A model generated the notes under the pieces. It was not told the origin of the DNA, did no database searches, and saw only the letters and a program-made list of their open reading frames with translations. Below, one piece after another: positions 1 to 64,000 of a stretch of DNA of 64,000 nucleotides. The translations under genes and the position numbers were made by a program. Positions within the stretch are counted from its first letter, which is position 1; every line of letters begins with the position of its first letter. This DNA comes from Liolophura sinensis (taxonomy: Eukaryota > Mollusca > Polyplacophora > Chitonida > Chitonidae), in NCBI RefSeq assembly GCF_032854445.1, contig NC_088304.1:8011704-8075703 (forward strand), written 5' to 3'.

Positions 1-179
1 TAATCTAAGTAGACCTCCAGATTCTGAACTTGAAATTCATTTGGCTGATTGGTACTTTTTGAGGTTGCATGTACTCAAGAGTTCTCTCATGTGATGGCAG
101 TCAGTCTTAGGAGACTACAATTTGGGATAAAATAATCTGGCCTGTTTTATTAAATTATTGTCAATATATTTTTTGACAG

Positions 180-537
180 TTTCTCCATCCAAACAGCGGA
201 ACGTGAATGCCCCAGATAATTCTAAAGGTGAGTGATTTTCTTGCTATAGTGGTGAGTTTCTCCTGTCTTCCTCCACTGACATAACTGACGTTATTTGCCA
301 TCTGAGATCTCTTGGCTGTCTTCTGAACTTTAAAAATGATTTATCTTGCTTGGTCAATATATCCGTCCTAAGATATTAAACATATAACCTTCTATCATTT
401 ATTTTCTTTTAGAAGACTTACAGCACATGAATGAAAAATTGAAGAGAGAGCTGGCAGACCTGGAAGGGGAAATCAAACAACATCAGCAGTTACAGCGATC
501 CAAAAACAGTTATCATGCGGGGCCTGGCAAGAGATAA
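180..537 (+). CDS. Last two exons of a coiled-coil protein (partial, 3' end)
   Basis: Two exons join in frame. The first (180-227) follows a TTTTTTGACAG acceptor and ends at AAAG/GTGAGT. The second (413-537) follows a pyrimidine-rich TTTTCTTTTAG acceptor and ends at TAA (535-537). The split codon G+AA gives Glu. The visible C-terminus is about 56 residues: a short polar stretch with SPSKQ, then a charged heptad-like segment containing EKLKRELADLEGEI followed by Gln-rich sequence, ending PGKR. This reads as a coiled coil. The upstream exons lie outside the window, so I do not recognise the protein. A faint resemblance to the coiled-coil part of SFR1/Mei5-type recombination factors is not strong enough to name it. 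The end of the coding sequence and its stop are repeated in the array that follows. The exon structure is fairly secure; the function is unknown. Confidence 0.6.
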
Positions 538-559
538 CACCCTGCTGTAAAGAGAAGAG

Positions 560-1590
560 AGTGGAGTGAGCGAAACTTCAGGGAGAAATCAACAGCATCA
601 GCAGTTACAACTCAAGAGCAGAGTTAGTAGGCCTGTATGGAGAAATCAAACATCAGCAGTCACAGTGATCCAAAAACAGTTATCACTCAGGGCCTGGCAA
701 GAGATTACACCTTGTTGTAAAGAAATGAGAGGGGAGCTAACAGGAGAAATCAAACATCAGCAGTCACAGCGATCCAAAAACAGTTATTACTCAGGGTCTG
801 GCAAGAGATTACACCTTGTTGTAAAGAAATGAGAGGGGAGCTAGCAGGAGAAATCAAATATCAGCAGTTACAGTGATCCAAAAACAGTTATTACTCAGGG
901 TCTGGCTAGAGATTACACCTTGTTGTAAAGAAATGAGAACAGAGCTAGCAGGAGGAATCAAATATCAGCAGTTACAGTGATCCAAAAACAGTTGTTACTC
1001 AGGGCCTGGCTAGAGATTACACCTTGTTGTAAAGAAATGAGAGCGGAGCTAGCAAGAGAAATCAAACATCAGCAGTTACAGTGATCCAAAAACAGTTGTT
1101 ACTCAGGGCCTGGCAAGAGATTACACCTTGTTGTAAAGAAATGAGAGCAGAGCTAACAGGAGAAATCAAACATCAGCAGTTACAGTGATCCAAAAACAGT
1201 TATTACTCAGGGTCTGGCTAGAGATTACACCTTGTTGTAAAGAAATGAGAGCGGAGCTAACAGGAGAAATCAAACATCAGCAGTCACAGCGATCCAAAAA
1301 CAGTTATTATTCAGGGTCTGGCAAGAGATTACACCTTGTTGTAAAGAAATGAGAACAGAGCTAGCAGGCCTGTATGGAGAAATCAAACATCAGCAGTCAC
1401 AGCGATCCAAAAACAGTTATTACTCAGGGTCTGGCAAGAGATTACACCTTATTGTAAAGAAATGAGAGGGGAGCTAGCAGGAGAAATTAAATATCAGCAG
1501 TTACAGTGATCCAAAAACAGTTATTACTCAGGGTCTGGCAAGAGATTACACCTTGTTGTAAAGAGAAGGGGGCAGAGACCAACATAAATT
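560..1590 (+). repeat. 104-bp tandem array derived from the preceding terminal exon
   Basis: About nine to ten units have a spacing of 103-105 bp, measured between successive GATCCAAAAACAG motifs (near 667, 771, 874, 979, 1083, 1187, 1291, 1403 and 1508). One unit is 112 bp because of a TGTATGG insertion. Each unit repeats the end of the upstream exon (GGAGCTAGCAGGAG, AAATCAAACATCAGCAG, GTCTGGCAAGAGATTACACC) plus its 3' flank (TTGTTGTAAAG). The exon reads GAGATAACACC, with TAA as the stop, whereas the units read GAGATTACACC. Confidence 0.9.
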
Positions 1591-1597
1591 GCACTGA

Positions 1598-2566
1598 AAG
1601 CTGCTCTTTCGTATGCGAAAGGTTGAGGGCACCAATAATGACTCTACACGTATGAATGTCCTACATGACACCCACCCCTGCTGTCAGATAATCCCGGTTA
1701 GTACCTGGATTAAGGATTTACCTGTACATCACCTGGTATTATATGTGTGAAGAGAAAAAATTTCCCCTGATTTCTCTTGTTTTATATGTACAAATGCATG
1801 TAAATTAATTATGAAAATAATGCATTCATGCTGCTAACGTATAAATTGTGATTCACTATTACTGTGTTAGTATTTATTTATTTATTTTCATATTTCCCTA
1901 ACTTCGGGCTGTGTGTTCCACATGGGATATAATTTGAGTCATTCTAGATCTCTTTGGAGTCAGTCTAGTAAAGGCAATGTTTGATTGGCACAGAAACAGT
2001 TTGAATGCAGTTCATTCGAGCTGTCGACCTCAGCAGAGAAATGATTTTGGAATGTGTCGGTTCACTATTATCATATTGTATTCGTATCCTGATGGTGTTG
2101 GCCGGTCTGCATTCATGAGTCACGGGGCTGTCAGTACGTCATCATGCGTCCGGTGTCATTTCAGCTGGGCTACACGTAATTGTCTCCATCCATACAAGCA
2201 TGATGACCACTACAGAATCAGGTGAAACAAAATGCCATTGATTTTACGAGATCAACAGATTTGGTGGAAAAATGTTGAAAATCTTTATTTTGCATTGCTT
2301 ATTAAATATATTGCCGTGGGTGAAACGGTAGAGGTAGAGTATTGTACATCTATGGTGGAACTTGGCATTCTTGATCAAATGTTTATAATTTTAGTGAAAT
2401 TTTGTCCAAATCTTACATAAAACATCGATGTTTGACCAACCTTCAGATGGGACAAGGACTGATGGCAGACATCTGGATGGCGAGATTAAGATGACCTTCA
2501 TATGTTCATATTTCAGATGACTGCGTTTAAGTCAGAGCCTTATTCCCTGATGCCTTCTAAATGACT
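1598..2566. other. No recognised feature
   Basis: AT-rich sequence follows the 104-bp array. Short open frames at 1977-2225 and 2232-2420 show no recognisable domain or splice context, and I see no repeat. Confidence 0.5.
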
Positions 2567-2788
2567 ATTTCACTTATACGACGGCGACCAGCATTATGGT
2601 TGGTGGAAACAGGGCACAGCCCGGGGGAAACCCACGACCATCCGCAGGTTGCTGGAAGACCTTCCCACATACGGCCGGAGAGGAAGCCAGCATGAGCTGG
2701 ACTTGAACTCACAGCGACCGCATTGGTGAGAGACTCCTGGGTCATTACGCTATCCTAGCGCGCTAACCAAATGAGCCACGGAGGCACC
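2567..2788 (-). mobile_element. tRNA-derived SINE (family 1)
   Basis: Read on the minus strand this starts with a tRNA-like head: box A-like TGGCTCATTTGGTTAGCGCG and box B-like GAGTTCAAGTCC. The family body follows (GGCTTCCTCTCCGGCCGTA, CCATAATGCTGGTCGCCGTC). The 3' (AATA)n tail is missing at the left end. The same family recurs at least ten times in the window. Its layout matches the tRNA-headed SINEs widespread in molluscs, possibly the V-SINE group, although the exact subfamily cannot be set by eye. Confidence 0.85.
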
Positions 2789-3540
2789 CTGATACTTGTG
2801 AGTTCAAAGGCTAGGTATGCTGCGATTCTTGACAGAGAAGTGAGCATGATGAGTAGATATTATATATGTTTGCCTCTTTCTACAGTGCCAAGTGCTTGTT
2901 CTCGTGTGTGAACTACCTGTCTATCAGCAGGTGTAAATACCGGTACATATTTATTTTTGAAAGTTAGCGCTAACGCATCTTTTTCTCGTTAGGAAACTAC
3001 ACAATGGATGACTGTATGTTTAAATTCAGGAAGCTTGTGCTTCCTCTATCACTGAGCCTGAAGGCCGTCGTACAGATTAAGTCAGAAAATCTTGAGTAAT
3101 TGCAGTTAACGTCACTGTATTTTTTTTACCTAATTCTCCTTAAGCCACGGTGCTAGGGGGCGTATAATTTGCTGCTATATATGCATTTACAGAAACAGAA
3201 TAAAAGCCTAGCTGAAGTGATTTAACACGAGGCCGCATTTCACCGTTACCTGTGACCATTTGTCAGTTGGGGGTTTCACTGACATTCACTCAGTAAATAA
3301 TCAAGGTCAGGCAATCCAAAAAAGGGATTATAACAGTTAATCAATAGGGCGGATTTCCTGAAATCCAGCCTCGGTTGTTTGGGCAGAAGCTTCAAGTCTG
3401 GAGGTGTATCCAGTAACTATGGCAGGCGACGGGCGGTGGTGTCACCCACCATTAACCTGACCTCTGTCGTACAAGTTCTGTGACTAACTATTCGATACAC
3501 CCGTGACTTGATTCTAGCGATGTGGCGGAGAAGGCAATAC
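2789..3540. other. No recognised feature
   Basis: Unique-looking AT-rich sequence between two SINE copies. I see no coding exon or clear repeat. Confidence 0.4.
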
Positions 3541-3649
3541 AGCAACTTACGGATGGTTCTGCCCGGTTTCCTCCTACCATAATGCTGGTGAGCGTAGCAC
3601 AAGTGTAATATTCTTGAGTACGGCGTAAAACACCAATCAAATAAATAAG
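3541..3649 (+). mobile_element. 5'-truncated SINE (family 1)
   Basis: This is the 3' part of the family: GCCCGGTTTCCTCCTACCAT, then ATTCTTGAGTACGGCGTAAA and the CACCAATCAAATAAATAA tail. The tRNA head is absent. Confidence 0.85.
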
Positions 3650-4957
3650 TATCGCGCCAAGCTCGACATTCAGTCATTCTATACATAACAAGGGTCACAC
3701 AGTAAAATAGCCCCATGCTGTTTATAAACTTGGCAGGGTGAATTTTGTGTACCGATAAGGTATGGATTGATTGATTGTAACGTGAGGGAATCGAGAAAAG
3801 TCACAATTAATACACAATTAAACATAATTTAAATCAATAATATCCATGACGAGTACATATCTAAACACTTGAACAGCCGGATGCTTTGACTGTGTTCCTA
3901 TCATGTATATATATATAGATGGCGATGGTAGGAATTGTCCGTAACCTCCCGTCTTATGACCTTGCTTTATTGCGCTGCCAGTATAGGAGCTTTCTGCAGT
4001 TGCCTGTGTTTTCACTGGGCGGCGTTGTTCTCTTGGTGGACGTAGGTCAATGTTTGTGTATGAAAGTTTGCCGAAATTCACGTTTTCAGAGGAAGTCATC
4101 AGAGGAATCAAGGTTTGCTGACAGACCCTGAATATTCATCGGCACCAGTAACAATGTATATTTCGTGACATCCAACACAGAAAAAATGGGGAACGCGAAG
4201 AAATGGGTGCTTGTCAAATATTTTGACGGCATGCCAAAAAATAGAGATCTACAACTTGTTCAGAATCTCCTCCACAACTGAAGGATGGAGGTATGTTTGT
4301 AACTCATACGCACGTAAAACTCCTTTCTCAAAGTGCATATCGGGGGAAAAACGTGCAATATCAATCAAGTAGCAAGAAAGGCGTTTTATGTTTGTAGCCA
4401 CAATATGATTCTTAAAATGAGAAAGCATCTACGTGGTACATCTGACTGCGTGTAATGACTATGTGAAACTGAATTAGTTACCCATTCAGTGGCTCAGATT
4501 TGCTGATGTATTGGCCTGAGGATAATGATATTAAACCTACAGCAAAGCGGCTGCATCTTATCTGAGCTTGTACATGTACAAAGACCAAAACGGTTTCCTG
4601 TCACGCAGTCTTAACGACTTGAGGGATAGTTTCAATTTTGACCTGCGTATGGCGTGTACATATCTCGCCTTGTAGCATTTGTTAGATCCTGTGTGTTATT
4701 TTTCTTTCAGTGACTTAACCAATTTGCATTAGTAATCAAAATACTGTGATATCTCTGTATTCCATGAATATGTCACTCTACAACGTATCATTGTAACAAA
4801 ATGTATTTTAATGTTGCATGAGTTGCATTGTAACAGAAGAGCTTTCAATGATCTTCACCCCTGAGCATGCTAGATGTATAGCTGATGTTTGTTTCTTCAA
4901 ATGTACTGTGAGGCCATTTACCTTAGTGTGGATCCTTACATGAGGGAAGGCGGCTAT
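3650..4957. other. No recognised feature
   Basis: AT-rich sequence with scattered short open frames on both strands (3818-4131) that overlap each other and show no domain. A short (TA)n run is near 3906. Confidence 0.4.
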
Positions 4958-5170
4958 AATTTATTTATCTACTTGAGAATTTACTAAGAATATTTTACTT
5001 ATATGCCGATACCCAGCATTATGGTGGGAAGAAACCCACAACAGGCTGCTAGCAGACCTTTCCACCTACGGCCGGAGAGGAAGCCAGCATGGGCTGGCCT
5101 TGAACTCACAGCGGCTGCATTGGTGGGATGCTCCTGGGTCATTGCGTGCTAACTCCCTCAACCACCGGAG
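4958..5170 (-). mobile_element. SINE (family 1), diverged
   Basis: A degenerate TTTATTTAT tail is at the left. Then come CCAGCATTATGGTGGGAAG, the conserved CGGCCGGAGAGGAAGCCAGC block and the box B region GAACTCACAGC (minus-strand head at the right). An internal deletion removes part of the body. Confidence 0.8.
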
Positions 5171-5399
5171 AGATTTAACACAACGATGTGATAAATACTC
5201 ACAAATTAACTCACAAATGTGCATGTACACCTGTACCCTTCTGTATTTATTTCTCCATGGCGTTACTTTTACAGTTCTATAATGCCTGTGTACGGTCTTG
5301 CACCGCCGTTTGGGCCCTATATGCGCATCATACCTCCTCTTTATAATGCCAAAAATACTAAGCGCATAATATAACAGGTAATATGTATGTAAACAAACC

Positions 5400-6365
5400 T
5401 TAAACAACGAAATTTTCACAGAACGGCACTGCATGTAAGGTTACTATCCAGCAATCTGACTTTACTTCACGGCACTGTAGAGTGACTTCACGGCACTTTA
5501 AGGTGATTGTCCGGTACTTTGAGTTACTTCACCGCACAGTGAAGCTACTACAGGGTACTGCATTGTTCACTGCACTGCATTGCACTGTAACTTTATTACA
5601 CGTGCCTGTCTGTTTACTACACAGTGCAGTAATGTTATTACACGACACTGTGTGTTTACTGCACAGCACGTTGAGGTAATTGCACGGTACTTTAATTTTA
5701 CTCCTTGTCACCGTGAGGTTACTGCACTGTAACGTTTTTCGGTACTAAAAGGTTACAAAACGGCGATGTGAGCGATTAAGGTGAGTTACTGTAAGGTTAC
5801 TGTACGTTATTGACGGTTATTGCACATTAATGGTATTTACTATAGTTATTAAACGGCACTGAAAGGTTATTACACTGCACTGTTTGTTTACTTCACGGTA
5901 CTGTAAAGTTATTACAAATAACTGAAAGGTTTCTACACGGCACTGTGTGTTTACTGGACGGCACTGTGAGATAATTCCACTGTACTTTGGGTTTACCCCA
6001 TAACACCGTTACTGCTTGGCACTGTAACGTTATTTCACAGTAGTGTAAGGTTTACTAGAAAGCATAGTGAATTTAGGCCTGCTACTCACCTGTGTGAGTT
6101 AAGCGCAAGTCACTGAAAGCTTACTACACGGCAATGTGAGGGCACTGTACGATACTGTAAGGTTACTGCAAGATACTGTGAATTTACTGAACGGCACTAT
6201 AAAGTTATTACACGGTATTGAAAGGTTATTAAACGGCATTGAAAGGTACTTATAAAAACTGAGTTTACCTCACGACCGTGTAAGGTTACTAGAAGGGTCT
6301 TTGAATTTACTGTACGGTACTGTGAGTTTACTGCACTGCTCTGTAACGTTTTTTCACGGTAGTTA
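5400..6365. repeat. Degenerate short tandem repeat (GGCACTGTAAGGTTACT-type)
   Basis: Dozens of diverged units of about 20-30 bp are built from variants of GGCACTGTAAGGTTACTGCAC. Units differ by many substitutions and small indels, so this is an old array. Short open frames here are incidental. Confidence 0.8.
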
Positions 6366-7429
6366 GCATGTTAAAACGTAGCATGATGTAAATAACATAT
6401 CATTTGTGTGATACAAGAACGACGTTTTGTCAAAGTAAACTTTTACAGGTTGTAGTTTATACTTGCATGATTTAGTCAGATCAAGTTTTATTTATTTGTG
6501 TATAACGCCAGTACACGAGAGTTACTTACAAGATCGCGGCAAGGGTAGGCCGTGCAGGAAACCAGATACCGACAGAAGGCAGATTTGAACACCTCGTAAT
6601 TAAAATTAACCGTCACCTAAATTGTATGCTAACTGTATGTTCATACAGAATGATGACTTACTTTGGATTTCCAGAAATAAAAATCTAGAAATCTTTCTAG
6701 AAAAGCGGTAGAAAGAGGAAGTATTTCTTGTGAACGGAGTCGGTGGAGCTGTGGGCTCTCTAGTGGGTCAAATCGCAAAGTTAAAGGTTGGATTGTCTCC
6801 CCTTATCTGGCTCCCGCCTATGACGATGTGACTCACGATTGCCTTCATCTCGCGGTACGAAATCCGAAGTTTGACCTAGTGCTGAGTCATTTTGATCTAA
6901 GCTGCATAAAATACTTTCTGCTGACTCAAACATCAACAATTTGTATTTAAAAAAATTAATGTTGTAAAATGTGGGGTTTTGATAGGATAAGGAGCAAAGA
7001 ACTAAACGTCTGCAATACAGTAAAACGTGCTGACATGATCCGATTACGAGAATAGATTTCAAACAGAACAGTTTATATTTATATATTCATGTTTTTCCAC
7101 TCGGCAGTAAAGTGTGGCTTAGGCTCAAGATGTCTATGTAGACACGCAGGACACTGAACATAAAATAAGAAATATGATTTGTCAGAATTGTAGCTTGCTG
7201 CGGATACTCGTATGTATCACGGGAGCACCAATTCACTGTTATTCTTGAGTTGTCGTAAAACTGAATTGTGTATGTAACTGAGCAAATTCAGAGAGAATCT
7301 TATCTATGATGTGAACAAAAATGTTGTTTGTAGGGTTTCACATTATTTGCAAAGGTCGCTTGCTATACTTTCGCGTTAAAGGCTGTAAAACAAATCTTTT
7401 ATTTATACCACAGTCCATGAAGGAAAAGC
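6366..7429. other. Mostly featureless, with a decayed repeat fragment
   Basis: At about 6485-6595 a TTTATTTATTTG start, AGGAAACCAGATACCGACAG and GATTTGAACACC resemble an eroded minus-strand SINE. The remainder shows nothing recognisable. Confidence 0.35.
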
Positions 7430-8530
7430 GCGTTACAGGGCTACATGCTGCTGAATGGGCCAATGGTTGTCTCTTGTTAAAACCTATGTTGTGAATACGG
7501 TTACAGGGCTACATGCTGCTGAATGGGCCAATGGTTGTCTCTTGTTACAATCTATGTTGTGAATACGGTTACAGGGCTACATGCTGCTGAATGGGCCAAT
7601 GGTTGTCTCTTGTTACAACCTATGTTGTGAATACGGTTACAGGGCTACATGCTGCTGAATGGGCCAATGGTTGTCTCTTGTTACAATCTATGTTGTGAAT
7701 ACGGTTACAGGGCTGCAAGCTGGTGAATGGGCCGATTGTTACCTCTTGTAACAATCTTTGTTGTGAATACGGTTACAGGGCCGCACGCTGGTGAATGGGC
7801 CAATGGTTGTCTCTTGTTACAATCTATGTTGTGAATACGGTTACAGGGCTGCAAGCTGGTGAATAGGCCGATTGTTGCCTCTTGTAACAATCTTTGTTGT
7901 GAATACGGTTACAGGGCTGCACGCTGGTGAATGGGCCAATGGTTGTCTCTTGTTACAATCTATGTTGTGAATACGGTTACAGGACTGCAAGCTGGTGAAT
8001 GGGCCAATTTTTGCCTCTTGTAACAATCTTTGTTGTGAATACGGATACAGGGCTGTCTGCCGGTGAATGGGCCATTTGTTGCCTCTTGTAACAATCTTTG
8101 TTGTGAACACGGTTACAGGGCTGTCTGCTGGTGAATGGGCCAATTGTTGCCTTTTGTAACAATCTTTGTTGTGAACACAGTTACAGGGCTGTCTGCTGGT
8201 GAATGAGCAAATTGTTGCCTCTGGTAACAGTCTATGTTGTGAATACGGTTACAGGGCTGCATGCTGGTGAATGAGCCACACGTTTCTTCTTGTATCAATG
8301 TATATTGTGAATACGGTTACAGGGCTCCATGCCAGTAAATGAGCCACTTGTTTCCTCTTGTATCAATCTATGTTGTGAATACGGAACTGTTTGCTGATAA
8401 CAACTGTTTGTTCCTCTGATAACAACCTTTGTTGTGAATACGGTTACAGAGCTGTCTGTCGGTGAAGTGAGCCATTTGTCTGCCTTGTTTCAATCTGTGT
8501 TGTGTATAAGGTTACAGGGCTGCCTGCTGA
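7430..8530. repeat. 68-bp tandem array
   Basis: About 16 units follow the pattern GGTTACAGGGCT, GCTGAATGGGCC, TTGTCTCTTGTTACAATC, TATGTTGTGAATAC with a 68-bp period. Left units are nearly identical (CTACATGCTGCTG variant) and right units are progressively diverged (CTGTCTGCTGGTG variant). A displaced partial unit (GTCGTGAATACTGTTTCAGGG) lies beyond the SINE at about 8822-8855. Confidence 0.95.
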
Positions 8531-8536
8531 GAAGTA

Positions 8537-8820
8537 TTATGTATGTATGTATGTTTATATGTATGCATGGGTCTTTACGTCGCACTTAAACAATGTTTTA
8601 GTCATATGACGACGAGGAGTCATGCGGTGTGTGCACATATATATTTTCTTCTTGTAGCAAGGAGAGTCCGTGTCGCCAAAATGCTGCCACCACTAAAGTA
8701 TCATGCCGAAACACCAGACATGACACCCGACCTAATCATGTTTCCTTGCTTTAAACTCTGCTGAGCACCGTGTGAAGCAGAAACATGCATCATTTTTAAA
8801 GTCTGGTTTGATACCGGCCA
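8537..8820 (-). mobile_element. tRNA-derived SINE (family 2), head-truncated, inserted in the 68-bp array
   Basis: The left end is an (ATGT)n tail, then TTTACGTCGCACTTAAACAA, GTCATATGACGACGAGGAGT, CCGCCAAAGTGCTGC-like and AGTATCATGCCGAA blocks. The same blocks recur in order at 22455-22737, where a tRNA-like head is present. Here the head is cut near TTGATACCGGCC. Array sequence resumes immediately to the right. Confidence 0.8.
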
Positions 8821-9019
8821 TATGTCGTGAATACTGTTTCAGGGCTGCAAGGTGATTTCCTTTACTGGCATAGAGGAGGAGTGTATGTGAGAGAGACGAT
8901 GTGACATCGTGTACAATTACAGTCAGATGGTTGACCAAGTACAGGCAATCAATGCAGTGGCTCCGGATGGCGCAGATTGCTTCTTTGACAAAGTAAATTG
9001 CCATGGGCCACGACAGCTC

Positions 9020-9595
9020 GTGTGGCTAGTGGTTGTGTACCCACATCTGCTGTTGTATAGTGGTTGTGTACCCACAGCTCGCGTGCTTGCCTTGTGGTTG
9101 TGTACCCACAGCTCGCGTGCTTGCCTTGTGGTTGTGTACCCACATCTCGCGTGCTTGCTTTGTTGTGTACCCACAGTTCGCGTGCTTGCCTTGTGGTTGT
9201 GTACCCACAGCTCGCGTGCTTGCCTTGTGGTTGGGTACCTACAGCTCGCGTGCTTGCCTTGTGGTTGTGTACCCACAGCTCGCGTGCTTGCCTTGTGGTT
9301 GTGTACCCACAGCTCGCGTGCTTGCCTTGTTGTGTACCCACAGCTCGCGTGCTTGCCTTGTTGTGTACCCACAGTTCGCGTGCTTGCCTTGTGGTTGTGT
9401 ACCCACAGCTCGCGTGCTTGCTTTGTTGTGTACCCACAGTTCGCGTGCTTGCCTTGTGGTTGTGTACCCACAGCTCGCGTGCTTGCCTTGTGGTTGTGTA
9501 CCCACAGCTCGTGTGCTTGCCTTGTGGTTGTGTACCCACAGCTCGTGTGCTTGCCTTGTGGTTGTGTACCCACAGCTCGTGTTGTCTAGTGGAGT
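9020..9595. repeat. 34/31-bp tandem array
   Basis: About 17 units of GTGTACCCACAGCTCGCGTG plus CTTGCCTTGTGGTT (34 bp) alternate irregularly with a 31-bp variant lacking GTG. The unit has no stop codon in several frames on either strand, so overlapping open frames of up to about 226 codons appear on both strands. They are repeat artefacts. Confidence 0.95.
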
Positions 9596-9604
9596 TGCAC
9601 TAGA

Positions 9605-12600
9605 ACCACGCCCCTCTCAGAACCACAGAACCACGCCCCTCTCCTCTGGACCCTCTGCTAAGAGCCTTGCCATTCCGTTGTTGTTTTTTTGTTTTGTTGT
9701 TGTTGTTGTCTGAAAAACAAACCTTCTGTCCTAGGTCGGGTTTTTGTTATACCGGATGTTTCATGGTATTAATTGTCTTTTTTAAATCCAGATTGGCGGG
9801 AAATTATTCACTGCTGGTGTGAAATCGATGAGACAGTTTGTCAGATTAGCTGTATGCGGACGAAAAAAACTATTTACTACCGTCCGCAAGTTGCTGGCAG
9901 ACCTTCCCACTTACCAATACTACTTGAGCGCAGATCTTTTGTTCTTCTGAATTGTATAACTTAGCTGTCGCCGGGAGCTTGGAGTTGAGGCTCATCAGTT
10001 TCCATTTCGTCTGACGCGCCCGACTTTTGACCACTCATCTTGTAGACTCGAATTTAGGTAAGAAGAATGGTCAAGTAGCTAACAGAATCTGGTCTTTTTC
10101 TCCAGGACATTTCGGTTTCTTCCTCTCATAAAGTAAATCAGTGTTGAAGTCAGCCTGGCATTATACCGTTGCAGAACAGTGATAGCATAGGCCTACACCG
10201 AATATTTAAATCACGGCTTATTGTTTTCCATATTACAGGACCGACTTAAATAGCGAATTAATGGGCCAAGAACCCAAGATCGACGGTTTTGTGTTTACTG
10301 GTGGTTGTCAGAATGGAATTCGGCCATTGGTAAAATGGTGCAGTGGATGGATTAGGTAAGGGGCCGTTTTGGCATTAAAATCTCGTCCAGTTATCACCTC
10401 TGTCGGGCAATGAATCATGTACGAAGTCAGCGGGAAAAGCCTACTCAGTTGTATTTAAGTACAACGTCCACAGGTCACATTTGGTGCAAGCCTGGAAGTT
10501 TAAAATCTACATTATACTACATACATGCATGCTCGGCGTATATGCCTGTACATATTTTGTTCAGAACAGTCCCAAGTGTAGGCAACAAACGCTGAATGAA
10601 CTGACTCGAAGTTTTAGACACAGTGCCGAGTAGAAAAATGCTTCTGGTAATCAGGCTAACACGAAGACACGAAGACACGAAGGGTGTGCTGCATGACAGA
10701 GGTTCGCAACACCCGATTAAATCTGAATACTAATCAGAATGGCAGTGTGATACACCCATGATAAGCCCACGGTACGCCCATGATGGGCCCATGATATGTC
10801 CATGGGGGGCCCAGGGTGGGCTGATCATGACCGTAGAGCGTAGAATCGCGTCAGAAAAGCAGCAGTGAGAGAAATAGGGTTGCATGTATGATGGTCGTAT
10901 TTTATTCGGCTAAGAACCGGATGTAGGCCTACTGTTTATCAAATTAAGACATAACTAATAACGGCGGAAGGGAGTGGGGCTTGGGGGTCCTGATATCCCT
11001 CTCTTTTAGAAAACCCTGTGTTACGTGATGTCAAATAAAACAGATAACCCGCAATTTTGATCAGAGAATATCCTGGCTAAAAGGAGCAATTGATATCGCA
11101 TCTGAGTTCTTCGGCTGAATATGCCGGTTAAACTAATTTGTTTAGATATAGGCCTACATGTAGCGTCCACAAAACGTGTGGTGTATAGAGAGCAAGACTT
11201 TTTTTTTTTTTACAACGTCCTTGTTTGTTTATCAGATTCTATACCAACATGCACGAGACGTTCCAGTGTCGTGCTCTTCAGAACTTTGAAATAGTTGGAA
11301 TCAGCCATTAGGCTTTCTCATGTACTAAGTGACAGAAATATTGTACAAAGTGATGGAAGTACTGTACGGGGTGGCGGAAATAATATTGAATGTGGCGAAA
11401 GAAAAGGTGGAGTACCAAACGTCAACCCTCTAAGGAGGACAAATAACATATCATTAGAGAGTATTTGTGATATTTGACAAAAATGTTATACACAATTTGA
11501 AATGTCCATATCCTTCTGTGAGTGGTTTCAGAGCCATTATAGAATGTGTGTTGGACAGCACTTCACCACAGACATGGGGTTGAGAATGGGACCATTAAAC
11601 ATTCACATTGTCAATACAAAATTTAGTACACGGGAACAAAAGCGCTTTCAGTTTTATTCCCGTTTTGTTATTGCACTTCCACAACAAAAGAATGTACGGC
11701 TCTCCCGACTGGGCTTAATTTCTGACAGAAAATCGACCTCTGCTACCTGACAATTCCTCACTTCCGGTCTTAATGGATTACCGCTTTTCTCTTTGTGGTG
11801 AACTGTTGGCTGTGTAAAGCATGACATTTACAGGTCTCAAGTGCCATTGTCCGCACAAACGGGTCAAGTTCACGCTCAATTCAGTTCGTGTGTTCGCTCT
11901 TTATAGTGAACCTTGATTGACGAGATAGTTTTATGAAGCGCTCGACAGAGAAACAACAACAACAAAATCGTTAGAACACGTTACTGATTTCTTATCTTCT
12001 CAACTTATTTCAGATTTAAATGTACCTACTATATAACTCATATTCGCACTGAATTACTAGGGATTTAGAGAACCTTCTGGATTGACAATCAGTTCAGATG
12101 GCTAAACCTTCGGTCAGCGAAGTCGCTAGTTTGAATGTGGCACCGAGTTGCTCATCTGGTGCCGTGCGACATGAGGCTTCATGAGATACCTGCTGGGAGA
12201 CGGTGGTTTTCTGAAGGCTTTCTACATTCCTAAAACTAACTGGCTCTTAAACAGGGAGTAAATCATCAGTCAAACAAATATATTGCCAAAGAGTTTATTT
12301 AAATCTTGATACACTCCGGACTTTTGGAATTCTACGACATAACAGACATTGTTATAACATCACAGGCGGTGTTACCGGTATGCTGTACACCAGCTTACTC
12401 AAAGGGGACATTACTTCGCTTAAAACTTACTACTTATTCTCTTAAAACGATTGTGTACGAGTAGTACATAATATTGTGGTAAAAATGTACATCCACATAA
12501 TCTGTAGCCAAACGATGTACCACTTTTACACTTATCATTGTGGATGTGCAAATTTGTATACAGTCGATTCTACACAGGAGCCTATTGGAGATACTGTAAA

Positions 12601-12834
12601 GTTCTTCCCTTGTTTTAACAAAGCTTTTTAAAGCTGCACATGTGTGCTTTCTGTAGCTACGGTGTGTGCCTGCAGGTATGACAGTTAAGTATTACACCAG
12701 CACTGTATCGCTACAGAAGAAGACAAATTGATCTTTCCGCAGTTTGGGTTTCTTTGTTTAGCCGCTCAAAGTCTCCCAGTTGACAGGCGGTAGGAGTTGA
12801 CAGGTGAGACAACTGGACAGGTTTCATCTGCTGC
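9605..12834. other. Long stretch without a supported gene
   Basis: A T/GTT-rich run is at about 9678-9710. A fragment at 9882-9915 (CCGTCCGCAAGTTGCTGGCAG) matches the middle of SINE family 1. A second possible fragment (TTTTTCTCCAGGACATTTCG) is near 10098. Open frames at 10410, 11295 and 11502 show no recognisable domain. Confidence 0.4.
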
Positions 12835-13398
12835 GGGTCGCATAGTCGGCAGTACTATCTTTCTTTTGGTACGGGTCGTACAGTCGGCGATATTTTGTTA
12901 CTTTTGTAGCGGGTCGAACAGTTGGCAAATGTTTTGTCTCTTTTGTACCTGGTCTTACAGTCGGCTATGTGTTGTCATTTTGTTGTTGGTCGTACAGTCT
13001 GCAATATTTTGTCACTTTTGTAGTGGGTCGTACAGTCGGCAATATTTTGTCACTTTTGTAGTGGATCGTACAGTCGGCAATATTTTGTCACTTTTGTAGT
13101 GGATCGTACAGTCGGCAATATTTTGTCACTTTTGTAGTGGGTCGTACAGTCGGCAGTATATTGTCACTTTTGTAGTGGGTCGTACGGTCGGCAGTATTTT
13201 GTCACTTTTGTAGTGGGTCGTACAGTCGGCAGTATTTTGTCACTTTTGTAGAGGGTCGTACAGTACGCAAATATTTTGTCACTTCTGTAGCAGGTCGTAC
13301 AGTCGGCAATATTTTGTCATTTTGTAGTGGGTCGTACAGTCGGCAAGATTTTGTCATTTTGTAGCAGGTCGTACAGGCGGCACTGTCGGCACTGTCGG
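12835..13398. repeat. 39-bp tandem array
   Basis: About 14 units of GTCGTACAGTCGGCAATATT plus TTGTCACTTTTGTAGTGGG. The period is 39 bp, divisible by three, which creates a repetitive 13-residue open frame. The first units are the most diverged. The array ends in three copies of GGCACTGTC. Confidence 0.92.
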
Positions 13399-13439
13399 CA
13401 CTGTCGCCGGATCATGCACTTCACAGGCCCTCTACTTCA

Positions 13440-14055
13440 CAAGCCACTTGAATCACAGGTCATATCGTTTATAAATGACACATTTCACGAACTCCATAAC
13501 TGTGTTATTTACCTGTTATTTCAGTCATATAAATGAGACTCCACATAATTGACATTTTATACAATTCATAAATTATATAATCCACAATGCAAATATACCA
13601 CAAAATTCACCTGTCAAATAATTTAGACGTTAAATATCTGGCATGTCACACAACAGACATGTCACAAAACCCACAGGTCACAAATTTGGTGTTTGTTTTC
13701 TGGAAAGTCACATAACTGACAGGTCACAAAACTGGAAGGTAACCACGTTGAAAAGCTGTTGGGTCACACAAATGGCGGGTCACATAACTGGAATGTCGTA
13801 TAATTCACAAGTAAGACAACCGGCAGGTCACATAAGGACAGGTCACATAACTGACAGGTCACATAACTGACAGGTCACATAAATGACATTTCACGTCACC
13901 GATATTTCACGTCACTGACAGGTCACGTCACTGACATTTCACATCACCGACATTTCACGTAACTGACAGGTCAGGTCACTGACATTTCACGTAACTGACA
14001 GATCACATAAATGACATGTCACGTCACTGACATTTCACGTAACTGACAGGTCACG
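13440..14055. repeat. Degenerate 16-17 bp tandem repeat
   Basis: Many units of the types CATAACTGACAGGTCA and CACGTCACTGACATTT have variable spacing. The right half is more homogeneous than the left. Confidence 0.85.
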
Positions 14056-14059
14056 GATG

Positions 14060-16726
14060 GCGTGCTATATCTTGATCAAGTCGCAGCCGGCAAGCGGGAT
14101 TTTTCCGTGTATCTGAAACCACAGAGGAAAATATCATTTATCATATCCTTAAACCGACAACTGGTGTACGAGTGAAAGATTCTTCCGCACCGTGAGTAAG
14201 TGGCTTCACCAAATAAATAAATAAGCCACTCCGTGATAAGTTCACTCAGCGATGACACTGAGTAACAAGTCTATGTTCATCTCAGCATCGGGTGTCACCT
14301 ATATGCGTTTATTTTTCGGAAGGCTATATTTTGATTATCGCAGTTTTGGTCTTTATTTTTACAATTCTTTACAAATATGTCTACATATACATATTTTAAA
14401 AGTCGATACCTGCTGTGTTTTGCGGTTAAATACGATGGCTAACGATCATGCTGTCAAAACTTCCAAGGGCTGACCTTCATTATCACAGTTCTTTCTCAAA
14501 GGCGGTGACTGGTGTTTCTTCCGTTCTCGTCCAATTAAAACCCGTGTTAGACGTCCGTGCGATTCAGCAACCAATTAGCGACAGCGGGATGTCCACGGTA
14601 AGAGGTTTCCATTAAGAGATATTGGCCGTCGTCTTACCGCGCTACTCGCTGAGGTGCGGCTTGGCTTTTACTGATCGCCATCCGTATAAATCTCACCTAC
14701 CTTTTCTCTAAAGGTTAACTGGACAGCAGAGAAAACGTCAACACGATCGTCACGAAGACATTGACCTTCAAATTCATGAACGTTGTGAGATTTTGTAACA
14801 GATGATTATGAGACGAAAAGGCGAAACGGGTTCAATTTTTGTCATCTAAGAGAGTTTGTAGTTAAAATGTTAACGGTGATATTTGAGCGCAACAGAGTAA
14901 AGGTTTTAAATAGCTTTACGTACCCCCGAGTTATAGCAAAATTTGCCAATTTTCCTTTTTATATCATCGTTTGAAAGATTCATGAGAAAATTGTAATCTT
15001 TTATGTGTTCCCCTAGTATATGTTTGTCTCGAACCTAAAACACTGATGAGTCTGTAGGAAATTACAGCCTAAGCAAAGCACACCAATAAACATTCTTAAT
15101 ACCCCGAGTAAATAAAATAGATACACTGGATTCAAGCCCAATCCAAGCCCCCTTAATTTCGTGAAAGGCGGAAAATGTTCGCCAACAGCTTTACGTTTTT
15201 CAGCTGCTTGACCCTTGGAGTGCATGTTGTTTATCGTTTTCGTCCGCTCCCGCTATGGCTTTTACCTCGATTCACAGAAAGCCTGCTCTTATGACATGTC
15301 ACGATATCCCATTATGAAAACCAAGGCTTTCATTGTTTGTATAAGATCCCCATTAACATGTACTGTTAGGAATTGGTACAGTGTGTAAACGTTAATCAGC
15401 AATATTCTTTAACGCATAGTCGACTATGTCATATGTCAGGGAGACCGTCCGTAGTTGACCTTTACATCTACATGAATGTTTGGCGTCTTGTGCGACCGAG
15501 CGAGATAGGAGAGCACGAGAAATAGCGAAGATATACTGAATTGTTGTCGTGTTTAATAGGACAAATGTGTGACAACAGGTGAAGCGAAATTAATATCGAG
15601 TTAAGAAATCATATATGATAAATAAGATTACATTATATACTTGTATGGTTGTTATACTTGTTATTTGTTTTACTGATAATTAACAAGATATCGCATTTGG
15701 GTTTAGGTAAGCATGTATAGTTTGTTTATTTTTTTCTGCATACACTTACAATCTTTGCCTGATTTCAACATTAAGGAAATGAATGATTCCATTGCATGTT
15801 CTTACTGATATAATCTTCCTGGTGCATTTCAAAACGACACGTTAGAATTTCTTCATTTACTTGGGAGTGGATCCAAGTGCGCAATCTCGTGCTTGCATGA
15901 TGGCACTTTGGATTTACAATTAATCCTGTAAACGTATAGAAGTACAGTCAGCTCTTAGGGGTTTTTTTTATATATTTTTATTTGTTCATTAAATGTTGTC
16001 TGGACACTTTATTTACCAACTTCAATCACAATAAAAATGAATGATACACTGTTGTTAGCTATATGACAGTCACGCTGTCGTTATTTTCTAATAAAAGCGT
16101 CAATGTACCTGTTAGTCAATTACAAACAGAATGACAATCTGTAAGCTGTTCCCTTCTGCCTTTTAACGTGTGAATCAATAAAACACCTTCTTTAAACTTT
16201 CGCCACTATGTTTCGCCTGAGCCATTGGCTTAATTTTACTCTCCACAACTCGAGAGCTTTTTAGCTTTTAGCACTAGACGTCATCTATGCACTCACTTAA
16301 CAGATGTAATTAACTGACTAGCATTATGAAATAAAAGTCCTTGACAATCCATTCACACGAAGATGAAAAGAAATGAGGAAATAATAAAGCGTAAAATTCA
16401 AATGCAAGTATTTGCATGTTATTTCGTACAGCAGCCAGTCTTTTTGTGATGGGCTGAACGGAATATTAGAAAATTACAGAGAGGTGTGCGACAAAAGGGG
16501 CTGTGCCGCAGGAGTGTTAGAATGGCAAACGGTGGGCTTTGGCAAATCTCTTATTGTCATTATAAAAGACCTGTCGATTTTTTTATTCTGTCAACACTGT
16601 ATGACTGTATACCGTGGTACAGATAAGTGAATAATTCACAATAACTCATTTAGATGAATAGACAAGCGCCCAAATTGGCTCCGTTAGTATATAGTCAAAG
16701 TTAATGTTTTGAAAACCTGTACCAAT
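14060..16726. other. No recognised feature
   Basis: AT-rich sequence without repeats or convincing exons. Open frames at 14076-14258, 14252-14473, 15013-15225 and 16412-16630 are isolated, short and lack known motifs. Confidence 0.4.
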
Positions 16727-16850
16727 CTTACCACAACCAATATTACCACATCCAACATTACCACCACCAATATTACCACAACCAATATTACCACCACCAA
16801 TATTACTACCACCAATATTACCACCACCAATATTACCACCACCAATATCA
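16727..16850. repeat. 15-bp microsatellite-like array
   Basis: About eight copies of ACCAATATTACCACC with few substitutions. On the minus strand the unit reads as a Gly/Asn/Ile pentapeptide, but nothing suggests coding. Confidence 0.9.
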
Positions 16851-17589
16851 CGTTCAAGTCTGGACGTCACTTTTTGGAAAGTTCGTCAGTAACGTGCCCA
16901 AGGGTTCATGATTAACCAAACCACTCAAGACTAGTTAACATAAATAATATCGTTAAGTGAAAGTTTTTGGAGTCTGGCATTAAACAACAATCAAATGAAC
17001 AAATAGAAAACGTATTTCTTCATTGCAACGGGCACTTCGATTCTGTAATCGGTCATGGTAAAACTATAGAAAATTCAGGGTCTTAGTCGGCCTGGGCGAC
17101 GTCTGTTACACCTTAAGCGCCTGGCGGTATCGTGACCACCTAATATTTATCACTAACTGGGACACTTTCACAGAAGATCGCTTTAGTCCAGATTTAATCT
17201 ATTAGCTGTAAGGGAACTGACTGACATAGGTAAATGCATAATTTTTTATTTCGAAATATACCTCAAGCAAGCTTCACCCACATCTATGCAAAATGGCCGC
17301 ACTGCTTTTGTGCGGTTTCACGATTCTCACGAACTTACTTGACTCTATTCCTTATTTGTTCACATTAATTCTGAGATAATTTCGAGAACTATTATGAATA
17401 CGAACGGATATATTCCCCCACGTTTGTAGAATAGTCGCTTACTGTCGATGGGATAATTTTCTCTTTCATCTGGAGAGACCTTGCAAAATATCATGTAAAA
17501 AGGTGTAGAATAAGTTCGTGGATCCTAAAAAATGTCGCTTTGTAACTGATTTAGAAATGCAGGAAATGTGTAAAAAGTAGGGGTAGGAA
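16851..17589. other. 3' flank of the GPCR gene, otherwise featureless
   Basis: Unique AT-rich sequence. An AATAAA on the minus strand (TTTATT near 17246) lies about 340 bases past the GPCR stop and could be its poly(A) signal. This is only suggestive. Confidence 0.3.
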
Positions 17590-18699
17590 TTACCTGGCTG
17601 TGTTTGATGACGTTAACACGGTGGAACGTGACACCTGCGATTTCTTTCCGCTGCCTCTAAAAATGGCCAAGAAACTCGTTCGGAATTTCGTCCCACTGAG
17701 AAAATAGAGAAAGAAGTTGATGGCATGATCAGCGTTGATGAACGCGTTGACGGTTTCTCGCAATAAGTAGTAGAGTGCGGTCTGCTCGGTGCTGGCACGG
17801 TAGTTCCAATAGGTGAGGTACAGATAAAACACCGGTCCAGGAGTCACAAGCACGAGGAATGCCACCGACACCGTCATCAACATCAGCGTCACCTTACGGG
17901 TTTGTCTCGACACTCCCGTCATCTTTTCGTCCTCTGTTAGCTTCGCCGTTGTTCTCGACGTGTGTATCATTATGGCCCCCATCACGAGATTCATCAGCAA
18001 AACGCCTCCACACGGTATGATGGATGACAACGTGAAGAACACCCAGACAGTCTTCGTTCGGAAGTCTTTGAACTCCGGTTTGGTTGTGCAAGTGATGCCT
18101 CCGCCGCGAAACGTCTCCTGGTTGGAGAAGAAATAATGGCAGTTGACGCCGGCTTGGAACAGCGCCAAAGAGATCATTGCCAGAGTGACGTTCTTCTTGG
18201 TGGACACCGCAGAGACTTTGAAGGGAAAGCATATGGCGATAAGCCTGTCGACAGTCATGAAGAGGATGATCCAGTGTGAGGTTTTTCCGGTCCAGTGAAG
18301 ACAGAAGAGAAGGGGTCCACAGCCGAACGTTCCCAGATACTTGAGTTTGTTGCGCATTTGCTCGTAAACTAGCTTCACGGTGAGATAGATTATGTCAGAC
18401 ACGGCCAGGCAGCCAATGTAGACGAGCACGGAGGAGAAAGGTTTCATCCTAGTAATGGTTAACAGTGCGGCGACATTCCCCAGCAAACCCACGGCCCAGA
18501 ATATCCATAAGTTATAGTCGTAAATAATCTGCGACGCTTTGTACTCCGGATATGCCGACAGGGGTCTTTGTGGCCACATTGTGACTGGGGCCTGCGTGGT
18601 GGTATTGGCTTCTTGACATCCGGTTAGACCGTCCACAGGGGTCGTCTGCAGATCATCGATGTCGGGTGCTCCTGTAAAATTCGAGATCAAGTTGCACAT
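17590..18699 (-). CDS. Class A (rhodopsin-like) G-protein-coupled receptor
   Basis: A 369-residue seven-transmembrane receptor of the plasma membrane, encoded without an intron in the coding part. The N-terminus has N-glycosylation sequons at N7 and N32. Family landmarks in order are: GN at 74-75 in TM1, LAVSD (98-102) in TM2, Cys127 at the start of TM3 paired with Cys204 in the second extracellular loop, DRL (151-153) in place of DRY, Pro287 in TM6 (LVTPGP), and NFFLY (328-332) in place of NPxxY. A basic short tail follows (345-369). The style matches lophotrochozoan neuropeptide or chemosensory receptors; the ligand cannot be inferred. On the minus strand TTTCTTCCTTTAG, a good splice acceptor, ends 16 nt before the ATG, so the first exon is probably non-coding. 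Gene identity at superfamily level is secure. Confidence 0.93.
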   Translation of the reverse strand: MCNLISNFTGAPDIDDLQTTPVDGLTGCQEANTTTQAPVTMWPQRPLSAYPEYKASQIIYDYNLWIFWAVGLLGNVAALLTITRMKPFSSVLVYIGCLAVSDIIYLTVKLVYEQMRNKLKYLGTFGCGPLLFCLHWTGKTSHWIILFMTVDRLIAICFPFKVSAVSTKKNVTLAMISLALFQAGVNCHYFFSNQETFRGGGITCTTKPEFKDFRTKTVWVFFTLSSIIPCGGVLLMNLVMGAIMIHTSRTTAKLTEDEKMTGVSRQTRKVTLMLMTVSVAFLVLVTPGPVFYLYLTYWNYRASTEQTALYYLLRETVNAFINADHAINFFLYFLSGTKFRTSFLAIFRGSGKKSQVSRSTVLTSSNTAR

Positions 18700-18717
18700 C
18701 TTTCTGGTGATTTACCT
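18700..18717 (-). other. Splice acceptor and short 5' UTR of the GPCR exon
   Basis: Read on the minus strand a polypyrimidine run ending TTTAG (the AG pairs with 18716-18717) is followed by 16 bases and then the ATG. This predicts an upstream non-coding exon beyond 18717, which I could not locate. Confidence 0.5.
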
Positions 18718-18827
18718 AAAGGAAGAAACAAAGCAAGAAATTCATTGAAATATTTTAATCCATGAACAGGAATTGTGAAAGAAAGTAAGACGACAATGAG
18801 GAGTTAGTATGCGTCCAGCCATGAAGA

Positions 18828-19070
18828 TTTATTTAGGTGTTTTACACCGTACTCAGGAATATTTCACTTATACGACGGCGGACAGCATTGTGATGGGCCG
18901 AAACCGGGCAGAACAAGGGAAGAAATCAACGGCCATCCATAGGTTGCTGGTACGGCCTACGGCCGGAGAGGAAGCCAGCATGAGCTGGATTTGAACCCAC
19001 GGCGACACCAGTGGTGGGAGGCCCTGGGGCATTGCGCCGTCCTGGCGTGCCATTCCTCTCGGCCCAAAGT
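18828..19070 (-). mobile_element. Near full-length SINE (family 1) with target-site duplication
   Basis: All family blocks are present: tail plus GGTGTTTTACACCGTACTCA at the left, the CGGCCGGAGAGGAAGCCAGC block, and the tRNA-like head ending near GGCCC at the right. The 8-bp direct repeat CATGAAGA at 18820-18827 and 19071-19078 flanks it as a target-site duplication. The copy lies just upstream of the GPCR coding exon. Confidence 0.88.
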
Positions 19071-19119
19071 CATGAAGAAGACTCCTATAGACTGTTCCAC
19101 ATCGATCAACGCTTAACTT

Positions 19120-19640
19120 TGATTTTCAAAGCGTAACTTCGGCCAATGTTTTACTCATGCTTTACAGAGGCTGTCAGGACTTTACAGTACAGTGCGTAAC
19201 TTCGGTCGAGAGCATGTCTGGACTTTACAGTACAGTGCGTAACTTCCGTCGAGAGCATGTCAGGACTTCACAGTACATTGTGTAACATCGGTCAAGACTT
19301 CACTTTGACATCAGCGTACAAAGCTTAACTTCGGGCAAGGCTTTATTCATACTCTACAGCAGAGTGCGTGACTTCTGTCAAGAGATTGTCAGTACCTTAC
19401 GGGTTTGATAATGATACAGATTACCTTTGGCCAAGGCTTTAGTCATACTTTTCAGGACAGTGGGGAGCTTTGTTTAGGAGATTATCTTGTCAACAATACA
19501 GTGCTTGACTTTGGTCAAAAGATTTTCAGGATTTACTAGTACAGACCGTAACCTGGGTCAAGGGCTTATAAGGACTTTATTGTAAGCCTACGGCGTGTGA
19601 TTTTGGTCAAGGAATCCAGTCCGTTAACCCAATATATACC
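19120..19640. repeat. Degenerate tandem repeat, about 43-48 bp (GCGTAACTTCGGTC-type)
   Basis: Diverged units contain CAGTACAGTGCGTAACTTCGG followed by TCAAG and a variable spacer. The core is shared with the 48-bp array at 20060-20660, so both probably descend from one repeat. Confidence 0.75.
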
Positions 19641-20059
19641 ATATACTAGCCTCTTACTTACATATAAGATGTAAAGATATGAATCGACTTTCGGCCGGCA
19701 CCACGCAATGTCTCCGAAATTCAAGAAATAAAACCTTCAACCTCCAACTTTTCCACTCGTTTTCCTACCTGGAGCTATCATCTGCTCGAATGGACCATTA
19801 GTATTTCCAAATCAATCGTATTTTGTCGCAATGGCACATATGTGTGTTATCTGAGCCCATAAGACATCGGTTGTGTCCACGCGCCATCTTACTCTCCAAT
19901 ATAGGGCTATATGCCTATAGGCTATCTGCCTTGTACAGGGAAAGCACCCCAATAGAGACAAATTTCTAGTCTAAGCAAGAACACCCTACATAATTCGCAA
20001 CAGAACTTTGTAGCAGAATGCTTCATTTTACGCCATATTCTTACCTTTTTTTTAGTAAA

Positions 20060-20662
20060 ATGCGCACTTCGGTCAAAGCTAAAATCATTTTGCAGTACGC
20101 TGTCACGTGTCGTCATATGAATGATAAACGTAAAACCTCAAGCATACATTCATACGATCTTATGTGTACCTTCGATGAAGGCTTCATTCTGATTTTGCAG
20201 TACGATGTCATATGTAACTTCGGCGAAAACTTCATTCTAATCTTGCAGTATGATGACATGTGTAACTTCGGTCAAAACTTCTTTCTGATCTTGCAGTAGG
20301 ATGTTATGTGTAACTTCGGCCAAAACTTCATTCTGACCTCGCAGTACGATGCCATGTGTAACTTCGGCGAAAACTTCAATCTGACCTCGCAGAACGATGT
20401 CATGTGTAACTTCGGTCAAAGTTTCATTCTAATCTTGCAGAAGGATACCATGTGTAACTTCGGCCTAAACTTCATTCTGATCTCGCAGTACGTTGTCATG
20501 TGTAACTTCGGCCAAAACTTCATTCTGACCTTGCAGTTCGATGACATATGGGACTTCGGCGAAATCTTCATTCTAATCTTGCAGTATGATGTCATGTGTA
20601 ATTTCGGTCAAAACTTCTTTCTAATCTTGCAGTATGATGTCATGTGTAACTTTGGTTAAAGC
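20060..20662. repeat. 48-bp tandem array
   Basis: About 12 units have the core CATGTGTAACTTCGG followed by CAAAACTTCATTCTGA and TTGCAGTACGATG. The spacing is 48 bp (for example between 20309 and 20357). Because 48 is divisible by three, a repetitive 16-residue open frame results. I see no splice context or start that would make it a gene. Confidence 0.9.
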
Positions 20663-20664
20663 TT

Positions 20665-21989
20665 CAAACTTTTCGTGTACTTAGGCCTATTTGCTTTCGC
20701 GTTCGCTTTAATGAATGACTCTTTGACTCGCTGGACCATCTGGTAGCTACAACGATAACATCATCGCCGAACAAGGCAATAACACAGACTGTTAGCATGG
20801 TTAGTATGAAAGTTTGATTATACGTCACCATGGCAGTATATAGAGAGACATTGAAAAGAAAATAAGAGGAAGAAAAAATATCAATAAACATTAACAGAAA
20901 AGGCACTTAACTGTCTCTTTTGTGAAAGCAAATGTTATAGTAAAATAAGATTGGTGTTTGTGTATCAAATACTCATGGGACTTGATCCCCTCAGTCCTCA
21001 GAGAGGTGACAACCGTGTTTTGTAGGTTACCGTGAGCCTTACACAAAAACCTTCAGAACATAAATGTCAGATTTTGAACTCGGTATATTCACGTCACAGT
21101 TTATGAAGTAGCGGTACTTGTATAGTGAGTTAGCAGTGGTTTCAGAATATAGAACTATCCTGACTATACCAATGTACAAATTCATCTCGTGTGGGCAATT
21201 GTTTATTATCTTGCTGATATTTTCACCTTCTAGCGTGTGGTGTCAAAATAGTTGTATAGTTTACTTGTAATGAGGTGTTTATTCTAAAGAATGGTGTGAA
21301 ATACAGCTGACACACGAATAACGGTGGAACATTACACCGTTATAAATGCTGCTTGCTATAAAGTGGCAAATAAAGGTAGTTTCCAGACACAGCGTGTAGC
21401 TTTTTAATAAAGACATATAAACCACAACATGCAACATTTATTGTTTTCATACCATATATTTGATGTTTCACACATTAAAGGTTAAAATCAATATGCCTTA
21501 TATGAAAATAAAAGTAAGTAAAATGAAGCTTAAAGGCTCGAATTTGCTTTGATATATGCTTACGTGCAACACAATATCACTCGTGCACGTTTGTATAGCA
21601 AAAGCAAATATCTTTCTAAACGGTACTCATTTGGTTTCCCAGCTGTGCCCTTTTTGTAAGCTTAAGCACTTAATCGTTTTTATAGAAGTGATTTTAACAC
21701 AGAACAGCTGTAAATATGCAGTGAATGAAGAAAATGTTAGCCGCGATGTGTTTCCTGGAAGTCATAATGATGAACGAATGGATCACAGTTAATTAGAAAA
21801 TCGATGAACTTCCACAGCAGAACTGAAGCTGTTGTTGGCAGAACTGTGGCGCATATTGAGCTGTAGACATCATAGCAATAAACAGGGCAAATAAACATGG
21901 AGACGTACCTTCTCAGATAAAGGTTAGTTTGAATGATTCCATGCTGTCTCTTGCGTAGCGGAGACATACATTAAAAGACTGTGTATCCA
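20665..21989. other. No recognised feature
   Basis: AT-rich sequence. Open frames at 20664-20906 (minus), 21556-21792 (plus) and 21737-21967 (minus) have no recognisable domain. Confidence 0.4.
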
Positions 21990-22175
21990 CGGGCCGACAG
22001 TGGCTATCGGACTCTTGGCCAGTGTGGTCGAGTGTTCGAATCCAGCTCTGACCGGCTCTGCTGCGGCTTTTAGGAGGTTTTTGTCAGGTAGCTGGTTGAA
22101 GGGTGGTGGTGTTTTTAATCACTTCCCACCTTTCCTGCGCCGTACAAATGAACCGAAATGAACTTAACAAAAAAA
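21990..22175 (+). mobile_element. Possible tRNA-headed SINE (third type)
   Basis: A box A-like TGGCTATCGGACTC is followed about 45 bases later by a good box B, TGTTCGAATCC (22032-22042). Then come a non-tRNA body with GTCAGGTAGCTGGTTGAAGG and an A-rich end near 22170. Only one copy is clear in the window, so the family assignment is tentative. Confidence 0.5.
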
Positions 22176-22454
22176 TGGAAACAAACTGCTATCTTTCCAA
22201 TATTGAATAAACATGTAATAAAAACTAGAATACAGGTTTCCTTCTCCCTGGCTTCTTGTAAGGTATTGTAGAACAACAGGTGGGTGAAGGGTAGATTGCG
22301 AGAAAAGTGGTAATGGTTTCTATAAAGTGACAGACAGGAAAGAGGAAGTAACTGGGAAGAGGACTGGGGAACGCTCGTGAAAACAGATGTACAAAGATTC
22401 AAATGCAAGAAATGGGGAGGCATACCGGAAGAAGAAATAAGAATAACAATCCAT

Positions 22455-22737
22455 GTATTTTGGGGCTTTAAGTCGTACCGTGCCTAGCGACGAGGAGCCA
22501 TTAGATGTGTATACATATACTGTGTCTTCTTGTGGCAGGGCGTGTCCATGCCGCCAAAGTGCTGCCGTCACTGAAGTATCATACTGAAGACACCATGCAT
22601 GACACACCAACCAGTTACATTATACTGACACCGGACCAACCAATCCTGTCTCCTTGCTCTAACCTACCATTTTCAAAGTCTTTGGGATGACCCCGGGCTT
22701 CCCGACTTTGATGCGGACACTCCAACCATTAGGCCAA
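22455..22737 (-). mobile_element. tRNA-derived SINE (family 2)
   Basis: This shares the ordered blocks of the copy at 8537-8820 (GACGAGGAGCCAT, CTTCTTGTGGCAGGGCGTGT, CCGCCAAAGTGCTGCCGTCA). Here the minus-strand head is intact: box A-like TGGCCTAATGGTTGGAGTG at the right end and a degenerate box B near 22695-22705. Confidence 0.8.
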
Positions 22738-23104
22738 ATTAAACAAATGAGAGTATGAGAAGGATGAAATCATGCATAAACTTGGTTAAGGCGAAATAAG
22801 ATTGATTCATTGATTGACTGATCGATGTTTAGCGGCAAACACAAGAATGTTTCATCTATGGATGGATGGTGCCATGGATGGAGTGCCCGGATTTATCAGA
22901 GATAAGCACCATATGCACACACCTACGATCCAGCTTAGGTGAGATAGGAGAAACGGTGAAACCAAAGTGGAAAGAGTCTGAGGCAAAGTGTAGAGGGGAA
23001 AGACACCAAGAAATAAGGCCAGAGGCGGGAAATCATTGAGGGAACAATCAAACAGGAAAAGTTGGAAATGGTCTTCGCATAATCAGAACATACAAATATA
23101 AGAC
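22738..23104. other. No recognised gene
   Basis: Contains GATTGATTCATTGATTGACT near 22801 and a region around 22830-22930 that looks like an eroded interspersed repeat. Not classified. Confidence 0.3.
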
Positions 23105-23700
23105 ATTTGGTGCACTTTGAAGGCCAATTTTCTTCCTCGAGTACCTGCCAAATTTACTCACAAAATGTCGCAGATAAACCGACCGCTGGGTTCAAAGATT
23201 GACAATCTCAATTCTACTACATGCTCTAGAAGAACTGACCGCTTGATTCAAATATTGGTAACCCTTATATTTCCCCACATAAAGTCTTAGACAAACCGAC
23301 GAATGAATTCAAACGTACGTAACACATAACCCACGTAAAGCCTTAAAGGAAGCGGCAGCTGGATTCAAACATTGGCAATCTCATATTTTCCCACAAAATA
23401 ACCTGAGATGAACCTACAGCTGGATTCCAACATAGGCAACATAACAGTTTCCCGTTTCACGCCTTACATGAACAGACGGGTGGATTCAAACATAGGCAGC
23501 CTTACATGTTCCGACTTAACGCCTTCTATGAACCTACGGCTTTATTCAAACATTGACAACCTCACATTCTCGCGTTTAATGCCTTACAGGAAATGATAGC
23601 TGGATTTAGTTATTGAGCCTCAATTTTTCCTAAATAATGAGCCTACTGCTGGGTTCAAACAGGGACAACCTCAAATTTTCCCACATAAAGACGTGGACCA
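23105..23700. repeat. Degenerate tandem repeat of about 58-60 bp
   Basis: Roughly ten diverged units contain variants of GCTGGATTCAAACATTGGCA, then CTCATATTTTCCCAC and AAAGCCTTA. Divergence is high, so the array is old. Confidence 0.8.
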
Positions 23701-23994
23701 ACGGTAAATTCAAGTATATGCATCGTTATTGGTCAACGACCAGTGAACATGCGCACAAGTCCACGTTTGGAAGTAGCGGCCAGGACCATCTCGTCACGTT
23801 TCAGAGAGGAATGAAAAAACAAAACAAAACAAAAAAAAAACGCTTCAGGACTGCAGTAGCTGGTGGCCATCAATGTCCTGTGTTAGGAATGGGCTATCGC
23901 TGGCCTATCCACGACACTGTCCATGATGATTTCATTTTTGAACGTTCGAAGGGCCTATTTATTGCGCTGCCTCACTGAAAACATCTGACTTAGA
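23701..23994. other. Open frame of unknown status between two arrays
   Basis: A 113-codon frame (23637-23978) runs out of the previous array into unique sequence with a Lys/Gln-rich stretch. It has no recognisable domain and no clear splice sites. Probably not a gene. Confidence 0.2.
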
Positions 23995-24475
23995 TGCAGC
24001 AGACACAACATCCAGGCCCCCCAGGTCACACTGACTCCAGACCACCCAGATCTCACTTATTAATGTCCACCCACATCTCACTGACTCCTGTCTACCCACA
24101 TCTCACTGAACCCATACCATCCACATCACTGACTGCGGATCAACCACATCACACAGACTCCCAACACCCCACACCACACTGACTCCCATCACCCCACATC
24201 ACACTGACTCCCAACACCCCACACCACACTGACTCCCATCACCCCACATCTATCTGACTCCCAACACCCCACATCACTCTGACTCCGAAATACTCACATC
24301 ACACTGACTCCGAAAAACCCACATCTCACTGACCCCATACCACCCACATCACACTGGCTCCGAAAAACCCACATCTCACTGACCGCGTACCACCCACATC
24401 AAACTGACTCTGGACCACCCACATAACATTGACTCCAGACCAGCCACATAACAATGACTCTGGACCTACCCGACT
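23995..24475. repeat. Tandem repeat of about 25 bp (CACTGACTCC...CCCACATCA)
   Basis: About 19 units of CACTGACTCCCAACACCCCA plus CATCA with small length changes. The strand is strongly C-rich. Confidence 0.9.
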
Positions 24476-25061
24476 CTGGGAAGGATGAAACCGGCTCTCT
24501 CCAGTACAACATGCGGACTCTTTGGATAGAGCCTCAACAAACTAAGGAAAGATTATACTAGCACAGGAGCTGATCGAATATGACGCACTAAGCAATGGTG
24601 GGGCCGAGAATTTTATGGGGCTAAGAATACCAATGTCAAACAAGGACAAAATTAACGTATATCTTGAAATTTTGAAAATTAGCAAATCTGATACATTAAC
24701 AAATTAAAGTAAAACAATAACTTCTATAGGATGAATACGTCTATTCCCGCCTTAAGCTCGCATGAAAATTCCAATAGGCAAGGCTTGCTGGGAATATCTC
24801 GTTTAACAATATTACATTATCGATTTCTTTTCCTTTAAAACCCAACTCATCCATGACATTTCATTCAACACTGAGGCAAATAAATCACAGTGTTGTGCTA
24901 ACACAAGTCGGGTGAATTCGTAGTTGTTGATTATGGGTTTCCCAGGCGGCACAAATCCTAGCATTTGTACCGCAAGTAAGCATGCATCGTCAATTTGGGG
25001 CGAAAAAATATCGAACAGTGTTTACCCAGACTTGTCAAATTGTTCCATTGTTAATGTCGTC
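24476..25061. other. No recognised feature
   Basis: AT-rich spacer between two arrays. No coding or repeat signal seen. Confidence 0.4.
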
Positions 25062-25350
25062 ATGTCATACACGCTGTATGTCATATATACGCTGTATGTC
25101 ATATACGTTGTGTGTCATAGACCTTGTATGTCATATATACGCTGTATGCCATATATACGCTGTATGCCATATATACGCTGTATATCATACACGTTGTATG
25201 TCATATACGCTGTATGCCACATGTATGCTGTATGTGATATACGCTGTATGCCATATATATGCTGTATATCGTATACGTTGCTATATCACATACGCAGTAT
25301 GCAATATATATGCTGTATGTCATATACGCTGTATGCTATATACGCTGCAT
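25062..25350. repeat. 18-bp tandem array (TATGTCATATATACGCTG)
   Basis: About 16 units of 15-18 bp. The unit is rich in self-complementary CATATATACG and GTATAT segments, so the array could form many small hairpins. Confidence 0.9.
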
Positions 25351-25351
25351 C

Positions 25352-27699
25352 AGTAAAGAGTCAGTCCGAGGGTAGTTTTAGTCTTTTGTAGTTCTGAATT
25401 TGAATAGCATTGCATGTATTTGGTCAACCAATAAACAAAATTATAAATCTAGAAACTTGATCTTTCTGCTTAAGAAAGTGGATGCCTAGCCTTGAGGTCA
25501 TATTTTTTAATTCAGCCATGGCCTCTCTGAATACACCTTAAAGTGGGCAGGTTTGTCGTGTACGAAGGGCAAATGTTTACTCCGGGAACTCTGGGTCCCC
25601 TCATCCACACACCTGACATAAATCGTTTTGCAGGAGAAAAGTTCACGATAACGGCGTGAAACACCAGAGAAATGAATGACTAAATTGAAATCGACAGGAT
25701 ATAGGTATACGCAATAAGGTAAATAAGGTAGACTTACTGACAGCCTAAATCACTGACGCCATGTGTACGTGCTGATTTCAGATTTAAGGACTGTAATGAA
25801 AATCTAACGGTGAGTTAGAGATACCCAGGGTACAATACATACATGACAAACTCTGCGCACGTGGTAACGACTTGGTGACAAGACACAATGACAAGACACT
25901 AAAACTACAGGGCCAGCCCAACCTGGCGTGCGACACAAACAATGGCTTACCTGTTCTCACACCTGATGGACAATTCTTTCACTGACACGAAAAAGTAGTC
26001 ATCAGTGATTTCAGCTCCGTGTATTGTCCATAAGGTAGGCGCTGATGAGCTTTATGTTGTCCTTCCGATCACCAACAGCCAATCGGCAATAACTTGATGG
26101 ATAACGACGACACTGATGGACAGCCGTAACGAACCAATCGCTAAGGAGATGTTTGATTTCACTGTATCTATGTATCTGTGCCGATGCTGAACGAAGATAC
26201 ATTTTGAAACTGACAGCTGTCGCTTACATTACTATTAGGCCGATTGGCATATAGCTTTGTAATGCGTCTCAAGGAAACTGCTGAGGTTCGACTCAAAACT
26301 TGGAGAGTAACGACGCTGGCGTATGCCCGCTAATGATCGCGTTATCATTAATCAATCAGTCTACACCATGAGGAATTGATTCAATAAATTGCTTTCGAGG
26401 CAGCGATCATTTAACTTAAACTATACACAACATACCTTGGCTTTAATCGAATGCTGTAAAAATTTTGTCAGTCAATACAAATAGACACTCTTCTCGATAA
26501 ATACGGATCGTATATACAACTTATGTCTCTGCTTACGGTATTCATGACTGATTTTTAACGCCTTAATGGAGAATTTGTCATTTATATGACGTGGTCAGGT
26601 TAACTTTATGGGGAAAGAAAACAGGAGAAACAACCGCCCTTCAGGCAAATCAGGCACAGCTTAAACGAAATGACAATACGTAATATTCCTTTAAAAGTGC
26701 AGTTAATCAGCAAAGGAGGGGGGACAGCAAGTTTTCTGCTGGGGGGGGGGGGGGGGGGTGGTAATTCAATAAATCAATTTCCAATGTGAAATTCTTTTGC
26801 GGCCAAAGGGTGCGCCATGTTAAAACAACCAGTCACACGATGTCGTGTCACTCGTACCCCGCATGCTCACATGGTAAAAGGCAAACCAGGGTTCAGGTGA
26901 CGTAAGCAGAAACAGCTGTGTTCTCTGGATAGACAGATACTCTGTCCTGAATGATCCAAACTGGTTTCGATTTTTTGAATATTCTGTTCATGTACATGAC
27001 CATTTGGTCTGGTCTTGTCGTATCTTTCAGTACGACAGACTAACCACCTGACATCTGAAACCCTTGCCAGTTCTGTATACTAGGCATTTTGTCAATGAAT
27101 ATTGCACTCTTTTTGGCAGTTCTGGATGGAAAGTCCGCGGAAAAAAGTACTTACTAAATGCCTGTGGCCTAAACCTGTATACCACATAATTTGTCAAGAA
27201 ATATAAAACTATTGATGCCAGTAGTGTGCGGAAAATATGACTTAAGAACTTACGAAATACTCGCTCACACCAGTCACATGCACTACCGGTGCGCGATTTA
27301 TCAATGAATTAAAGACTGTTGTTGCCAAATACGGACAGAATATCCACGGTAAAAGCACATGTGTAGATATCTAGGTAGCTAAGTAACAAAGCGAGTTAAC
27401 GAGATATCTACTTGGGATGTAAAATGCCTTTTAACTACAGTTTCCCTTGGGTTCCAGTAATCAGTCCGGAAATTAAATACCTTGCAGTCGTCACGCCAAC
27501 GCTTACAGAACAACTCAAACAAATGTGGGCACCGATGAAAATTTCCAACCACTGACAGAAAACATGCGTAAATGAGAGGGGCGATTAAAAGGTACTAAAC
27601 GTATTTCAAAAGTGAATGTTTGTTTCCGCACAACTTCTTTTATTTTAACTTAAAACTATATCGTTAGTTTAGAAGTTCCTTTTCGTGTGTCCTTTGGAC
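25352..27699. other. Long stretch without a supported gene
   Basis: No exon or repeat family is recognised apart from an 18-base G run (26741-26758). An open frame at 26011-26202 (minus) has no recognisable domain. Confidence 0.4.
26741..26758. repeat. Poly-G run of 18
   Basis: An uninterrupted run of 18 G, preceded by GGAGGGGGG at about 26716. G-quadruplex-prone, and its length may be inaccurate in an assembly. Confidence 0.9.
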
Positions 27700-28623
27700 C
27701 GCTATGTAGGCAGCGAGGTGTAACGATCCGATGTAGCCAGCTATATGTAGGTGGCGAGGTAGTGTGGAGAGGCAGCAAGCCATGTAGTTAGCGACACAGA
27801 AAGACATATAGGTCGTGTGGTAGACTGGAAAGGTTGAAAGCCATGTAGGTAGCGAGGTAGGATTGACAGGCAACAAGCGTGGTAGGGTTGCCAGACAGCA
27901 AGGCATGTAGGTAGCGTAGTAGGGTTGCCAGGAAGCAAGCCATGTAGGTAGCGTGGTAGGGTTGCCAGGCAGCAAGCCATGTAGGTAGCGTGGTAGGGTT
28001 GCCAGGCAGCAAACTATGTAGGTAGCCTGGTAAGGTTGTCAGGCAGCAAGGCATGTAGGTAGCGTGGTAGGGTTGCCAGGCAGCAAGGCATGTAGGTAGC
28101 GTGGTAGGGTTGCCAGGCAGAAAACCATATAGGTAGCGTGGTAGGGTTGCCAGGCAGCAAACCATATAGGTAGCGTGGTAGGGTAGCCAGGCAGCAAGGC
28201 ATGTAGGTAGCGTAGTAGGATTACCAGGCAGTAGACCATGTAGGGAGCGTGGTAGGGCAGCAAGGCATGTAGGTAGCGTGGTAAGGTTGCCAGGCAGCAA
28301 GCCATGTAGGTAGCGTGGTTGCCATCACGCCATGTAGGTAGAGTGGCAGGGTTGACAATCAGAAAGCCATGTAGTTAGCGTGGTAGGGTTGCCAGACAAC
28401 AAGGCATGTAGGTACTGTGGTAGGGTTGCCAGGCAGGAAGCCATATAGGTAGCGTAGTAGGGTTGCCAGGCAGCAAGGCATGTAGGTAGCCTGGTAAGGT
28501 TGTCAGGCAGCAAGGCATGTAGGTAGCCTGGTAAGGTTGTCAGGCAGCAAGGCATGTAGGTAGCGTAGTAGGGTTGCCAGGTAGCAAACCAAGTAGGTAG
28601 CGTAGTAGGGTTGCCAGGCAGCA
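27700..28623. repeat. 37-bp tandem array, left block
   Basis: About 25 units of AAGCCATGTAGGTAGCGTGG plus TAGGGTTGCCAGGCAGC. The period is 37 bp, with some shortened units. The left end is diverged. The same unit resumes at 29826, so the retrotransposon fragment between them interrupts a single array. Confidence 0.95.
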
Positions 28624-29826
28624 GGAGTGAGAGTGAGTGAGTGAAAGTTTTAACGTCTCTTTCAACAATATTTCAGTTTCATCGCGACAATAAAACGTCA
28701 AGTAGTCGATCTACTACGGATAATTCATTTACTATTCAGTCAAAAAAGGACATCAGCAGGCACATAACAAACACAGACGGTAGTTTAAAATCACAGCTTT
28801 TCTGCCATACCAATGGCAGAGAGAAAATCAAAAATAGTATCACTTTCTACAGAATTGAAAAGTTCTGAAAGAGAGCTCACGTGATAAAAGGAATCTCGTA
28901 CAGGAGCAAAGTCGCCACAGTCAAGCAGTATGTGCTTGACTGTGAACCGTTGATCACAAGCAAAGCAATGAGGAACATCTTCTCCTTTCAGCAAACACTC
29001 ATGCGTAGCACGTGTATGACCGATACGACACCTCCTCAAACTGCAAGAGCGGATACGATGCCGTGAAAGGGAAGGTGCTGGACCAACAAACTGATGAATA
29101 TCATGCAGTTTGTTGGTTGTCTGGTTATCCCATTGAGCCTGAAACAAGCGATTGATATAGGAGCAAATAAGTGATAGCAAGTCCGAATATGGAACGTCAG
29201 TTTGGGTAGTAACGAAATGCAGAGCCGCCTTCGCGGCTTCATCTGCAGCAGTATTCCCAGGGATACGCATATGCCCGGGCACCCAACAAAAGACAATGAT
29301 GAAATCTTCATTAAGTCGTTTAAACATCTCCCTGATAGACAGAATGTCTGGATGTACAGGCGAACTAGCCCGAATTGCCTGGAGGCAGGAAAGGGAGTCA
29401 GAGCAGATGAGAAATCTGCTACCTCCGATCTCTGGAATGGACCGAAGTGCGCACAAAATTGCCTTGGCTTCCGCAGTAAATACAGAACAGGAATTTGGAA
29501 ACCGAGTTGAAATGGTTCTGGGCCCAAGGACAGCGGCAGAAGCCACGCCATCATTATTCTTCGAACCGTCAGTGAATATACGGTGATAAAATAGATACTT
29601 TGAACACATATTACTAAACTCCTGTTGGTATACTAAAGGGTTGGTGGAAGATTTCTTCAGGGAGGAGAGCGAGGCATCAACCTGAGGCTCAGGACATAAC
29701 CACGGTGGATCTTCCTGGATGCGTATGGGGTGATAGGATCCAGCCCAAGTCCAGTTGATTGCACATGTTCCTGGATGCGGACACCCAGTGGAGGAACAAT
29801 GGATGGCTTCTGGGCATATAAGTCTT
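28624..29826 (-). mobile_element. 5'-truncated non-LTR retrotransposon inserted in the 37-bp array
   Basis: Minus-strand element of about 1.2 kb. Its 3' end (left) is GACGTTAAAACTTTCACTCA followed by a CACT-type simple repeat, a tail seen in I/Nimbus-like elements. Its only protein content is the C-terminal part of ORF2 (linker, RNase H, Cys/His motif). The endonuclease and reverse transcriptase are missing, as expected for 5' truncation. Array units abut both ends. I could not separate a target-site duplication from the array sequence. Confidence 0.88.
28791..29820 (-). pseudogene. Retrotransposon ORF2 C-terminus: RNase H domain and zinc-knuckle-like motif
   Basis: The main open part (29609 down to 28791, 272 codons) has the RNase H catalytic set: Asp14 in FTDGSK, Glu47 in AEAKAIL, Asp71 in CSDSLS and Asp123 in AADEAAK. 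PGH (111-113) precedes the last of these. Downstream lies a Cys215-x2-Cys218-x7-His226-x4-Cys231 motif, typical of I/jockey-group ORF2 ends. Upstream, the linker (PPLGVRIQE, then EDPPWLCPEP) lies in two different frames, with the break near 29730, so the copy is frameshifted as well as truncated. RNase H would degrade the RNA strand of the RNA-DNA hybrid during target-primed integration. This copy is not autonomous. Confidence 0.88.
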
Positions 29827-30335
29827 AAGCCAGGTGGGTAGCGTGGTAGGGCAGCCAGGCAGGGAGCGATGTAGGTAGCGATGTAGGGTTGCCAGGCAGC
29901 AAGCTATATAGGTAGCGTGGTAGGGTTGCCAGGCAGCAAGCCATGTATGTAGCGTGGTGGGGTTTCCAGGCATTAAGCCAGGTGGGTAGCGTGGTAGGGC
30001 AGCCAGGCAGCAAGTAATCTAGGTAGCATGGTAGGGTTGCCAGACAGGGAGCGATGTAGGTAGCGATGTAGTGTTGCCAGGCAGCAAGCTATATAGGTAT
30101 CGAGGAAGGCTGGCGAGGTACCAAGCCATGTAGGCAGCGAAGTAACGAGCTATGTAAGTAGTGTGCTAGAGTGACGAGGCACCAAGCCATGTAGGTAGCG
30201 TGGTATTGTGGAGAGGCCAGCAAACCATTTAGGAAGCACAGCTAGATGGATAGGCATTAAGCCATGTAGACATGTAACGTAGCGAACCAGCGAGCTACAA
30301 TTATGTAGGTAGCGAGGTAAGGAAGGGAGGTATAT
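29827..30335. repeat. 37-bp tandem array, right block, degrading rightwards
   Basis: The unit is the same as at 27700-28623 (GTAGGTAGCGTGGTAGGG and GCCAGGCAGCAAG). The first six or so units are clear; from about 30100 the units become increasingly diverged. Confidence 0.9.
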
Positions 30336-30443
30336 AACTATCTACTTATTTAGATAACGAACCAAGGTATGGGGTTATGTATGTAGACAGGTAATAATTT
30401 ACAAGCAAAGTAGTCATCTGTATGCGCTAAGAGCTTATGAATC

Positions 30444-30544
30444 CTTTTATTTATCTATTCATTTAATTGGTGCTTTACACCGTACTCAAGAATATTTCAC
30501 CATTCGATGTTGCTGACAGACATTCCCACTTACGACCAAAGAGA
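30444..30544 (-). mobile_element. Internally deleted SINE (family 1) with 10-bp target-site duplication
   Basis: Tail and 3' part (TTTATTTATCTATTC, GTACTCAAGAATATTTCAC) are joined directly to the GTTGCTGACAGACATTCCCA block, with the middle missing. The direct repeat CTTATGAATC at 30434-30443 and 30545-30554 flanks it. Confidence 0.8.
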
Positions 30545-30554
30545 CTTATGAATC

Positions 30555-33029
30555 GAGGTATAAATAGCCAACCATTTACTTGTAGGTAGCAAGATGACGA
30601 AGCGAGTTGGGGAGATATCTCCCGCGAGGGCTTTCACCTGGTCAAATTAATCCATCACATGCTGTGTTAAGAATCTTCTTGTCATTTCCATAGCGGTTTG
30701 TAGTCTTTCCAAGAAGCAATTATGTGGCCTCGTTTGTGTTATTGGTGACATGCTGTTCTATTTAACTGATGGCATCTTTAAAAATGGCTTTACATCACCA
30801 TTAGAAACATTGAAATATATTTAAGTTGTCGTTCTTCAGCACTGATTGATTACTGTTCACCTTAATATGTTTATTATAAAATGAAGTTTGATTTACTTCA
30901 AGGAAGTAATATTAATATATGTGATTTCTAACTGTGATAACTGTGCCATTACGTTAGACGATGATATTTTGGGTGAAAATAACGGGTTTTTTTTCTTCAA
31001 AGCCGCTCTGCGCTTGGCCATTCTGAACGCATCTTCGTATCTGATGCAGCTTTACGTCTGAAGTTTGTCAGGTACTTGCTGCAGGGGAATGGTTTTCTCC
31101 AGGTTCTCTAATTTCTTCCACTCATAAACTTATCACCGTGGTAAGAGTAAAAGTTCTTAAGAACAACCAGCGTTAATCTCCAGATAAATATATTCAGTAC
31201 AGCTTTTTTGAAACAATTATTCCTGTTTATTAATTACCTGTTGCGCTGTCATATATTGGACATTTAGGGTGTCTACCGTGTAATAGAGACAAAAAGGGGG
31301 GAACGTCTAGACCTGTCAGTATCAACTTTAAAAGCGCCGGAATCTCCAATGCTTTCCGTGGCCACTTGATCATTGCATAGTCACCGTGCATCCGCATATA
31401 TGGGATCCGGACAACGATCGATCGACAAGTCGGTACGCAAATACAGAATCGACGCGAGAAATTAAGAGCAAGTAAGAGATGGAAATCGTTAGACAGACTG
31501 TCAATCAATCAAACACTCTTCAAGCGAATTCAGTAGGCATGTCAAATTGATTAAATGTCAATAATGATTCTCAGTTTAAGACAGTTTGTTTTGTCAATGT
31601 CTTCGCCGTGTATAGATTAAATGTAAAGAAAACAAAAACAGATTTAGAATGTGTTTGCCGATTGCTTCCTGAAGACAAAAGTATGAAATGAGAAACATTG
31701 AGGCCTTGTTGGTCGATCACTGGCTGTACAAACTTTATATTTTGATACTTTCTGTATAATACATCTATATTCGCCAAGCACTAGAGCCTCCGGAGGTTTT
31801 TTTTTGCCAATTAGCTCTTCTTTTCGTCCTCTTGAGGTTATAGAGAATTATCTTTCTAGTTCTGGCCAATGAAATGTATATTTTGCCTTAACGGCGATCT
31901 GAAGAATTATCTCTGTATCTTTCGACCAATGAAATGTCTTTGTCCCATCATGATGACGCTCTAGAGACATGCACTTCTAAACTAATGAGCTCTCTTGGCC
32001 TAATATTGGAGAATAAGTTTTCTCTCACTGAACTGTGCACAATGTGTGTAGTACTCACGCGAAGATATATGTGGGCGTGTATGTTTTTTTTTTTTTTTTG
32101 CCATTTTACCACTCTTTGCCACCTCTTTGTAAGGTTGTAGAAAACTACTATTACTTCGTTCGAGGTTTTAGGGAAATTACTAGTACTACATTTTTCGCGG
32201 CCAACGGACTGTCTTCAGTCTGAATGAGGTGCCAAGGAACCATTATTCTCTCTCTTAGCGCCACACTGCCAGTGGCTGGTGTGTGTGTGTTTTGAAGCCA
32301 ATGAGCTGTTGTCGTCCTAAACAGGATCTGGAGAATGACATGCACTATTATTTTCCTTGACGCTAAAGTCTAGGCTAATGTAACTGTCACGTGTACATGT
32401 ATTTCTCCACAAGTGGGATGTATTATCTCGTCTTGTCTTTACTGAGGCAGGCTCTGGGTAATCGTTATCTCATCCCCTCACGCTGTAGTGTTTAAATGGT
32501 TATTACAGGCATTTTTAAAACAGGAATGCCTCTTTTGTTGTACTACCTTAGAATTCTAGCTTTCGTAGGTTCATTCATTTAATGAAGACGTAAAGGCATT
32601 TCCATGCAATTTTAACTGTTTACACGAGCTTTAGATCCCTATCAGGGAAGGTAAGCTGGCTATAGTACAAACTCTTTATATTGAGATGCGTTCATATCTG
32701 CATGATCATTACTGGTCCTTTGTTGAAACAACAACTTGTTATCCATTCATATCATAATGCCATTTAGAATATTCCTTTACACTCCAAAAATTAATTTGTT
32801 AATTTTAACAGAAAGTTTGTTGTCTGATGGGTGCTTGAATGTATTCTGTTATTGCAGCAGATTGCTCTGTTCGGTATAACAAACATCTTCTATTAACTTA
32901 ACAGATCTATTAGTTCTATCAGATTTTAACAGGATATTATGTTGAATACGACAGAATATTATGTTATAAAAACACAATACATTCAAGCATCACTCAGACA
33001 ACAGATTCTTTGTTAAAATTTACAGATTA
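30555..33029. other. No supported gene; one old SINE fragment
   Basis: At about 31065-31165 GTCAGGTACTTGCTGCAGGG, TTTTCTCCAGGTTCTC and GTTCTTAAGAAC follow the order of the 3' half of a SINE, much eroded. T-rich runs are at 31797 and 32084. Other open frames (31230-31508, 31571-31777, 31934-32140) are unrecognised. Confidence 0.35.
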
Positions 33030-34125
33030 ATTTTACATGAATACATGTTCAGGTACGGCTATATCCCACCCGAATGGAGGGGGCTGAACGAGCTAAACGA
33101 GTACATTTCCAGGTACGGCTATATCCCACCCAAATGGAGGGGGCTGAACGCGCTAAACGAGTGCATTTTCAGGTACGGCTGTGTCCCACTCTCCACCCAA
33201 ATGGAGGGAGCTGCACGAGCTAAACGAGTGCATTTTCAGGTACGGCTATGTCCCACTCTCCACTCAAATGGAGGGGGCTGAACGAGTTAAAGGAGTACAT
33301 TTCCAGGTACGGCTATATCCCACCCGAATGGAGGGGGCTGAACGAGCCAAACGAGTGCATTTTCAGGTACGGCTATATCCCACCCGAGTGGAGAGGGCTG
33401 AACGAGCTAAACGAGTGCATGTTTAAGCACGGCTATGTCCCACTCTCCACCCGAAAGGAGGGGGCTGAACGAGCCAAACGAGTACATTTCCAGGTACGGC
33501 TATATCCCATCCGAGTGGAGGGGGCTGAACGAGCTAAACGAGTGCATGTTTAAGCACGGCTATGCCCCACTCTCCACCCGAATGGAGGGGGCTGAACGAG
33601 CTTAACGAGTACATTTCCAGGTACGGCTCTACCCCATCCGAATTGAGGGGCTGAACGAGCTAAACGAGTACATTTCCAGGTACGGCTATATCCCACCCGA
33701 GTGGAGGGGGCTGAACGAGCTAAACGAGTGCATGTTTAAGCACGGTTATGCCCCACTCTCCACCCAAATGGATGGGGCTGAACGAGCTAAACGAGTGCAT
33801 GTTCAAGCACGGCTGTGTCCCATTCTTCACCCAAATGGAGGGAGCTGCAAGAGCTAAACGAGTATATTTTCAGGTACGGCTATGTCCCACTCTCCACTTA
33901 AATGGAGGGGGCTTAACGAGCTAAACGAGTGCATGTTCAAGCACGGCTATATTCCATTCTCCACCCAAATGGAGGGAGCTGCAAGAGCTAAACGAGTACA
34001 TTTTCAGGTACGGCTATGTCCCACTCTCCACCCAAATGGAGGGAGCTGAACGAGCTAAACGAGTACATTTTCAGGTACGGCTATGTCCCACTCTCCACCT
34101 AACTGGAGGGAGCTGAACGAGCTAT
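33030..34125. repeat. 60/67-bp tandem array
   Basis: About 17 units of AGGTACGGCTATATCCCACC, CGAATGGAGGGGGCTGAACG, AGCTAAACGAGTACATTTC. Two length classes exist: 60 bp, and 67 bp with an inserted CTCTCCA segment after the CCCA. A sub-variant replaces TTTTCAGGTACGG with GTTTAAGCACGG. Open frames with a 20-residue repeat follow from the 60-bp period. Confidence 0.92.
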
Positions 34126-35216
34126 ACATGCGCAAGTCCAGGCTGCTTCTTTTGAAGTAAATGTTTCATTAAAAGTTTACTCATGACCGGCAAAAGTTTA
34201 CCAAGCTTACATTACAAAACTAAAAGTTCACTTTTATATGAAGAGAAACTTTACTGATTTGGATGCAGTACAGCTGGACCTTTTCAGCAAACGTTTAAGG
34301 GAACATTTTAATAGGGTAGATCTAGTTTGGAAAAAGCGACGAATTCATGGCTTTGTTCTGAAAGAATTTACGTTGTCAAACAATTTTTTGACCTTGTTAC
34401 ATCAGAAATAACAATTTTAAACCGCTTTGAAATTTTTGACATAAGTCTAAGATTGCTTCGTGATCCTGGGGCTAAACAAATAACTCCCACTTTCGCTGGA
34501 CAACATCGGTTATTTTGCGGACGTGGATATTCCAGTATCCGACAGTTGTGGTCATATATGTCTGCTTTGATCTCCATTTGCTATTGTTATGATAACAACG
34601 GTCACACCACTGATCGATTCGTTTATACATCGGCCTTATGCACTGAATTTATTGGTCTTTTGCAGGAAAAATTAGCTATATGGTTACTCACTGATATAAT
34701 ACGGAAATATATGGCGTCAGTAGCCCTCATACTATACGAGGATTTCTGACACCATATATCCGTATCCTGTTTGAGAAACCATGTAACTAATGATATCGAT
34801 TCTGTGACAGGGCTGTGTTGCAGGCTACAACAGCCACGAATAGTGTTCCCTTTATAAGTTGTTTCCGAACATTAGGTTTTTGGTCGAGTCTGGAAGCGAA
34901 GTGGATGAAGTCCTGTGAGGGCATTTCTGAGGCGGTGAAAATTGTCACCGATTTACCGAAGTAAATCCAGTTTTAGAGTGCACTGCCGCGGTTTATTTTA
35001 GCATCTACGCAAGGTTTTCCGTCACTGTAAAGCACAGTATAGGGCCTACTTATAGTTCATAAAATACCGGTCAAATAGTGTTTTTTTTAAATAATAAAAT
35101 TTTAATGTTGTCTGCAATTCTCACTCTTTAGCTACATGATTCAAAATGGTCGCATTTCCAGTGATTCCCCCAGGCCATAATTGAAAAAAAAAACACCGTT
35201 TGTTGTGAGTAACGGC
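34126..35216. other. Unassigned region with a 140-codon open frame
   Basis: The frame at 34327-34749 (plus) is longer than expected by chance in AT-rich DNA. It shows no recognisable domain, membrane pattern or splice context, and I do not call it a gene. No repeat was seen. Confidence 0.25.
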
Positions 35217-35392
35217 ATAGCCCAAAATTAGGAGCGCTTACGACTATACGAAATCACGGGTGTCGGCAGCCCAGCCTAGCCAGTCGTGTGACGTTATTCG
35301 CTATTATTGTTACGTGATTGGTCCAAATAAGCTGGTGACACCTGTATTTCCGCATAATCGTAAGCGCCGTAGGATAGGCCCGCTGGTCCGTT
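35217..35392. mobile_element. Imperfect inverted repeat, MITE-like
   Basis: The left arm contains GCGCTTACGACTATACGAAA followed by TCACGGGTGTC. The right arm contains GACACCTGTATTTCCGCATA followed by ATCGTAAGCGCC, its near reverse complement. Arms of about 45 bases flank a spacer of about 70. There is no coding content. This could be a short MITE or a chance-maintained foldback. Confidence 0.55.
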
Positions 35393-37424
35393 GCGAGGAA
35401 AAAGAACTGGCGGGCGAGTAAAATTCGAAAGCTACAATAGTCTATTTCTATTTTATATTTTAGGGAGTCACCTATGTTCAGCGGTCTGTAAAATCAGTCA
35501 TACCCGCTACATAAACTGATTTTACTCACTGACGCGTAATGACACAAGCTCTACACATCGATATGTTGAAAATTCATATCCTTGCAAAGAAATAATTAGG
35601 TTCACTTTTTCTAACACAGAAACGTTAACCTAAATAAGCACATTTTCAACGGCAAGAACCCTTTGCTTCGAGTGACGTCATAATTATTATTGGGATTATT
35701 AACACAGGTGACGTGCTGGGGAATGTTCGGAACCCGGTAGCTTCTCAGGGACACCAGTTACCTTAGCTCCTATCGACTTCACTCTAAACCTTGTTTCTGA
35801 CACTGCCATATTTGAGTTTATTTACAGGTTTTAGTGCAATATAACTTTAATAGATGAATGATATTTTGTATCTTGTAGTATATGATCTAATGACAGAATG
35901 TTTTTAGAGTTGCATGTCAAGAAATTCTGTAATAAAAAGCAATGTAGTCGATGTGCGGAGACAGAAATGAAAACTGCGTTACGGGATGCAGTTTGTTCTA
36001 ACCGCATGTTGGTTCAACTATTGTAAAACAAATTACCCCTACGGTCATTGTCCAGCATGCCAGTAGTTTCTGAATAACTTTGACGTCACCTGAGGCAATG
36101 AGTTCTTCGTGTCGAAACAAGACTTTTGGACTTTAACATTAAAAAAAAGCGTTCTAACTTCATTTTCTTTGCAAAAATATGAACGTCCAACATATGGATG
36201 TGCCGAGCTTGCGTTGTTACGTGTCACTGATTAAAGGCAATTTTGGTAGCTAATATGACTGATTTTACAGGCAGCTGAATATGGGCGACTCACTAAAAGA
36301 AAAAGACTAAAGTCTTCTTTTGCCAGCAAAGAATTTGCTAAGTGTAGATGTTATTATAAGTGAGTGTGTCTGTTTCATTGAACCATTAAGCTTCTTTTCT
36401 ATTTTTGCGAGCTTGTATTTTTCTCCAAGGAAGATTCTGTTCTTCATTTAAAGGCGTTCTTTGCTCCTGTAGCCGCAGTGTTCACCCGCAGGAGTCCGTC
36501 TCCTTTATCGGAGGAGTTTATTATTTAAAGTTACAAAGCTTTAGATAAGTTAGATAAGGCACAGGTTATAGTGCACTTGTTGACATTAGCCCATTACAGT
36601 CAGTCAGCGGCGATCATACAGGTAGACAGAAATCACTCACCTGTAAGCAATGTCCATCAGTCAGTCTAATACTAACAATCACAGGTACCGTTAATGCTCT
36701 TTTTGTCTTAAGCCTTTGATGAGATCATTAAGCGAATGGCTTAGTTATCCACCGAGTAGCATTCAGAAGGGGTTGGGCCTATATTCTTGTTTGATTGTTG
36801 AGGTTCTCCATTAGAAACAGTGCTAGTCACCACTGTAGGCCTATATTAGACCAATTTGGGAGGACTGGTATGTGGTTGAAGCTACTGACCGCACGCGCCA
36901 CGAGGCTAAGCCTATACTAATACATAAGCATTACGCTTTTACCCGTGACTGCTTGGAATAAAAAAGGGAGAGTAAAAGACTTCTTACTGTCATTAAAACA
37001 AACATGCTGGGAAAGGCCATGGACGCTTTGTCTTATGCCTTCGTTTAAGGATGCTAATTAAAGAGTAAAAATGCTAATCTGAAAGATGGCTGTATGTTGA
37101 CCAATCAGTCTCAGACCGCGCCTTCTTGGCTGTCGTGTCGTGAGCAGCCTGACTGGTACATTGCATGGCGATTGTTCACACACAAAAGAAAGTTTTACAT
37201 TTTTATTTGACTGAAGATTTAATATGGGTATATCTAAACGATTTGTGAAATTAAACTTCTAAACGTGAACAAGTCAGAAAATTATTGATGACAACTGTGT
37301 TTATTACAAGTGACATTTTTATATGTCTACTCTAACATATTTTATCACAGATTGAAGGATGAAAAAGGGACATTATGAAAAATGCCTAAGTGATTCGGGA
37401 TCTAAAATATATATCTAAAAAGAT
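35393..37424. other. No recognised feature
   Basis: AT-rich unique-looking sequence. No exon or repeat family recognised. Confidence 0.4.
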
Positions 37425-37715
37425 TTTGTGCGTATGTGTCTCACATATGCTACAAGTGTTCTGTATGTATGTGTCTTACATATGCTACAAGTGTTCTGTA
37501 TGTATGTGTCTTACATATGCTACAGGTATTCTGTATGTATGTGTCTTACATATGCCACACATATTCTGTGTGTATGTCTCACACATACCACACGTATTAT
37601 GTATGTATGTGTCTCACATGTGCCACACGTATTATGTATGAATGTGCCTCAAATGTGAGAGGTGTCTGACATATGCCACACGTATTATGTATGTCTCACA
37701 TATGCCTCACGTATT
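37425..37715. repeat. 35-bp tandem array
   Basis: About eight units of TATGTGTCTTACATATGCTA plus CAAGTGTTCTGTATG, becoming diverged to the right (CACACGTATTATG variant). The spacing is 35 bp between the first copies. Confidence 0.9.
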
Positions 37716-38472
37716 CGTGTAATCACAAATAAGCCCCCGCCTATTGAAATGTCTGTCTTGCGGATTAATTCATTAATTCCACATGACAGATTAATCCTTT
37801 ATATATCAACGGATTAATCCGTTAGTAAGCGAAGTATACAAATCATAATTTAGTCCACCGGTAAAACAATACGGTACCCGAGTCACATTCCGTAGGACCA
37901 GTTTCAGGAACGAAATTAGTATCGTTGTAGATAGTTACCCGGAAGTAGACACAGTCAGCAGTGCTTCATGATTGATGTGTGGCACATACGTGTGTAATAT
38001 CCAGTGTGTCAAATCCAGTATATAGTCCGTAAAATTTTAAGTTAAAATACTGAAACGTCCATAAATGCATTCTACGTAATGTTCTGCTATAAGCTAGCAA
38101 ACGTATAACGGTATCTTAATTATGCTTTTATTGCAAACGTTCGTACAGTCACAGTGGTGATATTAAAACTGCGCCATGTTTGTACCACTAGTAGTTATAA
38201 GTTATAATTAATTACTAGTTGGTGCGTTTGACAAAATTTAAGAAATCTTGAATGGAGGCGCTTTATGGTAAAACCTTGACTCGGGAGTTCAGTAAGATTG
38301 TGTTTAGTATGTAGACTGAAATCGTTGATGATTATAAACGTTCCAGCATATGCCGACAGGTAAGATATATGCAAGGCGTTCTGGGATCATTAGATCTATA
38401 TTATATGGACGAAATGCAATGTATCATCGCCACAGAATGCATTTGACGGAAGATTTTTTTTCATGGTACATT
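37716..38472. other. No recognised feature
   Basis: A GGATTAAT(C/T) motif occurs three times between 37760 and 37825. Otherwise nothing is seen. Confidence 0.4.
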
Positions 38473-38710
38473 CATCCGTGGCCTAGTGGTTAGAGTACAG
38501 TACGCAGTACAAATCACTCAGAACCTCTCACCAACGCGCTCGTTGCGAGTTCAAGTTAGCTCAAGTTGTCGTCCTCTCTGGCCGTAACCTGAGGATGGTC
38601 ATGGGTTTTCTCCAGACTCGGCCAATTTTCCTCCCACTGTAATGCTGGCCGCTGTTGTATAAGTGAAATATTCTTCAGTATAGAGTAAAATATTAATGAA
38701 ATAAATAAAT
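38473..38710 (+). mobile_element. SINE (family 1), near full length
   Basis: The tRNA-like head has box A-like TGGCCTAGTGGTTAGAGTA and box B-like GCGAGTTCAAGTT. The body follows with CCTCCCACTGTAATGCTGGC and AGTGAAATATTCTTCAGTA, ending in an (AATA)n tail. The head resembles that of family 2 more than other family 1 copies do, so it may be a recombinant or a subfamily. Confidence 0.82.
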
Positions 38711-40250
38711 ATTGGCCTAAATCTAGCCAAGTATCCCTGAGACTATACATCTGGCACCGTAATGTCTTTATACTTTTGAAGGACATTGTGTCAGGTTCCT
38801 CTCAAGTTATGAAGTATGAAATGATATAGCTAACTTGATACACATGCATATAGCTGCCAAAAACTGACTTACAATCGATTTAAACAAACCGTTTAATCCA
38901 ACACACCTAGCAGACAGGAATAAGATTGCGTAACAGTCCCAAGTTGAATAAACAGAGTAAATGGGCTAATAATTGCAGTAAGTACGGCTTGGTTAACGAG
39001 TAACGAAGAAACCAGGATTCACTCCGTTATCATCGCATATAGAGACAATTAAATATCATTAATACCGCTAAACACCGATTGGTATATCACTCGATCCAAC
39101 AGGGCCAGTGTACGTGGTTACATCTGTGCATGTAAAATGTAGCAAAGCACCCCAAGCTGTATGCTACCTGGGAGATCCTACAGTTGTATTTTTAAAATCA
39201 GTTGAGGCGTGTCTCCTTGTAAATCTGACTCGGTTTTCTCCGCACCCATGCATAAAACTGATAGCCGAATATAAAAGTGTACAATATTCTTGAGCAACGC
39301 TTATAATACAACATAAATCATCAAATAAAGTGGTTATGTTGTATTAATAGGCCTACTTATTGAATAAAACGAAATGGCTCTGCTAAAGCAGATCTACAAA
39401 TATAAGCCTTTAAATGCTGTTTATGTTTTATCCATGGGGATATATATGTATATATGCTCCTATGGTTTTATTTGACGGTATTACCTGATGCTTTACTATA
39501 GGCATGAATGGTCACTTCGGCCGTAATACAGCATATATATATATATTCATATATATATATGAATCAAGGCATAGAAAACACTAACACGAAGTGTATTCCG
39601 TTAGATCAATGACCATTAACCACTTACAGGGAAAACATTTCTGTATATTTGTATATAACTTTTTCAGCCAAGCACAATGCAGTTTGATACACTGCGGTGA
39701 TTCTGCGGTAGCTACATGGACTATATCTACGTAAATGTAGTGTCCTGTGGTCTGGCGTCATGCTTTAACCAACTGTCACACAGAACTGCCAATGAACACA
39801 TACAGAAATACCAATTAACAAACATAAAAAAATATTAACTGTCACACAAAGAAATTCTAATTAGGTTACATCCACACACCTTGCATCTGCGTCCATCATG
39901 ACATCACAACATTGAATAGGTCATACAGTTTTCGTCGAGACGTCGATAACACGATCTGACAAACTTGGAACATACAGATCCGGTGTACACCTGGTATTTA
40001 CCTTTCAATTACACATACGCGCAAAACAGAAAGTCACACGCACAGTTCTTTCGCAAATCATAATAATAAAATCAACAGATGTACAAGGGAATTTACATAT
40101 GTAAAACAAATGTTTATGGTGCATAGGCCTACGTAAAATTCTTTAATATATTTGCGCAAAGGAACTGGGCGAGAGCTTTCCACATACATGTTTATGTAGC
40201 CTACAAAGAAACTGAAGCCTTTAGATACACAAAGGAATTGGACAAGTCAT
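38711..40250. other. No supported gene
   Basis: AT-rich. A palindromic (TA)n tract with ATATATTCATATAT is at about 39530-39562. No exon recognised. Confidence 0.4.
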
Positions 40251-40310
40251 CAATAATAATAATAATAATTATTATTATTATTAATAATAATAATAAATAA
40301 TAATAATAAT
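40251..40310. repeat. (AAT)n/(ATT)n palindromic microsatellite
   Basis: AAT repeats switch to ATT repeats and back to AAT, so the tract can fold on itself. Confidence 0.9.
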
Positions 40311-40534
40311 GACGATGTTGGGGTATCACCATCTTGCTGGGGCGGGGTTCGAGCTTGTGAAACCTTTCAATGTACGTACTGAAGCCTCGACATCTTCATT
40401 ATTATTACTGAACCCGCGCACGATCATGAGCCTAAAGCAGTGTACGTATTTACTACTGTTGTGCAAATATGTTGTCTACAATTAAAGAATACATATCAGC
40501 TCAGCTCGCATCTCCCAAAATGCCTCAACACATA

Positions 40535-40535
<1 letters not shown>

Positions 40536-40618
<83 letters not shown>
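40536..40618. repeat. (AT)n microsatellite of about 80 bp
   Basis: An almost perfect AT dinucleotide run. Confidence 0.95.
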
Positions 40619-40620
<2 letters not shown>

Positions 40621-41186
40621 GGCATTGGTTTATATATTAATAATTATTAATATACTAATGATAATAATTTTTTAAAAAAAACGTATTGAATGGTAACATG
40701 ACTATGTATACATGATTGATCTTTCAACAATAGAAATGGTTTTCCTAAAAATATATATTTGTAACACAGAATACTGCAATCCACAGCAAATTTTCCCAGG
40801 CTTTTTTTCTTATCAGTTGATGGTAGCTGAAGCTGGCTGGGACGTTCCTGATGTAGCTACGTTAACAGCCTCTGAACAAGCTTGAGCTATTCTTGGTTGT
40901 AATGGGGGTAGGAAACTTTTTTTATTTTGTTTACCAGCATTTGTTTTTTTCTTACTATACCATTCCACAAACTCCACGGCTTTAGACCCCCGGCCTTTAC
41001 GTGGACTTGCAGGTTAATGAATGGATTCTGCCGGGGAATAGGGATGATCCTGATGCTGCCGGGGAACAGGGATGGTCCTGATAACGTAAATTACTCACTG
41101 ACAACATATATACAGGCTACTTGTAGAAAGAGTATGTGTATCATCTCTCCGTCCATCTGCATAGTTCTCCGGCCCTACAAACGAAG
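40619..41186. other. Flank upstream of MED19
   Basis: No exon recognised. A short direct duplication of CTGCCGGGGAA, AGGGATG and TCCTGAT sits at about 41029-41083. Confidence 0.4.
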
Positions 41187-41277
41187 GCCTGTCAGCAACC
41201 TGCGGTTTCCCCCGGGCTCTGTCCGGTTTCCTCCCACCATAATGCTGGCCGCCGTCATACAGCTGAAATATTCTTGC
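41187..41277 (+). mobile_element. SINE fragment (family 1)
   Basis: A central part with GTCAGCAACCTGCGGTTTCC, CCTCCCACCATAATGCTGGC and CTGAAATATTCTTG. Both head and tail are missing. It lies about 440 bases upstream of the MED19 start codon. Confidence 0.8.
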
Positions 41278-41665
41278 AGGCAGTGAATCCTGTCAAACAC
41301 TGGGCAAGACTTTACGTGCATGACATACCAACATACACCTAGTATCAGGTTTGTATTCATAAACTCTGCCACATACTGAAAACAATAACACGTAGGTCGA
41401 CACTTTTGATTAACAACACTGGCAATTTTGGGCCCTGTCCCGCCCATACGAGATAGACAGATCTACAACAGCACATAGTTTAGACAATTCAACTACAAAC
41501 AATTATTCACAGTAATATTAAAAGAATTTAACAAGCCCAGAAAATGTTTGAAATATGATGTAAATACGCTGTAACCAAGATTTACTAAATGTGGCCACCA
41601 ACAGATCGATACAAAAATAAACGAGAAAATTCGACAAAGGGAGATAACCGAGATATTATTTTCAG

Positions 41666-41670
41666 CCAAT
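41666..41670 (+). promoter_or_regulatory. Possible CCAAT box upstream of MED19
   Basis: CCAAT lies 47 bases before the chosen ATG at 41717. The transcription start is unknown, so the assignment is weak; an upstream ATG overlaps it in the same frame. Confidence 0.2.
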
Positions 41671-41716
41671 GACAAAAGAGGAAAATCTCACCTGCTTCAG
41701 ATTTGGAAATAGGAAA

Positions 41717-41897
41717 ATGAACGAAGTGATTCGAAGACCTGATCAAACGTCGCCGAAATCTAGCCCCCGTGGGGGCTCCAGGTCCCCGGCCTACCCACGG
41801 ACGGACACGACGGGCACCCTCAGAACCACCATCAGCTTGGGCAAGGTCCCATCCGTCATCCCTAGGGGTCCGTTTTACCTGATGAAAGATCCCCCTG
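41717..41897 (+). CDS. MED19: MED19 coding exon 1
   Basis: Encodes residues 1-60 and the first base of codon 61. Ends GATCCCCCTG/GTAAGT. It holds the Ser/Pro-rich start and the highly conserved GPFYLM motif. An upstream non-coding exon cannot be excluded. Confidence 0.9.
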
Positions 41898-44800
41898 GTA
41901 AGTGGAATGTACCGGCTGTAAACAATAGGGGCCATAGAGTGTCCGATCTTCGTAGGCAGTGCCGAGTTAACTACGTACACTGTTGTTTAACTGAGAACGG
42001 TTATCTTGGATTCCATATTTTATTCGATCTTTCAGTGGTTGGACATTTCTTTCTCTTGATGATTTAATGGCTCACGGCGCAGATCTAAAATTTTATGGTT
42101 GTTGCTAGCCCTGGATAACATCACATACATCATCAAATTCGACTTTTCCGCTTGCTTGAACTTCACAAAAATGACCGCTCATCATATACACCATTCAGAT
42201 TCCTGGGCTGTACATTCTTACCGTTTACATTTCCATTGGCTCATCTCCGTTACCACAGCCGTGAGGCAAACAACGTGGCGACCTGCTCCTACTTAACCCA
42301 TCATCCTTTCTCAATGTGAATATCCGAAGTGCATGAAGCTGATGATTTTACACAAAGATTTTACCAGTGCAGTTGAAATATTCAACAGGGGAAGGATTAT
42401 CTAATTGCAATCAAGGTCAGGGAATACATTGAGTAGATATGATTCCTTACACAGATAATTCAAGACCAGCGAAAGTACTGGCTTGAGTGAAACTCATACA
42501 CAGGATTTAGGGTGTCTAGCCCCACCGTTCAACCTACTGAGCTGTCGAGCCAGATGGGAACGGCTCGCTTGTTATAGTCAAGTTATATGCAGTGAATAAT
42601 TTTCACAAAGGCACAAAAAATTTATAGTACAATGTACAAAGAGATAAGGGCTAATTACAATCATCGTCGGGGAATATAACAAGTAGATATGGTTTTCCTA
42701 CACTGATCTACCTCGCAGTTGGGAGAGTTATGGAAAGAACGTGTTCCAAATACATGTATGTCACGTGTATGGTTAGTAAGAAACATTTACAACTCTTCAC
42801 ACATGTATTAAAACTTCCATAAACTAGCATAAATCAATATCAAGTGAGTGGTTTTGAGACTAACTTGGGATGATGGGTAAACCAGTGTGTCAGGTTAGGA
42901 TGATGTGTAAACCAGTGTGTCAGTTTAGGATGATGGGTAAACCAATGTGTTAGTTTAGGATGATGGGTAAACCAATGTGTCAGTTTAGGATGATGGGTAA
43001 ACAAGTGTGTTAGTTTAGGATGATGGGTAAACCGGTGTGTCAGTTTAGGAGGATGGGTAAACCAATGTTTCAGTTTAGGATGATGGGTAAACCAATGTGT
43101 CAGTTTAGGATGATGGGTAAACCTATGTGTCAGTTAGGATGATAGGTAAACCTATGTGTCAGTTAAGGATGATGGGTAAACCTATGTGTCATTTAAGGAT
43201 GATGGGTAAACCAATGTGTCAGTTTAGGATGATGGGTAAACTGATGTGTCAGTTTAGGGTGATGGGTAAACCAATGTGTCAGTTTAGGGTGATGGGTAAA
43301 CCTATGTGTCAGTTTAGGATGATGGGTAAACCAATGTGTCAGTTTAGGATGATGGGTAAACCTATGTGTCAGTTAAGGATGATGGGTAAACCTATGTGTC
43401 AGTTTAGGATGATGGGTAAACCTATGTGTCAGTTTAGGATAATGGGTAAACCAATGTGTCAGTTTAGGTTGATGGGTAAACCTATGTGTCAGTTTAGGAT
43501 GATGGGTAAACCTATGTGTCAGTTTAGGGTGATGGGTAAACCTATGTGTCAGTTTAGGATGATGGGTAAACCAATGTGTCAGTTTAGGATGATGGGTAAA
43601 CCAATGTGTCAGTTTATGATGATGGGTAAACCTATGTGTCAGTTTAGGATAATGGGTAAACCAATGTGTCAGTTTAGGATGATGGGTAAACCTATGTGTC
43701 AGTTTAGGATGATGGGTAAACCTATGTGTCAGTTTAGGATGATGGGTAAACCTATGTGTCAGTTTAGGATGATGGGTAAACCTATGTGTCAGTTTAGGGT
43801 GATGGGTAAACCTATAGCCCCGTTTACACTACCGCTTTTCAACCGGGCTCGGCCCTGATGGGGCACGGCCCGGCAAAAAATTGGGTAGTCTAAACGGGTT
43901 AAGCGTACTCGGCACCGTGCCAGATTTGACCGGGCCGAACCCCTCAACGAGAGGTAGGCTCGACCCAGCTGTAGCTCGGCTCGGCTAGACAAACGTGTAG
44001 TGTAGACGCGTCACCGTGCCTGGCCCGCTCAGAGGACTTAACTGCGCATGCTTAAAGGCAACTTCCTCTGACCTTCCACTTGCGGCTTTTCAATTGGCGC
44101 ACTTTTTTCGAACAATAAGAATTTAAATATGTCAACAAATCGTGGCGCTACTTGGACAAAAGAGGAGACAGAACAGCTATTAGCTATTTGGGGCGAGGAA
44201 AACGTGCAGGCGCAACTTGAGAGCGCTCGTCACAACCACAAGATTTTTGAGCAGATCAGTGCATCCTTGGCAGAGAAGGGCGGATTCGACTTGCAACTAC
44301 TGGCAGCGCCATTTTCGCAGCTGAATAAAGTGTTTGTACCTCCAATGTCTGAAGAGTGCCACAAATAAATAGCCCAACTCAACCTGAGTTGTCGTTCCTG
44401 TTTGTGATAATGGATTTGGCCCGCCAGCGAGGCGTGTAATGTAAACGGTACTTGTCAAGGGGGCTCGGCCCTGATCAAGCGCGACCCTGCTAAAATGGGC
44501 CCGGCCCGGCTGTAGTCTAAACGCGGCTTATGTGTCAGTTTAGGATGATGGGTAAACCTATGTGTCAGTTTAGGATGATGGGTAAACCTATGTGTCAGTT
44601 TAGGATAATGGGTAAACCAATGTGTCAGTTTAGGATTATGGGTAAACCGATGTGTCAGTTTAGGATGATGGGTAAACCTATGTGTCAGTTTAGGGTGATG
44701 GGTAAACCTATGTATCAGTTTAGGATGATGGGTAAACCAATGTGTCAGTTTAGGATAATGGGTAAACCAATGTGTCAGTTTAGGGTGATGGGTAAACCTA

Positions 44801-47800
44801 TGTGTCAGTTTAGGATGATGGGTAAACCAATGTGTCAGTTTAGGATGATGGGTAAACCAATGTGTCAGTTTAGGATAATGGGTAAACCAATGTGTCAGTT
44901 TAGGGTGATGGGTAAACCTATGTGTCAGTTTAGGATGATGGGTAAACCAATGTGTCAGTTTAGGATGATGGGTAAACCAATGTGTCAGTTTAGGATGATG
45001 GGTAAACCTATGTGTCAGTTTAGGATAATGGGTAAACCAATGTGTCAGTTTAGGATGATGGGTAAACCTATGTGTCAGTTTAGGATGATGGGTAAACCTA
45101 TGTGTCAGTTTAGGATGATGGGTAAACCTATGTGTCAGTTTAGGGTGATGGGTAAACCTATGTGTCAGTTTAGGGTGATGGGTAAACCTATGTGTCAGTT
45201 TAGGATGATGGGTAAACCTATGTGTCAGTTTAGGATGATGGGTAAACCTATGTGTCAGTTTAGGATAATGGGTAAACCAATGTGTCAGTTTAGGATGATG
45301 GGTAAACCTATAATGGGTAAACCAATGTGTCAGTTTAGGATGATGGGTAAACCTATGTGTCAGTTTAGGATAATGGGTAAACCAATGTGTCACTTTAGGA
45401 TGATGGGTAAACCAATGTGTCAGTTTAGGATGATGGGTAAACCAATGTGTCAGTTTAGGATGATGGGTAAACCAGTGTGTCAGTTTAGGATGATGTTTAA
45501 ACCAATGTGTCAGTTTAGGATGATGGGTAAACCTATGTGTCAGTTAGGATGATAGGTAAACCTATGTGTCAGTTAAGGATGATGGGTAAACCTATGTGTC
45601 ATTTAAGGATGATGGGTAAACCTATGTGTCAGTTTAAGATGATGGGTAAACCTATGTGTCAGTTTAGGATGATGGGTAAACCAGTGTGTCAGTTTAGAAT
45701 GATGGGTAAACCAATGTGTCAGTTTAGGATGATGGGTAAACCAATGTGTCAGTTTAGGATGATGGGTAAACCAATGTGTCAGTTTAGGATGATGGGTAAA
45801 CCTATGTGTCAGTTTAGGGTGATGGGTAAACCTATGTGTCAGTTTAGGATGATGGGTAAACCTATGTGTCAGTTTAGGGTGATGAGTAAATCTATGTGTC
45901 AGTTTAGGATGATGGGTAAACCTATGTGTCAGTTTAGGGTGATGGGTAAACCAATGTGTCACTTTAGGATAATGGGTAAACCAATGTGTCATTTTAGAAT
46001 GATGGGTAAACCAATGTGTCAGTTTAGGATGATGGGTAAAACCAATGTGTCAGTTTAGGATGATGGGTAAACCAATGTGTCAGTTTAGGATAAAGGGTAA
46101 ACCAGTGTGTTAGTTTAGGATGCTTGGTAAACCACTGTGTCAGTTTAGGATCATTTGTAAACCTATGTGTCAGTTTAGGATGATGGGTAAACCAATGTGT
46201 CAGTTTAGGATAATGGGTAAACCATTGTGTCAGTTTAGGATGATGGGTAAACCTATGTGTCAGTTTATGATGATGGGTAAACCTATGTGTCAGTTAAGGA
46301 TGATGGGTAAACCAGTGTGTCAGTTTAGGATGATGGGTAAACCGATGTGTCAGTTTAGGATGATGGGTAAACCAGTGTGTCAGTTTAGGATGATGGGTAA
46401 ACCAGTGTGTCAGTTTAGGATGATGGGTAAACCTATGTGTCAGTTTAGGATGATGGGTAAACCTATGTGTCAGTTTAGGATGATGGGTAAACCTATGTGT
46501 CAGTTTAGGATCATTTGTAGACCTATGTGTCAGTTTAGGATGATGGGTAAACCAATGTGTCAGTTTAGGATGATGGGTAAACATGTGTGTCAGTTTAGGA
46601 TAATGGGTAAACCAGTGTGTCAGTTTAGGATCATTTGTAAACCTGTATGTCAGTTTAGGGTGATTGGTAAACCTATGTGTCAGTTTAGGATGATGGGTAA
46701 ACCGATGTGTCAGTTTAGGATGATGGGTAAACCAATGTGTCAGTTTAGGATGATGTGTAAACCTATGTGTCAGTTTAGGATGATGTGTAAACCTATGGGT
46801 CATTTAAGGATGATGGGTAAACCAATGTGTCAGTTTAGGATGATGGGTAAACCTATGTGTCAGTTTAGGATGATGGGTAAACCTATGTGTCAGTTTAGGA
46901 TGATGGGTAAACCAGTGTGTCAGTTAAGGATGATGGGTAAACCTATGTGTCAGTTAAGGATGATGGGTAAACCTAAGTGTCAGTTTAGGATGATGGGTAA
47001 ACCAATGTGTCAGTTTAGGATGATGGGTAAACCTATGTGTCAGTTTAGGATGATGGGTAAACCAATGTGTCAGTTTAGGGTGATGGGTAAACCAGTGTGT
47101 CAGTTTAGGATCATTTGTAAACCTGTGTGTCAGTTTAGGGTGATGGGTAAACCTTTGTGTCAGTTTAGGTTGATGGGTAAACCAATGTGTCAGTTAAGGA
47201 TGATGGGTAAACCTATGTGTCAGTTTAGGATGATGGGTAAACCAATGTGTCAGTTTAGGGTGATGGGTAAACCAGTGTGTTAGTTTAGGATGATGGGTAA
47301 ACCAATGTGTCAGTTTAGGATGATGGGTAAACCAATGTGTCAGTTTAGGGTGATGGGTAAACCAATGTGTCAGTTTAGGATGATGGGTAAACCAATGTGT
47401 CAGTTTAGGATGATGGGTAAACCAATGTTTTTGTTTAGTGTGATGGGTAAACCAATGTGTCTCTTGAAAAATGGTTTTGAAATATATATGTACATGTATG
47501 ATAAGTATGTGAATACAAGATAGGAGAGAGAGAGAGCCTCCAAAATTCAGGATATATAAAAGGTAAAGAACTTGTCATGTTTTCCCATACATATCATCAT
47601 CAATGTCAGAATGATACACCTTAACATGGACATGGAAATTTGGACAGTTCCACATTGAAAAATCTTATTTATTTATTCCATTTGGTGTTTTATGTCGTAC
47701 ACCATGTATACTTGTGATTACTGCTGCTTTTGTAACTCCTGCCTAGTTCCTAGTTACAGATCACAATGAATACTAGTTACTGTGTAACTTCTGCATGTTT

Positions 47801-50800
47801 ACACTTAAAGATTATGCTGCACACTTACATGTATATGGTTACAGATCACGATGCACTCTTGTAACTTTCGCTTGTTTTTAGTCACCGGTCATGTTGCACT
47901 CATGTTTATGTTTACAGGTCATGATGCACAAGTTTATAGTTACAGATCATAAATTGCCCACTTGTTTATGTTTACAGGTCATGATGCACACTTGTTTATG
48001 TTTACAGGTCATGATGCACACTTGTTTATGTTTACAGGTCATGATGCACGTTTGTTTTTGGTTCCAGATCATGCAGAGATTACAGGAAGCACTAACCTGA
48101 TGTCAGTCTATGGGATGGAACATGCCTATAGCAAATTCTGTGGGAGGAAAGTGAAGGAGGAGTTGAGCGCATTTCTACCTCACCTGCCCGGGTACATTGA
48201 CACGCCAGGCCTCCAGGATAACAGGTAGACTCCTGTTCAACTTGTTATTCCTCTGTAGATAAGCAGAGCATATGCAGTAGTGCTACATGTGGTAAAGCTA
48301 ATGACATGCATCTATAGATTGACAGAACAGTGTAAACAAGTTGACTTCAAACTTTTCTAACTCAGTAGCCTGCACATATTCAGGCGCACATGAAATACAA
48401 ATATGGAACAACAAGGACTTTGTGGAACTTTTTTTTTTAACTGCTTGTGATGAACCACTGTTTGATGTCATTTAAAGAATTTTATATATGGCTCTGTGTC
48501 CAGACTGTTTTGCCAGGGTCACAAGTTACATGAGACAGTAGAGCATTGTGCGAGGCTATACAGGAAGCACTGTCAACTTTGGTTTCCGTGGCATGTACAT
48601 AATTCAGTATGTGATCGCATTAGTTATTTGTTCTTGTTTTGTTTCCAGTGCATTACGGTCTGTTGTGGACAAGCCTCCGATAACAGGGAAAGAGTTAGTT
48701 CCCTTGTCTGGCTCTGCATTGACAGGATTTCGGCTACACCCTGGCCCGGTAAGTGCTTTCATATGGTGGCAGTCAGGTTTACAAGTAGAGGAAACTGGAT
48801 TGTCTGAAGTAAACTACAGCCCTTGGCCAAGTACAAGTTGCTATTTAAATTCCAGGCAAAGCTGCAGCCAGTTGTGTGTGTGGGTCGGTGGGTGGTGGGG
48901 TGGGTGGGTAGTCTCCATGGCCGATTGGTTAATGTGGCAGTGTGTTACAATAAGTCAGGAGTCCCTCGCCAATGTGTCGCTCTCTAGGTCATGCTGGCTT
49001 TATCTCTGGTCATAAGCGTGAAGACCTGCCAGCAGCCTGCAGATTGTCGTGGGTCATTCCGCCATAAATAATGCTGGCTGCTGTCATAAAAGTGAAATAT
49101 TTTTTAGTACGGTGTAAAACACCAGTCAAGTAAATAAATAAAGCTGGGGTCAGACCAGCAAGAGCTGCATGTGAGGATCATGAATCTTTCTTAGTCTTAA
49201 AGGACAAGAAAACATAAAATGATGCCAAAATCAGATGAAAGAGCGTCAAAACTTATTTGCAAATATGATCTTTAATATTTGTTTGGATTTTTTTTTTTTC
49301 AAGAGAAAAGGGTATTTGAAAATATTTGTGTATGGTGGGTATTAGGGACCAACTTTTGGTATTTATCGTTGTTGCATAATAATGTTATAAATAAGGATGT
49401 GATGCTTGTCTAATTTATTTGAATGTAAATTTGTTGTTTACATCGAAACATATGCATGTAACCTAAATTATGATAATATTTATGAACATATTAAAAACAT
49501 GAATATGATCCAAATTGAGGTTTAATTTGTTTGTTAGCTGAAAAGAACAAATTTATTAAACCTGTTTTACATCCTCATTTATGACATTATTAAACAAAGA
49601 CTATAAATACCAATAGGTGGCCCCAAATACCCACAATGCAAAAATTATTTTCAAGTGTCTTTCTCTCCTTAAGGAAAATCTGGAAAAAATATTGAAGACC
49701 ACATTTAGGAATAACTTTTCACACTCTTTCAGCTGAACCTTATGTCATTTTTATGTACTCTCCACCTTCAAGCTACTCTCCTTATACAGAGGACCGAAGC
49801 CGTAAGTCTATTCAACCTCTGCTGAAAAGCCTGCACACCTCGAATACAGAGATGTAAACATAGCTATTTAACATAACCCTATCCGACCAATGGAAACGAC
49901 TCTAGGATCTTCTGGCGGGAAGTCGTGAACAGTAAATGACAGTTGACATCCAACTGTCCTAGAGCTCTATATTCGACAATCATGCTATTCGATGGCTACG
50001 CCAAAGAAATGGAAAAATTATGTGGATTTCAAGGTTTACTGTAGAATTTGTTTAGCACAGCTAGTATCCACAGGGAGTAATCTTGTTGTGACAGCCCAAA
50101 GGCGTGATTTGACAATGGCTCTAAGAAGCTCCTGGACGCTTTCCACTTCGTCTTCCCTGAAGTTGTCGTGGTAAAAGGAGAGGGCTTTGTCTGTCTCAAG
50201 ATTAGATATGTTGTGTCAGTCTCTTCTGTTTATCTAACATTCCCATCCTGTTAATTTATTTATTTATTTGATTGGTGTTTTATGTCGTACTCAAGAATAT
50301 TTCACTTATACGACGATGGCCAGCATTATGGTGGGAGGGAACCGGGCAGAGCCCAGGGGAAGTCTACCCATCCTGTTAAAGCAGCAGGTTCACTCCACCG
50401 TTACCCCACCCCATCACCAACAGCTTCTGCATGTATCTTGAAGTTATTTTAAACAGCAGGGTGAAAAAAAAAGCAACAACATAAGCAATAGTGCTGTCCT
50501 GGCAACTTTCCCAACCAGCAGGAGAGGTAGGGTAGTGGGAGAGGGTCCATTACTGACCACCTTCCTGCACCCCCTGCTGGCTGAAACCCCCTACACACAT
50601 GAACAGAGAACAAAATAAGTGAGTGGGAAATGGCCCCTTTCCCATCCCCTGTTTGATTTGAACAATGTACATGTTTTACAGGGACCTAGCATTACGAAAA
50701 GGTTTTCTATAATAATACATCTTAGTATAAATTCTAAAAAATAATAATAGAAAAAAAACAATAAAAAAAAGAAAAGTAGAAAAACAAATATTTATATTTT

Positions 50801-53800
50801 AGGTTTAACATATCGCATTAAGACTCTGAACAAGGAAAGTTAAGAGAGATGGGACATCATGTACTATGTACCAAGCAAATGTCAACATCTTTCAAAAATC
50901 AATAGAACTCTCAGAATCAGGAAACATGCACAAATAAGTCATGGACAAAATTTTGGGTCATTTAGCACAAATATATAAACCAGAATACATAATTAGCCAT
51001 CCCACTGTGGCCATGTGATCATGGTATCATGATATATATCATTGATAATACATTTGTAGATGGGCGAAGATTTAGGACTCATTTCATTTGTTTGAGAGAC
51101 AAATATTCTGCTGCAAGAAACAATTTAGAGCATTGATGTACACGTATAATACTTGCATTAACCACATTTTAGCCACTTGGGCATAAGAAACAACATCTAG
51201 TCTCTTAGTTCATCAATATCAATTTCAATGACCTCTTGGTCTGACCATCTGCAGTATCCTCAGATGCGTAGTCCTCCCCAATATACACTGCCGGTATGCT
51301 CCTCATGTTTAGACCTTCCATTTGAGATTTCATAAGGCTCACCAGGGGAGACACAACAATAACCATAGGGAATCTTTACAGTTTTGTTGTTGTTGTTGGT
51401 ATAAGGTTACCGTTGACAGTGCCAGGAAGCGTAATGATTTCCCTGCTCCAGTCTTCCCGCACACAAAAACATCTTTTCCATGTATAATTGCTTGCAGTCT
51501 CTGTCTATGATATTTGTTCAGCTCTTTTATCCCAAGTTTCTGACAAACAAGAGCCTCGGCTTCTCTGCTAATTTTTTCACATTCTTGTTCTTCTGTCGAG
51601 ATCTTTCTTTTGCCAGCTCTTGCTTGATGATGAATATTAATGAAGACTCCCCCGTAGTCTTTCACGAAGGCTGTTTTTCTCGTACGGAGCATTCATTGGC
51701 TAACACTGATTACATCACTGTCCACTTGTATGCGAATGTGTTAAGCATTTCGACAGATCGAAAACTGATGTGTTAGGGCGGTCTGGTTTAGAGAGACTAC
51801 CTATAAGTTAGATTTTAATCGTTTTAACTTCAAAACTTTTTACTGCATGAAAATTGTGAGTTACCATTTTCATTTAAAATACAAAGAAATGTCGTAGACT
51901 TTGTTAACAAAATTGAAGCTTTGTATTTAATGTTCAGATCTTAAGTTCAGGAATATAAGACATTTATTTCTTATGCAAAATGTGATGTTTATACAACCAT
52001 GACAACATGCCTTTGTAAGGATAAATTGATTTGATATTTACTTTTGGTCGCGCACAGAATTATTGACGTGTCTTAAATATATACTTCACTTTTTTTAGAG
52101 GTGGGGGAAGGGAACCTTGCTTCGGGGAATGGGTGGGGTACTGGTAGGCCCTTTAGCGATAAGGCCATGTGTGTGAGTCCAGCTCTAGCTGTTTTAACTG
52201 CTGCTGACCGCTGTCATATCAGTGAAAAAATGTTAAATGTGACCTTAAAAGGAGAGCAAGTTGGAACTCATTACCTGTAATATGGAATGGAATGGAATGA
52301 AGGTAATCATTTATAGCGATTGTTTACAAACCTGTCATAGGATTTTTTTTGTTATGTTTTGTCTTTATCAGTTACCTGAACAGTATAGACTGATGAACCA
52401 AATGCCACAAAAGAAGAGACACAAGCACAAAAAACACACCAAGAAGGAGACACCCAAAGAGGAAGCTTTGCTGGAAACGCAAGGTAAGCTTAAACTTGAT
52501 TTAGTTGTACTCTTGTCTACCTCTGTGAAAGACTTTGCTAGACACAAAAGGTAAGCTCAAGCTTCATCCAGTTGTAGTCTTGTCCACCACTGTGAAAGGC
52601 CTTGCTACATGTAGAAACAAAAGGTTAGCTCAGACTTCATCCAGTTGTAGTCTTGTCCACCACTGTGAAAGGCCTTGCTACATGTAGAAACAAAAGGTTA
52701 GCTCAGACTTCATCCAGTTGTAGTCTTGTCTACCACTGTGAGAGGCCTTGCCACATGTAGAAACACAAGGTAAGCACAAGCTTCATCCAGTTGTAGTCTT
52801 GTCCTCCTCTGTGAGAGGCCTTGCTACATGTAGAAACACAAGGTAAGCACAAGCTTCATCCAGTTGTAGTCTTGTCCACCATTGTGAGAGGCCTTGCTAC
52901 ATGAAGAACCACAGGGTAAGCTCCAGCTTCATCCAGTTGTAGTCTTGTCTACCACTGTGAAAGGCCTTGCTACATGTAGAAACACAAGGTAAGCTCAAGC
53001 TTCATCCAGTTGTAGTCTTGTCCACCATTGTGAGAGGCCTTGCTACATGAAGAACCACAGGGTAAGCTCCAGCTTCATCCAGTTGTAGTCTTGTCCACCA
53101 CTGTGAGAGGCCGTGCTACATGTAGAAACACAAGGTAAGCTCCAGCTTCATCCAGTTGTAGTCTTGTCTACCACTGTGAGAGGCCTTGCTACATGTAGAA
53201 ACAGAAGGTAAGCTCCAGCTTTATCCAATTGTAGTCTTGTCTACCACTGTGAGAGGCCGTGCTACATGTAGAAACACAAGGTAAGCTCCAGCTTCATCCA
53301 GTTGTAGTCTTGTCTACCACTGTGAGAGGCCTTGCTACATGTAGAAACAGAAGGTAAGCTCAAGCTTCATCCCAGTTGTAGTCTTGTCCACCACTGTGAA
53401 AGGCCTTGCTACATGTAGAAACACAGGGTAAGCAGAAGCTTCATCCAGTTGTAGTCTTGTCTACCACTGTGAGAGGCCTTGCTACATGTAGAAACAGAAG
53501 GTAAGCTCAAGCTTCATCCCAGTTGTAGTCTTGTCCACCACTGTGAGAGGCCTTGCTACATGTAGAAACACAAGGTAAGCTCAAGCTTCATCCAGTTGTA
53601 GTCTTGTCCACCACTGTGAGAGGCCTTGCTACATGTAGAAACACAAGGTAAGCTCAAGCTTCATCCAGTTGTAGTCTTGTCCACCTCTGTGAGAGGCCTT
53701 GCTACATGTAGAAACACAAGGTAAGCTCCAGCTTCATCCAGTTGTAGTCTTGTCCACCTCTGTGAGAGGCCTTGCTACATGTAGAAACACAAGGTAAGCT

Positions 53801-55814
53801 CAAGCTTCATCCCAGTTGTAGTCTTGTCCACCACTGTGAGAGGCCTTGCTACATGTAGAAACACAAGGTAAGCACAAGCTTCATCCAGTTGTAGTCTTGT
53901 CTACCACTGTGAGAGGCGTTGCTACATGTAGAAACACAAGGTAAGCACAAGCTTCATCCAGTTGTAGTCTTGTCCACCTCTGTGAGAAGCCTTGCTACCT
54001 GTAGAAACACAAGGTAAGCTCAAGCTTCATCCAGTTGTAGTCTTGTCCACCACTGTGAGAGGCCGTGCTACATGTAGAAACACAAGGTAAGCACAAGCTT
54101 CATCCAGTTGTAGTCTTGTCCACCATTGTGAGAGGCCTTGCTACATGTAGAAACACAAGGTAAGCTCAAGCTTCATCCAGTTGTAGTCTTGTCCACCATT
54201 GTGAGAGGCCTTGCTACATGTAGAAACACAAGGTAAGCTCAAGCTTCATCTAGTTGTAGTCTTGTCCACCATTGTGAGAGGCCTTGCTACATGTAGAAAC
54301 ACAAGGTAAGCTCAAGCTTCATCTAGTTGTAGTCTTGTCCACCACTGTGAGAGGCCGTGCTACATGTAGAAACACAAGGTAAGCACAAGCTTCATCCAGT
54401 TGTAGTCTTGTCCACCATTGTGAGAGGCCTTGCTACATGTAGAAACACAAGGTAAGCTCAAGCTTCATCCAGTTGTAGTCTTGTCCACCACTATGAGAGG
54501 CCTTGCTACCTGTAGAAACACAAGGTAAGCTCAAGCTTCATCCAGTTGTAGTCTTGTCCACCATTGTGAGAGGCCTTGCTACATGTAGAAACACAAGGTA
54601 AGCACAAGCTTCATCCAGTTGTAGTCTTGTCCACCACTGTGAGAGGCCTTGCTACATGTAGAAACACAAGGTAAGCACAAGCTTCATCCAGTTGTAGTCT
54701 TGTCCACCACTGTGAGAGGCCTTGCTACATGTAGAAACACAAGGTAAGCTCAAGCTTCATCCAGTTGTAGTCTTGTCCACCTCTGTGAGAGGCCTTGCTA
54801 CATGTAGAAACACAAGGTAAGCACAAGCTTCATCCAGTTGTAGTCTTGTCCACCACTGTGAGAGGCCTTGCTACATGTAGAAACACAAGGTAAGCACAAG
54901 CTTCATCCAGTTGTAGTCTTGTCCACCTCTGTGAGAGGCCTTGCTACATGTAGAAACACAAGGTAAGCACAAGCTTCATCCAGTTGTAGTCTTGTCCACC
55001 ACTGTGAGAGGCCACATGAGCATGGGAAACCTTGAAGTACTTGTTGCCTCCTTTATGGCCTACTGCCTTACATGTCCAGTGTATATGTATGCTGGGAAAG
55101 TTTTGGAGTACCATGTTGATATGATATGACATCGTTAGCATTATTAGATTCTTGTGTTTTTATTTTCAGCTGACAAACCCAGTGATGCTGGTCATGATCG
55201 AAGGAAGAAGCAGGATAAGAAAGATGAGAAGGATAAAAAGAGGAAAAGAAAAAAGAAGAAAAAAGTATGATTTTTTGTTTTTGTCCTTTATTCATCAATC
55301 TTTAATACTGTAGTGTTTGCTACATTTAATTCAGAAAATTTCTTTGCTTTTGAATTACTGTAAATATCTTTTATAGTGTCATGAAGGAAAATAGAGTCTT
55401 ATCTGACGATACAAGAAGACTCATTATATACTGACCATTGTTTTCTTTTGTACGTTGTCCGTAAGGAAAGCCTTCAGATCTAAACTAGAAAGCAGTGAAC
55501 ACCGTCCATTGGTCTGCAGCCTGTCAACAAATGTACATGTAACTTGTAGCACCCTGTCTTTTGGATATTAAGATGCAGTCAGGGCTCTACAGTTGGCAGT
55601 GCTTTGTATAATACCTCTTTAGATGGCAAAACATCTCACTCGAGAGTCCTACATATACATGGGTATGATTTTGCACGTCTTGTGACTAGGGATCCTTGGG
55701 TTTCACATGGGCTTGACATGTTTTACATATATATGTTGTCATTAATATGTCTGTTTGGGTTTTCAGAAGCACAGCCCCGAACATCAGTCAGCAGCGGCAG
55801 AGACAGGGTCCTAA
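41717..55814 (+). CDS. MED19: Mediator complex subunit 19, six coding exons
   Basis: MED19 is a small subunit of the nuclear Mediator complex that links transcription factors to RNA polymerase II. Coding exons are 41717-41897, 48068-48224, 48649-48748, 52372-52483, 55170-55264 and 55767-55814. All junctions are GT-AG, and phases (1, 2, 0, 1, 0) join without a break into 230 residues. Family blocks in order are: SPKSSPR (12-18), TTISLGK (37-43), GPFYLMKDPP (51-60), ITGSTNL (65-71), EHAYSKFCGRKVKE (78-91), FLPHLPG (96-102), LRSVVDKPPI (115-124), GFRLHPGPLPEQYRLM (139-154), a Lys/Arg-rich tail and KHSPEH (216-221). Its length is close to the human protein. The start at 41717 is preferred over the in-frame ATG at 41669 because similarity to insect MED19 begins there. 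The introns are loaded with repeats, but the coding sequence looks intact. Confidence 0.95.
42868..43815. repeat. 30-bp tandem array in MED19 intron 1, left block
   Basis: About 31 units of GATGGGTAAACCTATGTGTC plus AGTTTAGGAT. Variants alternate at the CCTATG/CCAATG/CCAGTG position. The block ends exactly at the transposon target site and resumes at 44529. The unit is stop-free in sense (a 10-residue MMGKPMCQFR pattern) and in antisense. Confidence 0.97.
43816..44528 (+). mobile_element. 713-bp TIR DNA transposon with Myb/SANT ORF, nested in the 30-bp array
   Basis: Ends are AGCCCCGTTTACACTAC and GTAGTCTAAACGCGGCT, inverted repeats matching at 15 of 17 positions. TAT is duplicated at 43813-43815 and 44529-44531; removing the element and one TAT restores the array unit. 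Subterminal sequence repeats the TIR core and a GGGCTCGGCCCTGAT block. The only ORF encodes a Myb/SANT-like domain and there is no transposase, so the element is non-autonomous. A 3-bp duplication plus a Myb-like protein suggests PIF/Harbinger, although that group prefers TWA targets. Confidence 0.85.
44129..44368 (+). CDS. Truncated Myb/SANT-like DNA-binding protein of the transposon
   Basis: This 79-residue frame starts at ATG in an AT-rich context (AAATATGTC). Residues 5-53 follow the Myb/SANT-like pattern seen in PIF/Harbinger accessory proteins and ZSCAN29-type genes: RGATWTKEETEQLLAIWGEE, then a second helix and KIFEQISASLAEKGGFD. The family normally continues with a third helix of RTWQQC type. 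Here it is replaced by LQLLAAPFSQ and a short unrelated tail, so the domain is probably broken by a deletion or frameshift after residue 53. In intact elements this protein is thought to bind the transposon ends and import the transposase. This copy is unlikely to work. Confidence 0.75.
   Translation: MSTNRGATWTKEETEQLLAIWGEENVQAQLESARHNHKIFEQISASLAEKGGFDLQLLAAPFSQLNKVFVPPMSEECHK
44529..47462. repeat. 30-bp tandem array in MED19 intron 1, right block
   Basis: About 97 units of the same sequence as the left block. Sense frames of 340, 173 and 387 codons and antisense frames of up to 312 codons arise because 30 is divisible by three and the unit has no stop in those frames. Breaks come from one-base indels (for example near 45545 and 46040) and a partial unit at 45311. 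Landmark variants recur at a distance, showing amplification in blocks. Confidence 0.97.
47463..47749. other. MED19 intron 1 spacer with SINE tail fragment
   Basis: TCTTATTTATTTATTCCATT followed by GGTGTTTTATGTCGTACACC (about 47663-47704) matches the minus-strand 3' end of SINE family 1. Nothing else is seen. Confidence 0.6.
47750..48067 (+). repeat. Acceptor-like 30-bp repeat before MED19 exon 2
   Basis: Three to four clean units of CTTGTTTATGTTTACAGGTC plus ATGATGCACA are preceded by several diverged ones (GGTTACAGATCACGATGCAC). The array runs straight into the real acceptor GGTTCCAG/ATCATGCAGAG, which has the same layout, so the array contains several pyrimidine-rich CAG acceptor-like sites. 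Confidence 0.8.
48068..48224 (+). CDS. MED19: MED19 coding exon 2
   Basis: Starts after GGTTCCAG and ends GATAACAG/GTAGAC. It carries ITGSTNL, EHAYSKFCGRKVKE and LPHLPG, the core of the conserved domain. Phase 1 in, phase 2 out. Confidence 0.95.
48649..48748 (+). CDS. MED19: MED19 coding exon 3
   Basis: Starts after TTTGTTTCCAG and ends GGCCCG/GTAAGT. Encodes SALRSVVDKPPITGKEL and LTGFRLHPGP. Phase 2 in, phase 0 out. Confidence 0.95.
48908..49142 (+). mobile_element. SINE (family 1) in MED19 intron 3
   Basis: The tRNA-like head is diverged (CATGGCCGATTGGTTAATGT). The body has AATAATGCTGGCTGCTGTCA and the tail ACCAGTCAAGTAAATAAATA. Sense orientation relative to MED19. Confidence 0.82.
49194..49772. 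mobile_element. MITE with long terminal inverted repeats, copy 1 (MED19 intron 3)
   Basis: Arms of about 150 bp are imperfect reverse complements. Left landmarks are CTTAAAGG, ACATAAAATGATG, CTTATTTGCAAATATGATCT and GTGTATGGTGGGTATTAGGG. Right landmarks, in reverse order, are CCCCAAATACCCACAATGC, AAGACCACATTTAGGAATAA, CATTTTTATGT and CCTTCAAG. There is no coding capacity. A second copy lies at 60046-60530. The target-site duplication is not clear. Confidence 0.75.
49992..50220 (+). pseudogene. Frameshifted Cys-containing ORF, origin unknown
   Basis: The frame starting at 49992 has a CRICL motif (residues 17-21), as in CxxC zinc-binding N-termini. After about residue 39 (near 50106) the more protein-like continuation (KKLLDAFHFVFPEVV, then KGEGFVCLK) lies in another frame. 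This suggests a degraded first exon or transposon-derived gene. Family not recognised; weak call. Confidence 0.3.
50255..50366 (-). mobile_element. 5'-truncated SINE (family 1) with 13-bp target-site duplication
   Basis: The tail and 3' part (GATTGGTGTTTTATGTCGTA, CCAGCATTATGGTGGGAGG, GGGCAGAGCCCAGGGGAAG) are present and the head is absent. The perfect direct repeat CCCATCCTGTTAA at 50242-50254 and 50367-50379 is the target-site duplication, so the truncation happened at insertion. Confidence 0.9.
50380..51204. other. MED19 intron 3, featureless part
   Basis: A/T-rich with A-rich runs near 50467 and 50740-50785. No exon or repeat family seen. Confidence 0.4.
51205..51692 (-). pseudogene. RecQ-like DNA helicase fragment, antisense in MED19 intron 3
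   Basis: Minus-strand frame from 51692. Residues 50-63 (CQKLGIKELNKYHR, followed by Gln64) resemble the motif preceding the Walker A of RecQ helicases. GKTGAGKS (79-86) is the Walker A itself. The first frame then loses similarity. A second frame (about 51365 to the TAA at 51205-51207) carries the motif Ia-like VSPLVSLMKSQMEGL followed by PAVYIGED, as expected for the same helicase. The DEAH box and everything after it are absent. The two parts could be joined only by an intron of about 37 nt, which is unusually short, so a frameshift is more likely. Best read as a truncated, broken copy of a dispersed helicase gene. Confidence 0.65.
51693..52371. other. MED19 intron 3, right part
   Basis: Mostly featureless. 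At about 52160-52240 GTGTGAGTCCAGCTCTAGCT and GACCGCTGTCATATCAGTGA resemble an eroded plus-strand SINE. The intron ends TTTGTCTTTATCAG. Confidence 0.4.
52372..52483 (+). CDS. MED19: MED19 coding exon 4
   Basis: Starts after TTTGTCTTTATCAG and ends GGAAACGCAAG/GTAAGC. Encodes LPEQYRLM followed by the Lys/His-rich KKRHKHKKHTKKE. Its last 20 or so bases and the donor are the seed of the array that follows. Confidence 0.95.
52467..55015 (+). repeat. 73-bp tandem array built on the MED19 exon 4 donor
   Basis: Roughly 34 units of GTAAGCTCAAGCTTCATCCA, GTTGTAGTCTTGTCCACCA, CTGTGAGAGGCCTTGCTACA and TGTAGAAACACAAG. The first unit is the real exon/intron boundary (GCTTTGCTGGAAACGCAAG/GTAAGC). Almost every unit keeps a CAAG/GTAAGC donor consensus in sense orientation. 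Units differ by a few substitutions (CTC/CAC, CCAGC/CAAGC), with occasional one-base insertions (CATCCCAG). Successive donors near 52989 and 53062 are 73 bp apart. Confidence 0.95.
55170..55264 (+). CDS. MED19: MED19 coding exon 5
   Basis: Starts after TTTTATTTTCAG and ends AAGAAAAAA/GTATGA. It encodes a strongly basic stretch (DKKRKRKKKKK), as in the C-terminal tail of MED19, likely nuclear-localising. Phase 1 in, phase 0 out. Confidence 0.93.
55767..55814 (+). CDS. MED19: MED19 coding exon 6 (terminal)
   Basis: Starts after GGGTTTTCAG and encodes KHSPEHQSAAAETGS and a TAA. The HSPEH motif is the conserved end of MED19. The alternative frame through this exon is open longer but lacks any similarity. 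Confidence 0.92.
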   Translation, partial: KHSPEHQSAAAETGS

Positions 55815-56215
55815 TACCAGCTGAACAGTGTTGTGTGTGAACTACTTACCAGTGACAAAGACGGGCTCCAAACTCTAGTGAAAATTCAGAGTGTTGTGTA
55901 TGAACTCCTGACCAGTGACCGTTGTGTTCACCTATTCACACTGTATGTGTGTGTGTGTGTGTTAACACTGCCTGGTGTATGCACAGCTCACAAATACCAC
56001 ACCAAATACTCTGATATTTGTGTACTTTGGATTTACATGTTTGTCCACATTGTAGGATTGGGCATTGTGTGTAACATGGATGGATGTCTACAACGTGGTC
56101 TTGTAGCACCAGACAATTGTCTACATCTTGTCCATTGTGGATTGTTGAATGTGTATACATTGTGGAATAAGGGTATGTGTGGTAAGCATGAACAAATGTC
56201 TATATCATGGACTAG
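55815..56215 (+). other. MED19 3' flank or UTR
   Basis: TG-rich sequence with a (GT)n run at about 55947-55961. GTGTTGTGT(A/G)TGAACT and ACCAGTGAC each occur twice. No canonical AATAAA was seen close to the stop, so the transcript end is unknown. Confidence 0.4.
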
Positions 56216-56925
56216 TACCACCAGGTAAATGACTAGGGATGTCTATATTATGGGCCTGTACCACCAGGTAAATGACTAGGAATGTCTACATTATGGGCCT
56301 GTACCACCAGGTAAATGACTAGGAATGTCTACATTATGGGCCTGTACCACCAGGTAAATGACTAGGAATGTGTACATCATGGATGTACAACCAGGTGAAT
56401 CACAAGGAATGCCTATGTGAAAGACTTGTGCCAACATGTAAATGACTGTAAATCTTTACATCACACAACTGTGCCACCAGGTAATAGAAAAGGAATGTCT
56501 ACATGAATGACAGGTGCCAACGGGTAAATGGCTACGTCACAGACTTGTGCCACCAGGTAAACGATTAGGAATGTCTACATCATGAACCTGTGACGCCAGG
56601 TAAATGACTAAGAATGTGTACATCATGGATGTGCCACCAGGTAAACAACTAGGAATGTCTACACCATGGACTTGGAAAACCAGGTAAATGACTAGGAATG
56701 TCTACATCATAGATGTGCCACAAGGTAATTGACAACGAATGTCAACATTATGAACTTTTCCACCAGGTAAATGACTAGGAATGTCTACATCACAGACTTG
56801 TGGCAACAGGTAAATGACTAAGAATGTCTACATCATGGATGTGACACCAGGTAAATTTGTAGGAATGTCTACATCATGGACTTATGACAGCGGGTAAATC
56901 AGGAGAAGTGTCTACACTGTACATT
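56216..56925. repeat. Degenerate tandem repeat of about 42 bp (CCACCAGGTAAATGACTAGG)
   Basis: About 16 units of CCACCAGGTAAATGACTAGG followed by AATGTCTACATCATGGA and a variable end. Each clean unit holds a CAG/GTAAAT donor-like string. The left units are nearly identical and the right units are diverged. Confidence 0.88.
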
Positions 56926-57009
56926 TGTGTGGTGTACGTCCTAAAATGTATACATGTACATTGGTCACCTAGGCAGCGTTGTAAATATCATGAAATTTCT
57001 ATGCCTTGC

Positions 57010-57760
57010 ATTTGTGGAGGCTAGTAACTTCTATTAAACGTCTAGCTGAGTTTGTGGAGGGTATTAACTTCCATGAAATGTCTAGCTGAGTTTGTGGGGG
57101 GTATTAACTTCCATGAAATGTCTAGCTGAGTTTGTGGTGGGTATTAACTTCCATGAAATGTCTAGCTGAGTTTGTGGAGGGTTGTAACTTCCATGAAATG
57201 TCTAGCTGAGTTTGTGGGGGGTATTAACTTCCATGAAATGTCTAGCTGAGTTTGTGGTGGGTATTAACTTCCATGAAATGTCTAGCTGAGTTTGTGGGGG
57301 GTATTAACTTCCATGAAATGTCTAGCTGAGTTTGTGGTGGGTATTAACTTCCATGAAATGTCTAGCTGAGTTTGTAGAGGGTATTAACGTCCATGAAATG
57401 TCTATCTGAGTTTGTGGAGGGTTGTAACTTCCATGAAATGTCTAGCTGAGTTTGTGGAGGCTAGTAACTTCCATGAAATGTCTAGCTAAGTTTGTGGAGG
57501 GTGGGAACTTCCATAAAATGTCCAGCTGAGTTTGTGGAGGCTAGTAACTTCCATGAAATGTCTAGCTGAGTTTGTGGAGGGTGGGAACTTCCATGAAATG
57601 TCTAGCTGAGTTTGTGGAGGGTGGTAACTTCCATGAAATGTCTAGCTGAGTTTGTGGAGGGTGGTAACTTCCATGAAATGTCTGGCTGAGTTTGTGGAGG
57701 GTGGTAACTTCCATGAAATGTCTAGCTGAGTTTGTGGAGGCTAGTAACTTCCATGAAGTG
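57010..57760. repeat. 40-bp tandem array with alternating variants
   Basis: About 18 units of TTCCATGAAATGTCTAGCTG plus AGTTTGTGGAGGGTATTAAC. Variants TGGGGGG, TGGTGGG and TGGAGGG alternate in a partly regular order in the left half. CTAGTAAC and GTGGTAAC types dominate the right half. Confidence 0.95.
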
Positions 57761-59621
57761 GTCTACACTAGGGCATCTTTGTATAAAATGAAATATCTTC
57801 ACATCCTCATAAGATGTATATAAACCCTGTTATGATTTGGTGAAGATTTTGAAATGTCTTAAAATGTACCCTAGTGTTCAAGGGATGATTCAAAGATCAT
57901 GAGATATCTGTGCTGTATGTTTAGAGAAAGGGAAATGTTTTGAAATGTTTGTACACTGTTCATGAGAGATGCAAGTAAAATCAAGAAATGTCTATATACT
58001 ATGGTTGTAGAGTTGGAAGTGTCATGCAATATCTACACTCCTCCTGCTCAACACTGGTAATATCAGGAAATATCGACACTGTGATTGTAGAGATTGTAAT
58101 CTCTGGACTGTAAACCTGGAATTAAGATACACTGAGGGATATGATACTGTATTGTTCTCGATCAGTCAGGCTTGAGAATCATGTATTCGCCTCACTTAAT
58201 CATGCGGCAATCTGAAACTACACGAGATTAACACACTAGCCACAGAACAGATGAAGTGGACAACGCTTAACCTTTGAACTAGAAAGGTCAAAATATACTT
58301 AAAGTTAACGGTCAGATCCCGGGAAAGGCTACTGAGGTCCATAGTGGGGTACCTAATTGTTAATTAAACTCTCATCATGGTCATGAATTTGGCGCGAAAG
58401 TAACGCGGAAATTGTCTATACGTCTATCTTAATCCCTGGTTAAACCATCTGTAAACGTCTGTATAAAGTAAATGTGAGGAAATGCCTGGAAACTGTTCAT
58501 ATATTCATGGCTGGACCAAAGACATGTTCATATTCACAGACTTCTGCTCTAGGGTCTGCGCTGTGTGGAATTAAAACAGATTTGATGCTTTATGTGCGGA
58601 GAGCAGAGGTTTTACGAACACACATTAGACGTGATAGACCTGTACATGTAAGGGTTTCGCTGAAAGCAAAGATCACACTAACATGAAGTACATGTCTGAA
58701 GAGAGATCATTAACTATCGTCTGGGAAAATAGTTTGATTTATCTTTTTTAGGATCGGGACTAGTAATGTCACTTCAGCTTTTGGTCCCATGACACACATA
58801 GATTGCTATATTTCATCATTCGAAATGTACCTATCCTCTTTAAAGCTATAAATGTATTTAACAAATGTACCTTGAGAACTTTTTCAAACCCAAAATATTG
58901 CTGTGGCATCACTGGTAACCACTTGGTCCCAACAGACCACCATAGAATCTAATGTTTTAAGTGCATTTAGTCGGTTAGAAAAATTCGGAAAAAAAAACAA
59001 ATCAAACCATTTTCGTGGTCAGCGTTGAATGTTTTTTTTTTTTATCTGATAAATACTTTGCTTTTGTGTTTTCTATGCCTTTAATGTTCATGGTTTGAGT
59101 GAAAATTGCGCATTGCACCAGAGGGAAGGGACAAGACATCATTTGACAGAGACATACTGTAAACTTTGCGCGTGTAATTCTCTGTAGATTTAACATTAAT
59201 CTTGTAACAGAGACAGGGAAAATGTGGACGGCTAGAGATACTAGAGGTATATATGTAGTATGAACTGTATAACACGAAAAGGATTAAGAATTTCAGATAC
59301 ACATACTTTAATATCCAGTGATCTCGTTACCATGTATAGGACACCTTGCACAAACACAATGGCAGACGTGGAAAACCGTAATGACGAAAGCCTTTGCTAT
59401 ATGTAAACTTGTTCATTGTTAATCTTACATTTGCTACAATACCGCTACTAAGATTCAGGCGGTAGGATTTGCATGCGTGCTTAGTCTCAGAAATGCTCTA
59501 CTCATTATTTTACGCATGCGTGTAGAAGTGGGTCTACATGTAGCTCTGAGATGGGTTGACCATGTTTCCACTTAGCTTCTACAATGACCATTGTTTTTCT
59601 GAAAGATAAAGCTCGGGAAAA
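57761..59621. other. No supported gene
   Basis: At 57770-58080 loosely repeated phrases (GAAATGTTT, GAAATGTCTA, ATATCTACACT) look like a very old continuation of the neighbouring arrays. Open frames at 58474-58686, 59002-59196 and 59081-59302 are unrecognised. Confidence 0.35.
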
Positions 59622-59892
59622 TGCTTTATTTATTTATTTGATTGGTGTTTTACGCGGTACACAGAAATATTTCACTTATACGACAGCGGCCAGCATTATA
59701 GTGGCAGGAAATTGGGCAGAGCCTAAGTTAAACCCACGACCATCCGCAGGATGCTGGTTGACCTTCCCACGTACAGCCGGAGAGGAAGCCAGCATGACCT
59801 GGACTTGAACTCACAGCGATCGCATTGGTGAGAGGCTAGTGGGTCATTGCGTCGCGCTGGCATGCTAACCACGGAGGCCAAGGAGGCCCCCA
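59622..59892 (-). mobile_element. Near full-length SINE (family 1)
   Basis: All blocks are present, from the TTTATTTATTTGATTGGTGT tail to the tRNA-like head (CCACGGAGGCC at the right). The flanks AGCTCGGGAAAATG (left) and AGCTGGGAAAAGTG (right) look like a target-site duplication with two small changes. Confidence 0.88.
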
Positions 59893-60045
59893 GCTGGGAA
59901 AAGTGAAACATATCTCCTATCTTAAGAGGGTCCAGTACTGGAGTGACACGTGTCTAAATGGGACATGCTGTCTGAACTGCCCCTGCCTCCATGATACAGA
60001 CTACTGTGTACATTATTAATTCATGGAGACCGTTGAAACGTGGAG

Positions 60046-60530
60046 AAAACATAAAAATTGCTTAAAGTTAAGGTTTAAATTTGGTTTTCCATTTTCATTT
60101 TCTTTTTCGAGTTTTCTTTAAAGAGAAGAAAGACACATGAAAATAATATTTGCATGGTGGGTGTTGGGGACCACCTCTTGGTATATATTGTCTTATATAT
60201 GAGGAAGTAACGCATGTGTAGTAAATATACTTGCACTACAAAAAAGTGGTCTTTTCAGATAACAAATATGTTCACCCTGGATTTTGATCGTATTTACGTT
60301 TTTAGTATATTCATACATACATGTATTATCATAATTCAGATTAAATAAATTTATGATGCGTAGAACATTGTAATGAAAAGACGATATATGATGGTTCTAA
60401 ATACTTGTGGACCATACAATATTTTCAATTACCCCTTTCTCCCGAAAGAAAAAAAATATTAAAGACCATATTTTCAAATAAGTTTTTACCCTCTTGTTTT
60501 CACAAGAACGAATGTGCTGTAGGTCGACAT
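60046..60530. mobile_element. MITE, copy 2 of the long-TIR family
   Basis: The left arm has GAAAGACACATGAAAATAAT, then GCATGGTGGGTGTTGGGGAC. The right arm has, in reverse complement, CTTATTTGAAAATATGGTCT and TAATATTTTTTTTC. These are the same landmarks as the copy at 49194-49772. More diverged. Confidence 0.65.
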
Positions 60531-60627
60531 GTTATAGCTACCACATGTATAGAGAATCCCTTTATTGTGATGTTTCAGGATATGCTGTCTAAGCAATATA
60601 CAGGCATTCAGTAATGTTTGTCTCCAG

Positions 60628-60811
60628 TACCATTCCCATATTTGTACAAATTGACAAGAAAGTTACCGGCGGGCTCGGCTATCTATATACTTTTGACAAA
60701 TTGACCCAAGGCCTTGTTTGTAAATGTTCTGGATGCACGGATGGCAATATTTCTTACAGTTTTGTAAATAAAGATGCAGCATATGTCAAGAATAACTGGT
60801 TTGCTTCTTGA
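60628..60811 (+). CDS. Candidate terminal exon of an unknown protein
   Basis: A TGTTTGTCTCCAG acceptor is followed by about 61 open codons to TGA. The peptide contains GYLYTFDKL, CKCSGCTDG and KNNWFAS. The even composition and the Cys pattern look protein-like, but no family is recognised and no upstream exon was identified. It could also be a gene remnant. Confidence 0.25.
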
Positions 60812-61410
60812 TTTACACTTTCCTCTATATTTGACTGTAATGGAGACGTAACTTATTTGTTACATATGAATGTGTGGCTCTAAACACGAAACACATGAGG
60901 TGTGGGGTCTGTTCCCGCCTGGGGACACGGAATTTACGAAATGTCCCGCTGTTAATGTACGCGAGTCTTTGGTGCAGGTCAACAGCGCGTGTGAGACCGT
61001 TCAAGCAGCATTTTGGTCATTGATGACCCCACCACATATCTTCGGGTAATAAGGCTTTAAAACCTGAACTTGTGCGACGCAGTTTTGTCAATAACTTGGC
61101 ATGGATTGTCGGTGGTTTTTTTCTTCAGCTCAGAAAACAGACCGCCTTCCTGTCAGTGAGTAGGACAGGCAAGTCAATGTATGGATGATATGTCCCCAGA
61201 TGACGATGTGTTTTAGGTGTGTTTTATATCTATATGCCTGTAAATATACCTGTACGCTTTCATGTAACAGCTTAGTCTCGTGGCAGACAGTGCTGCATGT
61301 CAGGCTTGAAGGCCATGCCATGGACACCAGAAACTAACAGACACTTGATCAACCAATCAACCATGACTTATCCACTATCCACATTGTTCAAGCCGTATCT
61401 TATTGGTGAA
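60812..61410. other. No recognised feature
   Basis: Unique-looking sequence. The 61130-61327 minus frame is unrecognised. Confidence 0.4.
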
Positions 61411-61688
61411 AGATTATGGTTGGTCGTCACGTCGGCAATATTTCAGTCATATCGTGGCGATAAAGGATCAGGATGAATGACTATGGCTTATCGTCGCATC
61501 GGCAATATTTTAGTCATATTGTGGAGAAAGGATCAGGATGAATGGCTGTTGTTTATCGTCAAGTCGGCAATATTTCAGTCATATCGTGGCGATAAAGGAT
61601 CAGGATGAATGATTATGGCTGATCGTCACGTCGGTAATATTTCAACCATATCGTGGCGATAAAGGATCACGATGAATTATTATGGTTT
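61411..61688. repeat. Tandem repeat of about 67 bp, four copies
   Basis: Units contain TATCGTCACGTCGGCAATAT, TTCAGTCATATCGTGGCGAT and AAAGGATCAGGATGAATGA. The GGCAATATTTCAGTCATATC part resembles the 3' region of molluscan SINEs, so the array may have been seeded by one. Confidence 0.88.
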
Positions 61689-62984
61689 ACCGGGGCATCG
61701 TAGTTAATAAAAGATTATTTATTTTTAGATTCACGACGTAAATTATGCATGGATATTCAATGGTTGTGAAAAAAAGGCAGAGCAGCGTCTTCAGTGTGGT
61801 TTATTGTGATTTTTCCTGGCAAACAAATGGGAAGACTAGTGAATTATTAAAACTGAGACGTAGAAGAGATGGTGTGGTGTTTGATATATTAAGATTTCTT
61901 TAGTTCCGCTGTAATAACCACAATCTACGAAGCTGTACTGCTCCTCTTCCTTTGTAATTTGCCTTCTATTATAACCGTGAACGGGGTGTTAAGAGATATT
62001 TATATAGTCAGGATATTGTCTGCTTGTTCGTTTGTAAAATGTATCTGATATAATTTACTAAAGGTACTCTCCTTATATAGCTGTTGTATCGTTTATTTAT
62101 CTGTTTGCATATCTATTTTTAAAAAAAAGGCCATTACCTTTTCAATTGGCTGAATTCATATGTTCATGATCATATACTACTATGTAAAGCCATTTATGCG
62201 AGTCAGGAAATAATTCGCGTATTGTAAATTTTGTGTTGCTCTCGTCCTTCTTCATACCTGACGGGTTTTTTTATCCGAGAGTAATGCACCCCCCATTTCT
62301 GTCAGCCTATACCATATGTACAATAATGAGTCCAGAAAAGGGAGTCGTCCCTCAGGAGAGACAAAGTACCTTCAAAGTATGCAGGCCCTTTTGAGTTGTG
62401 AAGGTCAGGCACGCGACAATTCTTCTGACGGCGAAGGAGAAAATCGCCACGGTGTTTTATGCGTGAGACGTTTCTGCCTGAACATGCGTTCTAGAATAAA
62501 AAAATAAAAACTATTACCTTCAAATACAGAATGTCACATAATTGTTTTGAACGCCGGTAGTATAGGTCTGCTCTGACAGAAGACAGTCGATCGAGTAGTG
62601 GCCTGCATGGTGAGAAGCGATACTGGACCAGACAAAATGACCTATTCCGTAGCTATGCAAGACGTATATGGCCACACACGCTTTATTTGTTTCGATGTTA
62701 CAAATATAATGTCGCAAAAGTAAAAGTGTGAAAATACGACAGAGCGGGGTCAATAATGATCATCGCGTTTTTACGTTTTTGGTGTTCCTTTTTCGTTACG
62801 TTCCTTCGGATTTTCGGCTCGCATTTTTGGGGCTTCTCATTTTCGTGTTTTGACCCTTGCGGTTTCATGCTTGCGCTTCGCATTTTCACTCTTGAGCCTA
62901 ATTGATCTTGCATTATCAACATCATATTAACCACGCACACACACACAAAAACGAATGTTCACTTCTGAATCCAACACAGTGACT
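61689..62984. other. No supported gene
   Basis: AT-rich. At about 62760-62905 loosely repeated TTTTCG- and TTTTTGG-type phrases suggest an old short-unit repeat. Frames at 62316-62507 and 62520-62946 are unrecognised. Confidence 0.35.
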
Positions 62985-64000
62985 TGAATGCCGCTGATAA
63001 AAGACAGTCGTTTGTGTAGTCATCTACCATGTCTAAGTGATGATGGCATATCCCATAACAGACATGTCGCTGATAGAACACAGTCGTTTGTATGGTCATC
63101 TACCATGTCTAAGTGATGATGGCATATCCCATAACAGACATGTTGCTGATAGAAGACAGTCGTTTGTGTGGTCATCTACCATGTCTAAGTGATGATGGCA
63201 TATCCCATAACAGACATGTCGCTGACAGAAGACAGCCGTTTGTGTGGTCATCTACCATGTCTAAGTGATGATGGCCTATCCCATAACAGACATGTCGCTG
63301 ACAGAACACAGTCGTTTGTGTGGTCATCTACCATGTCTAAGTGATGATGGCCTATCCCATAACAGACATGTCGCTGATAGAAGACAGTCGTTTGTGTGGT
63401 CATCTACCATGTCTAAGTGATGATGGCCTATCCCATAACAGACATGTCGCTGATAGAAGACAGCCGTTTGTGTGGTCATCTACCATGTCTAAGTCATGAT
63501 GGCCTATCCCATAACAGACATGTCGCTGATAGAACACAGTCATTTGTATGGTCATCTACCATGTCTAAGTGATGATGGCATATCCCATAACAGACATGTT
63601 GCTGATAGAAGACAGCCGTTTGTGTGGTCATCTACCATGTCTAAGTGATGATGGCATATCCCATAACAGACATGTCGCTGATAGAAGACAGCCGTTTGTG
63701 TGGTCATCTACCATGTCTAAGTGATGATGGCATATCCCATAACAGACATGTCGCTGATAAAAGACAGCCGTTTGTGTGGTCATCTACCATGTCTAAGTGA
63801 TGATGGCATATCCCATAACAGACATGTCGCTGATAGAAGACAGTCGTTTGTATGGTCATCTACCATGTCTAAGTGATGATGGCATATCCCATAACAGACA
63901 TGTCGCTGATAGAAGACAGTCGTTTGTGTGGTCATCTACCATGTCTATGTGATGATGGCCTATCCCATAACAGACATGTCGCTGATAGAAGACAGCCGTT
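62985..64000. repeat. 76-bp tandem array running off the window
   Basis: About 13 units of ACATGTCGCTGATAGAAGAC, AGTCGTTTGTGTGGTCATCT, ACCATGTCTAAGTGATGATG and GCATATCCCATAACAG. Units are very similar, with recurrent two-state differences (AGTCG/AGCCG, GCATATC/GCCTATC, GTGTGG/GTATGG). The right end is not reached. Confidence 0.97.

Follow-up and report, generated by a model that had tools for sequence, protein, structure and literature searches.

A 73-bp minisatellite spanning the exon 4 donor of MED19 in a chiton, probably a long member of the splice-junction arrays known from amphioxus

Tandem repeats whose unit spans an exon/intron junction, on the donor or on the acceptor side, have been described in amphioxus as mirages; AG/GT is kept in many of their units and the edge units escape homogenisation (PMC3087553, PMC3902484), as in the array that opens intron 4 of MED19 in the chiton Liolophura sinensis. 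This edge effect, i.e., the presence of divergent units at the array edge, was described for an amphioxus mirage (PMC3087553). RT-PCR and Adh3 data were reported to suggest that splicing is undisturbed by amphioxus mirages (PMC3087553; the RT-PCR result is restated in PMC3902484), and a model proposed splice-junction arrays as raw material for new introns (PMC3087553). Likewise, the internal tandem repeats reported in human segmental duplications are minisatellites at exon-intron boundaries (PMC2812944), and a length-variable intronic minisatellite has been reported in a mollusc, in intron 3 of the abalone TSSK1-like gene (PMC6905558). As judged by titles and abstracts, no mollusc mirage was recognised among the papers listed in searches of the open-licence literature.

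The window, i.e., the whole stretch of 64,000 nucleotides that was analysed, contains a gene identified as MED19 (Pfam Med19, E=1.4e-65; best solved MED19 chain, E=2.3e-52), which lies on the + strand and is composed of six coding exons with a frame unbroken throughout. Arrays detected by TRF cover 29% of the window vs 8.6% of the sampled gene loci. The features are as follows:

41717-41897, + strand: MED19 exon 1, coding part (reading frame; donor CCTG/GTAAGT; Pfam Med19)
42868-47461, + strand: 30-bp minisatellite of intron 1, interrupted by an inserted element at ~43816-44533
47754-48067, + strand: end of intron 1 with decayed acceptor-like sites, a 3' splice-site mirage (TRF 47887-48073; local score; site list)
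48068-48224, + strand: MED19 exon 2 (reading frame)
48649-48748, + strand: MED19 exon 3 (reading frame; donor CCCG/GTAAGT)
52372-52483, + strand: MED19 exon 4, the last ~20-26 nt homologous to the 73-bp unit (reading frame; alignments)
52484-52489, + strand: true exon 4 donor AAG/GTAAGC (77th percentile score among 43 sampled donors)
52474-55013, + strand: minisatellite of 34.8 copies of a 73-bp unit; decoy donors 1-34 from 52551 to 54963 (TRF; donor listing)
55170-55264, + strand: MED19 exon 5 (reading frame)
55767-55814, + strand: MED19 exon 6, coding part with the stop (reading frame)

The element inserted in the 30-bp array of intron 1 (window 43816-44533) is ~715 bp long, has imperfect inverted ends, contains an ORF at 44072-44368 and looks like a DNA transposon. 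Downstream, a 43-bp array at 56195-56899 adjoins the MED19 stop; its units also hold CAG/GTAAAT, with no exon shown alongside.

According to TRF, the units of the intron 4 array match at 94%. Together with the true exon 4 donor (GT at 52484), 34 sense-strand copies were counted, giving 35 donor-like sites, and the figure of about 34 decoy donors proposed in the initial annotation is thereby borne out. The 34 donor-to-donor spacings were 67 nt (once), 73 nt (30 times) and 74 nt (three times), hence every unit in register has a donor. GTAAGC was kept in 32 of the 34 decoys and was replaced by GTTAGC in the other two, so that splice signals persist in many units, as in a mirage. The same annotation held that nearly every unit keeps CAAG/GTAAGC: this is right for GTAAGC and slightly generous for the longer motif, found exactly in 25/34 decoys, AAG/GTAAGC being identical to the true donor over nine bases in 29/34. 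The most divergent units were the first ones (the first two to four), with the 67-nt first spacing and GTTAGC in units 3 and 4; as judged by reading the unit listing rather than by a score, the edge units thus escape homogenisation. A search of the genome (609,464,459 bases, 632 contigs) with exon 4 and its junction placed all 24 matches listed at MED19 exon 4 or its array, in a search that skipped common words and scored only the best candidates, so that weak matches could be missed. Among these matches, the unit was not found elsewhere in the genome as it would be for a dispersed repeat or a transposon-derived array.

The initial annotation also proposed that the unit begins as the real exon 4/intron 4 boundary; that the unit spans this junction is supported. 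On the intron side, the first 48 bases of intron 4 matched the unit at 39 positions (local score 51), a score equalled in none of 5000 shuffles. The exon-side homology is short (~10-26 nt) and gapped: it was weak in unanchored alignments, whose scores were reached by 151/5000 and 650/5000 shuffles. When the alignment was anchored at the junction, omitting the last three bases that belong to the splice consensus, the score was reached by 2/1000 shuffles with the consensus unit and 9/1000 with unit 2; not one of the real ends of 66 other exons reached it. The alignment of the exon end with the unit, set out beforehand as a possible refutation, was therefore better than chance when anchored. Taken together, the intron-side and the anchored exon-side homologies indicate that the unit crosses the exon/intron boundary, with an exon part that is short in MED19 and long in the chaperonin genes CCT3 and CCT5.

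Similar arrays were found at other splice sites of this genome. At the end of MED19 intron 1, nine decayed acceptor-like sites spaced by ~30 bp, mostly TTACAG/, lead to the true exon 2 acceptor, which is the last of them; the AG has been lost at 47883. The local score of this array was 32 vs a maximum of 24 in 1000 shuffles. CCT5 (L030) has seven donors including the true one, with copies starting from 109 bp and repeating the donor together with ~93 nt of exon. CCT3 (L019) shows 11 donors, the true one among them, in units of 66 and 88 bp that contain the coding for LVPGGGATEMALAQ; decoys 1-6 follow one another at 66 nt and are in frame and stop-free. A second CCT3 exon (L027) shows five recognisable donors, and a third (L028) a 41-bp array in which 10 acceptors, counting the true one, can be recognised; the donor of this third exon adjoins a 27-bp array, scores 24 and was not counted. 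L019 and L030 were assigned to CCT3 and CCT5 by sequence, L027 and L028 to CCT3 by their position on C8; the CCT3 region is C8:53.404-53.413 Mb and that of CCT5 is C1:72.035-72.044 Mb. Arrays were also sampled from the other end: among the matches listed for donor words in C1:0-4.3 Mb, two of 11 arrays had an exon-anchored appearance and seem to begin where an exon ends. In one (L008, ~3490-3540), what looks like exon sequence lies between TTGTTTCAG and the first donor. The other (L011, 2430-2687) has an open frame that is weakly polycystin-like (best PDB E 0.053) and matches nothing in Pfam at 0.01; the array would open with a GC donor. A further array (L010) may be a coding repeat.

To place these cases against a background, the exons of PF00118, PF00227 and PF00004 (CCT, proteasome and AAA; ~35 genes by our grouping) were used as a sample picked without regard to arrays. 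The 74 candidate exons (28 + 21 + 18 loci and seven neighbours, the latter being seven of the 22 PF00118 matches with no locus of their own, included since they lay inside loci already sampled) became 72 without the single-exon CCT-like L013 and L014. Donors were left out for L034 and L038 (last exons), L059, L067 and L076 (ambiguous) and x2 (too little flank), and acceptors for L062, L065 and L071. Exon ends were chosen by visual inspection of scored candidates, except that a motif served to place L038. A 40-nt window over each splice site was scored for a tandem copy at ≤400 nt on the intron side, with intronic windows of the same loci as controls and a main cut of 38. Under these conditions, 3/66 donors were multiplied (4.5%, interval 0.9-12.7) vs 293/3431 controls (8.5%, bootstrap 4.8-12.6; p=0.37), and 1/69 acceptors vs 250/3359 (7.4%; p=0.06). 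Two of the positive donors belong to CCT3 and one to CCT5, and the positive acceptor to CCT3; the sample is small, three of its four positives come from one gene, and as two genes out of ~35 supply all three donors the effective sample is smaller still. At a cut of 30, the figures were 5/66 donors vs 9.0% and 1/69 acceptors vs 7.8%, two of the five donors not being junction-spanning (L041, a dinucleotide run; L075, intron only). A smaller run gave 3/43 donors vs 7.1% and 1/47 acceptors vs 5.5%. Upstream of acceptors, 2/68 windows lay in arrays at 40-150 nt and 6-7/68 at 400-600 nt; downstream of donors, 5/64 at 40-80 nt and 7/64 at 150-400 nt. On the same scale MED19, which is outside the sample, scored 35 at its donor and 32 at its acceptor, both under the cut of 38.

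Since these rates do not exceed those of the controls, the splice sites sampled were no hot spots: multiplied donors occur at a rate close to background or somewhat lower, and multiplied acceptors perhaps less often. The special status implied for the MED19 array by the initial annotation is not upheld by these rates. Donor words did outnumber reversed words in tandem patterns genome-wide (1359 vs 386, 570 vs 388 and 1958 vs 258, counted as hits, not arrays), which could mean that donors seed arrays more often than chance. We do not claim such a preference, because the excess concerns hits, the same words also differ in the single-copy DNA of the sampled loci (17 vs 4, 17 vs 21 and 10 vs 6) and the direct site test shows no excess. 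Two observations on the sampled families and the genome can be added here. L068 and L070 (C1:39401644-39402075) are neighbouring, near-alike AAA exons that correspond to one and the same stretch of the domain; each has an acceptor and a donor of its own, and the two are perhaps mutually exclusive exons. The genome also contains eight neighbouring molluscan haemocyanin domains.

The reading that we favour, with a probability of roughly three in four, is that the MED19 array is a mirage, i.e., a junction-spanning minisatellite that was seeded more or less at random and behind which the exon-proximal donor is still used. We infer the following mechanism of duplication, direction of seeding and use of the first donor. 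A tandem duplication of ~67-73 bp would have taken in the final ~20-26 nt of exon 4 together with ~48 nt from the start of intron 4, and the duplicated unit would then have been amplified and homogenised inside intron 4. As long as the exon-proximal donor is still used, the copies would act as intron and be free to expand or drift. If seeding is more or less random in such a minisatellite-rich genome, some arrays would start across a donor or an acceptor; indeed, with no excess over random intronic windows, splice-site arrays are an expected by-product of minisatellite seeding.

The direction from exon to array is clearer elsewhere than in MED19. In CCT3 and CCT5 it was the exon that seeded the array, because the repeated coding pieces are conserved and align with the CCT3 and CCT5 chains of other organisms, namely mammals and, presumably for some of the chains, yeast. 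The origin of the MED19 array had been considered as read directly from the sequence, a claim that does not survive: the end of exon 4 (EALLETQ) aligns where the solved MED19 chains, which we take to be mammalian, are several residues shorter, so that an array donating the exon end and the donor would look identical, and the direction of a probable exon-seeded origin is not provable in this gene. An array that arose first, in or near the intron, and from whose first unit exon 4 later took its end and donor (an extension of ~20 nt) would account for that position of EALLETQ and for an exon-side homology that stops within ~26 nt. We regard this order of events as unlikely, although it is the strongest competitor, given that the opposite direction is clear in CCT3 and CCT5 and that charged, low-complexity tails vary in length anyway.

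What the decoys would do if they were used can be read on paper. Use of decoy 1 would add 67 nt, shift the frame and run into a stop where exon 5 begins, while use of any of the 33 others (decoys 2-34) would retain an in-frame TAA formed by decoy 1's own GGTAAGC. Hence all 34 decoy transcripts would carry a premature stop, which makes the earlier suggestion of stop-containing, probably decayed transcripts stronger than stated (34/34). Its companion claim that most shifts break the frame agrees with the extension lengths, 23 of which are not multiples of three and 11 of which are. Transcripts with a premature stop are generally degraded by nonsense-mediated decay (NMD), and this would probably apply to decoy transcripts. 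Alternatively, the decoys might be functional, their copy number tuning MED19 output through unproductive (NMD) forms or through U1 recruitment along the intron. GTAAGC kept in 32/34 units, the stops given by all 34 decoys and the good homogenisation of the units (mean column diversity of 0.03 in the donor vs 0.04-0.06 elsewhere) would fit such a role, which we nevertheless hold to be highly improbable: the donor is not exceptionally conserved, 21 of the 63 nine-column windows of the unit being equally or better conserved, arrays are in no excess at the splice sites that were sampled, and in CCT3 decoys 1-6 keep the frame and meet no stop, which leaves no common NMD logic.

Most likely, the spliceosome goes on using the exon-proximal donor of MED19, as suggested by the intact protein together with the RT-PCR report from amphioxus. 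The choice of this donor was compared with predicted accessibility, in which the true MED19 donor ranked 34th, 35th and 35th of 35 under three window settings, the 35th being the lowest. The idea that RNA folding hides the copies and exposes the real donor was rejected, since the real donor comes last or next to last in these predictions. Ranks were inconsistent for the real donors of CCT5 (2nd, 4th and 3rd of five tested) and CCT3 (2nd, 4th and 7th of 11), and predicted accessibility did not differ between 60 real donors and 305 other GTRAG words (p=0.83). With the lowest or next-lowest accessibility and 29 of 34 decoys identical over nine bases, sequence does not explain a preference for the first donor, and an exon-definition or first-come rule may lie behind the choice.

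An assembly artefact is hardly credible: tandem arrays are prone to mis-assembly and the coverage was 14X, but the published Liolophura japonica assembly (609,495,693 bp, 632 scaffolds) is reported to come from PacBio HiFi reads with a mean length of 8,347 bp, longer than the 2.5-kb array (PMC11068029), and variant units differ among themselves.

A wider reading, to which we give even odds, is that in this chiton a few percent of all splice donors (3/66, 95% interval ~1-13%) are followed by tandem copies of themselves, the exon-proximal copy being picked although nearly all the decoys match it in strength, with copy number likely to vary between individuals. This genome would in that case serve as a large natural test of donor choice, in which near-identical donors behind a real exon test the spliceosome with strength nearly constant and mainly position differing. 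The MED19 decoys are in addition predicted to be more accessible than the true donor. CCT3 is the sharper case: the first six decoys being 66 nt apart, in frame and open, their use would leave a readable in-frame product instead of a loss to decay.

Compared with the known systems, the MED19 array differs from the amphioxus mirage BflGb6 by its host, a mollusc instead of a cephalochordate, and by its 34 copies instead of the three and six reported in two haplotypes. The amphioxus mirages come with RNA evidence, whereas the chiton array is described from its sequence, and for splice-site arrays in the chiton genome a rate was measured against background. The human repeats were linked, with support from transcripts, to new introns or to alternative splice forms (PMC2812944) and the chiton array shows no such change, while the abalone TSSK1-like minisatellite (PMC6905558) is not known to span a splice site. 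The MED19 array is therefore a long member of a known phenomenon, the mirages of amphioxus, accompanied by a first rough rate for one genome. With this rate, what was a curiosity of amphioxus becomes something to be expected in genomes rich in minisatellites.
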